Assembly (NCBI GenBank): GCA_009712185.1
Contig: WASQ01000100.1
Location: 105,529-165,506, forward strand
Origin: Telmatospirillum sp.
Lineage (GTDB): Bacteria; Pseudomonadota; Alphaproteobacteria; Rhodospirillales; Magnetospirillaceae
DNA: 59,978 nucleotides
Reading direction: 5' to 3'
Below, piece by piece: positions 1 to 59,978 of the stretch. Under the pieces are notes generated by a model that was not told where the DNA came from, made no database searches, and saw nothing but the letters and a program-made list of their open reading frames with translations. Position 1 is the first letter of the stretch, and every line of letters begins with the position of its first letter. The translations under genes were made by a program, and so were the position numbers.

Positions 1-64
1 GCCGGGCGACGCCGTCCAATAGTGGGGGTTCGGTCTACGAAGGGTATAACTTGGGTTAAGAGTC

Positions 65-90
65 GGCGGCCCGCCTCAACGCGGGCCGCC
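65..90 (-). terminator. Hairpin downstream of yidC
   Basis: A perfect 10-bp inverted repeat (65-74 with 81-90) with a 6-nt loop lies 31 bp past the yidC stop on the minus strand. No T-run follows, so it is either a weak intrinsic terminator or an mRNA 3'-end stabiliser. The rest of 1-121 shows no gene. Confidence 0.5.
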
Positions 91-121
91 TCCTCCTGTT
101 CGGGGGTGGGGTTGCCGAGGC

Positions 122-1846
122 CTAAGCCTGGCGTTTCATGATCAGCCATTGCTGCAGGATCGACAAAATGTTGCTCCACGCCCAATAGATCACCAGACCG
201 GCCGGGAAATTCGCCAGCATGAAGGTGAAGATGATCGGCAGGAAGGTGAACATCTTGGCCTGGACCGGATCGGTCGGCGCCGGGTTCAGCTTCTGCTGCA
301 GATACATGGTGACGCCCATGATCAGAGGCCACACGCCGATATGCAGCATCTGCGGCGGATCCCACGGGATGACGCCGAACAGATTGAATACCGTCGTCGG
401 ATCGGGCACGGACAGGTCATGGATCCATCCGAAGAAGGGCGCCTGCCGCATTTCGATGGTGACGTAGAGCACCTTGTAGAGGGCGAAGAACACGGGAATC
501 TGGATCAGGATCGGCAGACAGCCCGAAACCGGATTGGCCTTTTCCCGTTTGTAGAGAGCCATCATCTCCTGGTTCAGGCGGGCGCGATCCTCGCCGAACC
601 GTTCCTGCAGCTTCTTGATCTCGGGCTGCAGCTTTTTCATCTTGCTCATCGCCTTGTAGGACTTGTTGGCGATGGGGAAGAAGGCGCCCTTGATGACCAC
701 GGTGAAGATCAGAATGGCGATGCCGAAATTACCAACCTGTCCGTGGATGAACCGCAGGAAATGGAAGAAGGGCTTGGTGAGGAAATAGAACCAGCCGAAG
801 TCGATGGCGAGATCGAAACGCGGAATGCCGAGCTTGTCGCCATAATCGTCAAGCTTCGTCAATTCCTTGGCGCCGGCGAAGAAGTGGCTGGCGGTCTCGG
901 TCGAGGCGCCGGGGGCCACGGTCAGCGCGCTTCCCAGCCAGTCGGTCTGGTAGCGGTCGACGCCGTCGACACTGCGCCAACCCATCCGTGCCTGAACCGC
1001 CATGGACTGGTCGGGAATCAGCGCCGTCAGCCAGTATTTGTCGGTGACGCCGATCCAGCCGCCGGTGCTCTTGACTTCCAGCAGATGGTCGTCCTCACGC
1101 AGCTTCTTGTACTTCATCTCCTTCAGCGTGCCGTCCAGCACGCCGAGCGGCCCCTCATGCAGGATATAGATGTCCTGGGTCTTGGGTGTGCCCCAGCGCG
1201 AAACCAGGGCATAAGGGAACAGTGTGACGGCGGCCGCGCCGTGATTTTCGACCTTCTGCGTGACGGTGAACATATAGTTGTCGTCAACCGCGTAGGTCCG
1301 GGTGAAGGTCAGGCCCTGGCCGTTGTCCCAGGAAAGGGTCACCGGATGGTCGGGCGTCAGAGTGTCGCGGTCGGCCGTCCAGACGGTGTCTGCGCCGGGC
1401 AGGGCCGGCTTCGTGTCGCCGCCTGCCACAAAACCGAATTCCGCGTAGTAGGCGCCCGCGCCAATGGCCGGGGACAGCAGGGTGATCGCCGGGCTTCCCG
1501 CCTCCGGTTCCTCGTGATACCGGACCAGATCGACGTCATCGATCCGGGCGCCGCGCAACGGGAACGAGCCCTTGAGGCTCGGCGTGTCGATCCGCACGCG
1601 CGGGGACGCCTTCAGGGCTGCGGCACGGGTCTCGGACGTGATCTCCTGGGTCGGGGCCGCATCCGGCATTTTCGGGGAGCCGACCTGCGGAGCCTCGGAC
1701 AACTGCGGCGCCGAAGGCGGGGTTGCGGTCTGACCGGCCGCCGTCTGTTCGGGCTGTACCTTCGGCTTCGGCATCAGATATTGCCAGCCGAGCAGAATCG
1801 CCACCGAAAGGGCGATCGCCAGGATAATGTTGCGCTGTTCGTTCAT
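122..1846 (-). CDS. yidC: Membrane protein insertase YidC/OxaI
   Basis: This 574-residue protein inserts and folds inner-membrane proteins, alone or with SecYEG. An N-terminal signal-anchor helix (about residues 6-26) is followed by a Pro/Ala-rich linker and a large periplasmic P1 domain (about 60-340). The C-terminal YidC/Oxa1 core holds several membrane segments, including FGIAILIFTVVIKGAFFPIA, and a positively charged loop after it (KSYKAMSKMKKLQPEIKKLQ). The length is normal for Gram-negative YidC. It is the last gene of rpmH-rnpA-yidD-yidC, 28 bp after yidD. This gene order is conserved near the replication or ribosome cluster of many bacteria, so the assignment is secure. The gene that usually follows lies outside the window. 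Confidence 0.98.
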   Translation of the reverse strand: MNEQRNIILAIALSVAILLGWQYLMPKPKVQPEQTAAGQTATPPSAPQLSEAPQVGSPKMPDAAPTQEITSETRAAALKASPRVRIDTPSLKGSFPLRGARIDDVDLVRYHEEPEAGSPAITLLSPAIGAGAYYAEFGFVAGGDTKPALPGADTVWTADRDTLTPDHPVTLSWDNGQGLTFTRTYAVDDNYMFTVTQKVENHGAAAVTLFPYALVSRWGTPKTQDIYILHEGPLGVLDGTLKEMKYKKLREDDHLLEVKSTGGWIGVTDKYWLTALIPDQSMAVQARMGWRSVDGVDRYQTDWLGSALTVAPGASTETASHFFAGAKELTKLDDYGDKLGIPRFDLAIDFGWFYFLTKPFFHFLRFIHGQVGNFGIAILIFTVVIKGAFFPIANKSYKAMSKMKKLQPEIKKLQERFGEDRARLNQEMMALYKREKANPVSGCLPILIQIPVFFALYKVLYVTIEMRQAPFFGWIHDLSVPDPTTVFNLFGVIPWDPPQMLHIGVWPLIMGVTMYLQQKLNPAPTDPVQAKMFTFLPIIFTFMLANFPAGLVIYWAWSNILSILQQWLIMKRQA

Positions 1847-1874
1847 GACTTATCTTTCCGGTATGGCCGGAGGG

Positions 1875-2162
1875 TTAGCGGGAACCGGTGGGACAACAGG
1901 TGTGGCCGTGGCGATGGCCGTCCCTTCGGGATGCATCTGGTTCGGGAACCGGATCGTAACCCGATCCTCCCCAGGGGTGACAGCGCAGGAGCCGTCGCGC
2001 CGTCAGCCAGCAGCCCTTGATGGCGCCGTGCTTTTCGATCGCCTCCATGCCATAGGCCGAGCAGCTGGGCAGGAACCGGCAGCTATGCGCCGGAAGAATC
2101 GGCGACAGCAGCAACTGGTAGCCGCGGATCAAACCACGTAGCGTTGCGCGGACCAGTTTCAT
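1875..2162 (-). CDS. yidD: Membrane protein insertion efficiency factor YidD
   Basis: This small 95-residue protein of the YidD (UPF0161/Haemolytic) family assists YidC-dependent insertion at the inner face of the membrane. Family hallmarks are visible: an amphipathic N-terminus ([19 protein letters not shown]), the conserved Cys pattern C-R-F-x-P-S-C-S-x-Y, and [18 protein letters not shown]. The ATG overlaps the rnpA stop by 4 nt (ATGA), so translation is probably coupled. The C-terminal tail after the DPVP motif is short and Arg/His-rich, as in many members. The family and position are certain; the biochemical role is only partly understood in any organism. Confidence 0.95.
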
Positions 2163-2659
2163 GGAGCCTCTTGACCATCCTGTCGACCCTGGGGCCTGTC
2201 TGCCGAGCCGCCCTTGCGGGAAGCGCCCACACGTTTTAGCGCGGTTTGCAAATCCTGCAAGAGCTGAGCGTAGGGACGGTCCAAGGTTTCGCGACGGCCG
2301 ATCAGCACATAGTCGGTTCCCGGCGTCCCCAGTCGTGGCAACAGCTCCGCCGCCGCGGCCCGAAGACGTCGCCGGGCGCGGTTCCGGGCAACGGAATTGC
2401 CCACTTTCTTACTGCAGGTGAACCCGACGCGGATGACGCAGGCATGGGGCGTCCCGTCCGCTGTCGTGGAAGCCTGACCCCCGTTGCCCGTGTTGGAGAG
2501 GGGGAGGGGGGCGGCGGTGGGAGCCGCTTGCAGGATCAATCCCGGAGCGGCCCACTTGCAACGCATGCCGGCGACACGGAGAAATTCCGAACGGCGCTTC
2601 AGGCGCTCGATCGTTATGGTCCGCGCCCCGGGCGCGCCACGGTCACGTTCTGCCGGCAA
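2159..2659 (-). CDS. rnpA: Ribonuclease P protein component
   Basis: RnpA is the protein subunit of RNase P, which trims the 5' leader of pre-tRNAs. The characteristic start of the fold ([12 protein letters not shown]) and the signature [24 protein letters not shown] with following AA.ELLP and DYVLIGR segments are present. I place the start at a TTG (2657-2659) because it is the nearest permitted start before the conserved N-terminal helix and leaves 11 nt after the rpmH stop. No ATG lies between them, and the next ATG downstream would delete the conserved helix. This gives 166 residues. An open frame continues upstream to 2977 but would run through rpmH. The stop overlaps yidD by 4 nt. Confidence 0.93.
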
Positions 2660-2670
2660 TGCCGACGAGA

Positions 2671-2805
2671 TCAGGCAGAAAGACGCTTGCGGCCCTTGGC
2701 GCGGCGCTCGGACAGCACACGGCGACCGCCGACAGTGGCCATACGCGCGCGAAAGCCGTGGCGGCGGGCGCGGACGAGCTTGCTGGGTTGATAAGTACGT
2801 TTCAC
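2671..2805 (-). CDS. rpmH: 50S ribosomal protein L34
   Basis: This 44-residue gene encodes the very basic ribosomal protein L34. Its translation shows the family signature throughout: [18 protein letters not shown], then [20 protein letters not shown] and LSA at the end. It starts with GTG (2803-2805) preceded by a GGAG motif, and ends with TGA at 2671. It lies directly upstream of rnpA, the near-universal bacterial arrangement, and has its own strong promoter at 2847-2875. Confidence 0.97.
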
Positions 2806-2846
2806 GGTTTGAACTCCAAACGGGCCCACGGAAAAATGAGCATCGG

Positions 2847-2875
2847 TGTATAAGGAGTTGTGGCGGGGGAGTCAA
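2847..2875 (-). promoter_or_regulatory. Sigma70-type promoter of rpmH
   Basis: Reading the minus strand, TTGACT (2875-2870) and TATACA (2852-2847) are separated by exactly 17 bp. The -10 element lies about 40 bp before the rpmH GTG. This is the only near-consensus promoter seen ahead of the rpmH-rnpA-yidD-yidC run and probably drives all four genes. Confidence 0.75.
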
Positions 2876-3416
2876 TCGCCAAGACGGGAAATCGTCAGCG
2901 TCCGCGTCCCGTCGTGCCGGGGGCGGAGGGTCCGGGGTGACCGGGCCGGAGGGGTGCCACAACACACCCGCGACCATTATTCAATCAGTTGGCCCCGATT
3001 TTTCAAGTCCTCTATGGATGGTTCCGCGCCGGGCGAAATCTTTTTTTTCGACCAGGAAAAAGTGAAGCGGTGCGGTCGGCGTGATGAAGATCACAGACAA
3101 AATCATCCGGATGCGGTTGCCTCGTCCACCTTGGTCCCTGTTCTCTGTAAGCGGCCCAACGTCGCGAGGCGCGGCAGATGTGATCGCGCAAAGGGGACGA
3201 TGGGGAAGGGCAATCATCCTCATTCGCCGCATGGCGGGTGTGGCATTTTGATGATTGCCGGATTTTAATATAGATAAAAATAATGACAATTTGAGTAATA
3301 AAGACAGTGCCAGTGGGAAATGTCTCTTTTTATTTGTAAATATCTTGAAACCATGATTGACATGGTGGCTGCATCCTATCATCTTCAGCGTGTTGTCTGA
3401 CTGAGGGGCTCTAAAG
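2876..3416. other. Intergenic stretch with an AT-rich core
   Basis: No convincing gene lies between the rpmH promoter and the orphan CDS at 3417. Positions about 3260-3360 are markedly AT-rich compared with the flanks. A perfect 6-bp inverted repeat ACCATG/CATGGT with a 5-nt spacer sits at 3350-3366, about 50 bp before the next start. No DnaA boxes were found, so I do not call an origin here. Confidence 0.5.
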
Positions 3417-4016
3417 ATGTCTGGGAAAGCCATGATTGACCGGGCGACATTTGACCGTTTGTTCGGTAATATTCTGGCGGTGATCCGGGCCAACGCTTTC
3501 GGGCGGATCTCCCAGGATCTGGTCGGTCCCAGAACAGGGTCCCCGGCAGTCAGTCTGTGGGCGAGCGGATCCGGCAGAGGCCTCACGGAATTCAGCATCG
3601 ACACGGGATATACCGTGGAACGCCGTGGCACGCGGCATTTCTCCCAGGGGGAGGGATGCATGGAGCTGGCGATCCGGTTCGATGCCACCGGTTCCGACCC
3701 GGGCGACATCGAGGTTGCCACCCTGGGAGGCCTTCCCGTTTCTCCAGCCGAGGTTGACGATCTGGTCCGGACCGTCGCCGAGATTTTCGAATCGGTCCTT
3801 GCAGGGATTTTTCCTTCCCAGCGTCTGCTGCCCCGTCCGACGGTTCCATTCCGCCCCTATGTCGGCGAGCCGGACCGGCCGTTGATGCTGTGGGACGACG
3901 GGGCCGTCGGTCTGGCGGAGCGCGCCAGCCTGTCGGGTGATCAGGCTCACCGGCGCGACGTCGTGGAGCTGTGCTCCCAGTTGCGGGCCCTGGTCGAAGA
4001 GCAGAGACCGGGCTGA
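3417..4016 (+). CDS. Hypothetical protein
   Basis: I do not recognise this 199-residue protein. It has no obvious signal peptide or membrane segment and looks like a soluble, mixed alpha/beta cytoplasmic protein. The ATG at 3417 has a purine-rich GAGGGG about 10 nt upstream. Codon use resembles the GC-rich neighbours, which supports real coding. It is a single gene between the divergent rpmH run and the acid phosphatase, 93 bp away. No catalytic motif is evident. A regulatory or stress role would be a guess. Confidence 0.6.
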   Translation: MSGKAMIDRATFDRLFGNILAVIRANAFGRISQDLVGPRTGSPAVSLWASGSGRGLTEFSIDTGYTVERRGTRHFSQGEGCMELAIRFDATGSDPGDIEVATLGGLPVSPAEVDDLVRTVAEIFESVLAGIFPSQRLLPRPTVPFRPYVGEPDRPLMLWDDGAVGLAERASLSGDQAHRRDVVELCSQLRALVEEQRPG

Positions 4017-4109
4017 CCGGGAGTCAGGAATCCCCCGGCTTGACCCCCGGGTGGCGGCTGTGGCCATTTTCGGCCCATCCAGCCGACCATACCGGGAAGA
4101 TCTCTCCTC

Positions 4110-4898
4110 ATGCCAGAATCGTCCGAGACCCTGACGCCACGGCCGTTCAAGCGGGTCGCATCTCTTTTTTCCGTTCGTTGCTTCGTCATGGCCCTGGCGC
4201 TGTTGACTGGCGTCACCGGCGTTGCGGCCGCTGCCTCTCCGGACTTTCTCTATCTTGCTCCCGCGACGGTGGATCTGACCGTGTTGCTGGCGCCGCCGCC
4301 GGCACCTGGGTCAGACGGGGAAGCGGCGGATCTTGCCGCGGTGATCGCCGCGTCGCAGGGCCGGACGGCTGCGGAAGCGGCGCGGGCCGCCGCCGACGCG
4401 ACGACCTCGGCACTGCGTTTCGCCGACGCGATGGGGGCGGGGTTCACGGCGGACAACCTGCCTTATGCCCTGCCTTTCCTGGATCGTGCCGCCCATGACA
4501 CCCATGCGCTGGTGTCCGCGGCCAAGGTCGGATTCGACCGGCTGCGCCCCCAGGCGGTCGACGCCCGCGTTGCGCCCTTGCGATCCGACGGAGAGCCCGG
4601 TCCGTCCTCCACGCGGCGCAGCGGGGCCTACCCGTCGGGTCATGCGGCTTTTGCCTATGTGACCGGAATCCTGCTGGCGGCGATGGTGCCGGAAAAAGGG
4701 GCGGAGATCTTCGCGCGGGCGGCCGACTATTCCCATAACCGGCTGATTGCCGGGGCCCATTTCCCGACAGATATCGAAGCCGGGCGGATCGCCGGAACGG
4801 TCATTGCCGGGCAGTTGCTCCGCGATCCCCGCTTTCTGGCCGATTTCGGCCGGGCCCGCGCCGAAGTCCGCCATGCCCTGGGGTATGCCGTTCCCTGA
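4110..4898 (+). CDS. Class A-type acid phosphatase (PAP2 superfamily), secreted
   Basis: This 262-residue protein is predicted to be a periplasmic nonspecific phosphomonoesterase. A hydrophobic stretch (about residues 25-45) with Ala-rich end looks like a signal peptide, although the N-region before it is long and a downstream ATG at 4188 is an alternative start. The PAP2 phosphatase signature is complete: K-x6-RP (KVGFDRLRP), YPSGHA, and NRLIAGAHFPTD, which supplies the Arg-x5-His-x3-Asp triad. This agrees with PhoN/PhoC-type class A enzymes. It is convergent with the response regulator at 4913, with only 14 bp between the stops. The physiological substrate is unknown. Confidence 0.85.
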   Translation: MPESSETLTPRPFKRVASLFSVRCFVMALALLTGVTGVAAAASPDFLYLAPATVDLTVLLAPPPAPGSDGEAADLAAVIAASQGRTAAEAARAAADATTSALRFADAMGAGFTADNLPYALPFLDRAAHDTHALVSAAKVGFDRLRPQAVDARVAPLRSDGEPGPSSTRRSGAYPSGHAAFAYVTGILLAAMVPEKGAEIFARAADYSHNRLIAGAHFPTDIEAGRIAGTVIAGQLLRDPRFLADFGRARAEVRHALGYAVP

Positions 4899-4912
4899 TG
4901 CCGGCCGAAAGG

Positions 4913-5566
4913 TCAGGCGCCGGGCGTTCCCGGGCCGCTCAGCCATCCCTGGGCCGCCGCGAAGCGCACGATCTGAACGCGCGTCTTGAGATTGAGCTTT
5001 TCGGCCGCCCTGACCTTGTAGGTTTCCACCGTCTTGATGCTGATCGCCAGTGACTGCGCCACCTCCTTGGTGGTGAAGCCCTGGGCCAGGAGGCGGAGGA
5101 CGCTGGCTTCGCGGTCGCTCAGCAGATCGATGTCGGGAAGGGCGCGCGGAACCGGGGCCACCGCTTTGGCGGCGATGGCGGAATCGAGATACATGTCTCC
5201 GCGCGCCACCGTTCTGATCGCGCGGACGAGATCCTCCGCCGCCGACCGCTTCAGGAGATATCCGCCGACCCCGGCGGCCAGTGCCTGCTGCAGATATCCC
5301 TGGTCCTCGTGGACCGTCAGCGCCAGCTGGCGAAGGTCGGGCAGCCGCCTGTGCAGTCGCCCGATGAGATCGATCCCGTCCATGTCGCCGATAGAGATGT
5401 CGACGACGGCGACATCGGGCCGGGTCCTCAGGATATCCTCCAGAGCGCCGGCTCCCGATGTCTCGGCGCTGACGACGCGCATGTCCGGTTCGGCCTCGAC
5501 CAGCGCGCGGATTCCGGTCAGGACGATCGGATGGTCATCCGCCAGCGCGACGCGAAGGGTGGTCAT
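4913..5566 (-). CDS. NarL/FixJ-family response regulator
   Basis: This 217-residue two-component regulator has a receiver domain (about 5-120) with the acidic pair in ALADDHP, the phospho-acceptor Asp in VAVVDISIG and the switch Lys in LLKRSA. A LuxR-type helix-turn-helix follows (about 150-210; LSDREASVLRLLAQG, TTKEVA, ISIKTVETYK). It overlaps the kinase gene by 4 nt (ATGA), so the two are made together. The nearest divergent target is the TonB receptor gene at 7970, which makes it the likely regulated promoter. That link is inference. Confidence 0.93.
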   Translation of the reverse strand: MTTLRVALADDHPIVLTGIRALVEAEPDMRVVSAETSGAGALEDILRTRPDVAVVDISIGDMDGIDLIGRLHRRLPDLRQLALTVHEDQGYLQQALAAGVGGYLLKRSAAEDLVRAIRTVARGDMYLDSAIAAKAVAPVPRALPDIDLLSDREASVLRLLAQGFTTKEVAQSLAISIKTVETYKVRAAEKLNLKTRVQIVRFAAAQGWLSGPGTPGA

Positions 5567-7590
5567 GCAACATCTCCTTGTTCAGCCGGATGGGCGTCAG
5601 ACAGCGGGATCCGCACAAAAATGACACTGCCGCTTCCGGTCCCGCTTTCGATATCGAGGGTGCCGCCGACGAGTTCCAGGCGTTCACGGATCCCCAGAAG
5701 GCCGAGATGGCGTTGCCTGGCGGGAGGCCCTGCCGACGGCGGGAACCCGCGACCGTCGTCCTCGACGATCAGGGCGACCTGGCCGGGCCGGCGTCGCAGT
5801 GTGATGCTGACGGAATGGGCGTCGGCATGCTTCACGATATTGGTCAGCAATTCGACCAGAATTCTGTAAAGGGTCGTCTCGACAAACGGAGGAAGCCGAA
5901 ACCCGTCCAGCCCCTCGATCAGAACATCGACATCGAGACCCGTCTGGCCGCGCCAGTCGTCCAGAAGATTGATCAGGGTAGGCTTGAGACCGATATCGTC
6001 GAGAGACGTGGGGCGCAGATCGACGGCGGCGCGATGGAGATCCCGGCTGATGTCGGCGATCATCCTCTTCAATTCCGCGCAGGCCTCTTTCGTCCGTTCC
6101 GATCCGCTTTGCAGTTCCAGTCGTTTCAAACGGAGCGACAGACCGGTCACAGTCTGTCCCACGCGGTCGTGAAGATCGCGGGCGATGCGGCGGCGCTCGT
6201 CTTCCTGGGCGGAGTGGAGGCGCGACAGAAGATCGCGATGATCCGCCTCCGCTTTTTTTTGCCGGTCGACGGCAATGAGCACGCCATAGAGACCCGACAA
6301 ATCGCCACGTTCCGGGGATCGGCCGGACAAATGCAGCCAGCGGACCGTGTCGTCGGCGAGCACCGCGCGGAAGTCCACCTCCGCCGGGTCGCCCGTCCGG
6401 CGGCAAGTCTGCATGGCCCGGTCGACTGCGGACCGGTCGTCCGGGTGGACCCCCAGAAGGAAAGAGGCATAAGCGCCGGGCGGGCGTGGTCGGCCGAACA
6501 GCCTCAGGCAGCGATCGCACCAGTCAATCTTGTCGGCTCCCGCGGGCCAATGCCAGGTGCCGATATCGGCAATTTCCACCGCGAGAAGGCGCCAGGTCTC
6601 CGACTGCCTCAGGACCAGCGCCGCGCTCTGCATTTCGGCCCGCCGCCTTGCCGCGATCAGCCGGGCGACAAGGCTGGCGAGCAGGGCGGTCAGGCACAGC
6701 GTTCCGGTGCCCGCCAGCAGGATCCTCCTCCAGGCGGTCTGAACGGGCTGGTCCAGATCCTGTTTCGGAATGCGAAGATGAAGCGTCCACCCGGACAGGC
6801 CGACCTTGCGTGACAGCGCGTAGACCGCCAGGCCATCCGCTCCCGTCGTCACCTCCAGGCCGTCCCTCTCCGGAGGCTGATCCGTCGAGGCTTCGGCGGG
6901 CCACGGATCTCCGGGATGGCCCGCCCCCGCGATCACCCGGCCCCGTTGATCAACGAGAGCGCTCCTCCAATTGGAGGGCAGTCCCGCCGAAGCCAGCGCA
7001 TCCCTGAAAATGCGCGCGTCGATGCCGACCGTGATCACGAACCGGGGTTCCCCCATCCGGACGACCGGGCAGTGGATGGGGATGCCCGCTCCCGCTGCCA
7101 GCACTCCCGGGTCCAGGTATCCTCCAACCACGGGCTGTGCTGTTTCGACAGCGGCGCGGAACCCGTCCACGCCGCTGTTATCCCCCCTGGGCTCGCCCTC
7201 CTCCGCCGCGGTGTTCAGAACCTGCGGGCCCGAGGGCGCCGCCAAGGAGATGGTCAGCCACTCCGGATGCAGATGGCTGAGACGCTGGGCATGTTCGAGA
7301 AAGCTCGACGTGTCGTCGCGATTGAGGCGGCGGAGGTTGACCAGCGGCTGGGCGGCGTCGATTTCGCCGGTCAGCTGGGATTCGATCTGATGGGCGAGAC
7401 GCTCCGCTCTCAGGGTGACCTGAAGAGCGACGGTCTGTCTTTCCTGAATGCCAGACCGGTATCCGCTTATAATGCTTAAAATAATTAACGGAATAGATGC
7501 GGAAATTGCAATAATTGCGAAGGGTATAAGGGATGTTCGAATAGTCATTCGAAATTGTCTGTCGGGGGGAATATTCTGTTTTTTTATCAT
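5563..7590 (-). CDS. Membrane sensor histidine kinase (PAS, HisKA_3)
   Basis: This kinase pairs with the NarL-type regulator. From the ATG at 7590 it has 675 residues: a transmembrane helix near the N-terminus, an extracytoplasmic sensor region (about 40-310), a second membrane helix (GTLCLTALLASLVARLIAA), a PAS domain (about 330-450; GTWHWP, VHPDDR), the HisKA_3 phospho-acceptor helix with DERRRIARDLHDRVGQ, and an HATPase domain ending in HLGLLGIRERLELVGG. The true start is uncertain: the frame is open to a TTG at 7791, and ATGs exist at 7635, 7590 and 7542. None has a good ribosome-binding site. The first part of the gene is unusually AT-rich. Confidence 0.9.
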   Translation of the reverse strand: MIKKQNIPPDRQFRMTIRTSLIPFAIIAISASIPLIILSIISGYRSGIQERQTVALQVTLRAERLAHQIESQLTGEIDAAQPLVNLRRLNRDDTSSFLEHAQRLSHLHPEWLTISLAAPSGPQVLNTAAEEGEPRGDNSGVDGFRAAVETAQPVVGGYLDPGVLAAGAGIPIHCPVVRMGEPRFVITVGIDARIFRDALASAGLPSNWRSALVDQRGRVIAGAGHPGDPWPAEASTDQPPERDGLEVTTGADGLAVYALSRKVGLSGWTLHLRIPKQDLDQPVQTAWRRILLAGTGTLCLTALLASLVARLIAARRRAEMQSAALVLRQSETWRLLAVEIADIGTWHWPAGADKIDWCDRCLRLFGRPRPPGAYASFLLGVHPDDRSAVDRAMQTCRRTGDPAEVDFRAVLADDTVRWLHLSGRSPERGDLSGLYGVLIAVDRQKKAEADHRDLLSRLHSAQEDERRRIARDLHDRVGQTVTGLSLRLKRLELQSGSERTKEACAELKRMIADISRDLHRAAVDLRPTSLDDIGLKPTLINLLDDWRGQTGLDVDVLIEGLDGFRLPPFVETTLYRILVELLTNIVKHADAHSVSITLRRRPGQVALIVEDDGRGFPPSAGPPARQRHLGLLGIRERLELVGGTLDIESGTGSGSVIFVRIPLSDAHPAEQGDVA

Positions 7591-7969
7591 ATTTCGGTTT
7601 TTTTTGTCGCAACGCGGATTTATCCGAACTGTCATAAACCGCCGCGGATTTTTCACGTAGGGTCGCGGCCCCGGCCAGGAGCGCTGCCGGCACGGATCTG
7701 ATCCGAAAAGAAGTAAGCATAAATCCGCTACTGATAAATTTTGTCGGCTGTGGCTTCGGTCAATGAAATCTCCAGTCGACACTGTCGTCAATATTGAAAA
7801 TTGGTATCGCCAAAAATTTCTAAATATATGACAATTATATTTCTGATCTTGTCATATTTATAGATGATTGACGGGATATTCCTGACATAGATAGCGTAAT
7901 TTTCCGACATTAACGAATTTTCATCTTGTGACATATTGCTGCCGACTTCATTCCAATGGGGGTTGAACG
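7591..7969. other. AT-rich divergent regulatory region with an inverted repeat
   Basis: This region separates the kinase gene and the TonB receptor gene and is far richer in A+T than the rest of the window. A perfect 9-bp inverted repeat, ATATGACAA (7826-7834) and TTGTCATAT (7849-7857), has arms whose centres are 23 bp apart, about two helical turns. That is typical of a dimeric regulator site. No gene is supported here, although the kinase reading frame stays open through part of it. Confidence 0.55.
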
Positions 7970-10267
7970 GTGTTGGCAGGTATCGCTGACCGGGCCGGAA
8001 GGGTCCGTTTTCCTTTTGCAGGTTCCGTCATCCTGTCGGTGACGGCCCTGCTTGCGTCAACATCTCTGGCCGGTGCCCAGAGTCTGGATCTGGGGTCGGT
8101 GGGCGTTGCCGGCGGCGGAGGGGACGGGGCCGTCGGCAGTCAGGCGGCGCCGGGAACCGCGGCGGCGGTGGCGCCGACGCAGGGCAGTCTGGATGCCACC
8201 CAGCCGGCGTCGATCATCAGTGATCGCTTTCTCCGCCAGATGACGGCTCCGACGGCCGATTTCGCATCCGCGGCGAAATATGCGCCGTCCGTTGTCGTCA
8301 CCTCGCCCAACGGACCGGGCGGGTCGGAAAGCAAGGTGCTGATCCGCGGATTTTCCGACGGACAGTACAACATCACCTTCGATGGGATTCCGTTCGGCGA
8401 CACCAATGACGAGACCCATCACACGACCTCGTTCTTTCCGGCGGCAACCCTGGGGCAGATCATTGTCGATCGTGGTCCCGGCTACGCCTCGACGATCGGC
8501 TATGCCACTTTCGGCGGAACGCTGGGCCTGTTCTCCCGGGCGCTCACCGATCAGGCGGGGGGCGAGGCAACGCTGTCATTCGGCAGCAACAAGACCTGGG
8601 ACTATGGCGGAACCGTCCAGTCGGGTCTGATCCGCGAAACCGGGACCCGAATCCTGGTCAATTATGACCGCACCCTGAGCGATGGCGCCCTGCAGGACGT
8701 TCACACCGAACACCACAACTACATGGTCAAGATCGATCAGCAGCTGGGGCCGGATTTCACCGGCACCTTCGTCAGTTCGGTCAATAGTGCCGAGTATGTG
8801 GCCAACAACAAGATCACCTACGCCCAGGAGCGCCAGTACGGCAAGAATTACTCGCTTCTTTCCGACGATCCGACCAACGTCAATTTCAAAGATTTCCAGA
8901 TCAGCCGGAAGAGTACCGATTTCGAATATCTGGGGATTGTCGGCGATGCCGGCTGGTTTCAGCTCGACAACAAGCTCTACACCTATTCCTACATCCTGAA
9001 GGACCTCGAATCGCCGCACAGCTTCACGCAGGCCGGGCCGAACGGGGGTAACTATTCCAAGGCTTACCCGACGTCGGCGCAACAGGCGGCCGCGGGGATC
9101 AGCCCTACCGATATTTTCGGCGCCCTCAAGGAAAACCGGTATCGGACGTCGGGCGACATTCTCAAGCTGTCGCGCGATCTGTTCCAGGGAACGCCCGCCG
9201 AAGGAACGGCGAGGACGGGACTGTGGTACGAGCATTCCGGCAGTCCGCGCTACCAGATCATGATGGATGTGACCCGCAATACGGCCGTCGGCGATTCGCT
9301 GGATCCCGACGCCTACTGGTATCACATCCAGACCACACTCGATACCGTCGAACCCTTCATGGAATATGAATGGAGGCCGCTGCCGGGGCTGACGATCATT
9401 CCCGGCTACAAAAACGTCTGGCTGGAACGCAACAACTTCGGCAATCCCAATCAGGTCGCCAATTGCCGCTGTATCGGCGTCAGCGACGCGACCTACCGGC
9501 GCGATCTGGGCTTCCTGGCAGTGCGCTACCGCTTTCTGCCGGAACTGTCGGGCTATGCCCAGTTCGCTCAGGGTTTCCAGGAACCCAGCGTCGGCCTTCA
9601 GCAGATTACCAACCCGTCTCTGAATCGCGTGAAACCTCAGACGACCAACAATTATCAGGCGGGGATGGTCTGGCGGAATGACCGCGTGACCGTGGACGCC
9701 GACGCCTATTTCATCAATTTCGCCAATTACATCCAGCAGTTGACCCTGCCCGGATCGAACCAGTCCTATTACTCCAATCTGGGCGGCGTCTATTACAAAG
9801 GCGTCGAGGCGCAGGGCACCCTGGTGGTCGGCGGCGGCTTCAGCCTCTATGCCAATGGCGGCCTCCTCAGCGCCCAGTCAAAGGGCAGCCATCTGCGGGT
9901 CGGCGGCGTTCCCGACGCCACGGCGGCCCTGGGCGTGATCTACGACCGGGACGGCCTCTACGGCTCCACCATGACCAAATATGTCGGCAACCAGTATATC
10001 GGTCCCCAGGTCGCGACGACGAATGGCAACCGGATCGCCAGCTACGCCACGACCGACCTGACCGTGGGCTATCACCTGGGCGACTTGCTGCCCCGCACAA
10101 GGGACATCAATGTGCAGCTTCAGGTTCAGAATCTGTTCGACCAGCGTCCGATCTATGACGGCTCCGTCAAATATCTTCCCGGCAATACCGGGGTCGACTT
10201 CGGTAGGAGCACCTGGGCCTGGATGACGGGACGAACCTTCATGGGAACGGTCACTGTGGGCTTCTGA
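7970..10267 (+). CDS. TonB-dependent outer-membrane receptor
   Basis: This 765-residue protein is a ligand-gated outer-membrane channel energised by TonB. It starts with GTG after a G-rich stretch and carries a signal peptide (FPFAGSVILSVTALLAST then LAGAQS). The plug domain is recognisable at about 75-190 (VLIRGFSDGQYNITFDGIPF, then IIVDRGPGYAS). The rest is a beta-barrel ending in the expected aromatic residue (GTVTVGF). A short Cys-x-Cys (NCRCIG) occurs in a predicted surface segment near residue 500. It is first in a run with exbB, exbD, tonB and a beta-propeller lipoprotein, so the import machine is complete in one operon. The substrate is unknown. Confidence 0.93.
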   Translation: MLAGIADRAGRVRFPFAGSVILSVTALLASTSLAGAQSLDLGSVGVAGGGGDGAVGSQAAPGTAAAVAPTQGSLDATQPASIISDRFLRQMTAPTADFASAAKYAPSVVVTSPNGPGGSESKVLIRGFSDGQYNITFDGIPFGDTNDETHHTTSFFPAATLGQIIVDRGPGYASTIGYATFGGTLGLFSRALTDQAGGEATLSFGSNKTWDYGGTVQSGLIRETGTRILVNYDRTLSDGALQDVHTEHHNYMVKIDQQLGPDFTGTFVSSVNSAEYVANNKITYAQERQYGKNYSLLSDDPTNVNFKDFQISRKSTDFEYLGIVGDAGWFQLDNKLYTYSYILKDLESPHSFTQAGPNGGNYSKAYPTSAQQAAAGISPTDIFGALKENRYRTSGDILKLSRDLFQGTPAEGTARTGLWYEHSGSPRYQIMMDVTRNTAVGDSLDPDAYWYHIQTTLDTVEPFMEYEWRPLPGLTIIPGYKNVWLERNNFGNPNQVANCRCIGVSDATYRRDLGFLAVRYRFLPELSGYAQFAQGFQEPSVGLQQITNPSLNRVKPQTTNNYQAGMVWRNDRVTVDADAYFINFANYIQQLTLPGSNQSYYSNLGGVYYKGVEAQGTLVVGGGFSLYANGGLLSAQSKGSHLRVGGVPDATAALGVIYDRDGLYGSTMTKYVGNQYIGPQVATTNGNRIASYATTDLTVGYHLGDLLPRTRDINVQLQVQNLFDQRPIYDGSVKYLPGNTGVDFGRSTWAWMTGRTFMGTVTVGF

Positions 10268-10373
10268 CAGCCCGGATTCCCGTCCCCCGGACGGTCGACG
10301 GTCGCGGACTCCGCCGCCGTCCGGGCGCCTCCCCGGTTTGCCGGGATCATCTTTGTCCGCCCGGAGTAACACG

Positions 10374-11036
10374 ATGTCTTTAGACCATCTGATCGAGCTG
10401 TCCGCCGCCTCGGGGGGCGTCCTGTTCATCATGCCGCTGCTTCTCCTGGTCACGCTCACCGTCAGCTTCGAGCGGGCCTGGTGGCTTGCCCGGCTGATGT
10501 CCAGAAGCCGGGCCGTGATCCGGCGGGTCGGTGAGATGACGGATCTCGACCGGGGCGTGATCGAAGCCGAACTGGCGCGGGTGGAACGGCATCCGATCGG
10601 ATCCGTCTTGCAGGTGCCGCTCCGTTTCCCGGACGAACGTGATCATGCGCGCCTGGCCGACCGGCTCGAAGAGGCGATCCTGCGCGAGGTGCCCCGGATC
10701 GACCGGTCTCTATGGATGCTGGATACCGCAGTCACTCTGGCCCCCCTCCTGGGACTTCTCGGCACCATCATCGGCATGTTCAACGCCTTTCAGGTGCTGG
10801 GACGGCCGGGTTCCGCGCCGACCGAAATCACGGGCGGCGTCGCCGAGGCCCTGATCGCCACGGCATCCGGGCTTTTCATCGCGATCATCGGCCTGATTTT
10901 CTTCAACAGCCTGCAGGCCCGCGTCCGTCTGGTGATCCATGACCTGGAAACATTGAAGACCATGCTGGTCAACCGGTTGACCGGGGCCGAGGAACCGGTC
11001 CAGGTGACCCGCCAGATCAGTGTCCGGGGGATCTGA
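10374..11036 (+). CDS. exbB: TonB-system proton channel subunit ExbB
   Basis: This 220-residue MotA/TolQ/ExbB-family protein forms the inner-membrane proton channel with ExbD that powers TonB. Three membrane helices are visible: about 18-40, then the pair in ALTLAPLLGLLGTIIGM-like and ALIATASGLFIAIIGLIFF segments. The ATG at 10374 is chosen over an upstream in-frame TTG because it follows CGGAG and matches the family length. The stop overlaps the exbD ATG by one base. The position after a TonB receptor supports ExbB rather than TolQ. Confidence 0.92.
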   Translation: MSLDHLIELSAASGGVLFIMPLLLLVTLTVSFERAWWLARLMSRSRAVIRRVGEMTDLDRGVIEAELARVERHPIGSVLQVPLRFPDERDHARLADRLEEAILREVPRIDRSLWMLDTAVTLAPLLGLLGTIIGMFNAFQVLGRPGSAPTEITGGVAEALIATASGLFIAIIGLIFFNSLQARVRLVIHDLETLKTMLVNRLTGAEEPVQVTRQISVRGI

Positions 11037-11434
11037 TGCGGTATCTGGAGCAGCGCAAGGCGCGGATCGAAATCGTGCCGATGATCGACATCATGTTTTT
11101 CCTTCTGGTGTTCTTCGTCATGGTGGTGCTGCGGATGATTCCCTCCAGCGGAATCGCGACCCAGCTTCCCCACAGCTCCACGGCCACGGAGATGGCTCAT
11201 CCCAAGGTCCTGGTCGCCGTTGCCGCCGATGGCACTCTGTCGGTTGACGATCAGCCGTTGTCTCTCGACGACCTGACCCGGAAGCTGGCGTCGGGAACGC
11301 CGGCCGAAACCTCCGTCACCATCGCGAGCGCCAAATCGGTGACGGTGCAGCAGGTGATGGCGGTCATGGATGCCTGCCGCAGCGCCGGGGTGACCCACCT
11401 GGGGCTGGCGGCCCAGGCGGATACCCGGCCGTGA
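11036..11434 (+). CDS. exbD: TonB-system subunit ExbD
   Basis: This 132-residue partner of ExbB has one N-terminal membrane helix that carries the proton-accepting Asp (VPMIDIMFFLLVFFVMV) and a periplasmic domain (about 45-130). The start overlaps exbB (TGATG) and its end overlaps tonB by 4 nt, so the three are translationally linked. Length and motif are typical of ExbD/TolR. ExbD is favoured by the neighbours. Confidence 0.92.
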   Translation: MRYLEQRKARIEIVPMIDIMFFLLVFFVMVVLRMIPSSGIATQLPHSSTATEMAHPKVLVAVAADGTLSVDDQPLSLDDLTRKLASGTPAETSVTIASAKSVTVQQVMAVMDACRSAGVTHLGLAAQADTRP

Positions 11435-12216
11435 GCGGAACCGCCGCGATGAGGGAGGTTCCGGTCAGGGACGTGGTGCGCCGGGGTGACGCTCTTCCTG
11501 AGAGCGGCCGCGGGGAGTCCCGTCACTGGGGAAAAGCCCTGGGGGCCGCCCTGGTGGCGGAAGTGGCGGCCGTCGCGGCCGCCGGCTGGCTGCTGACGAG
11601 GCCGGCTCCACCACCGGTCCCGCCCCGCGATCCGGTCCTGCTGGACCTGACACAGCCGGTCGCGGCGGAACCACCCCGGCCCGGCGAGCCTCAGCCGGTC
11701 AAGCCGGCCCCGCCTGTCGAACCGCCAAGGCCGCAGCCGGTTCCCCGGCCGCACCGTGCCGAGTTGGCGCGTCCCGTGACGCCGTTATCGCGTCCGCCCC
11801 TTCCGGCCCGGCCCGATCCCGTGATCCCGCCATCGCCGGCAGCGGGCGATGCGGACAGTGTGGCGGCCCCCGTCGTCCCGCCTCCGCCGCCCGTGTCGGC
11901 GCCGATGCCACCGGCGGGTCCCGCGCCGGATGCGCTCGACCGGTTCCAGACCGCAGCCCGGGCGGCGGTGCAGGCGGCTTTGCGCTATCCGAACGCCGCC
12001 CGGATCCGCCATCTGGCCGGCCAGTGCCGGTTGACCTTCGATTACCGTGACGGCAAGGCGACGCGGGCCCGCGTCGCCGGTTCCAGCGGCTATGAGGTTC
12101 TCGACGCGGCAGCGCTGGCCGCTCTCGAGGCGGCCGATCTGCCGCCGCCACCCCAGGGCCTGGCGGGCCATCTGCTGGAGTTGTCCATCACCGTGGTGTT
12201 CCAGGCCCAGTCCTGA
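11431..12216 (+). CDS. tonB: Energy transducer TonB
   Basis: This 261-residue protein spans the periplasm and transmits ExbBD energy to the receptor. It begins with GTG overlapping the exbD stop. It has an N-terminal membrane anchor (about 32-52; LVAEVAAVAAAGWLL), a long Pro-rich rod (about 55-165, many P-x-P and E-P-P repeats) and a C-terminal TonB domain (about 170-260) containing ALRYPNAARIRHLAG, GKATRARVAGSSGYEVLDAA and ADLPPPP. The architecture is classic. Dedicated tonB genes next to a receptor usually serve that receptor preferentially. Confidence 0.92.
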   Translation: MSGTAAMREVPVRDVVRRGDALPESGRGESRHWGKALGAALVAEVAAVAAAGWLLTRPAPPPVPPRDPVLLDLTQPVAAEPPRPGEPQPVKPAPPVEPPRPQPVPRPHRAELARPVTPLSRPPLPARPDPVIPPSPAAGDADSVAAPVVPPPPPVSAPMPPAGPAPDALDRFQTAARAAVQAALRYPNAARIRHLAGQCRLTFDYRDGKATRARVAGSSGYEVLDAAALAALEAADLPPPPQGLAGHLLELSITVVFQAQS

Positions 12217-12297
12217 CCCCGACCGCAACCGCAACCGTCCTTACGACCGTGACAAATCCGGCGTCGCCAGGGAGCGCGTCCGGATCAGGAGAAGCGC

Positions 12298-13362
12298 ATG
12301 TCCGCTCACGCCTTTCCCATGACTCCCCGTGCTCCTTCCGGACCGCGACGGTTCCTGCGGCTTTGGCCGGCTCTGGTCTCGCTTGTCCTCCTTTTCCCGG
12401 TTTGCGGCTGCGGTCAGTCATCCCCTTTCCCGATATCCGGTCCGGCGGAAGAGCCGCTGACGGAGGTCGTCCGCGTGCCGCTCGGAGGTCCGGACGGCTG
12501 GGACTATCTGGCGTTCGACGGGGGACGGGTATTCATCGCGCACGACAGCGAGGTCACGGTTGTCGATCGCGATGGCGCGGTCGCCGGCCGGGTCGCCGGC
12601 CTTTCGAACGCGCACGGGATCGCCTTCGTGTCCGGGCGCCGCCAGGGATATGTGACGAATGGCGGAGGAGTGACGGTCTTCGATCTCGACCGTCTCAACG
12701 CCCTGGGCCGGATTGAGACCGGGGCGGGGGCGGACGCGGTCCTTTACGATCCGGCAAGCGACAAGATCTTCGTCATGAACGGAAAGGCGCGGACCATCAC
12801 GGCGATCGACGCCGGGTCCCGCCGGGTGTCGGGAACCCTTCCGCTTCCCGGCAAGCCGGAGTTCGGAGCGGTCGATGGAACCGGCGCTCTGTTCGTCAAT
12901 GTGGAAACAACCGCCGAAATTCTCCGGATCGACACGCGGTCCCTGCAGATAACGGCGCGGTGGGCGATGCCCGGCTGTCAGTCCCCGCACGGCCTGGCAC
13001 TGGATTTTCCGGGCCATCGCCTTTATTCAGGATGCGCGAACAGCCGTCTGGCCGTTGTTGAAACCGCTGGGGGCGGGGTGGAGGCGCTTTTGCCGGCCGG
13101 CCCGAACAGCGATGCTGTCGCCATCGATCCCCGGCGTCGGATTGCCTACAGTTCCAATGCCGATGGCACGCTGTCCAGAACCGATATCGGCGGCGACGGC
13201 ATCCCGCGTCCGCTGGCCCCCCAGGCCACCCCGGCAGGCGCCCGCCGGATGACTCTCGATCCGGACAGCGGGCGCCTTTATCTGGTTTTCGGGCAGAACG
13301 GGGCGACACCCGGTGAGATCCATCCGGGTGGTCTTTCGCTGCTGATTCTGGATCCCCGCTGA
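12298..13362 (+). CDS. YVTN-type beta-propeller lipoprotein (YncE-like)
   Basis: This 354-residue protein has a signal peptide (LVSLVLLFPVCGC) with a plausible lipobox ending in Cys, then repeated beta-propeller blades of the YVTN/YncE type. Examples are GYVTNGGGVTVFDLD, KIFVMNGKARTITAID, ALFVNVETTAEILRID and LYSGCANSRLAVV. AGGAGA lies 6 nt before the ATG. Such propellers bind partner proteins or ligands in the periplasm. Pairing with a TonB receptor is also seen in Enterobacteria (YncD/YncE), but sequence alone does not show the same substrate. It closes the TonB operon, 81 bp after tonB. Confidence 0.8.
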   Translation: MSAHAFPMTPRAPSGPRRFLRLWPALVSLVLLFPVCGCGQSSPFPISGPAEEPLTEVVRVPLGGPDGWDYLAFDGGRVFIAHDSEVTVVDRDGAVAGRVAGLSNAHGIAFVSGRRQGYVTNGGGVTVFDLDRLNALGRIETGAGADAVLYDPASDKIFVMNGKARTITAIDAGSRRVSGTLPLPGKPEFGAVDGTGALFVNVETTAEILRIDTRSLQITARWAMPGCQSPHGLALDFPGHRLYSGCANSRLAVVETAGGGVEALLPAGPNSDAVAIDPRRRIAYSSNADGTLSRTDIGGDGIPRPLAPQATPAGARRMTLDPDSGRLYLVFGQNGATPGEIHPGGLSLLILDPR

Positions 13363-13374
13363 GGGACCCCCCGC

Positions 13375-13390
13375 GCGACGGTACCGTCGC
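13375..13390. repeat. 16-bp perfect palindrome between convergent genes
   Basis: GCGACGGTACCGTCGC is a perfect palindrome located between the convergent ends of the beta-propeller gene and rlmI. It has no loop and no T-run, so a terminator role is uncertain. Confidence 0.35.
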
Positions 13391-13451
13391 CGACGTCCGG
13401 CCCAACCGACCGAATGCCGGCAGAGCGGCCCCGCCCCGGAAAGCTTCCGGA

Positions 13452-14654
13452 TCAGTCGAGCTGGAGCAGCAGGGCCTTCAGATAGGCGCTTTCCGGCAGC
13501 CACGGATGCAGCGGATGGGCGGCGCCGGCTCCCGACTGGCGCAGGATCCGACCGGTGCGGCCCGCCTGGGACAGACCGTGGCGAACCTCCTCCGCGAAGG
13601 AGGCCGGATCCATGTGGTGCGAGCAGGACGCCACCAGCAGAAACCCTCCGGCCTCGACCAGTCCCCCCGCGAGTCGGGTCATTTTGCGGTATCCCTTCGC
13701 CCCGGCCGCCATGTCTTTTTTCGATTTGACGAAGGCGGGCGGATCGGCCACCACGACGCCGAAGCGGGAGCCGGCGGCGGCGAGGCGCTCCATCTCGGCA
13801 AAGGCGTCGGCGCGGACACAGTCGACTCGGACACCGTTTTCCTCCGCCGAGCGGGCCGCCAGGGCCAGCGAGCCCTCCGACCGGTCGACGGCGGTGACCT
13901 GCGTGGCGCCGGCTTTTGCCGCCTGGATCGCGAAGCCTCCGGCATAACTGTAGAAATCGATAACGCTGCGGTCACGCGCCAACGCGGCGACGGCCGCCCG
14001 GTTGTCGCGCTGGTCGAAGAACCAGCCGGTCTTCTGTCCGGTCACCAGATCGGCGAAAAAGACGGCACCGTTCTCCTCCAGCCGCACCGGACCTTCCAAC
14101 TGGCCCCGTTCCACTCTGTCATAAAGGTCCAGACCTTCCAGCCGGCGCACCGGGCTGTCATTCTTGAGGACGACGGCCGTGGGATGCAGCAGATCCTCAA
14201 GGACAGACAGGATCTGCGGCAAAAGGGCTTCCATCCCCGCGGTGTTGGCCTGCAACGCGATGACATCGCCATAACGATCGATCACCAGGCCGGGCAGGCC
14301 GTCGGCTTCCGCATGGACCAGCCGGTAAAAGGGGCGGTCGAACAGGCGGTCCCGCAGCTCCAGCGCGCGCCGGAGGCGTCCGGCGAGGAAGGCCGCGTCG
14401 ACCGCTTGTGCCGGATCGCGGTCGAGACAGCGAACGGCAATCAGGGAATGCGGATTGAAAGTGCCGACTCCCAGGGCTTCGCCGCCGGCGTCGACGATGG
14501 TGACAAGCCCGCCGGGCTCCAGCGCCTTGGCTTCCGCGGTCATGGAGATCTCGTTCGAGAAGATCCAGGGATGGCCCGACCGGAAACGGCGTGACCGTCC
14601 CGGTTGCAATTGGATCCGCGGCAAGGCGGATGCGGTTGATGATGGATAGGTCAT
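13452..14654 (-). CDS. rlmI: 23S rRNA (cytosine-C5) methyltransferase, RlmI family
   Basis: This enzyme transfers a methyl group from SAM to a cytosine of 23S rRNA (C1962 in E. coli). From the ATG at 14654 it has 400 residues: a PUA domain (about 5-80; QPGRSRRFRSGHPWIFSNEI), a middle domain, and a Rossmann methyltransferase core with VIDFYSYAGGFAIQAAKAGA, the ADPPAFVKSKKDM motif, and the catalytic Cys region VASCSHHMD. An in-frame ATG at 14690 would add 12 residues; neither start has a clear ribosome-binding site, and 14654 fits the family length. The gene is monocistronic and divergent from the cbb3 operon. Confidence 0.92.
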   Translation of the reverse strand: MTYPSSTASALPRIQLQPGRSRRFRSGHPWIFSNEISMTAEAKALEPGGLVTIVDAGGEALGVGTFNPHSLIAVRCLDRDPAQAVDAAFLAGRLRRALELRDRLFDRPFYRLVHAEADGLPGLVIDRYGDVIALQANTAGMEALLPQILSVLEDLLHPTAVVLKNDSPVRRLEGLDLYDRVERGQLEGPVRLEENGAVFFADLVTGQKTGWFFDQRDNRAAVAALARDRSVIDFYSYAGGFAIQAAKAGATQVTAVDRSEGSLALAARSAEENGVRVDCVRADAFAEMERLAAAGSRFGVVVADPPAFVKSKKDMAAGAKGYRKMTRLAGGLVEAGGFLLVASCSHHMDPASFAEEVRHGLSQAGRTGRILRQSGAGAAHPLHPWLPESAYLKALLLQLD

Positions 14655-15040
14655 GGCCGGAGTGTATAGGCAGGTGTCATTGAAAGTCATCCGCTAAGCG
14701 CGCACCGACGGGAGGGCTTGATCTGAAAGGGAATCACGGACGGGGCATTTATCGTGGTGAATACAATGATGTGGCGATAAAGTTGTGCATCCCCCCAAAG
14801 GCCACACGCAATATGTGAGAAATTGTTGCGCTTTTGATTCAAATCAATGGCCGCTCCGGGAGGAAGCTGCATAGTCCGCCGGATCTCTCCTCGCACGAGG
14901 GATCTCCGTTCGGCTAGGGGCATCGATAAGGGGTGCCCAACCGAAGGGAAAAAGGGGAAGATTGGATTTCCCGAATGGGGGGACGGCGGAGCGGAATCCG
15001 CTATCAATTCACTATTACTTGGTCGAGACAGGAGTTCGGC
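14655..15040. other. Divergent promoter region rlmI / ccoN
   Basis: This 386-bp region holds the FNR-type box and predicted -10 element of the cbb3 operon and a leader of roughly 160 nt before ccoN. No additional gene is supported. Confidence 0.6.
14834..14847 (+). promoter_or_regulatory. FNR/FixK-type operator of the cbb3 operon
   Basis: TTGATTCAAATCAA matches the FNR/FixK consensus TTGAT-N4-ATCAA at every defined base. A CATAGT element preceded by TG lies at 14870-14875. If it is the -10, transcription starts near 14882 and the box centre (14840.5) falls at about -41.5, the standard class II activator position. The likely regulator is encoded at 23111. Confidence 0.9.
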
Positions 15041-16519
15041 ATGACCCAAGCGACCACGGCGCTCGGCGCCAAAGAAGCGACGCCTTACGTCGACGACGTC
15101 ATACAGAAATTTGTTATTGCAGCGACTTTCTGGGGCATCGTCGGGTTTCTGGTCGGTGATTTCATTGCTTGGCAGTTGGCCTTCCCGGCCCTGAACCTGG
15201 ACCTGCAGTGGTTTTCCTTCGGCCGCGTCCGTCCGGTTCATACGTCAGCGGTGATCTTCGCCTTTGGCGGCAACGTCCTGTTCGCGACGTCCTTTTACGT
15301 TGTGCAGCGGACGACCCGGGCCTCCCTCTTCGGTGGGCGGGCATTGGGGAATTTCGTGTTCTGGGGTTACCAGTTATTCATCGTTCTGGCCGCGTCCGGT
15401 TATGTGCTGGGCATCACCCAGGGCAAGGAATATGCCGAGCCTGAATGGTACACCGACCTTTGGCTGACGGTCGTGTGGGTCTGTTACCTGGTGGTCTTCG
15501 TCGGCACGCTGTACAAGCGCCGCGAGCCGCATATCTATGTCGCCAACTGGTTCTTCCTGGCGATGATCATCACCATCGCCATGCTGCATCTCGGCAACAA
15601 TCTTGCGGTTCCCACCGCGATCTTCGGCGGCACCTGGTGGCGGTCCTACGAGATCTATGCCGGTGTCCAGGACGCCCTGACCCAGTGGTGGTACGGCCAT
15701 AACGCCGTCGGCTTCTTCCTCACCGCCGGCTTCCTCGGCATCATGTATTACTTCGTGCCGAAGCGGGCGGAACGGCCGGTTTATTCCTACCGTCTGTCGA
15801 TCGTGCATTTCTGGGCGCTGATCTTCCTCTACATCTGGGCCGGTCCGCACCATCTGCATTACACCGCTCTGCCGGATTGGGCGCAGACGCTGGGCATGAC
15901 CTTCTCCGTCATGCTGTGGATGCCGTCCTGGGGCGGCATGATCAACGGCCTGATGACGCTGTCCGGCGCCTGGGACAAGCTGCGTACCGATCCGGTGATC
16001 CGCTTCCTTGTGACCTCGGTCGCCTTCTACGGCATGTCGACCTTCGAGGGTCCGATGATGTCGATCAAGGCGGTGAACTCCCTGTCGCACTACACGGACT
16101 GGGGGATCGGGCACGTCCATTCGGGCGGTCTCGGCTGGGTTGCCTTCGTGAGCTTCGGCGCCCTTTACTGCCTGGTTCCGATGCTGTGGCGGCGCAAGCA
16201 GCTCTATTCGATGCGTCTCGTCAGCTACCATTTCTGGATCGCGACCATCGGCATCGTTCTTTACATCACCTCCATGTGGATCTCGGGGATCATGCAGGGG
16301 CTGATGTGGCGCGCCTATGACAATCTGGGTTTCCTCCAGTACTCGTTCGTCGAGACCGTCGCCGCGATGCATCCCTATTACATCATCCGCGCCACGGGCG
16401 GCGTCCTGTTCCTCGCCGGTGCGCTGATCATGGCCTACAACTTCTATCGGACCATCAAGGGCGACGTCAGAGACGAGGCGCCTTATGAAGCGCCCGCCAC
16501 CGCGACGGCTCGGGGCTAA
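15041..16519 (+). CDS. ccoN: cbb3-type cytochrome c oxidase subunit I
   Basis: CcoN is the catalytic heme-copper subunit of the high-affinity cbb3 oxidase that reduces oxygen at low concentrations. The 492-residue product has about 12 membrane helices with the expected His ligands in segments such as [28 protein letters not shown] and [12 protein letters not shown], plus STFEGPMMS and [13 protein letters not shown] use the ATG at 15041 because GGAG precedes it by 6 nt. It is first in ccoNOQP, 13 bp before ccoO, and preceded by an FNR box. Confidence 0.98.
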
Positions 16520-16532
16520 AGGAGAGAGATCC

Positions 16533-17258
16533 ATGTCCATCCTGAAGCATCACGCCAAGATCGAGACGAACGTCGTCCTTTTGATGGTCGGCATCCTGCT
16601 GACGGTGATCATCGGCGGCATTGTTGAGATCGTTCCGCTGTTCACGATCACCGAAACCATCGAGAAGGTGGAGGGGGTTCGTCCTTATTCGCCACTCGAA
16701 CAGGAGGGGCGCAACATCTATGTCCGCGAAGGATGTTATGTGTGCCACAGCCAGATGATCCGTCCGTTCCGCGACGAGGTCGAACGCTACGGTCACTACA
16801 GCCTGGCGGCGGAGTCCATGTATGACCATCCCTTCCAGTGGGGGTCGAAGCGTATCGGTCCGGATCTGGCCCGTGTCGGCGGCAAATACAGCAACGACTG
16901 GCATGTCCGCCACCTGAACAATCCGCGCGATGTGGTGCCGGAATCGATCATGCCGACCTATTCGCATCTGCATACGCCGCTCAATTTTGACGACATCGTC
17001 GCCAATATGAAGACCCTGCGGGTCGTCGGCGTGCCCTATACCGCGGACGACATCGCCCACGCCAAGGACGATATCGTCGCCCAGGCGAGCAATGCCGCCT
17101 CGACCGACGCGCTGCTCCAGCGTTACCCGAAAGCCAGTGTCGGCAAGAAGGACAAGACCACCGACCAGATCACCGAGATGGACGCCCTTGTCGCCTATCT
17201 CCAGATGTTGGGCACCCTCGTGGATTTCTCCACGGAAAAGCCTGACGCCATTCGCTAA
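16533..17258 (+). CDS. ccoO: cbb3 oxidase monoheme cytochrome c subunit II
   Basis: CcoO carries one c-type heme and passes electrons to CcoN. The 241-residue protein has an N-terminal membrane anchor (about 13-35) and a CxxCH heme site at 68-72 (CYVCHSQ). The axial Met is probably in [12 protein letters not shown]. The ATG at 16533 is preceded by AAAGGAGAG. The spacing to ccoN and ccoQ shows a single operon. Confidence 0.97.
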
Positions 17259-17270
17259 GGGGGGATGGCC

Positions 17271-17432
17271 ATGTTGGATCAGACGATCAATGTGCTGCGT
17301 TCCCTGTGGAGCGTGTGGGTGATGATTTTCTTCTGCGGAATCGTGTTGTGGGCTTACGTCCTCACCCCCAAGGCGAAGATCGAGGCTCACGGAACAATCC
17401 CGCTGAGGGATGACGATAGCGAGGAGCGCTAA
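17271..17432 (+). CDS. ccoQ: cbb3 oxidase small subunit IV CcoQ
   Basis: This 53-residue single-helix protein stabilises the cbb3 complex. It has the typical pattern: a short N-terminus (MLDQTINVLRSLW), a membrane helix (about 14-32) and a hydrophilic tail. A six-G run at 17259-17264 serves as ribosome-binding site for the ATG at 17271; another in-frame ATG at 17265 is too close to it. It sits 12 bp after ccoO and 2 bp before ccoP. Confidence 0.9.
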   Translation: MLDQTINVLRSLWSVWVMIFFCGIVLWAYVLTPKAKIEAHGTIPLRDDDSEER

Positions 17433-17434
17433 CC

Positions 17435-18313
17435 ATGGGGACCAATGCTGAGAAGGACCCGATCAGCGGGCAATACACCACTGGTCACGAGTGGGATGGC
17501 ATCAAGGAATTGAACACGCCGCTGCCGCGGTGGTGGGTGTGGGTTTTTTATGCGACCATCGTTTGGGCGGTGGCCTATTGGGTGCTCTATCCGTCCTGGC
17601 CCACACTGTCCGGCTATTGGCAGGGAACCCTGGGATGGCATTCGCGGACCCAGGTTGTTCAGGAGATCGATCAGGCCAAGTCGGCGAAAGCGGTCTATCT
17701 GTCCAAGATCCAGAACGCCTCGCTGGAGGATATCGTCAAGGACAAGGATCTGCTCAACTTCGCCCTGACCGGCGGCCGGTCGATCTTCAACGAGAACTGC
17801 GCGGCCTGCCATGGCGGCGGGGGCGTCGGCGCCTACGGCTTCCCGAATCTGGCCGACGACCAGTGGCTGTGGGGCGGTACCCTGGACGACATCAAGACAA
17901 CCATCACCTATGGCGTCCGCAACACCAACCCCAACTCGCACCAGAGCGAGATGCCGGCCTGGGGCGGCGGCGATCCGCTGTCCGACGCCGATCTCAACAA
18001 TCTGGCTGAGTATGTGCTGTCCCTGTCGAAAAGCTCGACGGATCAGGCCGCGGCGCAGAAGGGACTCGATATCTATGCCGAGCGCTGCACGCCCTGCCAT
18101 GGCGAGGCAGGTGAGGGCAATCAGGCCGTCGGCGCCCCGGCTCTGGTGAGCGGTCTGTGGCTCTACAAAGGCAAGAGCCAGAAGGCCGAGATCATGTCGC
18201 AGGTCCGCAATCCGAAGGGTGGCGTGATGCCCTCCTGGAGTGACCGCGGCATGGACGAGACGACCCTCAAGATCCTCGCCGTCTATGTCCATTCCCTGGG
18301 CGGCGGCAAATAG
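17435..18313 (+). CDS. ccoP: cbb3 oxidase diheme cytochrome c subunit III
   Basis: CcoP accepts electrons from soluble cytochrome c. The 292-residue protein has an N-terminal membrane segment (about 34-53) and two c-type heme sites, CAACH at 122-126 and CTPCH at 218-222, each followed by a Met-containing ligand region (SEMPAWGG and VMPSWSD). This is the expected architecture and length. It ends the structural operon, 208 bp before ccoG. Confidence 0.97.
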   Translation: MGTNAEKDPISGQYTTGHEWDGIKELNTPLPRWWVWVFYATIVWAVAYWVLYPSWPTLSGYWQGTLGWHSRTQVVQEIDQAKSAKAVYLSKIQNASLEDIVKDKDLLNFALTGGRSIFNENCAACHGGGGVGAYGFPNLADDQWLWGGTLDDIKTTITYGVRNTNPNSHQSEMPAWGGGDPLSDADLNNLAEYVLSLSKSSTDQAAAQKGLDIYAERCTPCHGEAGEGNQAVGAPALVSGLWLYKGKSQKAEIMSQVRNPKGGVMPSWSDRGMDETTLKILAVYVHSLGGGK

Positions 18314-18419
18314 CTCCCCTGTCGGCGGAAGGTTGCAGCCCATCGCGATCTTCCGCCGATCCCCTCCGGCAATGTGATTTTGTCATATTTTTCCAGAACC
18401 CGGGTACCCTATACTCACC

Positions 18420-18457
18420 CCGCAGGAGCCCTCCTGACCGCGGTCTCCTGCGGTTTT
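18420..18457 (+). terminator. Terminator/attenuator between ccoNOQP and ccoGHIS
   Basis: A 9-bp perfect stem CCGCAGGAG/CTCCTGCGG (18420-18428 with 18445-18453) is followed by TTTT. It would end ccoNOQP transcription or reduce read-through into ccoG, giving more oxidase than assembly factor. Confidence 0.6.
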
Positions 18458-18521
18458 GCCCAGGGAGGACCCCCCAATCGTCCTTCCTGGCCCCTCCGGG
18501 TGAAACAGCAGGACGATTGCC

Positions 18522-20012
18522 ATGCCTCCCGAAACTGATGTGCTGACCGACCAGAAGCCGGCCCAACGGACGGTTTCCCTTTATGCCCGTCACGAGAAGG
18601 CCTATCCGCGCTTTCTCAACAAGGGGACCTTTCGCCGGGTCAAATGGGTGGTGATGTCGGTTCTGCTGGGGCTCTACTGGATTGTGCCCTGGATCCGCTG
18701 GGACCGGGGACCCGGGGCGCCGGGCCAGGCGGTGATGATCGACCTGCCGGGCCGGCGCGCCTATTTCTTCGCCATCGAGATCTGGCCGCAGGAGGTCTAT
18801 TACCTGACCGGTCTGCTGATCATCGCGGCGCTCAGCCTGTTTTTCATATCGTCCCTCCTGGGGCGTGTCTGGTGCGGCTTCACCTGTTTCCAGACCGTCT
18901 GGACCGATCTGTTCGTGTGGATCGAGCGTCTGTTCGAGGGCGATCGTAATCGCCGGATGCAGTTCGACAAGGCCCCGTGGACGGCCGGCAAAGTGCTGAG
19001 AAAGGCCGGCAAGATCGTCTGCTGGCTGGTGATCGCCGTGGCGACCGGGCAGGGCTTCGTTCTTTACTTCAATGACGCGCCCACCATGATGCGCGACATC
19101 CTGGCCGGTCAGCCCAGCATCAACAGCCTGGGTTTCATGGCACTGTTCTCGACGCTGACCTTTGTTCTGGCCGGTTTCGCGCGCGAACAGGTCTGCATCT
19201 ATATGTGTCCCTATTCGCGCTTCCAGAGCGCGATGTTCGATGAACACTCGCTGATCGTCAGCTATGAGGCCTGGCGCGGAGAGCCGCGCGGGAAACTCTC
19301 CGGGGCCGTTCAGGGGCGCGATGCGAAGGCGATCTTCTCCGGCCGCGGCCATTGCGTGGATTGCAAGATGTGCGTCCAGGTCTGTCCGACCGGGATCGAC
19401 ATCCGCAATGGCAGCCAGCTCGCCTGTATCGGCTGCGCGCTCTGCGTCGACGCCTGCGACAGCGTGATGGACCGCATGGGATTGCCCCGCGGTCTGATCA
19501 GCTATGACTCATCCTTCAATCAACTGGCCCGCGCCAAGGGAACGACCGGCACGCGGCGCCAGTTGTTCCGACCGCGCACGCTGGTCTATATCGCCCTGAT
19601 CTCGGCGGTGGTCGGCGTGATGGCCGTGACCCTGTCGACGCGCAAGACCTTCGACCTCAATGTCTTGCATGAACGGTCCCCGGTTTACGTCGAACTGTCC
19701 GGCAACCGTATCCGGAACGGCTATACGGTGAAAATCCTGAACATGGTCCGTGAGCCGGGACATTTCCGTCTTGCCCTGGAAGGCGTGAACAACGCGGCCA
19801 TGACGGTCATCGGCGTCAATGAGCAGCAGGAGGCGCAGACCATCGATCTGACCGCCGATCCCGACAGCGTCGGAACCTATAAGATGTTCGTGACCGCACC
19901 GCGATCCTCCCTGAAGGGTAAAAAGGCGGATCTGTCGCTGGTGCTGACCAATCTCGACACCGGCCGGGTTATCCGGCATCAAAATCTGTTTGCGGGGCCA
20001 GACCAGCAATGA
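18522..20012 (+). CDS. ccoG: Cytochrome oxidase accessory protein CcoG (FixG/RdxA)
   Basis: CcoG is a membrane ferredoxin-like protein needed for cbb3 assembly, proposed to reduce copper for delivery. The 496-residue protein has several membrane helices in its first half and two [4Fe-4S] motifs (CVDCKMCVQVCPTGIDIR and CIGCALCVDACD). Extra Cys motifs CGFTCFQ and CPYSRFQ lie in between. The C-terminal domain is a periplasmic Ig-like fold. It overlaps ccoH by 4 nt. Confidence 0.95.
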   Translation: MPPETDVLTDQKPAQRTVSLYARHEKAYPRFLNKGTFRRVKWVVMSVLLGLYWIVPWIRWDRGPGAPGQAVMIDLPGRRAYFFAIEIWPQEVYYLTGLLIIAALSLFFISSLLGRVWCGFTCFQTVWTDLFVWIERLFEGDRNRRMQFDKAPWTAGKVLRKAGKIVCWLVIAVATGQGFVLYFNDAPTMMRDILAGQPSINSLGFMALFSTLTFVLAGFAREQVCIYMCPYSRFQSAMFDEHSLIVSYEAWRGEPRGKLSGAVQGRDAKAIFSGRGHCVDCKMCVQVCPTGIDIRNGSQLACIGCALCVDACDSVMDRMGLPRGLISYDSSFNQLARAKGTTGTRRQLFRPRTLVYIALISAVVGVMAVTLSTRKTFDLNVLHERSPVYVELSGNRIRNGYTVKILNMVREPGHFRLALEGVNNAAMTVIGVNEQQEAQTIDLTADPDSVGTYKMFVTAPRSSLKGKKADLSLVLTNLDTGRVIRHQNLFAGPDQQ

Positions 20013-20512
20013 CTGAACAAGCCAGCACGCGCCGCCGTCCCGGATGGTGGTATCCCTACATTTATGTCGGCGCCTTCGGGGTGGTTCTCGCGGTCAATCT
20101 GATCTTCATGATGTCCGCGGTGAAGACATTTTCAGGCGTCTCGACCGATCAGGCCTATGAAAAAGGCCTCAAATACAATGAGCGGATGGATGCCCAGCGG
20201 GCCCAGAAGCAGTTGGGCTGGTCGGTCAAGGCGGAGGTGCGGCCGTTGGATGGCGGCCTGCCTCACAGCGCCGATATCGTGTTGACCGTCCGCGACCGGA
20301 ACGGACTTCCCGTCACCGGCCTCACCGTCGACGCCGACTTCATCCGGCCGACCGCGGAGGGGCATGACAAGTCCCTGCCATTCACGGAACAGGGGGAGGG
20401 GCGATACCTGCTCCGGCTGTCTCTGACGTTGGGAGGGCAATGGGAAATGTCGGCCCGCGCGCATCGGGGTGAGCAGCTTTATCAGTTCGCTCAACGCGTC
20501 TATCTTCCCTGA
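20009..20512 (+). CDS. ccoH: cbb3 oxidase assembly protein CcoH (FixH)
   Basis: This 167-residue FixH-family protein has one N-terminal membrane helix (about 14-37) and a periplasmic domain. The family features GWWYPYIYVGAF and the Y-x-K-G-L-x-Y region (YEKGLKYNERM) are present. CcoH stays associated with the cbb3 complex and helps its stability. It overlaps ccoG by 4 nt and ccoI by one base, so it is in the middle of a tightly coupled operon. Confidence 0.93.
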   Translation: MTEQASTRRRPGWWYPYIYVGAFGVVLAVNLIFMMSAVKTFSGVSTDQAYEKGLKYNERMDAQRAQKQLGWSVKAEVRPLDGGLPHSADIVLTVRDRNGLPVTGLTVDADFIRPTAEGHDKSLPFTEQGEGRYLLRLSLTLGGQWEMSARAHRGEQLYQFAQRVYLP

Positions 20513-22848
20513 TGGCCGCCTGCGCGCATTGCGGTGCCGAGGTCGGCCCCGGGTCGACCGGCGGCAGCCGGTTTTGTTGCCATGGCTGTGAGGCCGCCTA
20601 TGCCCTGGTTCAGGGCATGGGGCTTGACCAGTACTACCGCCGCCGCAGTCTCGACCCGGCGGCCCGGTTGCTGCGCCCCGACGAGGACGGGGCGGCGGGC
20701 GATTACGCGGCCCAGGCCCACGTCGATGGCGACGGAACCTCCACGCTTTATCTGATGGTGGAGGGGTTGCAATGCGCGGCCTGCGTCTGGCTGATCGAGT
20801 CCGTTCTGTCGCGCCAGCCGGGCGTGGTCACAGCGCGTCTCAATATGACGACGCGACGGCTGACCGTCCGCTGGACGGCGTCGCAGTCGGACGCGAACAG
20901 CGTTCTGGCCCCCGTCCTTGCCATCGGCTACAGGCTTCAGCCCTATGATCCCGTCCTTCTCGGACGCGCGTCGGAGCGTGTTGAGAAGGAGCTGTTGCGC
21001 GCCCTGGCCGTCGCCGGATTCGCGGCCGGCAATGTCATGTTATTTTCCGTGTCCATATGGGCCGGTCAGTCCGGCAGCATGGACTGGGTCACCCGGTCCC
21101 TGTTCCATTGGATTTCCGCGCTGATAGCGCTACCGGCGGTCGTTTACTGTATCAGACCATTCGCCAAATCCGCCCTATCCGCCCTTCGGGCCGGCCGGTC
21201 GAACATGGATGTTCCGATCACCATCGGCGTGACCCTGACGGCCGCCATGAGTCTTTGGGAGACCATGCGCGACGGGCCTCATGCCTATTTCGACGCCGCC
21301 ATCTCGCTGCTGTTTTTCCTTCTGATCGGGCGTTATCTCGACAGCCGTGCGCGGGGGCGGGCGCGATCCTCCGCGGAACATCTGCTGGCGTTGGGTGCCG
21401 TGACGGTGACGGTTCTCGACGGGGACGGAACCCGTCGCCTGTTGCCGCCCGGACAGGTTGAGGCCGGCATGACCGTCCTGGTGGCCACCGGCGAACGGAT
21501 CGGCGTCGACGGACGGGTGACGGACGGACGGTCCGATGTCGACACCAGCCTGATCACCGGTGAGACAGTGCCGGTGGCGGTCGAACCCGGAGCTGAGGTC
21601 TTTGCCGGAACGCTCAATCTGGCCGGTCCCTTGCGCCTTGCCGTGACAGCGGTGGGCGAGGGCACGCTGCTGGCAGAGATCGTGCGGATGATGGAGGTGG
21701 CGGAACAGGGGCGGGCGCGCTATGTCGCCATTGCCGATCGGGTGGCCCGCTATTATGCACCCGTTGTCCATGGCATGGGGGCGCTGACCTTCGCGGGGTG
21801 GGAGCTGTTCACGGACACGCCCTGGCAGGTGGCGCTGCTTTATGCCGTCTCGGTCCTGATCATCACCTGTCCCTGCGCGCTGGCCCTGGCTGTTCCGGTC
21901 GTTCAGGTGGTGGCCAGCGGGCGCTGGCTTCGCCAGGGCATCCTCGCCAAGTCGGCGACCGCGCAGGAGCGCCTGGCGGCGGTCGACCGGATCGTTTTCG
22001 ACAAAACGGGAACCTTGACCGAAGGCCGCCCGGAATTGAGCCCCGGGCACTGGTCCGGCGAGGATCTGCGGATCGCGGCCTCGCTCGCCGCCACCAGCAA
22101 GCATCCGGTCGCCCGCGCCGTCGCCCGCGCGATGCCGTCCGCGCCCGTTGCCGTCGGCGTGGAGGAGGTCCCCGGTTGCGGGCTGCGAGCCGGCGATATC
22201 CGGTTGGGCAGCCGGCAATGGCTGGGCCTGCCCGATGCGAAGGATGAACAGACCGGGCCGGAACTGTTTCTGGCGCGGCCAGGGCACGATCCCGTCCGAT
22301 TCGCGTTCGCCGATCCGTTGCGCCCCGACGCCCGCGACGTGGTCAGGCATCTGAAAAAGAAGGGCTACCATCTGACTCTCCTGTCCGGCGACCGCGCGTC
22401 GGTTGTCGGCGCCATCGCCCGCGAACTGGATATTGAGGACTGGCAGGCCGGCTGCAAACCGGCGGACAAATGCGCCCGGCTGTCGGAACTGGCCGCCCAG
22501 GGGCACAAGGTCCTGATGATCGGCGACGGTCTCAATGACGCCCCCGCGCTGGCGGCGGCGTTCGTGTCCATGTCGCCGTCGTCGGCGGTCGACATCAGCC
22601 AGACCGTTGCGGATGTTATTTTCCAGGGACATCGTCTGGGACCGGTGGCCGAGGCTCTCGCCGTATCGCGCAAGGCCGGGGCTTTGGTGAGGGAGAATTT
22701 CGCATTGGCGTTGGGTTATAATCTTCTGACGGTGCCATTGGCGATTGCCGGTCAGGTGACGCCGCTGATTGCCGCGATCTCCATGTCCACCTCGGCGGTG
22801 GTGGTGATTTCGAACGCGCTGAGACTGTCGCGGGGGAGGCTCTGGTGA
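20512..22848 (+). CDS. ccoI: Copper-transporting P1B-type ATPase CcoI (FixI)
   Basis: CcoI exports copper across the inner membrane for insertion into the CcoN active site. The 778-residue protein begins with a Cys-rich region (CAHCG, CCHGC), then a heavy-metal-binding domain (CAACVWLIES). P-type motifs follow: the TGE loop (LITGETVPV), the metal-site CPC in a helix (IITCPCALALA), the phosphorylation site DKTGTLTEG, the HP motif (SKHPVARA) and the GDGLNDAPAL hinge. Order and length match FixI/CopA2. It is flanked by ccoH and ccoS, overlapping both. Confidence 0.96.
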   Translation: MAACAHCGAEVGPGSTGGSRFCCHGCEAAYALVQGMGLDQYYRRRSLDPAARLLRPDEDGAAGDYAAQAHVDGDGTSTLYLMVEGLQCAACVWLIESVLSRQPGVVTARLNMTTRRLTVRWTASQSDANSVLAPVLAIGYRLQPYDPVLLGRASERVEKELLRALAVAGFAAGNVMLFSVSIWAGQSGSMDWVTRSLFHWISALIALPAVVYCIRPFAKSALSALRAGRSNMDVPITIGVTLTAAMSLWETMRDGPHAYFDAAISLLFFLLIGRYLDSRARGRARSSAEHLLALGAVTVTVLDGDGTRRLLPPGQVEAGMTVLVATGERIGVDGRVTDGRSDVDTSLITGETVPVAVEPGAEVFAGTLNLAGPLRLAVTAVGEGTLLAEIVRMMEVAEQGRARYVAIADRVARYYAPVVHGMGALTFAGWELFTDTPWQVALLYAVSVLIITCPCALALAVPVVQVVASGRWLRQGILAKSATAQERLAAVDRIVFDKTGTLTEGRPELSPGHWSGEDLRIAASLAATSKHPVARAVARAMPSAPVAVGVEEVPGCGLRAGDIRLGSRQWLGLPDAKDEQTGPELFLARPGHDPVRFAFADPLRPDARDVVRHLKKKGYHLTLLSGDRASVVGAIARELDIEDWQAGCKPADKCARLSELAAQGHKVLMIGDGLNDAPALAAAFVSMSPSSAVDISQTVADVIFQGHRLGPVAEALAVSRKAGALVRENFALALGYNLLTVPLAIAGQVTPLIAAISMSTSAVVVISNALRLSRGRLW

Positions 22849-23027
22849 CCAATCTGCTGATGCTGATTCCGGTGGCTCTGGTTCTCGGAGCCCTGGGGCT
22901 GGTCGCGTTTCTTTGGGCGTTGAGGTCGGGGCAGTTCGAGGATCTGGACGGCGCCGCCAACCGCATCCTGTTCGACTATGACGAGTTGGAAACGAAAGTC
23001 GACGAAAGTAAGGATCTGCACCGATAA
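22845..23027 (+). CDS. ccoS: cbb3 oxidase assembly protein CcoS
   Basis: This 60-residue protein with one N-terminal membrane helix is needed for cofactor insertion into cbb3. The family pattern is clear: LIPVALVLGALGLVAFLWAL followed by RSGQFEDLDGAANRIL. It starts with GTG overlapping the ccoI stop by 4 nt. Confidence 0.93.
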   Translation: MTNLLMLIPVALVLGALGLVAFLWALRSGQFEDLDGAANRILFDYDELETKVDESKDLHR

Positions 23028-23063
23028 GGCGAATTTTTTTGCAGTGCAGTGCGACCATTTCTT

Positions 23064-23073
23064 GCACATGTGC
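23064..23073. repeat. Palindrome upstream of the FNR-type gene
   Basis: GCACATGTGC is a 10-bp palindrome centred in an 18-bp near-palindrome (23061-23078), about 38 bp before the regulator start. It could be an operator but does not match the FNR consensus. Confidence 0.35.
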
Positions 23074-23110
23074 GAGAGCCGTATAATCATCCAGAAGAAG
23101 AGTGGTGCTA

Positions 23111-23863
23111 ATGGGCTGTTGGGGGGGGACTGCTTTGGACGTCGCAGTGGCCGAGCGGGACAGAACCGCACCGATGGTGGTGAGCTGCACCCATTGCGAC
23201 TTAGGAGTGGCGGCATTCTGCGCGGGCTTGACGACGCAGCAATTCCGCCGGTTCATGACGGTTCTGGGGCAGGCGAGTTTCGCCCCCGGCACGACGATCT
23301 TCAGGGAAGGGGATCCGTCACAGCATCTGTATACGATTACCGCCGGAGCCGTGAAACTCTATAAGCTGCTGTCGGATGGACGCCGCCAGATCACCGCGTT
23401 CATGTTTCCCGGCGACTTTTTTGGCATGTCCATCAACGACAGCTACGCCTATACGGCGGAATCGCTGACCACGGTGGTGGTGTGCAGGTTTCCGCGCCGG
23501 AAACTGGAGTCGCTGTTCAGCGAGATGCCCATGCTGGAAAAGAAACTTCTTGGCGCAACCACGCAGGAGCTCGCTGCCGCGCAGGAGCAGATGCTGTTGC
23601 TGGGGCGCAAGACGGCACGGGAGAAGCTGGCGACTTTTCTGGTGATGCTGCGGCGCCGGCTTTCGGAAAAAGGGAATAATTCCGCCCTGTTCGCCCTGCC
23701 CATGAGCCGTTCGGACATCGCCGATTTTCTGGGGCTGACGATCGAGACGGTCAGCCGTACGTTGACCGGCCTGCGCCGTGACGGGTTGATCGCCCTGCCT
23801 GACGTCAACCATGTGGCCATTCTGCGTTTCGATGAACTTGCCGGAATGGCCGACGGCGCCTGA
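23111..23863 (+). CDS. fnr: FNR-family oxygen-sensing transcriptional regulator
   Basis: This CRP/FNR-superfamily protein of 250 residues (from the ATG at 23111) carries three N-terminal Cys (C26, C29, C37 in SCTHCDLGVAAFC) plus an internal Cys (C125, VVVCRF). That is the four-ligand pattern of an oxygen-labile [4Fe-4S] cluster. A cyclic-nucleotide-like beta-roll follows, then a helix-turn-helix with E-T-V-S-R (212-216), which reads TTGAT half sites. The expected target, TTGAT-N4-ATCAA, is upstream of ccoN. GTGs at 23102 and 23105 are alternative starts. Its place directly after ccoNOQP-GHIS is common in alphaproteobacteria. The activating role is inference. Confidence 0.92.
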   Translation: MGCWGGTALDVAVAERDRTAPMVVSCTHCDLGVAAFCAGLTTQQFRRFMTVLGQASFAPGTTIFREGDPSQHLYTITAGAVKLYKLLSDGRRQITAFMFPGDFFGMSINDSYAYTAESLTTVVVCRFPRRKLESLFSEMPMLEKKLLGATTQELAAAQEQMLLLGRKTAREKLATFLVMLRRRLSEKGNNSALFALPMSRSDIADFLGLTIETVSRTLTGLRRDGLIALPDVNHVAILRFDELAGMADGA

Positions 23864-24076
23864 CCGCCCTCCGGCGCTCTGAGGCCGGGATGGACGCTAG
23901 GCCGGTTGTCCCCGGTTTCCCGTCATAGGCCGCCCTGCCCCTGTTCTCTCCGCCCAAAACGATGTAAGACTCGGGACCCCGTTTCCCGAGCCCGGGACCG
24001 AACGGGGCGGAAGGCGGGGCCCGTGGGTGCCATGAACTGCGGCACTGCGAACCCGGCCGCCACAAAGGAGAGCCCG

Positions 24077-24913
24077 GTGAGCAGTGATGTTGTGACAAAG
24101 CGGATCTCCACCCGGGACATCCGCCAGAGAAAGGCGGGGATCCCGATCGTTGCGCTGACGGCCTACTCCACGCCGATGGCGCGCCTTCTTGACCGTCATG
24201 TGGACCTTCTTCTGGTCGGCGATTCCCTGGGAATGGTGGTCTATGGGATGGAGACCACGATCGGGGTCACGCTGGATATGATGATCGCGCATGCGCGCGC
24301 GGTGGTGCGCGGCTCCGGCCATGCCTGTGTGATCGTCGACTTGCCGTTCGGCAGTTACCAGGAAAGCCCTGAGCAGGCGTTCCGGAACTCCGCCCGCGTG
24401 TTGATGGAGACCGGCGCCGCCGGCGTCAAGCTCGAAGGGGGCTCGGAGATGGCCCACACGATCGAGTTTCTGGTGAAGCGGGGGATCCCGGTTCTGGGGC
24501 ATGTCGGCCTGCGCCCGCAATCCGTCCATACCATGGGGGGATTCCGGACCCAGGGAAAAGGATCCGACGAGGCGCGGAAGATTCTGGCCGACGCCAAAGC
24601 CGTCGCGGATGCCGGCGCCTTCGCCCTCGTTCTTGAGGGAACCGTCGAGCCCGTTGCCCGCATTGTCACGGCCGAAGTGGCGGTTCCCGTGATCGGGATC
24701 GGCGCATCGCCGGCCTGCGACGGACAGATTCTGGTCGTGGAGGATATGCTGGGCCTGTCCGGCGAGACGGTTCCGAAATTTGTCAAACGTTATGCCGACC
24801 TTGGGGATGCGGTGGACAACGCCGCCGGGCGTTACGCCTTCGATGTGCGTGCCCGGACGTTCCCGACGACTGAACAATGCACCGGCGTCGAAAAGCCCTC
24901 TTCAGATCATTGA
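24077..24913 (+). CDS. panB: 3-methyl-2-oxobutanoate hydroxymethyltransferase
   Basis: PanB makes ketopantoate from 2-oxoisovalerate and methylene-THF in pantothenate/CoA synthesis. I choose the GTG at 24077 because AAAGGAG lies 6 nt upstream and the start falls just before the conserved domain; the upstream open frame is not PanB-like. The 278-residue TIM-barrel enzyme shows [14 protein letters not shown], the metal-binding [26 protein letters not shown] and [16 protein letters not shown]. It is followed after 11 bp by panC. Confidence 0.96.
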
Positions 24914-24924
24914 GCGAGCCCAGC

Positions 24925-25788
24925 ATGAGCCCTGAGACTGTCCTTCCGATCCTTCGATCGGTCACGGAGTTGAGACGAATCGTTGCGGACTGGCGCCGCG
25001 ACGGATTGAAGGTCGCCCTGGTTCCAACCATGGGAGCCTTGCATGCCGGGCATATGGCACTGGTTGCCCGGGGATTGGAATTGGCTGATCGTGTGATCGC
25101 CAGCGTCTTCGTGAACCCCATCCAGTTCGGCCCCAATGAGGATTTTTCCAGCTACCCCCGCCGCGAAGCCCAGGATGCCGCCCTGCTGACGTCGAACGGG
25201 GCGGGCGCGCTTTACGCGCCATCGGCGGATGTCATGTATCCGGAAGGATTCTCGACCACCATTTCGGTGGGCGGTGTTTCCGAGGGGCTGTGCGGCGTCA
25301 CGCGCCCCGGGCATTTCTCCGGCGTCGCCACTGTCGTCACCAAACTTTTGCTGCAGGCCCTGCCGGATGTCGCCCTGTTCGGCGAGAAGGACTATCAGCA
25401 ACTTCAGGTGATCCGGCGGATGGCTTCCGATCTTGATATCCCCGTGCGGATCGAGGGTGTCCCCATTGTCCGCGAGACGGACGGCCTGGCTCTCAGTTCG
25501 CGCAATGCCTATCTGTCGGCGACGGAGCGCGCAACGGCGCCGCTTCTCTATAAAACGCTCCAGGATGTCGGCGCGCGTCTGATCGCGGGAGAGGATGCCG
25601 TCTCCGCCACCGCGTGGGGAAAATCGGAAGTTCTGGCCGGGGGATTCGGGTCAGTGGACTATCTCGATCTGCGCGATGCCTCCAGCCTGAAGCCGCTCGA
25701 CTCCCTGGATCGGCCCGGCCGTCTTCTGGTTGCCGCCCGATTGGGGCGGACGCGCCTGATCGACAATCTGGGGCTTCTGCCCCGCTGA
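24925..25788 (+). CDS. panC: Pantoate--beta-alanine ligase
   Basis: PanC joins pantoate and beta-alanine with ATP to give pantothenate. The 287-residue protein (ATG 24925) contains the nucleotide-binding signature PTMGALHAGH, SVFVNPIQFGPNEDF, GHFSGVATVVTKL and FGEKDYQQL. An upstream in-frame ATG at 24877 would overlap panB by 37 nt and precedes the conserved region, so I reject it. It forms a two-gene operon with panB. Confidence 0.96.
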   Translation: MSPETVLPILRSVTELRRIVADWRRDGLKVALVPTMGALHAGHMALVARGLELADRVIASVFVNPIQFGPNEDFSSYPRREAQDAALLTSNGAGALYAPSADVMYPEGFSTTISVGGVSEGLCGVTRPGHFSGVATVVTKLLLQALPDVALFGEKDYQQLQVIRRMASDLDIPVRIEGVPIVRETDGLALSSRNAYLSATERATAPLLYKTLQDVGARLIAGEDAVSATAWGKSEVLAGGFGSVDYLDLRDASSLKPLDSLDRPGRLLVAARLGRTRLIDNLGLLPR

Positions 25789-25809
25789 TCGGCTTCGACG
25801 GGCGCGTGC

Positions 25810-25851
25810 CCTATCAACCAGCGATGGGTATCCCCAGCGCTGGTTGATAGG
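25810..25851. terminator. Bidirectional hairpin between panC and gpt
   Basis: A perfect 14-bp inverted repeat (25810-25823 with 25838-25851; arms contain TATCAACCAGCG and its complement) and a 14-nt loop lie between convergent panC and gpt. There is no T-run. A bidirectional terminator is the simplest reading. Confidence 0.55.
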
Positions 25852-25884
25852 AGGCTGCGGGGCGTCCTCCGACGCAGGACCCTG

Positions 25885-26361
25885 TCAGCCGCGATGCAGA
25901 CGCCAGTTGGCGGGATCCTCGTCCCACGGAAAGACCAGCCAGATTTCCTGGTCGATCGGGATGACTGTGGTGTCCACCGAATCCTGCCCCACCGGCTTCA
26001 CATAGCCGGTGGCGAAGTGCGCTTTGGGCAGCATCTTTCTCAACTCGCGGAATGTCTTTCCCGAATCGACCAGATCATCGATGACCAGCCAGCCCGAACC
26101 GTCGCCATCGACGGGTTTCAGGATCAGCGCCTTGTCTCGCTGGACGGTATCGTCGTAGCTCGAAACACAGACGGTGTCGACGAGGCGGATGTCCAGCTCT
26201 CTCGCCACCACGGCCGCCGGAACCAGGCCGCCACGGGCGACCGCGATGATCCCCTTGAACGGTCCCTTGGACCGGAGCTTCTGCGACAGAATGACGGAAT
26301 CACGATGAAGCGCGTCCCAACCGATCTTGATTGCCGCATGGCCGGTAAAATCTTGACCCAT
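25885..26361 (-). CDS. gpt: Xanthine(-guanine) phosphoribosyltransferase
   Basis: This 158-residue purine-salvage enzyme converts xanthine or guanine with PRPP to the nucleotide. The type I PRTase signature LVIDDLVDSGKTFREL is present along with IAVARGGLVPAA and the base-binding end IWLVFPWD. GGAGAGGG precedes the ATG at 26361. An upstream extension of 24 residues is rejected for lack of conservation and ribosome-binding site. It matches E. coli Gpt in length. Confidence 0.93.
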   Translation of the reverse strand: MGQDFTGHAAIKIGWDALHRDSVILSQKLRSKGPFKGIIAVARGGLVPAAVVARELDIRLVDTVCVSSYDDTVQRDKALILKPVDGDGSGWLVIDDLVDSGKTFRELRKMLPKAHFATGYVKPVGQDSVDTTVIPIDQEIWLVFPWDEDPANWRLHRG

Positions 26362-26492
26362 ATGAACCCTCTCCGAAATAGGGGGCGCATTTAACCGCAG
26401 GTGATTGCCGGAGGCAACCGCCGAGAAACGCATAACATGGCGGCAAACGGAATGCGAATGCTATGGTATTCCGATGCCGGAGGCGGGCTGTC

Positions 26493-26526
26493 AAAACAAA
26501 ACAAGCCGGCACAGAGGCCGGCTTGT
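26493..26526 (-). terminator. Rho-independent terminator of the OmpA-like lipoprotein gene
   Basis: On the minus strand a perfect 10-bp stem (ACAAGCCGGC/GCCGGCTTGT) with a 6-nt loop is followed by TTTGTTTTG. It lies 33 bp past the stop at 26559. This is the clearest intrinsic terminator in the window. Confidence 0.85.
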
Positions 26527-26558
26527 CTCATGCGGGGATGTCCCCTTAAACCCCTCGG

Positions 26559-27683
26559 TCAGCGAACGAAAACCCGGACTTCGCCACGGCTGGCATCGGG
26601 ACTGCTGAGCGCCGACAGACGAATCCGGTCGGACGGCAGGCCCATCTGGGACAGCGACCGGACCACCGCTTCGGCATTGCGACGGGCCGTCGTTTCGCCC
26701 AGGGCGGCAGCGCCCGGAGTGGATGCCGACGGGGTAACCGCGACCACGTCGAAAACCGCAGTCGGGCGACGGTCGAGCGCGCCCTTGACGGCGGTGTAAA
26801 GCGCATCCTCGTAAGCCACATGCGGGCGGTCGAAGCGGATCACGACCAGCGGATGATCCGCAGCCGCCAGACTGGGAGCCGCAGTCTGAGGGGCCGACGT
26901 CGGGCTCGCATAGGTGGCCGTGTTGGCGAGAGAGGAGCCGTAAAGCTGACCATTCTTGATAGCCACAGCCAGCGTGTTGAGGTTGCTGCGCTCCGTCGCG
27001 ACATATTGTTGCTGGCGCTGGACGTCCGTCGCCAGATCGGTCAGCAACCGTTCGATCAGAACAATGGTGCCGTTGGTCTCATCCTCCAGCACGCGAAGCT
27101 GACGATGGTCCTCGTCCACCGCGCCCGAGAGATTGCGCGCGGCGCGAACCGATTCGAGAAGATAGGCGGCCATTCCTGAGGTGGAGGCCACTTCCGTCGA
27201 CAGCCGGTTGGCCTTCAGGACATCCTCGTTGATGCGGTCGAGCGACGACACGGCCTCGTTCCATTGGGAGACCAGAATCGGGTTGCCCAGAGTGGTGCCA
27301 ACCTGCAAGCGCGACTCGATCGCCGCGACGGTGCCGTGATAGGCCTGCGAATCCTGAACGGTCTGGTTGCGGATCTGCTGCAACTGGATGCCCTGGTCGG
27401 ACAGCGTGCTCTGGAGATGCAGGAGGTCGCTGCGCAAGGTCGACACCTTCTGGCCGACGAACGTTCCCGTCTGTTCTCCCGGAGACACCGGGGGCAGGTT
27501 GTAACTTCCGGCCGCGTTGGCGACAGGCGCCGACGGCGCCGGAGCGGCAACGGTGCCTGCCGGGGACGAGGAACTATCCGGAGTCGGCGCCAGGGCTGGA
27601 AATAAAGCTTGGTCGGTGAAATTGCATCCACCGAGAAGGAGTGCCGCTAAAACTGCGACAGAGTGGGATTTATTAAAAGCCAT
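26559..27683 (-). CDS. Lipoprotein with coiled-coil and OmpA-like C-terminus
   Basis: This 374-residue protein has a signal peptide with lipobox LLGGC, so it is predicted to be a lipid-anchored envelope protein. An Ala/Pro/Ser-rich linker follows, then a long Gln/Glu-rich helical region (about 80-270) likely to form coiled coils. The C-terminal domain (about 285-374) has an OmpA/MotB-like pattern, VVIRFDRPHVAYEDAL through RRNAEAVVRSLSQMGLPSDR. The peptidoglycan-binding residues cannot be assigned confidently. AAGGTG precedes the ATG at 27683. I cannot name the gene; it may tether the outer membrane to the wall. Confidence 0.75.
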   Translation of the reverse strand: MAFNKSHSVAVLAALLLGGCNFTDQALFPALAPTPDSSSSPAGTVAAPAPSAPVANAAGSYNLPPVSPGEQTGTFVGQKVSTLRSDLLHLQSTLSDQGIQLQQIRNQTVQDSQAYHGTVAAIESRLQVGTTLGNPILVSQWNEAVSSLDRINEDVLKANRLSTEVASTSGMAAYLLESVRAARNLSGAVDEDHRQLRVLEDETNGTIVLIERLLTDLATDVQRQQQYVATERSNLNTLAVAIKNGQLYGSSLANTATYASPTSAPQTAAPSLAAADHPLVVIRFDRPHVAYEDALYTAVKGALDRRPTAVFDVVAVTPSASTPGAAALGETTARRNAEAVVRSLSQMGLPSDRIRLSALSSPDASRGEVRVFVR

Positions 27684-27876
27684 CGGGCAAGGCACCTTGA
27701 CTCGCGTGTTATGGTCGATGCGGCCGGGATTTGTTTGGAATTTCTGCAACAGAAAGAAATTTGCTCCCCCAGCAAATCTTCGGGGAGTGTACTCAAATGC
27801 ACAACAGGCGACAAGCCGCTTTTGGCCCTATGACGGGGGTGCGGAACCTGTCTTTGAGAAGAGTGAAAAATTTGGC

Positions 27877-27905
27877 TTGCAGAGTGCGGATCGTTTGCGT
27901 ATGTT
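27877..27905 (+). promoter_or_regulatory. Promoter of tRNA-Arg
   Basis: TTGCAG (27877-27882) and TATGTT (27900-27905) are separated by 17 bp and lie 39 bp before the mature tRNA 5' end. Confidence 0.6.
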
Positions 27906-27944
27906 CCCCGTCCTCCGCCCCACCGAACTGGTGAGGCAAGGCAA

Positions 27945-28021
27945 GCGCCCGTAGCTCAATTGGATAGAGCATCAGACTACGGATCTGAGGGTTAGGAGTT
28001 CGAATCTCTTCGGGCGCGCCA
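27945..28021 (+). tRNA. tRNA-Arg (anticodon ACG)
   Basis: The 77-nt sequence folds into a full cloverleaf. The acceptor stem pairs GCGCCCG with CGGGCGC, with G as discriminator and CCA encoded. The D arm has TAGCTCAATTGGATAGAGC, the anticodon stem TCAGA/TCTGA encloses CTACGGA with anticodon ACG, and the T arm contains GTTCGAATC. ACG, modified to ICG, reads CGU/CGC/CGA. Confidence 0.97.
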
Positions 28022-28246
28022 CTTTCCTCCAATAAATCGCTGATTGTCAGTCCAAGGTCGTCGCCGGGAAGGCCTAGCCGTCTCCACCATGGCGTTCGCG
28101 ACCCGGTCTCCGGCAGGACAGCGGTTTCCCGGGAAGGGTCTTCCCAGCGCTTCCGGATCAGATGATCATCTCGGCTGCCGGCGACCGGATTTCCGGGACG
28201 TGCCGGCGGTCTTCCATGGCGGACCGCATGCAGGAAGGGATGTGAG

Positions 28247-29113
28247 ATGCGGGAAATGTTGAGGGAATTGCTGGATTTGTTGCGGCTCGACTGTCTTGAG
28301 CCAGACCTCTTTCGCGGCCAGAGCCAGGATCTGGGATGGGGACGGGTCTATGGCGGTCAGGTGATCGGGCAGGCGCTTGTCGCCGTTACCAATACCGTCC
28401 CCGACCGTCCGATCCATTCGATGCACGCTTATTTCCTGCGGCCCGGCGACACCCGCCATCCGATCGACTATCGGGTGGAGCGTGTGCGCGACGGGGGGAC
28501 CTTCAGCGTGCGCAAGGTCGAAGCCTATCAGTTGGGCAAGCCGATTTTCACCATGTCCGCCTCTTTCCAGACGCCGGAGGAGGGGTTCGAGCATCAATTC
28601 CCCATGCCGGAAATTCCGGGACCGGAAGGAATACAGTCCGAATTGGAGAAAGCCCGGGCCATGGCCGACCGGATTCCCCCCGACCGGCGCGAGAACTACA
28701 CCTGCGACCGCCCGATCGAGGTCCGCCCCATCGATCCGGTCGATCCGTTTCTGAAAGACCGCAAGCCTCCCTTCAAGCACAGTTGGATCCGCACCGTGGG
28801 CGCGATGCCCGACGATCCCACCATCCACAAATGTCTGCTGGCCTATGCCTCCGACTGGGGGTTCCTGTTCACCTGCCTCAGGCCCCATGGCGAGACCTTC
28901 TATTCGAAGGATATGCAGACGGCCAGCCTCGACCATGCCATGTGGTTCCATCGTGATTTCCGGGTCGACGACTGGTTGCTTTATTCGCAGGACAGCCCCA
29001 GTGCCTCCCATGGTCGCGGTTTCAACCGGGGGAATATCTACACCCGTGACGGGAAGCTGGCCGTGTCCGTATGCCAGGAAGCCCTGATCCGCAAGCGGGC
29101 GGATTGGGCCTGA
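28247..29113 (+). CDS. tesB: Acyl-CoA thioesterase II
   Basis: TesB hydrolyses acyl-CoAs to free fatty acid and CoA. The 288-residue double-hotdog protein contains RVYGGQVIGQAL, HSMHAYFLRPGD, LDHAMWFHRDF (catalytic Asp), a Ser-rich SPSASHGRGF segment, and the C-terminal Gln in CQEALIR. Length matches E. coli TesB (286). It is followed by a cyclase gene on the same strand but 111 bp away, so they may be separate units. Confidence 0.94.
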   Translation: MREMLRELLDLLRLDCLEPDLFRGQSQDLGWGRVYGGQVIGQALVAVTNTVPDRPIHSMHAYFLRPGDTRHPIDYRVERVRDGGTFSVRKVEAYQLGKPIFTMSASFQTPEEGFEHQFPMPEIPGPEGIQSELEKARAMADRIPPDRRENYTCDRPIEVRPIDPVDPFLKDRKPPFKHSWIRTVGAMPDDPTIHKCLLAYASDWGFLFTCLRPHGETFYSKDMQTASLDHAMWFHRDFRVDDWLLYSQDSPSASHGRGFNRGNIYTRDGKLAVSVCQEALIRKRADWA

Positions 29114-29224
29114 CCCCGAAGGGGATGGAAAAGCCCTATCGACAAGAGTAGGCGGCATCAATAGGTTGGGGCCTTCTCCCAGAAGCCTTGCGCTATCGGT
29201 GACAGGGGCGGAGGCCTGTCCGGC

Positions 29225-30406
29225 ATGCCATTGGACATTTATACTCTGAAGGTCGTGACCTGCGTCCTCGTCTGGGTTGGCGCGTTTGCCCTGTCGCTGG
29301 TCCACTATCTGAACCGGTCGGTGACCGGCCCGGGCTGGTGGCTGTCGGGGCTTTTCCTCTGCGCGACGGCCCTGACCTTCACCGCCTGGCATGCGCGTCC
29401 CCTGTCCCCTGTCGATGTGTTCGTCCTCAATTTCGGCATGCAAGGGTCGCTCTGCCTGCGTCTCGCCGGGTTCCGGGTGATGTGTGGAGAGCGGTTGCGT
29501 CTCACCGGGCCGCTTCTGCTGTCCGCCGCAGGAATTCTTTCCAACACCTTCCTGTTCGTCGGGGTCGAGGGCCTGCCTGCCCGGATGATCGTATTCTCAT
29601 CCGTGGTGGCATTGCTTTATGGCCTGTGCAGCCGGGCTTTGCTGAAGGGCGCCACCCGGCATGAGGTCGCCCGCATTGCCGTGGGTGTGCTCAAGGGTGG
29701 CAATGTTCTGGCGGAAGTCGTTCTGGCGGGTTTGATGCTGGCCACTCCCGCGTCGGTGCCGCCCGAGAACGCCGGGTGGCTTGCCTGCATCTATGTTTGG
29801 GCCATCATCAATACGATGGCGAGCTGCCTCGGCATGGTGATTCTGATTTTCGAGCGCGTTCAGACGGAACTGGTCCAGCAGGCGTCGCACGATCCTTTGA
29901 CGGGCGCTCTCAACCGGCGCGCCTTCGAGATCGAGGCCCGGCGAATGCTGGCCCGCCATCGCCGGCGACGCCAGCCGATCGCGGTTATCGCCACCGATCT
30001 CGATCATTTCAAGGACGTCAACGACCGTTTCGGCCACGCGGCAGGCGACCTGGTCCTGTCGCGGTTCGGACATCTGGCGCGGCAGATCCTGCGGGAAGGG
30101 GACCTGTTCGCCCGTTTCGGCGGCGAGGAGTTCATCGCCCTTCTGCCGGATTGCGACCGGGCCGGGGTCGAGGCGACGGCCGAACGGCTGAGATCAATGA
30201 TGCGTGATGCCAATATCATGACCCCGGCCGGTCCCGTTTCCGTGACGGTCAGTCTTGGCCTTGCCCTGTCCCCGGAGGCCCAGACCCCGATGGCCACCCT
30301 GTTGCGGGAGGCGGACGCCGCGCTCTACCGGGCGAAGTCCGCCGGGCGGAACCGGACGATGTGGGCGATGCCGGAATCACGACCCGTCGCGGACGTTTGC
30401 GATTGA
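29225..30406 (+). CDS. Membrane diguanylate cyclase (GGDEF)
   Basis: This 393-residue enzyme is predicted to make c-di-GMP from two GTP. The N-terminal half (about 1-205) has six or so hydrophobic segments and would act as a membrane sensor. The GGDEF domain (about 220-385) starts with HDPLTGALNRRAFE and has an active GGEEF site (ARFGGEEFIALLPD). The product-inhibition motif R-E-G-D lies five residues before GGEEF, so feedback control is likely. It stands alone; the degenerate EAL protein at 41905 is the only other c-di-GMP-type gene here. Confidence 0.93.
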   Translation: MPLDIYTLKVVTCVLVWVGAFALSLVHYLNRSVTGPGWWLSGLFLCATALTFTAWHARPLSPVDVFVLNFGMQGSLCLRLAGFRVMCGERLRLTGPLLLSAAGILSNTFLFVGVEGLPARMIVFSSVVALLYGLCSRALLKGATRHEVARIAVGVLKGGNVLAEVVLAGLMLATPASVPPENAGWLACIYVWAIINTMASCLGMVILIFERVQTELVQQASHDPLTGALNRRAFEIEARRMLARHRRRRQPIAVIATDLDHFKDVNDRFGHAAGDLVLSRFGHLARQILREGDLFARFGGEEFIALLPDCDRAGVEATAERLRSMMRDANIMTPAGPVSVTVSLGLALSPEAQTPMATLLREADAALYRAKSAGRNRTMWAMPESRPVADVCD

Positions 30407-30415
30407 GAAAAAGAG

Positions 30416-30470
30416 TGACACCGGCCTTTGGCGCCGGTGTCAGGCGAAGCCGCATGCCTCCGGCATGCGG
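30416..30470. terminator. Double hairpin between convergent genes
   Basis: Two hairpins sit in tandem: TGACACCGGC/GCCGGTGTCA (30416-30425 with 30433-30442) and CCGCATGCC/GGCATGCGG (30450-30458 with 30462-30470). They separate the convergent cyclase and SufS-like genes and probably terminate both. Confidence 0.65.
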
Positions 30471-30497
30471 GCGGGCGTCCGGTGCGGCCGGCCGGGA

Positions 30498-31649
30498 TCA
30501 GGCGGTTCGGACGACTGCCGTCAGGGCGGACAGGAAGGCGTCGACATCGCCATCATTATTGTAAAGTGCCAGACTGACCCGGACGACCCCGGTTACCCCC
30601 AGACAGGTCAGGGCCGCCTCCGCACGGAAGGACCCGCTGCCGACGGCAATGCCCTTTTCGCCCAGCGCCCGGCAGACTCCGTCGGGGTCGCGTCCGGGTA
30701 CCGTGAACGACACCAGCGGGATCCGGCGCTCGACATCGACGGGTCCGATAACGGCGATCTCCGGCATCGTCCTCAAGGCGTCCAGGATCCGGACCACGAG
30801 TCGCCTCTGGTTGGCGGCGATGGCCGGGCGGTCCAGGCCGTCGAGCCAGGAAAGCGCGGTCGCCAGTCCGACCGCCTGTGTCTGCGGCGGGGCGCCGGTT
30901 TCAAGAAGAGCCTGCGGATCCGGCAGGGTCCGGCGGTTTGCCCACAGCACTCCGATTCCCGTTGGCCCGAAGACCTTCTGGCCGGAAAAACAGTAGCAGT
31001 CGATCCCCAGTTTACGGACGTCCACGGCGCCATGCGGCGGCATCTGCGCCCCATCGACCAGGATCGTCGCCCCGACGGCGTGGGCGGCATCGGCCAGCCG
31101 GCGGACCGGCGACAGGGCGCCGGTGATGTTGGAGGCATGTGTCACGGCGACCACGCGGCAACGCGGGCCGATCGCCGAGGACAGCCGGTCTTCGTCGATG
31201 CGCCCCGCCGCATCCAGCGGCAGCGTCCGGACGACCAGGTCCCTCTCCGCCGCCGCTTCCAGCCAGGGAACCCGGTTGCTCTGATGTTCCAGTGCCGACA
31301 ATACGATTTCGTCGCCGGCCTCGAGCGGCGCGGTCAGAAAGGCGGCGGCCCGGGCGATGGCCGTCGTGCAATCGGCCGCGAAGGCGATTCCGGCGGGATC
31401 ATCCGCATTCAGGAACCGCGCCACCTTGGCCCGCGCGGCCTGAAAGGCATGGGCGGCCCTCGCCGCGAAAGGGTGGCGCGTATGATGGACGCTGGCCCGG
31501 GCGGTCATCTCATGCGCCGCCATGGCGTCGATCACGTCGCGCGGCATCTGGGCCACCGACGCATTGTCCAGGTAATGGAGGCTTCTCCCATCCGGGCCGG
31601 CGGCCAGGATCGGGAACTGACGGCGTAGCGGAACGGGATCGAAGCTCAT
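30498..31649 (-). CDS. Class V aminotransferase, SufS-like but lacking the catalytic Cys
   Basis: This 383-residue PLP enzyme has the cysteine-desulfurase fold: SALEHQSNRVPW, the PLP Asp in ILVDGAQ (D199) and the PLP Lys K225 in CFSGQKVFGPTGIGVLW. Two expected parts are missing. Where SufS has the persulfide Cys (GHHC), this protein reads GSGSFR, so R342 takes the Cys position. The stretch between FGPTGIG and the E-x-G-x-P motif is about 20 residues shorter than in SufS. It therefore belongs to the SufS-like group without active Cys, whose reaction is not established. XdhC is the next gene on the same strand, 437 bp upstream. A sulfur-transfer link is possible but unproven. Confidence 0.8.
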   Translation of the reverse strand: MSFDPVPLRRQFPILAAGPDGRSLHYLDNASVAQMPRDVIDAMAAHEMTARASVHHTRHPFAARAAHAFQAARAKVARFLNADDPAGIAFAADCTTAIARAAAFLTAPLEAGDEIVLSALEHQSNRVPWLEAAAERDLVVRTLPLDAAGRIDEDRLSSAIGPRCRVVAVTHASNITGALSPVRRLADAAHAVGATILVDGAQMPPHGAVDVRKLGIDCYCFSGQKVFGPTGIGVLWANRRTLPDPQALLETGAPPQTQAVGLATALSWLDGLDRPAIAANQRRLVVRILDALRTMPEIAVIGPVDVERRIPLVSFTVPGRDPDGVCRALGEKGIAVGSGSFRAEAALTCLGVTGVVRVSLALYNNDGDVDAFLSALTAVVRTA

Positions 31650-32086
31650 GGTCGTCTCCCGGTGTGGGGCCGGACGGCATCGGGATTGTCGGGATCCGAA
31701 AGGATGCGGGGGATCGGGGCGGGGGGGCGGCGCTCCGACGCCTCTCTTCCGGGCCGGACTGTCGTCGAAAATCCCTCTGCCAAGCAGCTCCGGATCGCCC
31801 CCTGCCCCTCACGGACGGTTACACGGGACAAGTGTACCCGTAATCGTGGCGGAAGGCCTCTTCGATATGCCGCTATTCCTCCTTCTACCGGCCGGTAAAC
31901 ACGACCCCTGAGCCGACCGGCCGGAGGGATCGACGATCCGGTGGGGGGAGCGGTCCGGTCCGTCCGGAGTGCGATTTTGGGCCTGCGTTCTGTCTTGGGG
32001 CACTCCCAATCCGTCCGCAACCTGCCCGGCCAGCCCGGCGGCGGGGAGGAGAGGTGGACGTTCCGACGGCGGCGCGGTTCCGCCGG
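31650..32086. other. Intergenic stretch with an imperfect operator-like repeat
   Basis: No gene is supported in these 437 bp. At 31815-31841 ACGGTTACAC and GTGTACCCGT form a 10-bp inverted repeat with one mismatch and a 7-nt spacer, about 165 bp before the SufS-like start. Its symmetry suggests a protein-binding site. No matching regulator gene is adjacent. Confidence 0.4.
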
Positions 32087-33121
32087 TTATCGCGGAACGC
32101 GCGGGCGGCCGTGGCGGGTGGCGATGACCTCCGCCAGGATCGACACGGCGATCTCGGCGGGCAGGCGTCCACCCAGATCGAGGCCGATCGGGCCGGCGAT
32201 CCGCGCCAGGTCCGTCTCGGAGAACCCGTCCGCGCGCAAGCGGTCCCGTCGGTGCGCGTGGGTCCGGCTGCTGCCCAGCGCTCCCACATAGAAGGCCGGC
32301 GACCGGAGCGCCGCCCCCAGGGCCGGATCGTCGATTTTGGGGTCATGGGTCACGGCAATGACGGCGGTCTGGGGGCCGGGCGGCATCTCCGCCATGACGG
32401 TATCGGGCCAGTCTGCCGTCAGGGTGACATCCGGAAAGCGGCTGTCTGTCGCGAAGGCGCGGCGCGGGTCGATCACCGTGACCTCGAACCCGGCCAGCCG
32501 TGCCATGGGCGCCAGGATCTGGGTGATATGAACCGCCCCCACGATGATCATCGACCAGGCCGGGGTGTAGGACCGCACGAAGATCGGAGTGGTGCCGGCC
32601 GCGATTTCGCCGCTCAATCCCTGGGACATCATGTCCCGGACCCGCGCCAGGATTTCGGCCGGCAAGGGCAGATCACCGCCGGCCCCGGTTCCATCGGCGG
32701 GGACCAGGATTCGCCGGCCGCTGGTCAGATCCTCGCCCAGGGCGGCGGATCCGCCGTCGGCGCGAATGGCCGACAGGCGCGCGAACAGGGCGGCCATGCC
32801 GGCCATGGGGGACAGATGGACACGGATAGCCCCGCCGCAGGCCAGACCGACCTGCCAGTCATCGGCGTCGCTGACCCCGAACTCCAGAATCCTCGGGCGG
32901 CGGTCCCGGATCACGTCGACCGCCTGGCGGACGACCGCACCTTCGACGCATCCGCCGGAGACGGATCCGACGAAATCGCCGTTCGAATCGATGACCAGAT
33001 GGCTTCCGACCGGCCGCGGCGCCGATCCCCAGCAGGAAACGACCGTGGCAAGGGCAAGTTCGCGTCCCTGGCTTTGCCAGGCGGACGCCAGGGCCAGGAC
33101 CCGATCGTCATCATCGGCCAT
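32087..33121 (-). CDS. XdhC/CoxI-family protein (Moco maturation)
   Basis: XdhC-family proteins bind molybdenum cofactor, protect it during sulfuration, and deliver it to xanthine-dehydrogenase-type enzymes. The 344-residue product (ATG 33121, GGGGAG 8 nt before) has the XdhC_CoxI domain (SAPRPVGSHLVID, GSVSGGCVEGAVV) and the C-terminal Rossmann domain (MIIVGAVHITQILAPMARLA, FYVGALGSSRTHAHRR). No molybdoenzyme gene lies in the window. In Rhodobacter XdhC works with a NifS-type protein, which makes the SufS-like gene nearby of interest. Confidence 0.88.
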   Translation of the reverse strand: MADDDDRVLALASAWQSQGRELALATVVSCWGSAPRPVGSHLVIDSNGDFVGSVSGGCVEGAVVRQAVDVIRDRRPRILEFGVSDADDWQVGLACGGAIRVHLSPMAGMAALFARLSAIRADGGSAALGEDLTSGRRILVPADGTGAGGDLPLPAEILARVRDMMSQGLSGEIAAGTTPIFVRSYTPAWSMIIVGAVHITQILAPMARLAGFEVTVIDPRRAFATDSRFPDVTLTADWPDTVMAEMPPGPQTAVIAVTHDPKIDDPALGAALRSPAFYVGALGSSRTHAHRRDRLRADGFSETDLARIAGPIGLDLGGRLPAEIAVSILAEVIATRHGRPRVPR

Positions 33122-33204
33122 GCAATGTCTCCCCGATATCACGCCCGGACCATGCTCCTCGGGGGCGTAGGGGCAGGTCCGGAGCCGTGGAACCGGTTCA
33201 GGAT

Positions 33205-33238
33205 GGAAGGGCGGACGGATCCGGCCGGACGCCCTTCC
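33205..33238 (-). terminator. Hairpin after the Nfn-rubrerythrin gene
   Basis: GGAAGGGCG and CGCCCTTCC (33205-33213 with 33230-33238) form a 9-bp stem whose loop can form a smaller stem. It begins 8 bp past the stop at 33246 on the minus strand. No T-run is present. Confidence 0.45.
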
Positions 33239-33245
33239 TGACAGA

Positions 33246-36233
33246 TTAAAGAAGTCCGGGGCGTCCGGCCTTCCAGCGATCGTATTCCGTCTGCAACAGG
33301 GCGACGTGCTCGAACTCCTCGGCCGCCAGCTCGCGGTAAAGCTGCCGCTCGGCCGATCCTTCCGCCGCCTCGGCGCTGCGTCCGGTGAAGAAGGCGACGG
33401 CCCGTTTTTCGAGACCGATGGCGATGGTGAACAGCGTCGCGGGATCCTCCGGCCGGCCGCCGACGCCGGAGTAAAGGGCAGCGACATCGAGCCGGATGTC
33501 ATCGGCCGGGGCGGGGATATCGAGATGATAGCGCCGGGACAGGGTCGCCATATGCTCCTCCTCCATGCCGGCGAAACGGCCGAACAGGTCGGCGAGCTCC
33601 GGATCGCCGGTTTCCTTCGCGGCCCGGCGATAGAAGGACAGCCCTCCCAATTCGATCTCGAAGGCGGTTCTCACCGCGGCCACGGAGGCATCGGTCCCGG
33701 GAGCCGCGAGGGTGATTTCCACCAGCCGGCCGCCACAATGCGGACAGGCGCCGTAGGGGAAGGCGAATCCCTCGCTGACCTTGGCGCACTCGCTGCACCG
33801 CCAGGCCACGGGCTGATCGGCGCAGCAGACATAGCTTTCATCGCCGTCCAGCGGACGATGGCATTTCGGGCAGAGAGGCGCCCGGCCATCCTCGCCGGCG
33901 GCGCCCGCGAGGGCCGGCAGGCTGCCGGGGACAAAGGCCGAGACATCCTCCTCGGTCAGCGGCCAGGTCCGGCCGCCACTCTGCAGATAGGCGGCGATCG
34001 ACCGGGCGGCGCGGCGTCCCGCCCCCATGGCCAGGATGACGGTGGCGCCGCCCGTGACGATGTCGCCGCCGGCAAAGACGCCCGGAAGGTTGGTGGCCTG
34101 GGTCCGCTCGTCGGCGACGATGTAGCCCCATTTGTTCAGCGCAAGTCCCGGCGTCGATTGCCCGACGACCGGATTGGCGTTCGTCCCGAGCGCGTAGATC
34201 ACCGTATCGCAGTCCAGATCGACGAATTCATCGACCGGAACGGGGCGTCGGCGGCCACGCTCGTCCGGTTCGCCCAGTTCCATTTTCTGAACACGCATGC
34301 CGGTCACGTCGCCCTGGCCGTCGACCTTGATTTCGACCGGTCCATGCAGGAAGTAGAATTCAATCCCCTCTTCCTTGGCGTGCCGCAACTCTTCGATCCG
34401 GGCCGGCGCCGCGGCCGCGGACCGCCGGTAGACGCAGCGGACGGTCGGGGCGCCCAGGCGGTTCGCCACCCTGAGACAGTCCATGGCCGTATTGCCGGCG
34501 CCGATGACCACCACGCTCTTCCCAAGGCTGATCGGCGTGTCCCGGTAGGGGAATTTGTCGCCCCCCATCAGATTGACCCGCGTCAGGAACTCGTTGGCGG
34601 AATAGACGCGTCCCGCGAACTCGCCCGGAATTCCCAGGAACGTCGGCGCGCCGGCTCCGGCGGCCACGAAGACCGCGTCAAATCCCATGTCGGCCTGAAG
34701 CTGTGGAACGGTGAAGGTCTTGCCAATGACCTTGTTGGTTTCGAAGACCACGCCCTGATCCTTGAGACGCTGCACCTCGCGCTCGATGATATCGCGGGGA
34801 AGACGGAACGCCGGGATTCCGTACCTCAGGACACCGCCCACCACATGCAGGGCCTCGAACACCGTGACGTCGGCGCCGAAGCGGACGAGATCGGCGGCGG
34901 CGGCCAGTCCTCCCGGGCCCGACCCGACGACGGCCACCCGGCCCAGGCGGCCGGCGAAGGATGGCGGCAGGGCCTTGGGGGGACGGGCATTGTCGCCGAT
35001 GAAGCGTTCCAGCCGCCCGATGGCCACCGGCTCCATCTTGCGGCCGATGATGCATTGGGATTCGCACTGGGATTCCTGCGGACACACCCGTCCGCAGATC
35101 GACGGGAACACGCTGGTCTCGTAGATCGCCTCCAGCGCTTTGTCGAAGTCGCGGACCAGCAAATGGCGGATGAACCGGGGAATGTCGATGCCGACCGGAC
35201 AACCCGAGATACAGGTTGGCTTGTGGCACTGGATGCAGCGCTCCGCCTCAAGAAGCGCCGTCTCCATGGAATAGCCGAGATTGACCTCCTTGAAGTTCGA
35301 GGCCCGCTCATGGGCGTCGCGTTCCGGCATCGGATGCTGGGTCGGGGTCAGTTCGGACATCTTCTTGTAGGTGCGTTTGCCGTCCTGGATCAGTTTCTTT
35401 TCCAGGTTGCAGACATGGGCGAAATCCTCGTTGGCCCGTGCCTCCTCGGACCGGAACCGTTTCTGGCGGGCTTCCAGTTCCTTGAAGTCGACCTGATGAC
35501 CATCGAAATCCGGGCCGTCGACGCAGGCGAATTTCACCTCGCCGCCAACGGTCACGCGGCAGGATCCGCACATGCCGGTGCCGTCGACCATGATGGTATT
35601 GAGCGACACCATGGTTTTAACACCGAAGGGGCGTGTCACCTCGACGCAGGCTCTCATCATCGGCAACGGGCCGATGGCGACGACCAGATCGGGCCGATCC
35701 GTCTCCAGGACCTCGCGCAGGGCGTCGGTGACAAATCCGGGGCGGCCGTAGCTGCCATCGTCGGTGCAGAGCAGCAGGCGATCGCTTTCGGCGCGAAACC
35801 GGTCCTCCCAGAACACCAGATCCCGGTTGCGGAATCCCATGATGCCGGTGGTCCGGTTGCCGGCGGCGCGGAAGGCCCGCAACTGGGGGAAGACCGGGGC
35901 CACGCCCAGGCCGCCGCCCACCATCACCACATGGCCGACCTTGGCGATATGCTGCGGCAACCCCAACGGCCCCACGAAGTCGTCAAAGAAATCGCCTTCC
36001 TGGTAGTTGTCACGCATTTCCCGGGTCGTCTTTCCCAGGGCCTGCACGACGATGGTGACGATTCCCCGTTCGCGGTCGTAGTCGGCGACCGTCAGGGGGA
36101 TGCGTTCGCCGCCGTCATAAAGACGGATCATGACAAAGTGCCCGGGCTCCGCTGAACGGGCGACGTCGGGGGCGTGGATGTCCCAAAGGAACGAGGTCTC
36201 GGAGAACTGTTCGCGGCGCAGGATCTGGTACAT
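33246..36233 (-). CDS. Fusion of NfnA-NfnB-type oxidoreductase with rubredoxin/rubrerythrin tail
   Basis: This 995-residue protein joins modules normally encoded separately. Residues 1-285 resemble NfnA/SudB (ferredoxin-NADP reductase type) with FAD-binding RIPLTVADYD, the NAD region GGGLGVAPVFPQLRA and a [2Fe-2S] site with C222, C225 and C237. Residues 295-760 resemble NfnB/GltD, with eight Cys for two [4Fe-4S] clusters (C333, C336, C341, C345, C380, C384, C390, C394), FAD motif GSGPGG and NADP motif GAGNTAMD. Residues 788-833 form Cys-pair Zn/Fe ribbons (C788/791, C803/804, C813/816, C830/833). Residues 850-995 are ferritin-like with EEEH (891-894) and EEFEH (972-976) plus E859/E861 and E942. 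Probable role: NAD(P)H/ferredoxin transhydrogenation and peroxide reduction. GAGAG precedes the ATG. Confidence 0.88.
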   Translation of the reverse strand: MYQILRREQFSETSFLWDIHAPDVARSAEPGHFVMIRLYDGGERIPLTVADYDRERGIVTIVVQALGKTTREMRDNYQEGDFFDDFVGPLGLPQHIAKVGHVVMVGGGLGVAPVFPQLRAFRAAGNRTTGIMGFRNRDLVFWEDRFRAESDRLLLCTDDGSYGRPGFVTDALREVLETDRPDLVVAIGPLPMMRACVEVTRPFGVKTMVSLNTIMVDGTGMCGSCRVTVGGEVKFACVDGPDFDGHQVDFKELEARQKRFRSEEARANEDFAHVCNLEKKLIQDGKRTYKKMSELTPTQHPMPERDAHERASNFKEVNLGYSMETALLEAERCIQCHKPTCISGCPVGIDIPRFIRHLLVRDFDKALEAIYETSVFPSICGRVCPQESQCESQCIIGRKMEPVAIGRLERFIGDNARPPKALPPSFAGRLGRVAVVGSGPGGLAAAADLVRFGADVTVFEALHVVGGVLRYGIPAFRLPRDIIEREVQRLKDQGVVFETNKVIGKTFTVPQLQADMGFDAVFVAAGAGAPTFLGIPGEFAGRVYSANEFLTRVNLMGGDKFPYRDTPISLGKSVVVIGAGNTAMDCLRVANRLGAPTVRCVYRRSAAAAPARIEELRHAKEEGIEFYFLHGPVEIKVDGQGDVTGMRVQKMELGEPDERGRRRPVPVDEFVDLDCDTVIYALGTNANPVVGQSTPGLALNKWGYIVADERTQATNLPGVFAGGDIVTGGATVILAMGAGRRAARSIAAYLQSGGRTWPLTEEDVSAFVPGSLPALAGAAGEDGRAPLCPKCHRPLDGDESYVCCADQPVAWRCSECAKVSEGFAFPYGACPHCGGRLVEITLAAPGTDASVAAVRTAFEIELGGLSFYRRAAKETGDPELADLFGRFAGMEEEHMATLSRRYHLDIPAPADDIRLDVAALYSGVGGRPEDPATLFTIAIGLEKRAVAFFTGRSAEAAEGSAERQLYRELAAEEFEHVALLQTEYDRWKAGRPGLL

Positions 36234-36550
36234 GACACTCTCGGGATGGGGAGGGGGAAGACCGGGTGGTTACGTTACCCTTGGCCCGTCCTGCCTTCAA
36301 GTTGTCATTCACAATGTTGTATGATGAATTTTCCAAGGAAATCGGCGGCTTGCAACCCGTCTCCGGTCCGATCCGCCGGGCGCTGTTCCGGCAAAAGAGC
36401 GTAACCGGATGGTTATCCCTGTCCGGCGGTCCCCTGTCCGGAGCAGGCTTTTTCGTCCGTCCGGCAGAAACCGTATGGTTCGGAGGGATCAGCCGGTGAT
36501 CGCCGGTGAACGGGAGCGGGACGACACGGGATCCCCCCGCTCCGGTCCCA
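36234..36550. other. Intergenic stretch, promoter region of the Nfn fusion
   Basis: These 317 bp lie downstream of the minus-strand TonB receptor and upstream of the fusion gene. About 36290-36345 is AT-rich and carries a small TTTCC-AA-GGAAA dyad. No clear promoter hexamers or gene could be assigned. Confidence 0.4.
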
Positions 36551-38647
36551 TCAGAAACTGCGGCTGATACCGGCGAAATATCCCCGCCGTTCCCCAAACT
36601 GCGGGGCTCCGACACCGATGCCCGTCCCGGACCGCAGTTGATATTTCGCATCGGCCACATTGACGATGCTGACCCGGACGTCGACCCCCCGGTCATCGGG
36701 AATGCCGAAGTGATGGGTCACGCCGAGGTTGAGCGTGGCATAAGGGGCGATATGCCCGGTGTTGGCGAAATCTTTCCGGAGGCCGCTGCCGAACACGCTG
36801 TCCGCGCTGACCCGGGTGGCGTCGTCGACCCGCCAGGTCAGACCGCCGGAGGCGGTGTAAAGCTGGTCGTGATCAAGATGAACCCAATGGCTCGCGATAT
36901 AGGCGAGCTCTGCGGGATCGCTGAAGCTTTCCTGGCTGGAAATGATCTGGCGGCCCACCGCCCGGGATACCGCGACATTGAGGTAGGCGTCGATTTTGTC
37001 GCCGGTATAGGACAGCGTGGTCTCGGCCCCCATGATCCGGCCCTGGGCGTAGTTGAAGGGCGTATAGATCAAGGCCTGTCCGAACTGGCCCTCGTCCAGC
37101 ATGTCATGGACCCGCTTGTAATAGCCGTCCAGCCCGATCTGCAGCCGGGAGGTGATCTGCTGCGTCACGCCGGCATCGAAATTGTGCGACCGTTCCGACT
37201 TGACCGGGGCGTTCTGCAGAATGGAGGGGGCCCCGGGCGTGTTGAGGAATTTTCCGATCGAGGTCTGCGTCACCAGTTCCAGGGGGGGCGGCGTGAAATA
37301 GCGGGCATAGCCGGCATGGAGCGTGGTGCCGGAGGCGACCTTGTAGACCACGCCGATCCGCGGACTCCACTGGGTCTCGTTGACATAGGCGTTCACCGCG
37401 TCGAAACGGGTGCCGTAATTGACCGTCAGCGCGTCCGACAGCAGCCATTCGTCCTGGAGATAAAGGCCATACATCATGGCGTTCCTGGCCTGATCGTCGA
37501 CGACGGTCACCGGAGCGGAAAGCGCCGCTCCGTTGGCGTCAAGGGGGAAGACCGACGCGCTGTTGTTGGCGACCGCGCGTTCATGCTGGGTGGAAAAACC
37601 GGCCCGCAGGACATGGCTGTCGCCGATCTGATAGCTTCCGTCGCCTTGCAACCCGGTGGCGAAATTGTCGCGCTGAACGTTCGAGGCGACACCGTTGTAT
37701 TGCAGATCGGCGACCGGGTCGGGGCTGAAATGCAGGCGCGTGTAGCGCAGATAAGGTGCCAGTTGGAAATTGAGATTGTCGCGCACACCCTGCCAGGCGA
37801 CGGTCGCATATTGCGTCTGTTCGCGCTGACGCTCATTGATCGATCCGGACGGCACGGGCGTTGTTCCGGACAGGGCGTAGGACGGGCTCTGACCCGGATT
37901 ATTGGGGATCTGGAAAAGGCTGTTGGCAGATCCCAGTACGACGTTCAGCCGGTTGTCCGGATTGAAGATGTAGGAAAAATAGCCGAACGCCTTGCCCTGG
38001 TCGGTGTGGTCATGCTGCGGGGTCAATTGCGAGGTCGGCGGCTCGATTCCCTGATCGCTGCCCTTGTAGCGTCCGCTGACGAAATAGCTGGCCGGTCCGG
38101 CACTGCCGGCGTAGCTCAGGGACGTTTCGACGGTTCCCCGGCTGCCGCCGTAAAGGTCGACGGTGCCGCCATCCTCGACAGAGCCGCTCCTGGTCCGGAT
38201 GTCGACCACGCCGGCGGTCCGGTAGCCATATTGCGCCGGCAGCGTTCCGGTCAGAAGCTGGACCCTGTCGACGACGCGGGCGTCCATAACCTGTCCGAAA
38301 CCGCTGATCCCCTCCGGCAGCAGAATACCGTTCAGGCGATATTGAAGGTTGGCATGTTCGCCCCGGACATGCACCTGACCGAACGAATCCTGTGCGACGC
38401 CGGGGGCCTGTTCCAGGACCTTGTCGAAAGAGGTGTTGGTTCCCTGGGGCAGTTCGGCGATGGCCTGACTGTCGATCGTATAGGCGCTGGTGCCTGTACT
38501 GGGAGACAGGCTGTTGCGCGCGTCATCCAACCGTTTCGCAATGATATTGACCGTCTGGGTCGTGTCCGGAGGAGCCCCGCTGTCGGCCAGCGCCGGAGGG
38601 GCAAAAACGGCCAGCAGGGCGAGGGACGTCAAAGGTTTCGCAGCCAT
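36551..38647 (-). CDS. TonB-dependent receptor, probably for zinc or a metallophore
   Basis: This 698-residue outer-membrane receptor has a signal peptide (LTSLALLAVFAPPALA), a plug domain (about 35-155; SFGQVHVRGEHANLQYRLNG, VDRVQLLTGTLPAQYG) and a barrel ending in aromatic GISRSF. A His/Asp-rich stretch (LTPQHDHTDQ, near residue 210) would sit on the outer side and could bind metal. It follows znuA on the same strand after 94 bp, downstream of a Zur-like box, so zinc is the best-supported substrate class by context. No Zur box was found directly in front of it. Its closest functional analogue would be ZnuD, but homology cannot be shown here. Confidence 0.85.
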   Translation of the reverse strand: MAAKPLTSLALLAVFAPPALADSGAPPDTTQTVNIIAKRLDDARNSLSPSTGTSAYTIDSQAIAELPQGTNTSFDKVLEQAPGVAQDSFGQVHVRGEHANLQYRLNGILLPEGISGFGQVMDARVVDRVQLLTGTLPAQYGYRTAGVVDIRTRSGSVEDGGTVDLYGGSRGTVETSLSYAGSAGPASYFVSGRYKGSDQGIEPPTSQLTPQHDHTDQGKAFGYFSYIFNPDNRLNVVLGSANSLFQIPNNPGQSPSYALSGTTPVPSGSINERQREQTQYATVAWQGVRDNLNFQLAPYLRYTRLHFSPDPVADLQYNGVASNVQRDNFATGLQGDGSYQIGDSHVLRAGFSTQHERAVANNSASVFPLDANGAALSAPVTVVDDQARNAMMYGLYLQDEWLLSDALTVNYGTRFDAVNAYVNETQWSPRIGVVYKVASGTTLHAGYARYFTPPPLELVTQTSIGKFLNTPGAPSILQNAPVKSERSHNFDAGVTQQITSRLQIGLDGYYKRVHDMLDEGQFGQALIYTPFNYAQGRIMGAETTLSYTGDKIDAYLNVAVSRAVGRQIISSQESFSDPAELAYIASHWVHLDHDQLYTASGGLTWRVDDATRVSADSVFGSGLRKDFANTGHIAPYATLNLGVTHHFGIPDDRGVDVRVSIVNVADAKYQLRSGTGIGVGAPQFGERRGYFAGISRSF

Positions 38648-38741
38648 AGCGCGGTGAATCCTTGCTAATATTACATCTAAAAAGAGTGTTTTCAGGCGTG
38701 CCGATGCCGACTTCCCCGATGGCGGGGCGGCGGTCGGGCTG

Positions 38742-39707
38742 TCAGTTCCGCTGCATGGCGGCGACCATGATGGGAACGTTGTAGCGGAACATCTTGAGAT
38801 AGCCGTCCGCCGGACCGCCGGCAGGCGACAGAGTGTCGGAATAAAGCGGACCGCCGACGACGGCTCCGGTTTCGCGGGCGATCTGCGCGATCAGGCGGGG
38901 ATCGGCCATCGATTCGATGAACAGCGCCTTGATGCCCTCGGCGCGGATCTGGCGGATCAGCTTTCCGAGGCCGGCGGGTGTCGCTTCGCCTTCCGTGCTG
39001 AGGCCGACCGGAGCCTCAAAGGTGATGCCATAGGCGGATCCGAAATAGCCGAAGGAATCGTGGGAGGTGATGATCCGCCTCTTCTCCTGGGGAATAGCGG
39101 CCATCTGGTCGCGGACCCAGGCATCAAGGGACGCTGTCTCCCCATCCATCCGTCGTGCCTCGCGGGCATAGTCGGCGGCGTGGGCAGGATCGGCTTTGGA
39201 CAGCGCATCCGCGATATTGGCGAAATAGATGCGCCCGTTGCGGAGGCTCTGCCACGCGTGCGGATCGACCATGCCGGGACCGGTCGGGCGATCTCCGACC
39301 CGGGCCGGAACGGTTTGCGTCGCCACCTCATGGCTGGCTACCAGGATCGGTCCCTTGTATCCCGAGACGGCGATCAGCCGGTCGATCCATCCTTCAAGTC
39401 CCAGGCCGTTGACGACCACCAGGTCGGCGGCGGCGATGGCTTTGGCATCGCTTGGCGTCGGCTGGTAGACATGCGCGTCGCCCCCGGGGGCAACCAGCGG
39501 GGTCACCGTCACCCGGTCGCCTCCCACTTCCCGGACCATGTCGGCCAGGATGCTGAAGCTGGCAATCACTTTCAGCGGCGCGGCCGCGGCGGGGGGGGGC
39601 AACACCAGCCCCAGTCCGAGGCTCAGTCCCAGCACCGGAGCCCGAGCCCCCGCCCGTGCCCGCTGTCGTATCCGTGCCCATGCCCGCGTCAGCAGCCTTC
39701 CGATCAT
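38742..39707 (-). CDS. znuA: Zinc/manganese ABC transporter periplasmic binding protein
   Basis: This 321-residue cluster A-I metal-binding protein delivers zinc (or manganese) to ZnuBC. It has an Arg-rich N-region, a hydrophobic signal segment (LGLSLGLGLVLPPPAAAA) and the mature start PLKVIASFSILADMV. Metal ligands are visible in GDAHVYQPTPSD (His), VDPHAWQ (His) and FIESMADPR (Glu), and the expected Asp is in the C-terminal lobe. The long His-rich loop of many ZnuA proteins is absent. GGAGGG precedes the ATG. It is divergent from znuCB and downstream of a Zur-like box at 39740-39762. Confidence 0.92.
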   Translation of the reverse strand: MIGRLLTRAWARIRQRARAGARAPVLGLSLGLGLVLPPPAAAAPLKVIASFSILADMVREVGGDRVTVTPLVAPGGDAHVYQPTPSDAKAIAAADLVVVNGLGLEGWIDRLIAVSGYKGPILVASHEVATQTVPARVGDRPTGPGMVDPHAWQSLRNGRIYFANIADALSKADPAHAADYAREARRMDGETASLDAWVRDQMAAIPQEKRRIITSHDSFGYFGSAYGITFEAPVGLSTEGEATPAGLGKLIRQIRAEGIKALFIESMADPRLIAQIARETGAVVGGPLYSDTLSPAGGPADGYLKMFRYNVPIMVAAMQRN

Positions 39708-39739
39708 GATCCCGCCCTCCTTCCGTCGGGATGTAAAGT

Positions 39740-39762
39740 GTTATGTTATAATGTTGCATTTC
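39740..39762 (-). promoter_or_regulatory. Zur-like box of znuA
   Basis: On the minus strand this 23-mer starts GAAATG and contains TTATAACAT, matching the right half and outer left of the gammaproteobacterial Zur consensus (GAAATGTTATA-N-TATAACATTTC). It ends 32 nt before the znuA start. Confidence 0.75.
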
Positions 39763-39870
39763 GCAAGGACGAATTCGGGTAACTGTCGCCCCCCTCCATC
39801 CCCATGCCGTTTTTGCGCGGTCAACCCGTTGCCTTGTCCTTATAAGGCATGGACAGGGCGGATCGATCAT

Positions 39871-39893
39871 GATCTGTTATATTATAACGTCAT
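39871..39893 (+). promoter_or_regulatory. Zur-like box of the znuCB operon
   Basis: The core GTTATATTATAAC (39876-39888) is a perfect 13-bp palindrome identical to the Zur consensus core GTTATA-N-TATAAC. It ends 32 nt before the small ORF start at 39926, the same distance as the other box from znuA. Confidence 0.85.
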
Positions 39894-39925
39894 CAATCGC
39901 AGGACAGAGGCCAAGGGTGTCCCAT

Positions 39926-40048
39926 ATGGATTGGGAAGAGGGATTTTCGCCCCTCAGTTGGGGGGTCGGGCAGCGGCTGGTCGTGGTGGCTGCGGCGATC
40001 GGGGGGCTTTGGGCGGCGGTCGGATGGGCCCTGGACTGGTGGCTATGA
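39926..40048 (+). CDS. 40-residue single-helix membrane peptide coupled to znuC
   Basis: This short frame begins with MDWEEGFSPLSWGVGQRL, continues through a hydrophobic helix (about 18-36, Val/Ala/Gly-rich) and ends with ALDWWL. It contains five or more Trp. The TGA overlaps the znuC ATG (TATGA), which strongly suggests translational coupling. It is the first frame after the Zur-like box and its codons look like the neighbours. No strong ribosome-binding site is seen, only AAGGGTG about 8 nt upstream. I do not recognise a family. It may be a small accessory subunit of the transporter or a leader peptide that tunes znuC translation. Confidence 0.6.
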   Translation: MDWEEGFSPLSWGVGQRLVVVAAAIGGLWAAVGWALDWWL

Positions 40049-40803
40049 CGACGGCGGACTATCTGGTCGAACTGGGCGATCTGACCGTGACCTATGACCG
40101 CCATCCGGCGCTGCATCACCTGACCGGCGGTTTTGCCCGGGGCAGCCTGACGGCGGTGGTCGGTCCGAATGGTGCCGGAAAGAGCACGCTGATCAAGGCG
40201 ATCGCGGGGCTGGTGCGTCCGGCCGGGGGGCATGTCGCCCTTCATGGCCTTTCCTCACGGGACATCGCCTATATGCCGCAACTGGCGGCAATCGACGACA
40301 GCTTTCCCATCTCGGTTCTCGATGCCACCCTGCTTGGGCATTGGCGGCGGGTCGGCGCTTTCGGAACCATCACCCGGGCCATGAAGGCTGCCGCCCGGGA
40401 GGCGCTGGCCACGGTCGGTCTCGAAGGATTCGAATCCCGGTCCTTCGGGTCGATGAGCGCCGGCCAGCGTCAGCGGGCGTTGTTCGCCCGCGTCCTGGTG
40501 GCCGACAGTCCGCTGATCCTGCTGGACGAACCCTTCAGCGCGGTCGATGCGCGGACCACCGCCGATCTCATTGGTCTGATCGGCCTCTGGCATGACGAGG
40601 GGCGGACGGTCGTCGCGGTCCTGCACGACTTCGGGCAGGTCCGGCGGTATTTTCCCCAGGCCCTGCTGCTGGCGCGGCGGAAAGTGGCCTGGGGGGAGAC
40701 GGCCGATGTCCTTACCGACGGCAATCTTCTGGCCGCGCGCGCGATGAGCGAGGCCTGGGACGCGGAGGCTCCGGTCTGCGAGGATGAGAGGGCGGCAGGA
40801 TGA
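40045..40803 (+). CDS. znuC: Zinc/manganese ABC transporter ATP-binding protein
   Basis: This 252-residue ATPase powers metal uptake through ZnuB. It has Walker A (GPNGAGKST), a Q-loop (YMPQLAAID), the ABC signature FGSMSAGQRQRALFA (slightly altered from LSGGQ), Walker B (LILLDEPF) and the switch His (VLHDFGQV). The ATG at 40045 overlaps the upstream small ORF and the stop overlaps znuB (ATGA). Frame extension upstream to 39538 crosses the promoter region and is not coding. Confidence 0.95.
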   Translation: MTTADYLVELGDLTVTYDRHPALHHLTGGFARGSLTAVVGPNGAGKSTLIKAIAGLVRPAGGHVALHGLSSRDIAYMPQLAAIDDSFPISVLDATLLGHWRRVGAFGTITRAMKAAAREALATVGLEGFESRSFGSMSAGQRQRALFARVLVADSPLILLDEPFSAVDARTTADLIGLIGLWHDEGRTVVAVLHDFGQVRRYFPQALLLARRKVAWGETADVLTDGNLLAARAMSEAWDAEAPVCEDERAAG

Positions 40804-41666
40804 TCGATCTTCTGATCGGCCCCTTCGCCGATTTCGGCTTTATGCGCCGCGCTCTGGTCGCCTGTTTTTCCCTGTCGCTGGGATCGGGCGCGATCGGGGT
40901 GTTCCTGGTCCTGCGCCGGATGAGTCTGATCGGCGACACCATGGCTCATTCGGTCCTGCCCGGGGCCGCGGTCGGCTTCATGGTGGCCGGGTTGTCGCTT
41001 CCCGCCATGAGCCTTGGCGGCTTCGTGGCCGGCCTTCTGGTCGCCCTGGCCTCCGGGCTGGTCAGCCGCTATACGCCGCTGAAGGAGGATGCCAGCTTCG
41101 CCTCCTTCTTCATGATCTCACTCGCCGTCGGGGTCCTGCTGGTCTCGACGCACGGCAGTTCCGTCGACCTGATGCATGTCCTGTTCGGATCGATCCTGGC
41201 GGTTGACGACACCTCGCTCATGCTGATGGCGGGGGTGGCCACCGTCACGCTGCTGCTGTTCGCGGTCATCTTCCGCGGTCTGGTGGCGGAATGCTTTGAT
41301 CCCACCTATTTGCGGGCGGTCCGCGACCAGGGCGGGGTTTACCACACGGTCTTTCTGATTCTGGTCGTGCTCAACATGGTCAGTGGCTTTCAGGCACTGG
41401 GAACACTGATGGCCGTCGGCCTGATGATGCTGCCGGCAACGGCCGCGCGGTTCTGGGTGGCCGAAGTGTGGTCCCTGATCGCTCTGGCGACCGGAATTGC
41501 CTTCCTGTCCGGCTATGCCGGACTGGTGCTGTCCTACCAGTACAATCTTCCGTCCGGTCCCGCGATCGTTCTGGTGGCCGGCGCGATCTATATGCTGTCG
41601 GTGGCGGCCGGTCCCCGTGGCGGCATCCTGGCGGGGCTTGTCCGGCGGCGTCACCTTCGATCGTGA
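40800..41666 (+). CDS. znuB: Zinc/manganese ABC transporter permease
   Basis: This 288-residue ABC-3 family permease has about eight membrane helices. Family segments include LVLRRMSLIGDTMAHSVLPG, ASFFMISLAVGVLLVS, and LGTLMAVGLMMLPATAARFW. It overlaps znuC by 4 nt and ends the operon. Substrate assignment to zinc follows from the Zur-like boxes; the family also includes manganese transporters. Confidence 0.94.
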   Translation: MIDLLIGPFADFGFMRRALVACFSLSLGSGAIGVFLVLRRMSLIGDTMAHSVLPGAAVGFMVAGLSLPAMSLGGFVAGLLVALASGLVSRYTPLKEDASFASFFMISLAVGVLLVSTHGSSVDLMHVLFGSILAVDDTSLMLMAGVATVTLLLFAVIFRGLVAECFDPTYLRAVRDQGGVYHTVFLILVVLNMVSGFQALGTLMAVGLMMLPATAARFWVAEVWSLIALATGIAFLSGYAGLVLSYQYNLPSGPAIVLVAGAIYMLSVAAGPRGGILAGLVRRRHLRS

Positions 41667-41904
41667 CTCGGCCCGCTCCTGTGACCGGCGCGTCCGGCCG
41701 TCCGCCCCGGGACGGATATGCCGGTGCTCCATCCGGACATCAGATGTTGTGACGGCGACCCCGGCGATTTACAGTTGCCGTCAGATCAGGAAATAATGAA
41801 CTCCCAACCCATAAGGGCGATCATCCTGTGAGGGAAAAACTGATTATCGGGTCCTGCCCGGCGCGCCGCCGGTCTTGCGGGCAGGCCATTGCCGACGGAA
41901 CGCC

Positions 41905-43152
41905 ATGGCGTCCGCGCTGAATAGAGAGACCGGCCGGTCGCAGCCTTCGCTGATCGATCCGCCCCCGACGACGCTGGGCGGGGTCGACCGCGAGGTATTG
42001 CGCGAACTGACCCGGTTGCGGAAGTCGCCGCAGGGGATGCGGGCGGTTCATGTGCTGTCGTCGGCGGTTGCCTCTCGTCGCCGGTTTGAACGAGAGGCCG
42101 GCGCTGCCAACCGCGTGATCCTGTCGGTCCTGGAGGCCGGCGGCTACCACAAGATCTTCCACCTCAGCAACGGGGATATCGTTTTTATTTATTCCCAGGT
42201 GCCGACATCGACCATCGTCGCGCTGTGCACGGCTCTGGAGACCAGCCTTTTCGTCGGCGTTCCGCAGCGCCGCAATGTCTACGGGGACATCGGCAACTAC
42301 AAGATCTTCGACCTGTCGCGCGACAGCCAGCCGCTGGTCGACGGTATCCGGTCAATGCTGACCACGGAACCCCGGGCGGTGCGGGACAAACAGCCCATTT
42401 CGATCGCGCAGATGGAGATGATCTGCAATCAGATCCGGGACACCGATATCCGGTTTATCATCTTCAACCAGCCGATTTACAATATCAGCCATGAAAAGAC
42501 CTCGATCGAGTTTCTTGAGTTCTACACATCGATCGGAAAGCTGGAGCAGCTTTATGTTCCGGACCGCTCCATCGCCGGCAATCCGTGGCTGTTCAATCTG
42601 ATCAAACGGGAACTGGACGCCGCGGTGATGCGGTCGATCATCGACGAGATCCCGAACTATCGTCACAAGGCGTTCAGCCTCAACCTGCTGGTCGACAGCT
42701 TCATGTCGGACGGATTCCGCGAGTTCATCGGGTCTCTGCCGGTGAAGCTGGGGGGGCGGATTCTGGTGGAACTGGACCGGACGGATCTCATCCAGCATTC
42801 CGATTTTCTGCCCGATATCGTTCAGCGCAGCCATGTGATGCGGGTCCCGCTGTGCATCGACGGCGTGACCCACAACGATGTTCAGCTTTTGAGAATGGCG
42901 CGCCTTCGCTGCGCCTACGTCAAGCTGAAGTGGAGCCCGGAGATCTCAAAACTGCCGGCGGAGGACCTGGAAGTGCTGGTGGAGGATCTGCGGACCGCGT
43001 CGGCCAACGTCATTCTGACGCGGTGCGATACCCCGAAATCCCTGGCATTCGCGCGGTCGGCCGGCATCAACTTCATCCAGGGCCATCTGGCGGATGAATA
43101 TTTCAGGACCGGGGAAAGCGTGGTGATCCGCCCGGACGGTGCGACGGAGTGA
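41905..43152 (+). CDS. Degenerate EAL-domain protein
   Basis: This 415-residue protein (ATG 41905) resembles a GGDEF-EAL protein with both sites lost. Residues about 70-145 show a GGDEF-like fold fragment (GDIVFIYSQVP) with no GGDEF motif. Residues about 165-400 align with EAL domains: FNQPIYNI, IEFLEFY where EAL reads EFL (202-204), FSLNLLVDSF (N260), VELDRTDL (E289), YVKLKW (K340) and FIQGHLADEYF. The metal-binding DDFG is replaced by CIDG. Phosphodiesterase activity is therefore unlikely; it may bind c-di-GMP or a protein partner. It is 238 bp after znuB and convergent with the PadR-like gene. Confidence 0.7.
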   Translation: MASALNRETGRSQPSLIDPPPTTLGGVDREVLRELTRLRKSPQGMRAVHVLSSAVASRRRFEREAGAANRVILSVLEAGGYHKIFHLSNGDIVFIYSQVPTSTIVALCTALETSLFVGVPQRRNVYGDIGNYKIFDLSRDSQPLVDGIRSMLTTEPRAVRDKQPISIAQMEMICNQIRDTDIRFIIFNQPIYNISHEKTSIEFLEFYTSIGKLEQLYVPDRSIAGNPWLFNLIKRELDAAVMRSIIDEIPNYRHKAFSLNLLVDSFMSDGFREFIGSLPVKLGGRILVELDRTDLIQHSDFLPDIVQRSHVMRVPLCIDGVTHNDVQLLRMARLRCAYVKLKWSPEISKLPAEDLEVLVEDLRTASANVILTRCDTPKSLAFARSAGINFIQGHLADEYFRTGESVVIRPDGATE

Positions 43153-43215
43153 ATGGTCCGGGGAGTGAATGATCCGGGGAATGACCGATCGGGCGCGGGA
43201 TCCCGCGACCGCCCG

Positions 43216-43752
43216 TCACAACGAGCGGCGCATCTCCTCAAGCCATGCCAAGCGACCCTGCAACTGGGTGATGTCATGGTCGAGCCATGACAACAGCAGG
43301 CTGCCGTCACGGGTGCTGGCATCGCGAAGGTCCTCTATCCGGGCCAGTTCGGATTCGCAGACGTCGAGGAGCATATCAATCTGCCGGTCGCGTTCCCTGG
43401 CATCCAGCAGGTTGAGGAAACGGAACTTCAGCGTGGTGACCAGTTTGGTCAGATCCGTGGAGGGGCGCAAGGGAGCGGTCAGCAGCCGGTGAAGTTCCCT
43501 CCGTCCGGCCTCGCTGATAGCCAGAAGGGCGTCATCCTCCATGCCGGTGCCGTCAATCGGTTCGACCAGCCCCTCATATTTCAGAAGTTCGATCGAGAGG
43601 CCCATCAGGTCGAGGGAGGGGCCCATGACATGGCTGCAGAAATCGCGAACCGCACCCGCCAGGTCGCTGTACCGCATCGGCCCGGCCGCGATGGTGCCAA
43701 GCGCGCAAAGACGCAGGGCCTCCTTCGGGGTGAGAGTCTGATCGGAGAACAT
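43216..43752 (-). CDS. PadR-like winged-helix regulator
   Basis: This 178-residue protein starts at 43752 with AAGGAG 6 nt upstream. The N-terminal part (about 8-90) has a winged-helix pattern (EALRLCALGTIAAGPMRYSDLA, then LLKYEGLVEPIDG, ALLAISEAGRREL). The second half is helical and Glu/Arg-rich (ESELARIEDLRD, LEEMRRSL), like the dimerising C-terminal domain of PadR regulators. The target is unknown. It is convergent with the degenerate EAL gene and 233 bp from the end of hemA. Confidence 0.6.
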   Translation of the reverse strand: MFSDQTLTPKEALRLCALGTIAAGPMRYSDLAGAVRDFCSHVMGPSLDLMGLSIELLKYEGLVEPIDGTGMEDDALLAISEAGRRELHRLLTAPLRPSTDLTKLVTTLKFRFLNLLDARERDRQIDMLLDVCESELARIEDLRDASTRDGSLLLSWLDHDITQLQGRLAWLEEMRRSL

Positions 43753-43905
43753 ACCTGCTCCTTCAACGGTCGCAAACTGACTGCCACCAATATAGGTCGC
43801 TGCGGCGGTTCCGTCCACCGTTCCCGGTCATCAGTCAGGGGCGGGCAATAGGGCTCCCCCGGTTGCATTGTCTGGCTGAATGACCTTCATGCGCCGAAGA
43901 TGATG

Positions 43906-43942
43906 GCGGATGGGGGCGGCGCTTGCGCCCGCCCCCATCCGC
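43906..43942 (-). terminator. Long GC hairpin downstream of hemA
   Basis: A perfect 14-bp inverted repeat (43906-43919 with 43929-43942) with a 9-nt centre that can pair further lies 43 bp past the hemA stop. It would be very stable. No T-run follows on the minus strand. Confidence 0.55.
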
Positions 43943-43985
43943 GGAACCGGTCTTTTCACCCCCGCCTTCGCGGGTTCACTCGCTA

Positions 43986-45197
43986 TCAGGCGGCCTTGCG
44001 GATCCCAAGACGGCCCCAGACGTCGGTCAGGGCCACCATCAGGCGCTCCAGCATGGCGTCGTCATGAAGCGGCGTCGGCGTGATGCGAAGGCGTTCCGAT
44101 CCCTTGGGGACTGTCGGATAGTTGATCGGTTGCACATAGATGTTGTGGCGGCGCATCAGATCGTCGGACGCCTGCTTGCACAGGACGGCATCGCCCACCA
44201 TCACCGGGACGATGTGGCAGACCGACGGCAAGGCGGGGATGCCCGCGGCGGCCAGCCGGCTCTTCAAGGTGTTTGCCCGTTCCTGATGGCGGATGCGGAT
44301 CTCGTTGTGTTCCTTGAGATGGCGGATGCTGGCCAGAGCGCCTGCGGCAATCGCCGGCGGCAGGGCCGACGAGAAGATGAAGCCGGGGCCGAAGCTGCGG
44401 ATGAAATCGGTCAGGGCGCGCGACGCGGCGATATAGCCGCCGACCACGCCTACGGCCTTGGCTAGGGTGCCCTGGACGATCGTGATCCGGTCCAGGACGC
44501 CGTCACGCTCGCAAACGCCGGATCCCTTCACGCCATACATGCCGCAGGCATGCACCTCATCGCAGTAGGTCAGCGCGCCATGTTTTTCGGCCACATCGCA
44601 AATGTCGGCCAGCGGCGCGATATCGCCATCCATCGAATAGACGGACTCGAACGCGACCAGCTTCGGCGCATCCCGGTCGACCGCCGACATCAGGCGGTCG
44701 AGATCCTTGACGTCGTTATGCTTGAAGATGTGGCGGATCGCCTTTCCCTGGCGGATCCCCTCGATCATCGAGTTGTGATTGAGCGAGTCCGAAAAGATAT
44801 GCAGGCCGGGAATCTGGTTCCCCAGCGTCATCAGCGTGGTCTGGTTGGCGACGTAGCCCGAGTTGAACAGCAGGGCCGCTTCCTTACGGTTCCAGCTTGC
44901 CAGTTCCTCCTCAAGCAGGACGTGATAGTGATTGGTGCCCGAGATGTTGCGGGTGCCCCCGGCCCCGGCGCCGCAGCGCTGGACCGCCTCGCACATGGCT
45001 TCCAGCACGATGGGGTGCTGCCCCATGCCGAGATAATCGTTGCTGCACCAGACGGTCACATCCTGGACCTTGCCGTCGCGGTAGTTCTTCGCCATGGGGA
45101 AGGCGCCGGCCTGGCGTTCGAGATCAGCGAAAATCCTGTACCGGCCTTCCCGGTGCAGATCGGAAATGCGATCGGCGAAGAACTGTTCGTAATTCAT
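43986..45197 (-). CDS. hemA: 5-aminolevulinate synthase
   Basis: ALAS condenses glycine and succinyl-CoA to aminolevulinate, the first step of heme synthesis in alphaproteobacteria. The 403-residue PLP enzyme contains [52 protein letters not shown], and the PLP Lys in [15 protein letters not shown]. Length and motifs are typical. Having the Shemin-pathway enzyme supports the alphaproteobacterial assignment. A small dyad AAGATT/AATCTT (45236-45252) lies upstream. Heme supply fits the neighbouring cbb3 genes functionally. Confidence 0.97.
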
Positions 45198-45235
45198 TGG
45201 TATCCTCGCTTGGCACCGTGTGATCGGCGCACTTC

Positions 45236-45252
45236 AAGATTGTTCAAATCTT
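45236..45252 (-). promoter_or_regulatory. Dyad upstream of hemA
   Basis: AAGATT and AATCTT flank a 5-nt spacer about 40 bp before the hemA start. It may be an operator, but it does not fit the FNR or Irr consensus. Confidence 0.35.
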
Positions 45253-45335
45253 AACCTTCGGCACGGAACGATGCAACATGCTCGCCCCTCATCCGTGCCG
45301 ATGGCGACCGGTTCCCGTGGCGCGACCCTCCGATG

Positions 45336-45641
45336 TCAAGGCTTCGTGTGCGGTTTCATACGATAGGCATAGACATAAATATGATCGAGGGAGGTCTCCC
45401 CACGGGCGCCTCGTGTTTTCCTGACTGTTCGGAAATACTCCTCGACGTCCCAGGCCTGCAAGTCGTCTTTGGCCTTGCGGGCGATCCAGGCGTCCCCGGA
45501 GCTGCGCAGGCCATGAACGTTGAAGAGGGCGTTCTTGGGCTTGTCGCTGACGCTCAAGAACCATTCCTGGAAGTTTCCGCCGATATTGGCGATATGGGTT
45601 TCGATCTCGTGGATGATCTGTTCGCGAGTCTTGCCGCTCAT
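45336..45641 (-). CDS. Small hypothetical protein
   Basis: This 101-residue protein is not recognised. It is soluble-looking, with no signal or membrane segment. The sequence shows an amphipathic N-terminal helix (REQIIHEIETHIANIGG), then NVHGLRSSGDAW and a basic end (YVYAYRMKPHTKP). Codon use is native. It lies upstream of hemA on the same strand, 138 bp away. No function is assigned. Confidence 0.6.
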   Translation of the reverse strand: MSGKTREQIIHEIETHIANIGGNFQEWFLSVSDKPKNALFNVHGLRSSGDAWIARKAKDDLQAWDVEEYFRTVRKTRGARGETSLDHIYVYAYRMKPHTKP

Positions 45642-45914
45642 TGGGATCTGCCATGCTGGTTTCCTGTGGACCGGAGTATGCCATAAGGCGTGCGGCGGAG
45701 GGACAGGGAAATCCAGTTGGCGGGGACCCTGTGCGCGGCCCCCGGCGGTCCCCGGCCGTCGTCACGCTTCCGGGGAGAGAAAAAGGGATTGAAACTCCGC
45801 ATGGTTGTGTTTTTTTAACGCTTCCGAACTTCGCCCGTTCCCGCCCGTTCCCGGCCGCTCCCGCGCGCCAGCCCGGGGGGACAGGGTGGGTCCTTTGAGA
45901 TGGGAGAGAGCGTC

Positions 45915-46451
45915 ATGATGCGGTTTGCCTTTCTTGTGGCCCTGATCGCCGGAGTGCTCGGTCTGACGGGGCCCCATTCCGCCCTGGCCGCCGACGCGGC
46001 GAAACGGGGCGATCTGACGATCGGCAAGGCCTGGGTGAGGGCGTCGGTCGGGGCGGCGACGGGGGCGTTCCTTGAGATCCGCAACGACGGAGAGGCTGAC
46101 CGGCTGGTCTCGGTTTCCAGTCCGGCGGCCCCCGACGTGCGCATTCATGTGACGGTCAAGGATGGCGACGTCATGAAGATGCGCGACGTCGATGGTATCG
46201 ATGTTCCCGCCCACGGCGCGGTGGCTCTCCAGCCCGGCGGCTATCACATCATGGTGATGGGGTTGCCCAAACCTTTGAAGGAGGGCGACACATTGCCGCT
46301 CACGCTCCATTTCGCCAAGGCCGGCACCGTTGATGTGGTGGCCGAGGTCGTCAAGCCCGGAGCAATGGGGGCCGGAGCAATGGGGACCGGTGCGATGGGT
46401 GGGGGGGATGCCCCGGATCACGCCATGGGCGACCACCAGCATATGCATTGA
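45915..46451 (+). CDS. Periplasmic copper chaperone PCu(A)C
   Basis: PCu(A)C proteins carry Cu(I) in the periplasm and help supply heme-copper oxidases. The 178-residue protein has a signal peptide (FAFLVALIAGVLGLTG...ALA) and the PCu(A)C domain with the copper-binding H/M set (IHVTVKDGDVMKMRDVDG, then GGYHIMVMGL). The tail has tandem GAMG-type repeats and a His/Met-rich end (HAMGDHQHMH), a likely extra copper site. GGGAGAGAG lies 4 nt before the ATG at 45915, so that start is favoured over the ATG at 45900. It could serve the cbb3 oxidase encoded at 15-23 kb. Confidence 0.88.
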   Translation: MMRFAFLVALIAGVLGLTGPHSALAADAAKRGDLTIGKAWVRASVGAATGAFLEIRNDGEADRLVSVSSPAAPDVRIHVTVKDGDVMKMRDVDGIDVPAHGAVALQPGGYHIMVMGLPKPLKEGDTLPLTLHFAKAGTVDVVAEVVKPGAMGAGAMGTGAMGGGDAPDHAMGDHQHMH

Positions 46452-46582
46452 CCAGGGGCCTGGCAAAGCCGCCGGGGCGGGGCGGTTCGTCAAATTGATC
46501 CCATTCCCTCCGGCAAGGGGGGAGGGGATCCGGCCGGACCCCGCCCCGGGGCACGTCCTTGCAGGAGGAGGGAGCGATCGTG

Positions 46583-47422
46583 ATGGGGTTCAAGGATATC
46601 CTGGTTCATGTCGATGATGCGCGGTCCTGCCCGGCCCGGCTCGCCGCGGCGGTGGAATTGGCCCGGACGTTCGAGGCGCATCTCATCGGGCTTCATGTGC
46701 GCAAGCGGTTTGAGTTTCCGGGCGTCGTTGCGCCCGGCTACGGCGGCGAATTGTCACGTATTCATGAGGACTATACCGCCGAGGCGGCGCAGACCGCACA
46801 ATCCCTGTTCGACCAGGCGGTGCGGGGAAGCGGCCTCGCGGTGGAGTGGCGCGATGTCCTGGGGGATGTCATCGACACTGTCGCGCTGCACGCCCGCTAT
46901 GCCGACCTTGTCATCGTCGGCCAGAGCGATGCCGATACGGACGACCTCGGGGACGACCGACATCATCTGGCCGACCATCTGGTGCTGGACGCCGGTACGC
47001 CGGTACTGGTGATACCGTTCATCGGATGCCCGGCGGGACTGGGGCGCAAGGTCCTTGTCGCCTGGAATGCCAGCCGCGAGGCGAAGCGCGCCGTCGGTGA
47101 CGCCATGCCGATTCTGGAAAAGTCGCAGTCGGTCAAGATCCTGGTCGTCAATCCGCGCAACGGGCCGTCCGGGCATGGCGATATCGCGGGTGCGGACATC
47201 TGCCTCCATCTGGCCCGCCATGGTGTCAGCGCCGTCTGCGAAAGCCTGCGCGCGCCGGACGTCAGCGTCGGCGGAATGCTGCTGTCCCGCGCTGCCGATG
47301 ATGGCGCCGACCTCCTGGTCATGGGGGCTTATGGCCGATCCCGGCTGCGCGAACTCGTCCTCGGCGGAGCCACACGGCATATCCTGTACCATATGACGAT
47401 CCCGGTTCTTCTGTCGCATTGA
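46583..47422 (+). CDS. Tandem universal stress protein
   Basis: This 279-residue protein contains two UspA domains. The first starts KDILVHVDDARSC; the second starts KVLVAWNASREAKRAV and ends with the nucleotide-binding pattern VMGAYGRSRLRELVLGG and HMTIPVLLSH. The first domain ends in LVLDAGTPVLVIP. GGAGGAGGG precedes the ATG at 46583. Such proteins respond to stress or growth arrest, often by binding ATP. It follows the copper chaperone gene after 131 bp and may have its own promoter. Confidence 0.92.
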   Translation: MGFKDILVHVDDARSCPARLAAAVELARTFEAHLIGLHVRKRFEFPGVVAPGYGGELSRIHEDYTAEAAQTAQSLFDQAVRGSGLAVEWRDVLGDVIDTVALHARYADLVIVGQSDADTDDLGDDRHHLADHLVLDAGTPVLVIPFIGCPAGLGRKVLVAWNASREAKRAVGDAMPILEKSQSVKILVVNPRNGPSGHGDIAGADICLHLARHGVSAVCESLRAPDVSVGGMLLSRAADDGADLLVMGAYGRSRLRELVLGGATRHILYHMTIPVLLSH

Positions 47423-47863
47423 AGGGGGTGGCCGGGAGGGGGCGTCCCGACGGCCTGTCGGTCCATGACCTGATCGGCGGGCCCCAGGCCCTTGCGGCGT
47501 CTGTGCAGGCCGGAGTGAGAGCCCCCTGCGACGTCCGGACCCCGGAGAGACTATTTCCCGAACTGTCCAAAGCCGTTCAGAAAAGGGGCGCCCCTTTCCC
47601 GGGGGGACCGGAAAAGGGGCGGTCGCGACGCCCAAAGGGTGGGGCAATGAGCGCCACGGGGCAGGAGTGGGCTGTCCCGGCGGAGAGCCTCCGGGGGACC
47701 TTGGAGGCGATCGCTGAGACAGGCTGATTGGACCATGACCCGGTAACAGCATAATTGCGTATGCGGCGGCCTTTGGTATCACTTTGTAACACAACCTCCT
47801 GTCGAAACCGGACGTTACGCGAAACCGCTGACCGTCGAACTGCGGCGGGTTATAATCCGTTCC
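47423..47863. other. Intergenic stretch with a 16-bp palindrome
   Basis: No gene is supported in these 441 bp between the stress protein and the OmpR-type regulator. AAAGGGGCGCCCCTTT at 47582-47597 is a perfect 16-bp palindrome, followed by a second AAAAGGGGC at 47612. The region close to 47740-47860 should hold the promoter of the two-component genes. Confidence 0.45.
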
Positions 47864-48583
47864 ATGACAGAACCGATCGCCCCCCACATCCTTGTTGTCG
47901 ACGACGACCGGGAAATCCGAAATCTGCTCGCTCGTTTCCTGGTCAAGCACGGCCTGCGTGTCAGCACGGCCAAGGACGGTCCCGAGATGATGAAGGTGCT
48001 CGACGCCTCGGGCATCGATCTCGTGGTGCTGGACCTGATGCTGCCCGGCGAGGACGGTCTTTCGCTCTGCCGCCGGCTCCGAGCCACATCGACCCTGCCC
48101 GTGATCATGCTGACCGCGATGGGGGACGACACCGACCGTATCGTCGGCCTGGAAATGGGGGCCGACGACTATCTGCCGAAGCCCTTCAGCCCGCGTGAGT
48201 TGCTTGCCCGGATCAAGGCGGTGCTGCGCCGCGTGCAGGCCCTTCCCGCCGGTCCTTCTCCGACGGGGGAGATTCTGCATTTCGACGGCTGGACGCTGGA
48301 ACTGGGGCCGAGGCGTCTGATGTCGCCGGCGGGAGCCGAGGTGGAACTGTCGACCGGCGAATATGAATTGCTCCAGGCCTTCGTCACCCACCCCCGCCGG
48401 GTGCTGAGCCGCGACCAGTTGCTCGATCTCGCGCGCGGCCGGTCGGCCGCTCCCTTCGACCGCAGCATCGATATCCAGGTCATGCGGCTGCGCCGCAAGA
48501 TCGAGGAGGATCCCAAGGAGCCCCGGCTGATCAAGACGGTGCGCGGCGGCGGCTATGTCTTCGCCGCCGAGGTCTCCGCATGA
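47864..48583 (+). CDS. OmpR-family response regulator
   Basis: This 239-residue regulator has a receiver domain (about 7-120) with VVDDDREIR, the phospho-acceptor Asp in LVVLDLMLPGEDG and Lys in YLPKPFSPREL. A winged-helix DNA-binding domain follows (about 140-235; LSTGEYELLQAFV, RVLSRDQLLDLARG, RSIDIQVMRLRRKIE). Its stop overlaps the kinase start by 4 nt. Sequence is close to the OmpR/osmoregulation type. The target genes are unknown. Confidence 0.95.
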   Translation: MTEPIAPHILVVDDDREIRNLLARFLVKHGLRVSTAKDGPEMMKVLDASGIDLVVLDLMLPGEDGLSLCRRLRATSTLPVIMLTAMGDDTDRIVGLEMGADDYLPKPFSPRELLARIKAVLRRVQALPAGPSPTGEILHFDGWTLELGPRRLMSPAGAEVELSTGEYELLQAFVTHPRRVLSRDQLLDLARGRSAAPFDRSIDIQVMRLRRKIEEDPKEPRLIKTVRGGGYVFAAEVSA

Positions 48584-49959
48584 GGCAGGCGCCGCGCTGG
48601 CTTTGGCCGGATACGCTGGTCGGGCGCACCATTCTCGTGATGCTGATCGGGCTGATGCTTTTACAACTCGCAGGCGTCGTCCTTTATTCGATGAACCGGC
48701 TTGAACTGGCGGCCAGCCTGCGCGGACGGCAGACCGCCGACCGGATCGCCGGTGTCGTCAAGCTGGTGGAGAATGCGCCCGACAGCGAGCGGGGCCGGAT
48801 CCTGCATGCGATGGAACTTCCCGGGATGCGGATCGGCTGGGGGCAGGCGCCGCTTGTGTTGTTCGGGGAAAGCGGGCCGGAGGAGGCCTCCGTCATTGCC
48901 GAACTGGCCGGCCGTCTCGGCACCACGGAGGTCCGGGTCTCGATGCGTCCGCCGCCCCCTCCTCCTCCGCCGCCGGGACCGCAGGCGGTTTTTTCCAGCG
49001 GACCGGATCGCGGCCCGGGCATGATCCGGCACGGCCGTCCGGCCATGATGCGGGTCGCCGTGCATCTCGAAGACGGATCCTGGCTCAATTTCATTGCCGA
49101 ACTGCCCAATGAGGAACCGCTCTGGCGCCCCCGTTTCTTCGGCCCGCTGACCATGGGATTCATCGTCATCATCGTGCTGTCGGTTCTGGCTGTCCGGCGC
49201 GCCGCCAAGCCCCTGGGCGTGCTGGCCGCCGCCGCGCAGCGGCTTGGACGCGACGTCACGGCGCCCCCGGGTCCGATCGAGGGACCCCGCGAAGTGCGTG
49301 AGGCGGCGATTGCCTTCAATGACATGCAGACCCGGTTGCGCCGCTTCATCGAGGACCGGACCCAGATGATCGCGGCGATCAGCCACGATCTCAGGACACC
49401 GATCACCCGGCTGAAGCTGCGGGCGGAATTCGTCGATGACGATGAACAGCGTCTCAAGATGCTGTCGGACCTTGACGAGATGGAGGAGATGATCGCCTCG
49501 ACCCTGTCCTTCGCCCGCGACGACGTGACGCGCGAGCCCCGGCGCGAGGTCGATCTGGGTCAGATGCTGTCCGAACTGTGCGAGGAGTTCGATGCGCGCT
49601 ATTGCGGCCCCGCGACTCTCAAGGTTTTCGCCGGGCCGATCGGGATCAAGAGGGCCTTTACCAACCTGTTGGAAAACGCCTGGAAATATGGCGGCGGTGT
49701 CGCCGAAGTGACGTTGACGGCCGCCGGAGATCTGGTTTCGGTGTCGGTGGCGGACCAGGGGCCGGGTATTCCGGTGGCGGAGTTGGAACGCGTGTTCGCC
49801 CCGTTTTATCGCGTTGAGACGTCGCGCAACCGGGATACCGGTGGAACCGGTCTGGGCCTGTCGGTGGCCCGGTCCGCCATCCGGGCGCATGGCGGCGATA
49901 TCGTTCTCGTGAATCGTCCGGAGGGAGGGCTCTGCGTCCAGGTGACGCTGCCCCATTGA
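48580..49959 (+). CDS. EnvZ-type membrane sensor histidine kinase
   Basis: This 459-residue kinase partners the OmpR-type regulator. It has two membrane helices (about 15-37 and 190-207), a periplasmic region holding a run of nine consecutive Pro (near residue 130), a HAMP domain (about 208-262), the HisKA box AAISHDLRTPITRLKLRAEF and an HATPase domain (NLLENAWKYGGG, DQGPGIP, GGTGLGLSV). The Pro run is unusual for a sensor domain and may need EF-P during translation. Confidence 0.93.
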   Translation: MRQAPRWLWPDTLVGRTILVMLIGLMLLQLAGVVLYSMNRLELAASLRGRQTADRIAGVVKLVENAPDSERGRILHAMELPGMRIGWGQAPLVLFGESGPEEASVIAELAGRLGTTEVRVSMRPPPPPPPPPGPQAVFSSGPDRGPGMIRHGRPAMMRVAVHLEDGSWLNFIAELPNEEPLWRPRFFGPLTMGFIVIIVLSVLAVRRAAKPLGVLAAAAQRLGRDVTAPPGPIEGPREVREAAIAFNDMQTRLRRFIEDRTQMIAAISHDLRTPITRLKLRAEFVDDDEQRLKMLSDLDEMEEMIASTLSFARDDVTREPRREVDLGQMLSELCEEFDARYCGPATLKVFAGPIGIKRAFTNLLENAWKYGGGVAEVTLTAAGDLVSVSVADQGPGIPVAELERVFAPFYRVETSRNRDTGGTGLGLSVARSAIRAHGGDIVLVNRPEGGLCVQVTLPH

Positions 49960-50021
49960 GCGCAACCCCTGGACGTTGGACAGAGATCGCCGGATTGGCG
50001 CGCGACCGGTCCAGATGCAAA

Positions 50022-50057
50022 GAGCGTGAACCGGTTCCCCGGCATCACGCTCCTTTT
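50022..50057 (+). terminator. Terminator of the OmpR/EnvZ-type operon
   Basis: GAGCGTGA and TCACGCTC (50022-50029 with 50045-50052) form an 8-bp stem with an inner CCGG pairing, followed by C and TTTT. It lies 62 bp past the kinase stop. Confidence 0.65.
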
Positions 50058-50105
50058 CAGCCTGTCACAGGCCAGTCACCGGCGGCTGGCCGGTCCCGTC
50101 CGGAA

Positions 50106-50312
50106 TCAGGCGTGAAAATCCTCGACATCCTTGGCCGAGGTCAGCATCAGGATAACGACAAACAGCAGGGCCGTCAGGGCCAGGCCGAGATAAAGAGCCA
50201 TGCCGAAGAAGCTGATCTTGAAGGCGGCGCATCCGATGAAGATGGCGAGATAAACGATCAGGCCGACCAGGGCGAGACCGAGGGAGCCCAAAGTCTTGGC
50301 AGTCGCGGACAT
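50106..50312 (-). CDS. Small two-helix membrane protein
   Basis: This 68-residue protein has two predicted membrane helices (about 10-32 and 36-58) separated by a short loop, and an acidic tail (SAKDVEDFHA). AAGGAG lies 7 nt before the ATG at 50312. It is alone on the minus strand between the kinase and glgB. I recognise no family. Confidence 0.7.
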   Translation of the reverse strand: MSATAKTLGSLGLALVGLIVYLAIFIGCAAFKISFFGMALYLGLALTALLFVVILMLTSAKDVEDFHA

Positions 50313-50574
50313 GGCGTTTCTCCTTACGGGCGAGTGGCGGACTCGAATTATTCCAGACAGGCTTAGCCGATCAAAGGGTTCTTGTCCACCCTTGAGCGAT
50401 AAGGAAACCCGGTTGCCTTGTTCCTGCCACCTTGACGCGCCATGACCGGGAGCCCCGGCCCGGACTCCGGCAGACTTGCGATTTCATGAAATACGCTCTG
50501 GACCGTCCGCCGATCCTGGCCGATCATGCCTCTGTTCGAAATACCCGCAATGATCGCTATCCTGGAGGCTGGTA

Positions 50575-52794
50575 TTGACCAAACCAAACACGAAAAACAA
50601 GTCTCCTCTTGACATGGCGATCCGTTCCGTTGTTCGCGCGGAATGCCGGGATCCCTTCGGGATTCTTGGGATGCATGACTCCGGCGACGGACTGGTGGTG
50701 CGCGCAATGCTGCCGGGTGCCGTTTCGGTGACGGTTATCGGCGCCGACGGGACCGGGCCGGCGATCCCGCTTGAGCGCCTTCATCCCGATGGATTCTTTG
50801 CCGGCCCGGTCGGCCGGACGGAGCGGTTTGCCTATCGTCTGTCGGTTGAAGAGGAAGAGGGGGGCGTCCGCGTCATCGATGATCCCTACCGGTTCCCGCC
50901 GGTGATGGGGGAGCTTGACCGCTATCTGCTGGGTGAAGGAACGCACCGCCACCTGTACCGGCGCCTCGGTGCCCATATCACCGAGCTCGACGGGGTGGCA
51001 GGCGTCGTTTTCGCGGTCTGGGCGCCCAACGCCCGGCGGGTATCGGTGGTGGGTGATTTCAACAATTGGGATGGTCGCGTCCATTCCATGCGGCTGCACC
51101 CCGACTGCGGCGTCTGGGAGATCTTTGTGCCCGGCGTGGCGCAGGGCGCGCTCTACAAATACGAAATCAAGGGGGCCAACGGTTCCCTGCTGCCCGTGAA
51201 GGCCGATCCTTTCGGCTTCGCCGCCGAACTGCCGCCGCGCACGGCCTCGGTGGTTTATGATCTGAAATCCTATGACTGGCAGGATGGGAACTGGATGGCG
51301 TCGCGGCAGGCCGCCTCCGCCCGCGAAGCGCCGGTCAGCATTTACGAGGTGCATCTGGGATCCTGGCGCCGCCGTCCCGAGGAGAACAATCGTCCTCTGA
51401 CCTATCGCGAAATCGCTGTGGAACTTGGCGCCTATGTGCGCGAGATGGGCTTCACCCATATCGAACTGCTGCCGATTCACGAGCATCCGTTCACGGGATC
51501 GTGGGGATATCAGCCGATCGGTCTTTACGCGCCGACAAGCCGTTTCGGCTCTCCCGACGATTTCCGCTGGTTCGTCGACCATATGCATGCCGAGGGGATC
51601 GGCGTCATCATCGACTGGGTGGCCGGACACTTCCCCACCGACGGCCATGGCCTGATTGAGTTCGACGGCACCCATCTTTACGAACATGCGGATCCCAGGC
51701 AGGGCTTCCACAAGGACTGGAATACCGCGATCTTCAATTACGGCCGGAAAGAGGTGGCGAATTATCTCTATTCCAACGCCTTGTTCTGGATGGACGAATA
51801 TCACATCGACGGGCTCAGGGTGGATGCCGTGGCCTCGATGCTCTACCTCGACTATTCGCGGGAGCCGGGGGAGTGGATTCCGAACAGGTTCGGTGGAAAC
51901 GAGAATCTGGAGGCCATCGATTTTCTCCGGCAGGTCAACCGTGAGGTCTATGGCGATCACCCGGGCGTTATGACGGTGGCCGAGGAATCGACCGCCTGGC
52001 CGATGGTGTCGCGCCCGGTTCATCTGGGCGGGTTGGGATTTGGCTACAAATGGAACATGGGCTGGATGCATGACACCCTGCGCTACATGAGCAAGGATCC
52101 CATTCATCGCCGGTACCATCACGACGACCTGACGTTCGGCTTGCTCTATGCCTTTCACGAGAATTTCGTCCTGCCTCTCAGCCATGACGAGGTGGTCCAT
52201 GGCAAGCGGTCGCTTCTGGGACGCATGCCGGGCGACCGTTGGCAGCGCTTCGCCAATCTCAGGGCCTATTACGCCTTCATGTTCGCCCATCCGGGCAAGA
52301 AGCTGATGTTCATGGGCGGCGAATTCGGCCAGGAGAACGAGTGGAACGTCGACGCGAGCCTGGACTGGCATCTGCTGGAGGATCCTCTCCATGACGGGCT
52401 GCGGCGGTGCGTGGGCGACCTCAACCGTCTCTATCGGGAGCTGCCGCCCCTTCATCAACTGGACTGTGACGGACGCGGTTTCTCCTGGATCGACTGCAAT
52501 GATCGCGACAATTCGGTGATTTCCTGGATCCGGCGCGCGGCCGATCCCGCGGATCTGGCCGTCCTGGTCGCCAATTTCACGCCGGTGGTCCGGGACTTCT
52601 ACAGGCTGGGCGTTCCCCGCGACGGCTGGTACGAGGAACTTCTGAACACCGACGCCAGCATCTACGGTGGCAGCGACGTCGGTCTCGGCGGTGGATGCCA
52701 GGCCGATCCCATTCCCTGGCATGGCCAGCCCTACTCGGTCGCGCTCCGGCTGCCGCCGCTGGCCGCTCTGATTCTCCGTCCACGGTCGCAATAG
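50575..52794 (+). CDS. glgB: 1,4-alpha-glucan branching enzyme
   Basis: GlgB makes the alpha-1,6 branches of glycogen. The 739-residue GH13 enzyme starts at TTG 50575, with GGAGG 6 nt upstream. It has an N-terminal domain, a CBM48 (about 130-220; [20 protein letters not shown]) and the catalytic barrel. Active-site segments are [12 protein letters not shown] (nucleophile Asp), VAEESTAWP (Glu) and [11 protein letters not shown]. The C-terminal beta domain is complete. It heads glgB-glgX-malQ-glgP, with 8 bp before glgX. Confidence 0.97.
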
Positions 52795-52802
52795 GTCGAG
52801 CC

Positions 52803-54944
52803 ATGACGACGAGACGCCGCATCCAGTCGGGAAGCCCTTATCCGATCGGCGCCAACTGGGACGGCAAAGGGGTGAACTTTGCCCTGTTTTCCGCCCATGC
52901 GCAAAAAGTGGAGCTGTGCCTGTTCGACGCCGTGACCGGGCGGGAGACCGACCGGATCGTGCTGCCGGAATATACCGATGAGATCTGGCATGGTTATCTG
53001 CCGGATTGCCGGCCGGGCCAGCTTTACGGTTACCGCGTTCACGGCCCCTACGAACCCGCCGCCGGCCACCGGTTCAATCCGCACAAGCTGCTGATCGATC
53101 CTTACGCCCGCGAACTGGTGGGGGGGCTGACCTGGTCGAATACCCATTTCGGCTTTCGTGCCGACCATCCGAAGGCCGACCTGACCTACGACCGCCATGA
53201 CAACGCGCAGGACATGCCCAAATGCCGCATTGTCGACACGGCCTTTTCCTGGGGGGGCGACCGGCCGCCCGCGATTCCCTGGCCGGATACCGTGATCTAC
53301 GAAACCCATGTGCGTGGCATGACCATGCGCCATCCCCTGGTTCCGAAGACGCTGCGCGGCACCTTCCTGGGGCTTTCGTCCCCGGCGGTGATCAACCACC
53401 TCGTTCAGCTCGGCGTGACCACGCTGGAACTGCTTCCGGTGCAGGCGATCGTCGACGAGCGCATCCTGGTCGACCGGGATCAGCGCAATTACTGGGGTTA
53501 CAACCCGATCGGCTTTTTCGCGGCCTCGCCACGTCTCTACATCAACTCCGCCCACGGCGACTTCAAAACCATGGTCGAGCGTCTTCACGAGGCCGGAATC
53601 GAGGTCCTGCTGGACGTCGTCTACAACCACACCGCCGAGGGCAATCATCTGGGGCCGACGCTGTCGCTCAAGGGAATCGACAACGCCTCCTATTACCATC
53701 TCGTGCCCGGCAATGAACGGTTCTACGAAAACTATTCCGGCTGCGGAAACACGCTCAATCTGCGGCATCCCCGCGTCCTTCAGATGGTGACCGACAGCCT
53801 GCGTTACTGGGTGGAGGAGATGCATGTCGACGGCTTCCGCTTCGATCTGGCCGCGAGTCTGGCCCGTGAGAATGCGGGATTCGACGGGGGCTCGGGCTTT
53901 CTGGATGCGGTCCGCCAGGATCCGGTTCTCTGCCGGGTCAAGTTGATTGCCGAACCCTGGGACCTGGGGGGAGACGGATACCGTCTGGGCGGCTTTCCTC
54001 CAGGCTGGTCCGAATGGAACGGGCGCTACCGCGATACCATCCGGCGATTCTGGCGCGGCGATTCCGGCCTGATCGGCGAGGTGGCTTCGCGCCTCACGGG
54101 ATCGTCGGATCTGTTCGGCTGGGGAGGGCGTCGCCCGTCCGCCAGCATCAATTTCATCACGGCCCACGACGGTTTCACCCTGCGCGATCTCGTCACCTAT
54201 GAGAAGAAGCATAACGAGGCGAATTACGAGGGGAATCGCGACGGCACCGACGCCAACTATTCCTGGAACTGCGGGGTCGAGGGGGAGACCCGCGACAGCG
54301 CGATCAATGCATTGAGGCGCCGTCAGGTCCGCAATCTTTTCGCCACCCTCCTGTTCAGCCAGGGCGTTCCGATGATTCTGGCCGGCGACGAACTGTGGCG
54401 AACGCAGAAGGGCAACAACAACGCCTACTGCCAGGACAATATCCTGAGCTGGCTCGACTGGGGCCATATCGACGAGGATCTCCTTGCCTTCGTTCGTCAG
54501 TTGATCGCAATCCGCAAAGCTTATCCGGCCCTGCGGCGCAAACGTTTCTTTACCGGCGCCCGTTACCCTGGCACGGCGACCAGGGACATCACCTGGATCA
54601 CGCCCGACGGCCGGGAGATGGAGCGGGCGGACTGGGATGCGCCCTTCGCGCGTTCGGTCGGCTTTCTGCTGGGGGCCGATCCCCTGGAGACCGGCGAAAA
54701 CACGCTGCTCCTGATGATGAATTCCTATGTCGAGCCCATTTCCTATGTCCTGCCCGAGGTCGGGCGCGGAAAATGGGGCTGCCTGATCGATACGGGAAAG
54801 GTCGACGGGCTGCCGGAAGCGCAGGAGGTCGGCACCTCCTATGCCGTGCGGCCTCATTCTCTGGTGTTGCTGGAACATAAGGGGCGGCCCCGCCGGCAGG
54901 CCTCCGGCTCGTCCCGGACATCCGCCGCCCCGGTGTCGGAATGA
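52803..54944 (+). CDS. glgX: Glycogen debranching enzyme GlgX
   Basis: GlgX cleaves alpha-1,6 links of limit dextrins made by glycogen phosphorylase. The 713-residue GH13 enzyme (ATG 52803) has an N-terminal CBM48 (PIGANWDGKGVNFALFS), and a barrel with YNHTAEGN, the nucleophile region DGFRFDLAAS, the acid/base LIAEPWDLGG and FITAHDGFTLRDLV. It lies 8 bp after glgB, so the two are co-translated. An in-frame extension upstream overlaps glgB and is rejected. Confidence 0.96.
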   Translation: MTTRRRIQSGSPYPIGANWDGKGVNFALFSAHAQKVELCLFDAVTGRETDRIVLPEYTDEIWHGYLPDCRPGQLYGYRVHGPYEPAAGHRFNPHKLLIDPYARELVGGLTWSNTHFGFRADHPKADLTYDRHDNAQDMPKCRIVDTAFSWGGDRPPAIPWPDTVIYETHVRGMTMRHPLVPKTLRGTFLGLSSPAVINHLVQLGVTTLELLPVQAIVDERILVDRDQRNYWGYNPIGFFAASPRLYINSAHGDFKTMVERLHEAGIEVLLDVVYNHTAEGNHLGPTLSLKGIDNASYYHLVPGNERFYENYSGCGNTLNLRHPRVLQMVTDSLRYWVEEMHVDGFRFDLAASLARENAGFDGGSGFLDAVRQDPVLCRVKLIAEPWDLGGDGYRLGGFPPGWSEWNGRYRDTIRRFWRGDSGLIGEVASRLTGSSDLFGWGGRRPSASINFITAHDGFTLRDLVTYEKKHNEANYEGNRDGTDANYSWNCGVEGETRDSAINALRRRQVRNLFATLLFSQGVPMILAGDELWRTQKGNNNAYCQDNILSWLDWGHIDEDLLAFVRQLIAIRKAYPALRRKRFFTGARYPGTATRDITWITPDGREMERADWDAPFARSVGFLLGADPLETGENTLLLMMNSYVEPISYVLPEVGRGKWGCLIDTGKVDGLPEAQEVGTSYAVRPHSLVLLEHKGRPRRQASGSSRTSAAPVSE

Positions 54945-54945
54945 T

Positions 54946-54982
54946 GCGGCGTCTCGATGAGTTGAGCTCATCGAGACGCCGC
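54946..54982. repeat. 16-bp perfect inverted repeat between glgX and malQ
   Basis: GCGGCGTCTCGATGAG (54946-54961) and its exact complement (54967-54982) flank a 5-nt loop, starting one base after the glgX stop. It would form a very stable mRNA hairpin between co-directional genes. No T-run follows. Confidence 0.7.
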
Positions 54983-55073
54983 TGGACAGGATCCCGACCC
55001 GTGGCGGTGGGCGCGGTGACGAGGACAATCACGGCCGGAAACCGCAGCCCGGCCCAACCGGGAGGATCTTGTG

Positions 55074-57293
55074 ATGGCGAATGAACGGTTGGAGCGCCTC
55101 TCCTCCCTGGTCGGAATCGAGCCGGGCTGGGTCGATTTTTTCGGGCGGCACCGCATCGTGCCCGACGAGACGCGTCTTGCGTTCCTGTCCGCGATGGGTG
55201 TGGATGTGAGCGGGGAGGGCGCGATCGCGGACAGCCTGGCCGAACTGGAGGCCAGACCCTGGCGTCGTCGCCTGCCGCCGGTTCTCGTGGCCTGCGACCG
55301 GGACGGGCCGCCCTCGATTCCGGTGACGGCTCCGCTGGACCGGCAGGGGCTGCGCCATCGCTGGACATTGCGCGAGGACAATGGCGCTTTGCATACGGGG
55401 GAGTGGCGCCCCTGCGATCTTCCGCTGACCGATCGCGGTGACGCGGGGAGAGGGCCGGTCGGGCGATTCCTGTTCCGGTTGCCCGGGGTCCCGCTGCCGG
55501 GCGTGCACCGTCTCGACCTGGAGGACGACGAGGGCGGGAGTGCGACGATGACGGTGATCATCGCCCCCGGTCGCGCGCATCGCCCTGCTGCCCTGGCGGG
55601 ACGGGGGCGGGTCTGGGGGGTGGCGACCCAGCTCTATGCGCTCCGCCGGGAAAAAAACTGGGGTATCGGTGATTTTTCCGACCTCGCCGAGACGGCGCGC
55701 CGGATGGCCGATGTCGGGGCCGCCGCGATCGGCGTCAATCCGCTTCACGCCCTGTTCGGGGCGCAGGCGGACCGGTTCAGTCCCTATTCCCCGTCGAGCC
55801 GGATCTTTCTCAACACCATTTTCATCGATGTCGAGGCGGTTCCCGATCTGCCCGAGAGTGACAAGGCGGGACGCCTGCTGAGGGCGGCGCCGATGAGATC
55901 GGGACTGGAGGCCGTGCGTGGAGCGGCCCTGGTCGACTATCCCGGGGTGGCGGCCCTGAAGCGTCCCGTTCTGGCCGCCTGCTGGGACAGTTTCCGCGAC
56001 CGGCATCTCGGATCCCGGGCGTCGGCGCGGGGAGAGGATTTTCTCGCCTTCTGCCGGGCCGGCGGCCGGACGCTCCGTCTGTTCGCGCTGTTCGAGTCCC
56101 TGCACGAACATTTCCTGGCACGGGATCCGGCTCTTGGCTACTGGCGGAACTGGCCGGAGGGGTTCCGCGATCCCGATGGCGCGGATGTCGAAACCTTCGC
56201 CCGCAAGCATGAGGCCGAAGTCGGGTTCCATCTCTATCTGCAATGGATCGCCGACCAGCAGTTGGCCGCCGCGGCCGAGGCCTGCGCCCGGCGCGGCATG
56301 GCGGTCGGGCTCTACCGCGACCTGGCCGTGGGGATCGCCGCCGACGGGGCGGAGGCCTGGGCCAACCAGACGCTGCTGTGCCAGGGCGTGTCGGGCGGGG
56401 CGCCCCCCGATCCCCTCAATCTGACCGGACAGGACTGGGGACTGGTGCCGTTCAATCCCCTAGCCCTGGAACAGGAGGCCTATCTGCCGTTCCTCGGAGT
56501 GGTCGAGGCGAACATGCGCCATGCCGGCGCGCTCCGGCTCGACCATGCCATGAGTTTACGCCGGCTTTACTGGGTGCCCTGGGGCGCCAAGGCTGATCAG
56601 GGCGCCTATGTCCGCTATCCCGAGGACAGTCTGTTTCATCTCGCGGTGTTAGCCAGCCGGCGGCAGAACTGCCAGATCATCGGCGAGGATCTGGGGACGG
56701 TTCCCGACGGTTTCCGGGAACGGATGGCGGAACGATCGATCCTGGGCTATCGCCTGATGGTCTTTGAAAAGGAGGCCGGTGCCGCGCGTCCGGCTGCGGA
56801 CTACGCGGAACAGACGCTGGTCGCCTTTGGCACCCATGATCTTCCCAGTCTCGCGGGCTGGTGGCGTGGCGCCGATATCGCCGAGAGAGAGCATCTGGCG
56901 CTTTATTCCGATCCGGCGCTCGGGGAGGCGGAAAAAGCGGGGCGGGCCCGGGACCGCCGCCAGCTCGTCACCCTGCTGGCGGGCGAGGGCGTCCTCGATC
57001 CGGAATTTCCGACCGGTCCGGACTTGTCGCGCGCCGATCTTGCGCGTCTCGCCGAGGCCGTTCACGCCTTCCTGGCCCGGACTCCGTCGAAGTTGCTGAT
57101 GGTTCAGTTCGAGGACATTCTAGGGTTCGATCTGCAAATGAATCTTCCCGGGACCGTGGATCAACACCCCAACTGGAGGTTGCGCTATCCTGTCGATATT
57201 GCGACGATGACAGCCGATCCGGCGCTTCGAGACCAGGCCCGCGTCCTGACGCGGGAGCGTGGGCCGGGCGTTGCGGCCGGGGAGGCGCTTTGA
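55074..57293 (+). CDS. malQ: 4-alpha-glucanotransferase
   Basis: MalQ disproportionates maltodextrins, transferring glucan segments and releasing glucose. The 739-residue GH77 enzyme (ATG 55074, GGAGGA upstream) contains the motifs FSPYSPSSRIFLN, LYRDLAVGIAADGAEAW, the nucleophile ALRLDHAMSLRR, the acid/base IIGEDLGTVP and FGTHDLPSLAGWW. The N-terminal 160 residues are an additional beta-rich domain typical of the longer proteobacterial type. It completes maltodextrin recycling with GlgX and GlgP. Confidence 0.95.
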   Translation: MANERLERLSSLVGIEPGWVDFFGRHRIVPDETRLAFLSAMGVDVSGEGAIADSLAELEARPWRRRLPPVLVACDRDGPPSIPVTAPLDRQGLRHRWTLREDNGALHTGEWRPCDLPLTDRGDAGRGPVGRFLFRLPGVPLPGVHRLDLEDDEGGSATMTVIIAPGRAHRPAALAGRGRVWGVATQLYALRREKNWGIGDFSDLAETARRMADVGAAAIGVNPLHALFGAQADRFSPYSPSSRIFLNTIFIDVEAVPDLPESDKAGRLLRAAPMRSGLEAVRGAALVDYPGVAALKRPVLAACWDSFRDRHLGSRASARGEDFLAFCRAGGRTLRLFALFESLHEHFLARDPALGYWRNWPEGFRDPDGADVETFARKHEAEVGFHLYLQWIADQQLAAAAEACARRGMAVGLYRDLAVGIAADGAEAWANQTLLCQGVSGGAPPDPLNLTGQDWGLVPFNPLALEQEAYLPFLGVVEANMRHAGALRLDHAMSLRRLYWVPWGAKADQGAYVRYPEDSLFHLAVLASRRQNCQIIGEDLGTVPDGFRERMAERSILGYRLMVFEKEAGAARPAADYAEQTLVAFGTHDLPSLAGWWRGADIAEREHLALYSDPALGEAEKAGRARDRRQLVTLLAGEGVLDPEFPTGPDLSRADLARLAEAVHAFLARTPSKLLMVQFEDILGFDLQMNLPGTVDQHPNWRLRYPVDIATMTADPALRDQARVLTRERGPGVAAGEAL

Positions 57294-57378
57294 TCTTGAC
57301 TTCGGGCAACCAAACGGGTGCAGTCAACCCGTCCCGCGGCGCCGCCGGGGCGTCGGGGATCGCGAAGGAGCGTTGGGC

Positions 57379-59862
57379 ATGTTGAGAACCATGGACGCAC
57401 CGGTCACATCCGCGGCGACCAACGATGTGGCGGCCATCAAGCAAAGCCTGACCGACCATCTGCTTTATTCGGTCGGCAAGGACCGGGATCTCGCCACATC
57501 GCGCGATTGGTATCTGGCGACGGCCTTTGCGCTTCGCGATCGCCTGATCGCGGCCTGGATGCAGACGATGCGCAGCTATTACGACAATGACGTGAAGCGC
57601 GTCTATTACCTGTCGATGGAATTTCTGATCGGGCGGGCGCTCAGCAACGGGCTGATCAATCTCGGACTGTACGACGCCTTCCGCGAGGCGACGGATGCTC
57701 TGGGGTACGACCTTGACGAACTGCAAAGCTGGGAGGTCGAGCCGGCGCTTGGCAATGGCGGCCTCGGCCGGCTTGCCGCCTGCCTGATCGACAGCATGGC
57801 GGCGCTTGGCATGCCCGGTTTCGGATATGGCATCCGCTACGAATTCGGGATGTTCACGCAGCATATCGAGCAGGGCTGGCAGGTCGAATCCCCTGAAAAC
57901 TGGCTGCGCTATGGCAATCCCTGGGAATTCCAGCGACCGGGGGTGATCTATCCGGTGCGGTTCGGCGGCCGGGTTGTCCGGTTCCGCGATTCCGACGGAC
58001 GCTGGAGCGCCCAATGGGTCGACGCCGAGGAAGTGATGGCCATGGCCTATGACGTGCCGGTGCCCGGATTCGGTGGCGCGACCGTCAACAATCTGCGTCT
58101 GTGGGCGGCCAAATCGACCCGTGAATTCAATTTGAAATATTTCAATCAGGGAAACTACATCGAGGCCGTTCGGGACAAGAATGAATCGGAGAACCTGTCG
58201 AAGGTTCTCTACCCGAGCGATTCGACCGAACGGGGCCGCGAATTGCGATTCCGGCAGGAATATTTCTTCGTATGCGCCTCGTTGCAGGACATTCTGGCGC
58301 GCTTCCGCAAAAGCCACGATAATTTTGACGTTCTGCCCGATCACGTGGCAATCCAGTTGAACGACACCCATCCGGCGATGACGGTGGCGGAACTGATGCG
58401 CGTTCTGCTGGATGAGCATCACTACGAATGGGACCGTGCCTGGACGATTACCGTCAAGACCTGTGGTTACACCAATCATACGCTGTTGCCCGAGGCGCTG
58501 GAGACCTGGCCGGTCGATCTGTTCGAACGGCTGTTGCCGCGCCATCTGGAAATCATCTTCGAAATCAATCAGCGCTTCCTCAACAGCATCCGCCACCGCT
58601 GGCCGGGCGACGTCGACCTGCTGCGGCGGGTATCGCTGATCGATGAGGGGGCAGGGCGGCGCATCCGCATGGCCCATCTGGCGATTGTCGGATCCCACAG
58701 CGTCAACGGCGTCGCCGAGATCCATACCGACCTGATGAAAAGTACCATCTTCGCTGACTTCGACCGGTTCCAGCCGGGCAAGATCAGTTGCAAGACCAAC
58801 GGCATAACCCCCCGGCGCTGGTTGCTGGCCGCGAACCCCCCTTTGGCGCGGCTGATCACCCAGCGGATCGGCAGTGGCTGGGTTACCCGGCTCGACGAAT
58901 TGCATGCCCTGGTTCCCCTGGCTGACGACGACGAATTCCGTCATCAGTTCGCCATGGCCAAACGCGTGAACAAGACCCGTCTGGCGCAGGTGATCGCCCA
59001 GCGTCTCGGAGTCCCGATCGACACCGATTCCCTGTTCGACGTGATGGTCAAACGGATGCACGAATACAAGCGTCAGCTTCTCAACGTGCTGCATGTGGTG
59101 ACGCGTTACAACCGGATCCGTGCCAATCCATCCGCCTACATCGTCCCCAGGACCGTGATCATCGGCGGCAAGGCGGCGCCCGGTTATGCCATGGCGAAGC
59201 TGGTGCTGAAGCTGATCAATGACGTGGCCGACGTGGTCAACAACGATCCGTTGATCGGCGACCGCCTGAAAGTGGTGTTCGTTCCGAATTACAATGTCTC
59301 AACTGCGGAGTTGATCATCCCGGGAGCCAATCTGTCGCAGCAGATCAGTACGGCCGGGACGGAGGCATCGGGCACCGGCAATATGAAGCTGGCGCTGAAC
59401 GGGGCGTTGACCATCGGCACCTGGGATGGTGCGAATGTCGAAATCTGCGAGGAGGTGGGCGAGGAGAATATGTTCCTCTTCGGCCTGACCGCGCAGGAGG
59501 TCGCCCGTATCCGCCGTGACGGATGGGACAGTGGCGCCGCCATCGCGGCCAATCCCGAACTGGCACAGGTTCTGGACCAGATCGGATCCGGCTATTTCTC
59601 GCCGGAGCAGCCGGATCGTTTCCGGCCGATCATCGACACCCTGACGGTGGGGGGCGATCACTATCTGCTGACGGCCGACTATGACGCCTATATCGCCACC
59701 CAGGAACGGGTCGATCGGCTCTATCAGGATCCTGAGGAATGGACGCGCAAGGCCATCCTCAATGTTGCGCGGATGGGTAAGTTCTCGTCGGACCGCACGG
59801 TCGCCGAATATGGCCGTGATATCTGGAAAGTGAAGCCCCAGGCGCCGTTTACGGAGGGATGA
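57379..59862 (+). CDS. glgP: Glycogen/maltodextrin phosphorylase
   Basis: GlgP releases glucose-1-phosphate from glycogen chain ends. The 827-residue GT35 enzyme shows RVYYLSMEFLIGRALSNGL, EPALGNGGLGRLAACLIDS, and the PLP Lys in EASGTGNMKLALNGALTIG. I use the ATG at 57379 because AAGGAG precedes it; an upstream open frame extends 40 codons but overlaps malQ. The protein appears full length and lies 85 bp after malQ. Confidence 0.97.
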   Translation: MLRTMDAPVTSAATNDVAAIKQSLTDHLLYSVGKDRDLATSRDWYLATAFALRDRLIAAWMQTMRSYYDNDVKRVYYLSMEFLIGRALSNGLINLGLYDAFREATDALGYDLDELQSWEVEPALGNGGLGRLAACLIDSMAALGMPGFGYGIRYEFGMFTQHIEQGWQVESPENWLRYGNPWEFQRPGVIYPVRFGGRVVRFRDSDGRWSAQWVDAEEVMAMAYDVPVPGFGGATVNNLRLWAAKSTREFNLKYFNQGNYIEAVRDKNESENLSKVLYPSDSTERGRELRFRQEYFFVCASLQDILARFRKSHDNFDVLPDHVAIQLNDTHPAMTVAELMRVLLDEHHYEWDRAWTITVKTCGYTNHTLLPEALETWPVDLFERLLPRHLEIIFEINQRFLNSIRHRWPGDVDLLRRVSLIDEGAGRRIRMAHLAIVGSHSVNGVAEIHTDLMKSTIFADFDRFQPGKISCKTNGITPRRWLLAANPPLARLITQRIGSGWVTRLDELHALVPLADDDEFRHQFAMAKRVNKTRLAQVIAQRLGVPIDTDSLFDVMVKRMHEYKRQLLNVLHVVTRYNRIRANPSAYIVPRTVIIGGKAAPGYAMAKLVLKLINDVADVVNNDPLIGDRLKVVFVPNYNVSTAELIIPGANLSQQISTAGTEASGTGNMKLALNGALTIGTWDGANVEICEEVGEENMFLFGLTAQEVARIRRDGWDSGAAIAANPELAQVLDQIGSGYFSPEQPDRFRPIIDTLTVGGDHYLLTADYDAYIATQERVDRLYQDPEEWTRKAILNVARMGKFSSDRTVAEYGRDIWKVKPQAPFTEG

Positions 59863-59900
59863 CCCCGTCCCGCCCGGCTCTGGAACCGGTCGTCGCGCGG

Positions 59901-59978
59901 CGGTGGCCGGTTACTGGCCGGTGGCCGGTTATTGGACGGTGGCCGGTTATTGGACGGTGGCCGGTTATTGGACGGTGG
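59901..59978. repeat. 18-bp tandem repeat at the window end
   Basis: Four full copies of an 18-bp unit (CGGTGGCCGGTTATTGGA; first copy with two changes) plus 6 bases of a fifth reach the window edge. It starts 38 bp after the glgP stop and probably continues beyond 59978. Assembly artefact cannot be excluded. Confidence 0.85.

Follow-up and report, generated by a model that had tools for sequence, protein, structure and literature searches.

The window, i.e., the whole stretch of DNA analyzed, comprises 59,978 nucleotides of a contig from Telmatospirillum sp. and contains a gene for an apparent Nfn-type oxidoreductase that continues, in the same reading frame, into a ferritin-like domain. The question raised by this locus is whether this combination primarily serves peroxide reduction, as a reading of the sequence alone had suggested, or whether the added domain is an accessory of an enzyme with a different main role.

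Single-chain architecture and the Nfn core

The gene is located on the minus strand (33246..36233; ATG at 36233, stop at 33246), and its open reading frame translates into a single chain of 995 amino acids in which NfnA, NfnB, two four-cysteine sites and a four-helix ferritin-like domain follow one another, in agreement with the sequence-only reading. The NfnA-like part (residues 1-277; 35403..36233, minus strand) consists of an FAD/NAD domain and a [2Fe-2S] domain and matches 5jca_S (6e-96), 4ylf_A (2.5e-78) and, above the cut-off, NF004862 (389.6 bits). The NfnB-like part (residues 300-757; 33963..35336, minus strand), with two [4Fe-4S] clusters, FAD and an NADPH domain, matches 4ylf_B (5e-144), 5jca_L (7e-136) and, again above the cut-off, TIGR01316 (533 bits). 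In the alignment with Pyrococcus NfnI (5jca), the small subunit corresponds to residues 1-264 and the large subunit to residues 295-751. A variable linker (residues 758-785; 33879..33962, minus strand) separates the Nfn part from the C-terminal module, and it is hereabouts that the first gene stops in relatives in which the two parts are split.

An assembly or sequencing fusion of two genes is ruled out because the same fused frame is open in several other genomes, among them G438, G439 and G440 of the same genus, and because dN falls far below dS for the Nfn and the C-terminal part alike. The ratios calculated from the computed dN and dS values are ~0.09-0.13 for the Nfn part and ~0.25-0.37 for the C-terminal part, with dN higher by a factor of 2.2-3.0 in the C-terminal module than in the Nfn part; the gene is under purifying selection in both parts. 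A phage or virus origin was rejected as well, given that the scan of viral contigs with the C-terminal domain yielded seven pattern matches and no relatives. The full-length AlphaFold model is too poor (pLDDT 57.6, pTM 0.38), and therefore no claim on domain geometry is made.

The entire protein aligns with positions 1-1006 of the 1006-position model NF009413 (PRK12775), a 'putative trifunctional 2-polyprenylphenol hydroxylase/glutamate synthase subunit beta/ferritin domain-containing protein' of the same length and domain order, and falls 3 bits short of the curated cut-off (1892.2 vs. 1895; 1891.9 in a six-frame search). None of the 289 genomes in the class scan passed this cut-off, and the window gene itself was the only full-length one among the matches listed. 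The proposed search for the same domain order led to a whole-length model already named in NCBIfam, as an annotation only, and to fused forms in 18 of the 41 relatives; in the literature searched, which was mostly open-access, no description of the function of this architecture was found.

As far as can be judged from the conserved residues, the Nfn core is complete, with every cluster ligand present. The [2Fe-2S] motif DGTGMCGSCR...CV (residues 217-237; 35523..35585, minus strand) carries the Asp and three Cys (D217, C222, C225, C237) of the motif given in the accessible text of PMC6405883 and is conserved in 41/41 relatives and 8/8 outgroup rows. Residues 333-409 (35007..35237, minus strand) contain the ligands of both [4Fe-4S] clusters, C333, C336, C341, C345, C384, C390, C394 and E409, in line with the motifs of the same source; the final spacing of this motif (residues 332-410) is x11, as in 5jca_L, versus the published x13 (PMC6405883). 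Eleven of the 12 ligand positions are identical in all 41 relatives, and C333 in 40, with one gap, so the intact cysteine sets noted in the sequence-only reading are upheld. The accompanying statement that NfnA and NfnB are normally separate turns out to be too strong: at 46 of the 80 loci the two share a single reading frame uninterrupted by stops, and 32 of these 46 are among the 65 module-less loci.

Single-chain Nfn of the NfnA-NfnB order is known as 'pattern B', the Clostridium autoethanogenum type, with which the window protein shares all cofactor motifs (PMC6405883, in the text available). AadN of Rhodopseudomonas palustris is likewise an alphaproteobacterial, ferredoxin-linked single-chain NfnA-NfnB (PMC9973337, accessible text). 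Unlike the window protein, both are described without a di-iron module in the accessible text of these sources: 'rubr' and 'ferritin' do not occur in the main text of PMC6405883, nor 'rubrerythrin' and 'ferritin' in that of PMC9973337. The alphaproteobacterial 'pattern C' fusion differs in that its NfnA domains are C-terminal (PMC6405883, same text). Bifurcation is not universal among Nfn homologs, according to the available text of PMC9973337.

The C-terminal module

The first four-Cys site, C788xxC791...C803C804 (33822..33872, minus strand), looks zinc-ribbon-like by eye. The second one, W-x-C813xxC816...C830-P-x-C833 (33723..33803, minus strand), is rubredoxin-like; it aligns weakly with residues 143-177 of rubrerythrin 1ryt, which belong to its rubredoxin part (E 0.042), and gives a weak match to Zn_ribbon_8 (17.0 bits, below the 34.4 cut-off). 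These sites are followed by the ferritin-like four-helix domain (residues 848-988; 33270..33692, minus strand), with E861, E891, H894, E942, E973 and H976 as the putative di-iron ligands, although the metals of the C-terminal domain could be Zn or absent. All six ligands, including those of the ExxH motifs E891-H894 and E973-H976, and all eight cysteines are identical in 31/31 non-redundant C-domains, to which the 53 matched segments were collapsed.

The predicted structure of the C-domain (pLDDT 80) consists of four helices of 25-28 residues. Among the Foldseek matches listed for this model are 2oh3 and bacterioferritins (TM to target 0.65-0.67, E >0.001), rubrerythrin is absent from the best 50 of 628 matches, and no solved structure matched with E <0.001 in either sequence or structure comparison. 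With PF02915, the isolated domain scores above the 22.8 cut-off (25.8 bits) and the whole protein below it (20.0 bits). Alignment with rubrerythrins, including the classical one encoded at a separate place in the same genome (L188) and two others (L185, L186), shows that the helix-A Glu and the ExxH motifs of helices B and D are present. Helix C, aligned there with a two-residue offset, has a single Glu, E942 (31/31), followed three residues later by Ala (27/31) or Thr (4/31), in contrast to the ExxE of all three rubrerythrins. In rubrerythrin, this helix-C ExxE pair supplies a seventh ligand. The module accordingly appears to have a six-ligand di-iron-type set, without the second Glu that true rubrerythrins carry on helix C, and its identification as a true rubrerythrin is not accepted; what survives of the original assignment are the Cys ribbons, the ferritin-like fold and both ExxH motifs.

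With rubrerythrin and reverse rubrerythrin, the COG1633 protein 2oh3 and bacterioferritin, the module shares the four-helix bundle with ExxH on helices B and D, the helix-A Glu and Tyr and a rubredoxin-like Cys site; it differs in having only one helix-C Glu and, ahead of the bundle, two four-Cys sites. We take the single helix-C Glu to be the mark of a bacterioferritin-type ligand set. Another known combination of this kind, the Class F flavodiiron fusion, has a different di-iron fold and is a simple reductase. This fusion (FDP-rubredoxin-NROR) likewise joins an NADH-oxidizing flavoprotein, rubredoxin and a di-iron site in one chain and was shown to be self-sufficient; its abstract mentions neither ferredoxin nor bifurcation (PMC9364112). 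Related in concept is the predicted Rub-Bfu, in which a bifurcating NADH/ferredoxin flavoprotein is paired with the product of a neighboring rubrerythrin gene and H2O2 is the third substrate; as described in the accessible text of PMC9304861, it differs in having a BfuBC core with FMN and a neighboring rubrerythrin, whereas the window protein has an Nfn core and relatives that are both fused and split.

Distribution and genomic neighborhoods

Among the 41 relatives, the module is fused in 18, encoded on its own by the gene immediately after Nfn in 13 (including the partial row L102, scored as split), and missing in 10. The occurrence of the module as such a downstream gene is a new observation. 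The tree and ligand counts cover these 41 clade rows and eight outgroup rows, out of 73 Nfn rows; outside the clade count are truncated sequences from G396 (L155), G360 (L055/L175) and G398 (L174), as well as those from G326 and G327, which are more distant. Nfn and the module are thus fused or adjacent in 31 of the 41 rows of one 100/100 clade, the tree of which forces at least five changes for the fused and at least three for the split state, so that fusion or fission as well as loss happened repeatedly. The module is dispensable inasmuch as 10 of 41 rows keep the Nfn part alone, and no homolog of it was detected genome-wide at 1e-5 in nine of these 10 relatives. Two module-less rows have short flanks (1.5 kb for L050, and for L171 the 0.8 kb left before the contig ends) and were both covered by the genome-wide search; for L068, the scope is 8 kb of its downstream sequence. 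Given the fused-or-neighbor state in 31/41 with repeated changes of state, this is a Rosetta-stone pattern, and since a complete Nfn, a conserved di-iron-type domain and a rubredoxin-like Cys site come in one chain or as neighbors, functional coupling of the Nfn core and the di-iron-type module is likely.

Within the order, nifH is present in 23/32 Nfn-bearing genomes versus 65/285 others and, by genus, in 11/16 versus 24/99, counts in which related genomes are not independent. It is found in 10/13 genomes with the fused form and retained in 7/9 tested module-less ones. The gene itself is near nif genes in 8 of the 32 Nfn-bearing genomes, for which the neighborhoods span the available contig stretch (in G483, at most 1.5 kb per side). 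In two such loci that were scanned, NifV and NifS are above the cut-off and NifW slightly below, and six of the nif-adjacent copies share a contig with nifH, at a distance of 9.7-15.2 kb. None of the eight copies is fused, five being split and three module-less. Elsewhere, rnf adjoins the fused gene in G597 (RnfA and RnfC above the cut-off) and in G435 (by sequence cluster), pyruvate:ferredoxin oxidoreductase (PFOR) adjoins the gene in three Betaproteobacteria (one scanned, two by cluster), and dsr genes are near the copy in G398. BcrD is above the cut-off in 10 of 33 genomes, a rate that covers gene-bearing genomes only. Several relatives' neighborhoods, then, belong to ferredoxin-dependent low-potential metabolism, and the genome of the window organism encodes nifH, nifD and PFOR. 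Since nifH is missing from 9/32 Nfn-bearing genomes and the gene from 65 genomes that have nifH, the gene is not specific to nitrogen fixation, nor does nitrogen fixation require it; a role in nitrogen fixation alone is rejected in view of the nine Nfn-bearing genomes without nifH, the absence of fused nif-adjacent copies, the dsr locus and the BcrD genomes.

The neighborhood in the window's own genus is of a different composition, with XdhC, a MocA-like transferase, a cysteine desulfurase and a SufU-like protein but not nif (the MocA-like and SufU-like family matches are below the cut-off). In the window, an XdhC/CoxI-family gene (32087..33115, minus strand; PF13478, PF02625) is directly downstream, and a class-V aminotransferase of the SufS-type cysteine desulfurase family (30498..31649, minus strand; PF00266) is encoded further on, with no MocA-like gene between the two; the desulfurase of the same sequence cluster in L137 scores 474.3 with TIGR01979, against a cut-off of 475.1. 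The XdhC order is conserved at the same-genus loci L137 and L139, and partly at L138. Among the loci compared, the XdhC, MocA-like and SufU-like sequence clusters occur at none outside the genus. No aromatic-degradation genes were found among the window neighbors scanned. In L163, of the same family, a gene judged MoaA-like by eye is found within a few kb of the Nfn gene.

Proposed function and alternatives

We tentatively favor a ferredoxin-linked Nfn for low-potential enzymes, equipped with an optional module that would reduce O2 or peroxide with electrons from the Nfn core. The single-chain Nfn-type oxidoreductase would trade electrons between NAD(H), NADP(H) and the low-potential ferredoxin pool and its most likely role across the family is to generate or poise reduced ferredoxin for low-potential enzymes that are sensitive to oxygen, presumably nitrogenase for many relatives and benzoyl-CoA reductase for others. 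The module, as an optional partner (fused, neighboring or missing), would most likely receive electrons from the Nfn core via the rubredoxin-like site and pass them to the di-iron site, which most likely turns O2 and/or H2O2 into water and so may guard Nfn and its ferredoxin clients during oxygen leak. Metal occupancy, bifurcation, the direction and route of electron flow and the substrate are all predicted features of this scheme, and the window gene may serve nitrogenase rather than another ferredoxin client. The scheme draws support from the intact Nfn motifs, the invariant C-domain ligands in a predicted ferritin-like bundle, the low dN/dS, the Rosetta-stone pattern, the nif, rnf and PFOR neighborhoods, the nifH and BcrD counts and the presence of nifH, nifD and PFOR in the window organism's genome. 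There are also precedents in the accessible literature: growth on benzoate requires AadN, of which a variant feeds nitrogenase (PMC9973337), and Anabaena RbrA is cited as an FNR-dependent peroxidase that protects nitrogenase (PMC6624747). Counting against the scheme are the lack of any fused copy beside nif genes, the imperfect overlap with nifH, the dispensability of the module, the nif-free neighborhood in the window's genus, the possibility of Zn or no metal in the C-domain, the absence of a solved-structure match with E <0.001 and the poor full-length model.

In a dedicated peroxide defense system, the Nfn part would chiefly be there to supply the di-iron site with electrons, drawn from NAD(P)H or reduced ferredoxin, and ferredoxin supply would be secondary. 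The intact sites for NAD(P)H and ferredoxin, the conserved di-iron-type ligands and the lack of fused copies beside nif genes are compatible with such a system, which has parallels in the predicted Rub-Bfu (PMC9304861) and the flavodiiron fusion (PMC9364112), as far as the accessible texts describe them. It is nevertheless rather unlikely in the face of the 10/41 relatives with Nfn and no module, nine of them devoid of any detected homolog, the missing second helix-C Glu, the separate classical rubrerythrin (L188) and the low-potential neighborhoods; the complete Nfn and the conserved di-iron-type domain of the peroxide-center enzyme originally proposed stand, but a simple 'peroxide defence enzyme' is disfavored. 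An unlikely possibility, too, is that the module is regulatory or structural, with zinc ribbons and a ferritin-like sensor or docking domain that would tune or localize Nfn and turn over neither O2 nor peroxide. This would agree with the appearance of the first four-Cys site, the subthreshold Zn_ribbon_8 match, the higher dN of the module and its dispensability; against it, six di-iron-type ligands invariant in 31/31 would be needless for a purely structural bundle.

For the window genus, recruitment to molybdenum-enzyme maturation or redox supply, with no tie to nitrogen fixation, would explain the conserved downstream order, the family matches of the neighbors (with the reservation on the MocA- and SufU-like ones) and the MoaA-like gene in L163. 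The confinement of these clusters to the genus, the lack of the MocA-like gene between XdhC and the desulfurase in the window and the fact that we know of no biochemical link between Nfn and molybdenum-enzyme maturation make it improbable. Most improbable of all is a scheme in which the di-iron module serves the high-potential branch as an alternative terminal acceptor. NADPH would be oxidized at the bifurcating FAD, one electron would go to ferredoxin, and the other would pass through the [2Fe-2S]/FAD branch, then through the rubredoxin-like site, and reach O2 or H2O2 in place of NAD+. If so, O2 or peroxide would drive ferredoxin reduction, and microaerobes would gain low-potential electrons while removing oxygen.

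Should the favored reading of a ferredoxin-linked Nfn with an optional O2- or peroxide-reducing module be right, these bacteria would have a bifurcating core wired to an O2/peroxide-reducing center and would keep ferredoxin reduced near oxygen. The protein would then be an expressible, single-polypeptide test case for the idea put forward for Rub-Bfu (PMC9304861, accessible text), namely that a bifurcating enzyme can use peroxide as its third substrate, with the natural fused, split and module-less relatives as a control set, and it would be a candidate for the delivery of low-potential electrons to nitrogenase amid oxygen in diazotrophic Proteobacteria.

A three-part protein in a single frame

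At the coordinates of the sequence-only reading, the window gene is a single open frame on the minus strand that runs from an ATG at 36233 to a stop at 33246 and encodes 995 amino acids; a long plus-strand frame antisense to it is a shadow of the kind usual in high-GC DNA. Subunits S and L of PfNfnI align with residues 1-264 (5jca_S; 6e-96) and 295-751 (5jca_L; 7e-136), respectively, as do the Thermotoga maritima Nfn subunits with the Nfn core, and the Pfam domains DHODB_Fe-S_bind, Fer4_20 and Pyr_redox_2 cover residues 212-249, 310-417 and 432-738. All three cluster motifs, the [2Fe-2S] one with its Asp and the two [4Fe-4S] ones, agree with a review (PMC6405883), except that the last [4Fe-4S] spacing is x11, as in 5jca_L, versus x13 in the review. 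Of 41 relatives, 40-41 keep each cluster ligand, as do all 8 outgroup rows, so that the three Cys sets are indeed intact and the bifurcating machinery, judged by its motifs, is present on paper. The whole protein matches NF009413 (PRK12775, NCBIfam) end to end with 1892 bits, 3 under the cut-off; the three-part architecture is thus already recognised by an annotation model. Purifying selection acts on the Nfn part and, more loosely, on the C-terminal module: compared with three copies from the same genus, the window gene has a dN/dS of roughly 0.09-0.13 over residues 1-757 and of roughly 0.25-0.37 over residues 786-995. The fusion first noticed from the sequence alone is a real, conserved protein maintained by selection.

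A ferritin-like module resembling rubrerythrin

The paired Cys ribbons of the sequence-only reading correspond to eight C-terminal cysteines that form two four-Cys sites, Cys 788/791/803/804 and Cys 813/816/830/833, the second of which has a weak match to the rubredoxin part of rubrerythrin 1ryt (E 0.042). The six putative di-iron ligands that follow (E861, E891, H894, E942, E973 and H976) include both predicted ExxH motifs, E891/H894 and E973/H976, and are identical in all 31 non-redundant modules. The Pfam Rubrerythrin model scores 20.0 bits with the whole protein and 25.8 with the C-terminal domain alone, so that its gathering score of 22.8 is passed only by the isolated C-terminus. An AlphaFold model of the module, built from 16 sequences, has four long helices (mean pLDDT 80). 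Among the best 50 of its 628 Foldseek matches, the top one is the helical copper protein CopM and most belong to the ferritin superfamily, e.g., 2oh3 (COG1633 type) and bacterioferritins (TM 0.65-0.67 to the target, about 0.5 to the query); none of these 50 has an E-value below 0.001 or is named rubrerythrin. Helices A, B and D agree in alignment with genuine rubrerythrins from the same and related genomes, whereas helix C has one Glu in place of their ExxE pair, the position +3 from it being Ala or Thr in 31 of 31 modules. The name rubrerythrin thus denotes resemblance rather than membership. The putative ligand set is of the bacterioferritin type.

Fused, split and module-free forms

The gene is present once at full length in the window's genome, which has eight further, partial matches. 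At a threshold of 1e-180, and whether or not the module is present, matches occur in 32 of 317 genomes of the order Rhodospirillales; in the phylum, 3 of 299 genomes have a match. The proposed search for the same domain order found all three parts, fused or in adjacent genes, in 15 of the best 80 loci on named contigs, which come, by record title, from Alpha- and Betaproteobacteria, 'Deltaproteobacteria'/Myxococcota, Acidobacteria and Actinobacteria, mostly metagenome bins; among the other 65, NfnA and NfnB share one stop-free frame in 32. An ORF of its own encodes the module in Burkholderiales, Acidobacteria and some families of the order; in the seven split loci measured, this ORF starts 0-101 bases from the Nfn stop. 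In a 49-row tree of the Nfn part (midpoint root, long outgroup branches), a single 100/100 clade unites the 41 rows that have the module or lie near it, of which 18 are fused, 13 split and 10 module-free, and the starred branches force at least five changes for the fused state, at least three for the split and at least four for the module-free one. Whole-genome searches at 1e-5, covering 9 of the 10 module-free genomes, found no module homologue. The fact that Nfn and the module were joined and split more than once speaks for their working together, and the recurrent loss of the module speaks for its being conditional.

In Rubrivivax sp. SCN 71-131 (L067:10348-12474), a frame directly after the Nfn gene encodes the module followed by a benzoate/3-hydroxybenzoate-CoA-ligase-like domain (NF053567, 301 bits; TIGR02262, 246 bits; each under cut-off). 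A 0.9 Mb same-genus genome (G170:C14:5137-7455, locus L170) has an open Nfn frame, 75% identical and lacking the module; nifH has no match in this genome.

Genomic context and a possible role

In the order, nifH is present in 23 of 32 Nfn-bearing versus 65 of 285 other genomes (Fisher p 5e-8) and, by genus, in 11 of 16 versus 24 of 99 (p 8e-4), both p-values being inflated by shared ancestry; by form, it accompanies 10 of 13 fused, 5 of 5 split and 7 of 9 module-free genomes. BcrD (benzoyl-CoA reductase) is over cut-off in 10 of 33 genomes, a count with no control rate. At least one of nifH and BcrD occurs in 26 of 33, the remaining seven being G170, G326, G398, G481, G537, G538 and G597.

The nif genes lie near the Nfn gene in 8 of the 32 genomes (G354, G355, G356, G357, G359, G361, G377 and G497); in six of them, the contig also carries nifH, at a distance of 9.7-15.2 kb. 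NifS (L145) and NifV (L146) are over cut-off and NifW (L146) just under it; at other loci the context follows from shared sequence clusters. Five of these eight copies are split, three module-free and none fused, so the nif link rests on relatives with the module split or missing, plus co-occurrence. An rnf operon is divergent from the fused gene at two loci (L140, RnfA and RnfC over cut-off; L144, by sequence cluster). Pyruvate:ferredoxin oxidoreductase (PFOR) adjoins the split form in three Betaproteobacteria (L063, scanned; L062 and L064, by cluster), in at least two of them with a PyrD-like protein and a ferredoxin (L063, scanned; L064, by cluster). In G398, dsrA and dsrB adjoin the Nfn gene: its single-chain frame, cut short by the contig end (L174), lies immediately upstream of them, and they are followed by genes that look by eye like dsrEFHCMK and by one for a DsrL-like, NAD(P)-binding protein.

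The window's genome encodes nifH and nifD (L172) and PFOR (L173), all over cut-off, on other contigs. Genes for XdhC and a SufS-type desulfurase lie downstream of the window gene; the same-genus locus L137 has the order Nfn-module, XdhC, MocA-like cytidylyltransferase, SufS-type desulfurase and SufU-like protein, and the cytidylyltransferase gene, which separates XdhC from the desulfurase there and in L139, was not seen in the window (31650-32086). A TonB-dependent receptor and zinc-type uptake genes (ZnuA, ABC-3 permease) lie just upstream (36551-41666); ZnuA and receptor relatives are also present in L137. Elsewhere in this genome (L189:3-1983, contig C58), the gene of a COG1633-like ferritin-like protein directly follows one for the alpha subunit of a 2-oxoacid:ferredoxin oxidoreductase and a weak PorB-like match; this is another instance of a di-iron-type protein paired with an enzyme that reduces ferredoxin.

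Nfn enzymes made of one chain have been described before; the consulted part of PMC6405883 sorts Nfn homologues into patterns A-D, describes a di-iron module for none and calls the fused kinds uncharacterised. According to the part of PMC9973337 consulted, Rhodopseudomonas palustris needs AadN, a single-chain Nfn, to grow on benzoate, and the C38W variant of AadN feeds nitrogenase in a fixC mutant. Other papers describe Rub-Bfu, a predicted complex in which a bifurcating flavoprotein is paired with a rubrerythrin encoded next to it and H2O2 would be the third substrate (PMC9304861), a self-sufficient oxidase that is a flavodiiron-rubredoxin-reductase fusion (PMC9364112), and Anabaena RbrA, cited as a peroxidase protecting nitrogenase and, by the title of that reference, FNR-dependent (PMC6624747). 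We infer that electrons pass into the module, which metals and substrate it has, and in which direction the Nfn reaction runs; on the boldest reading, an unlikely one, O2 or peroxide would drive ferredoxin reduction as the high-potential acceptor. The best-supported reading is that of an Nfn that would serve the ferredoxin pool, with an attached, optional module that would reduce O2 or peroxide, in bacteria running oxygen-sensitive low-potential enzymes.
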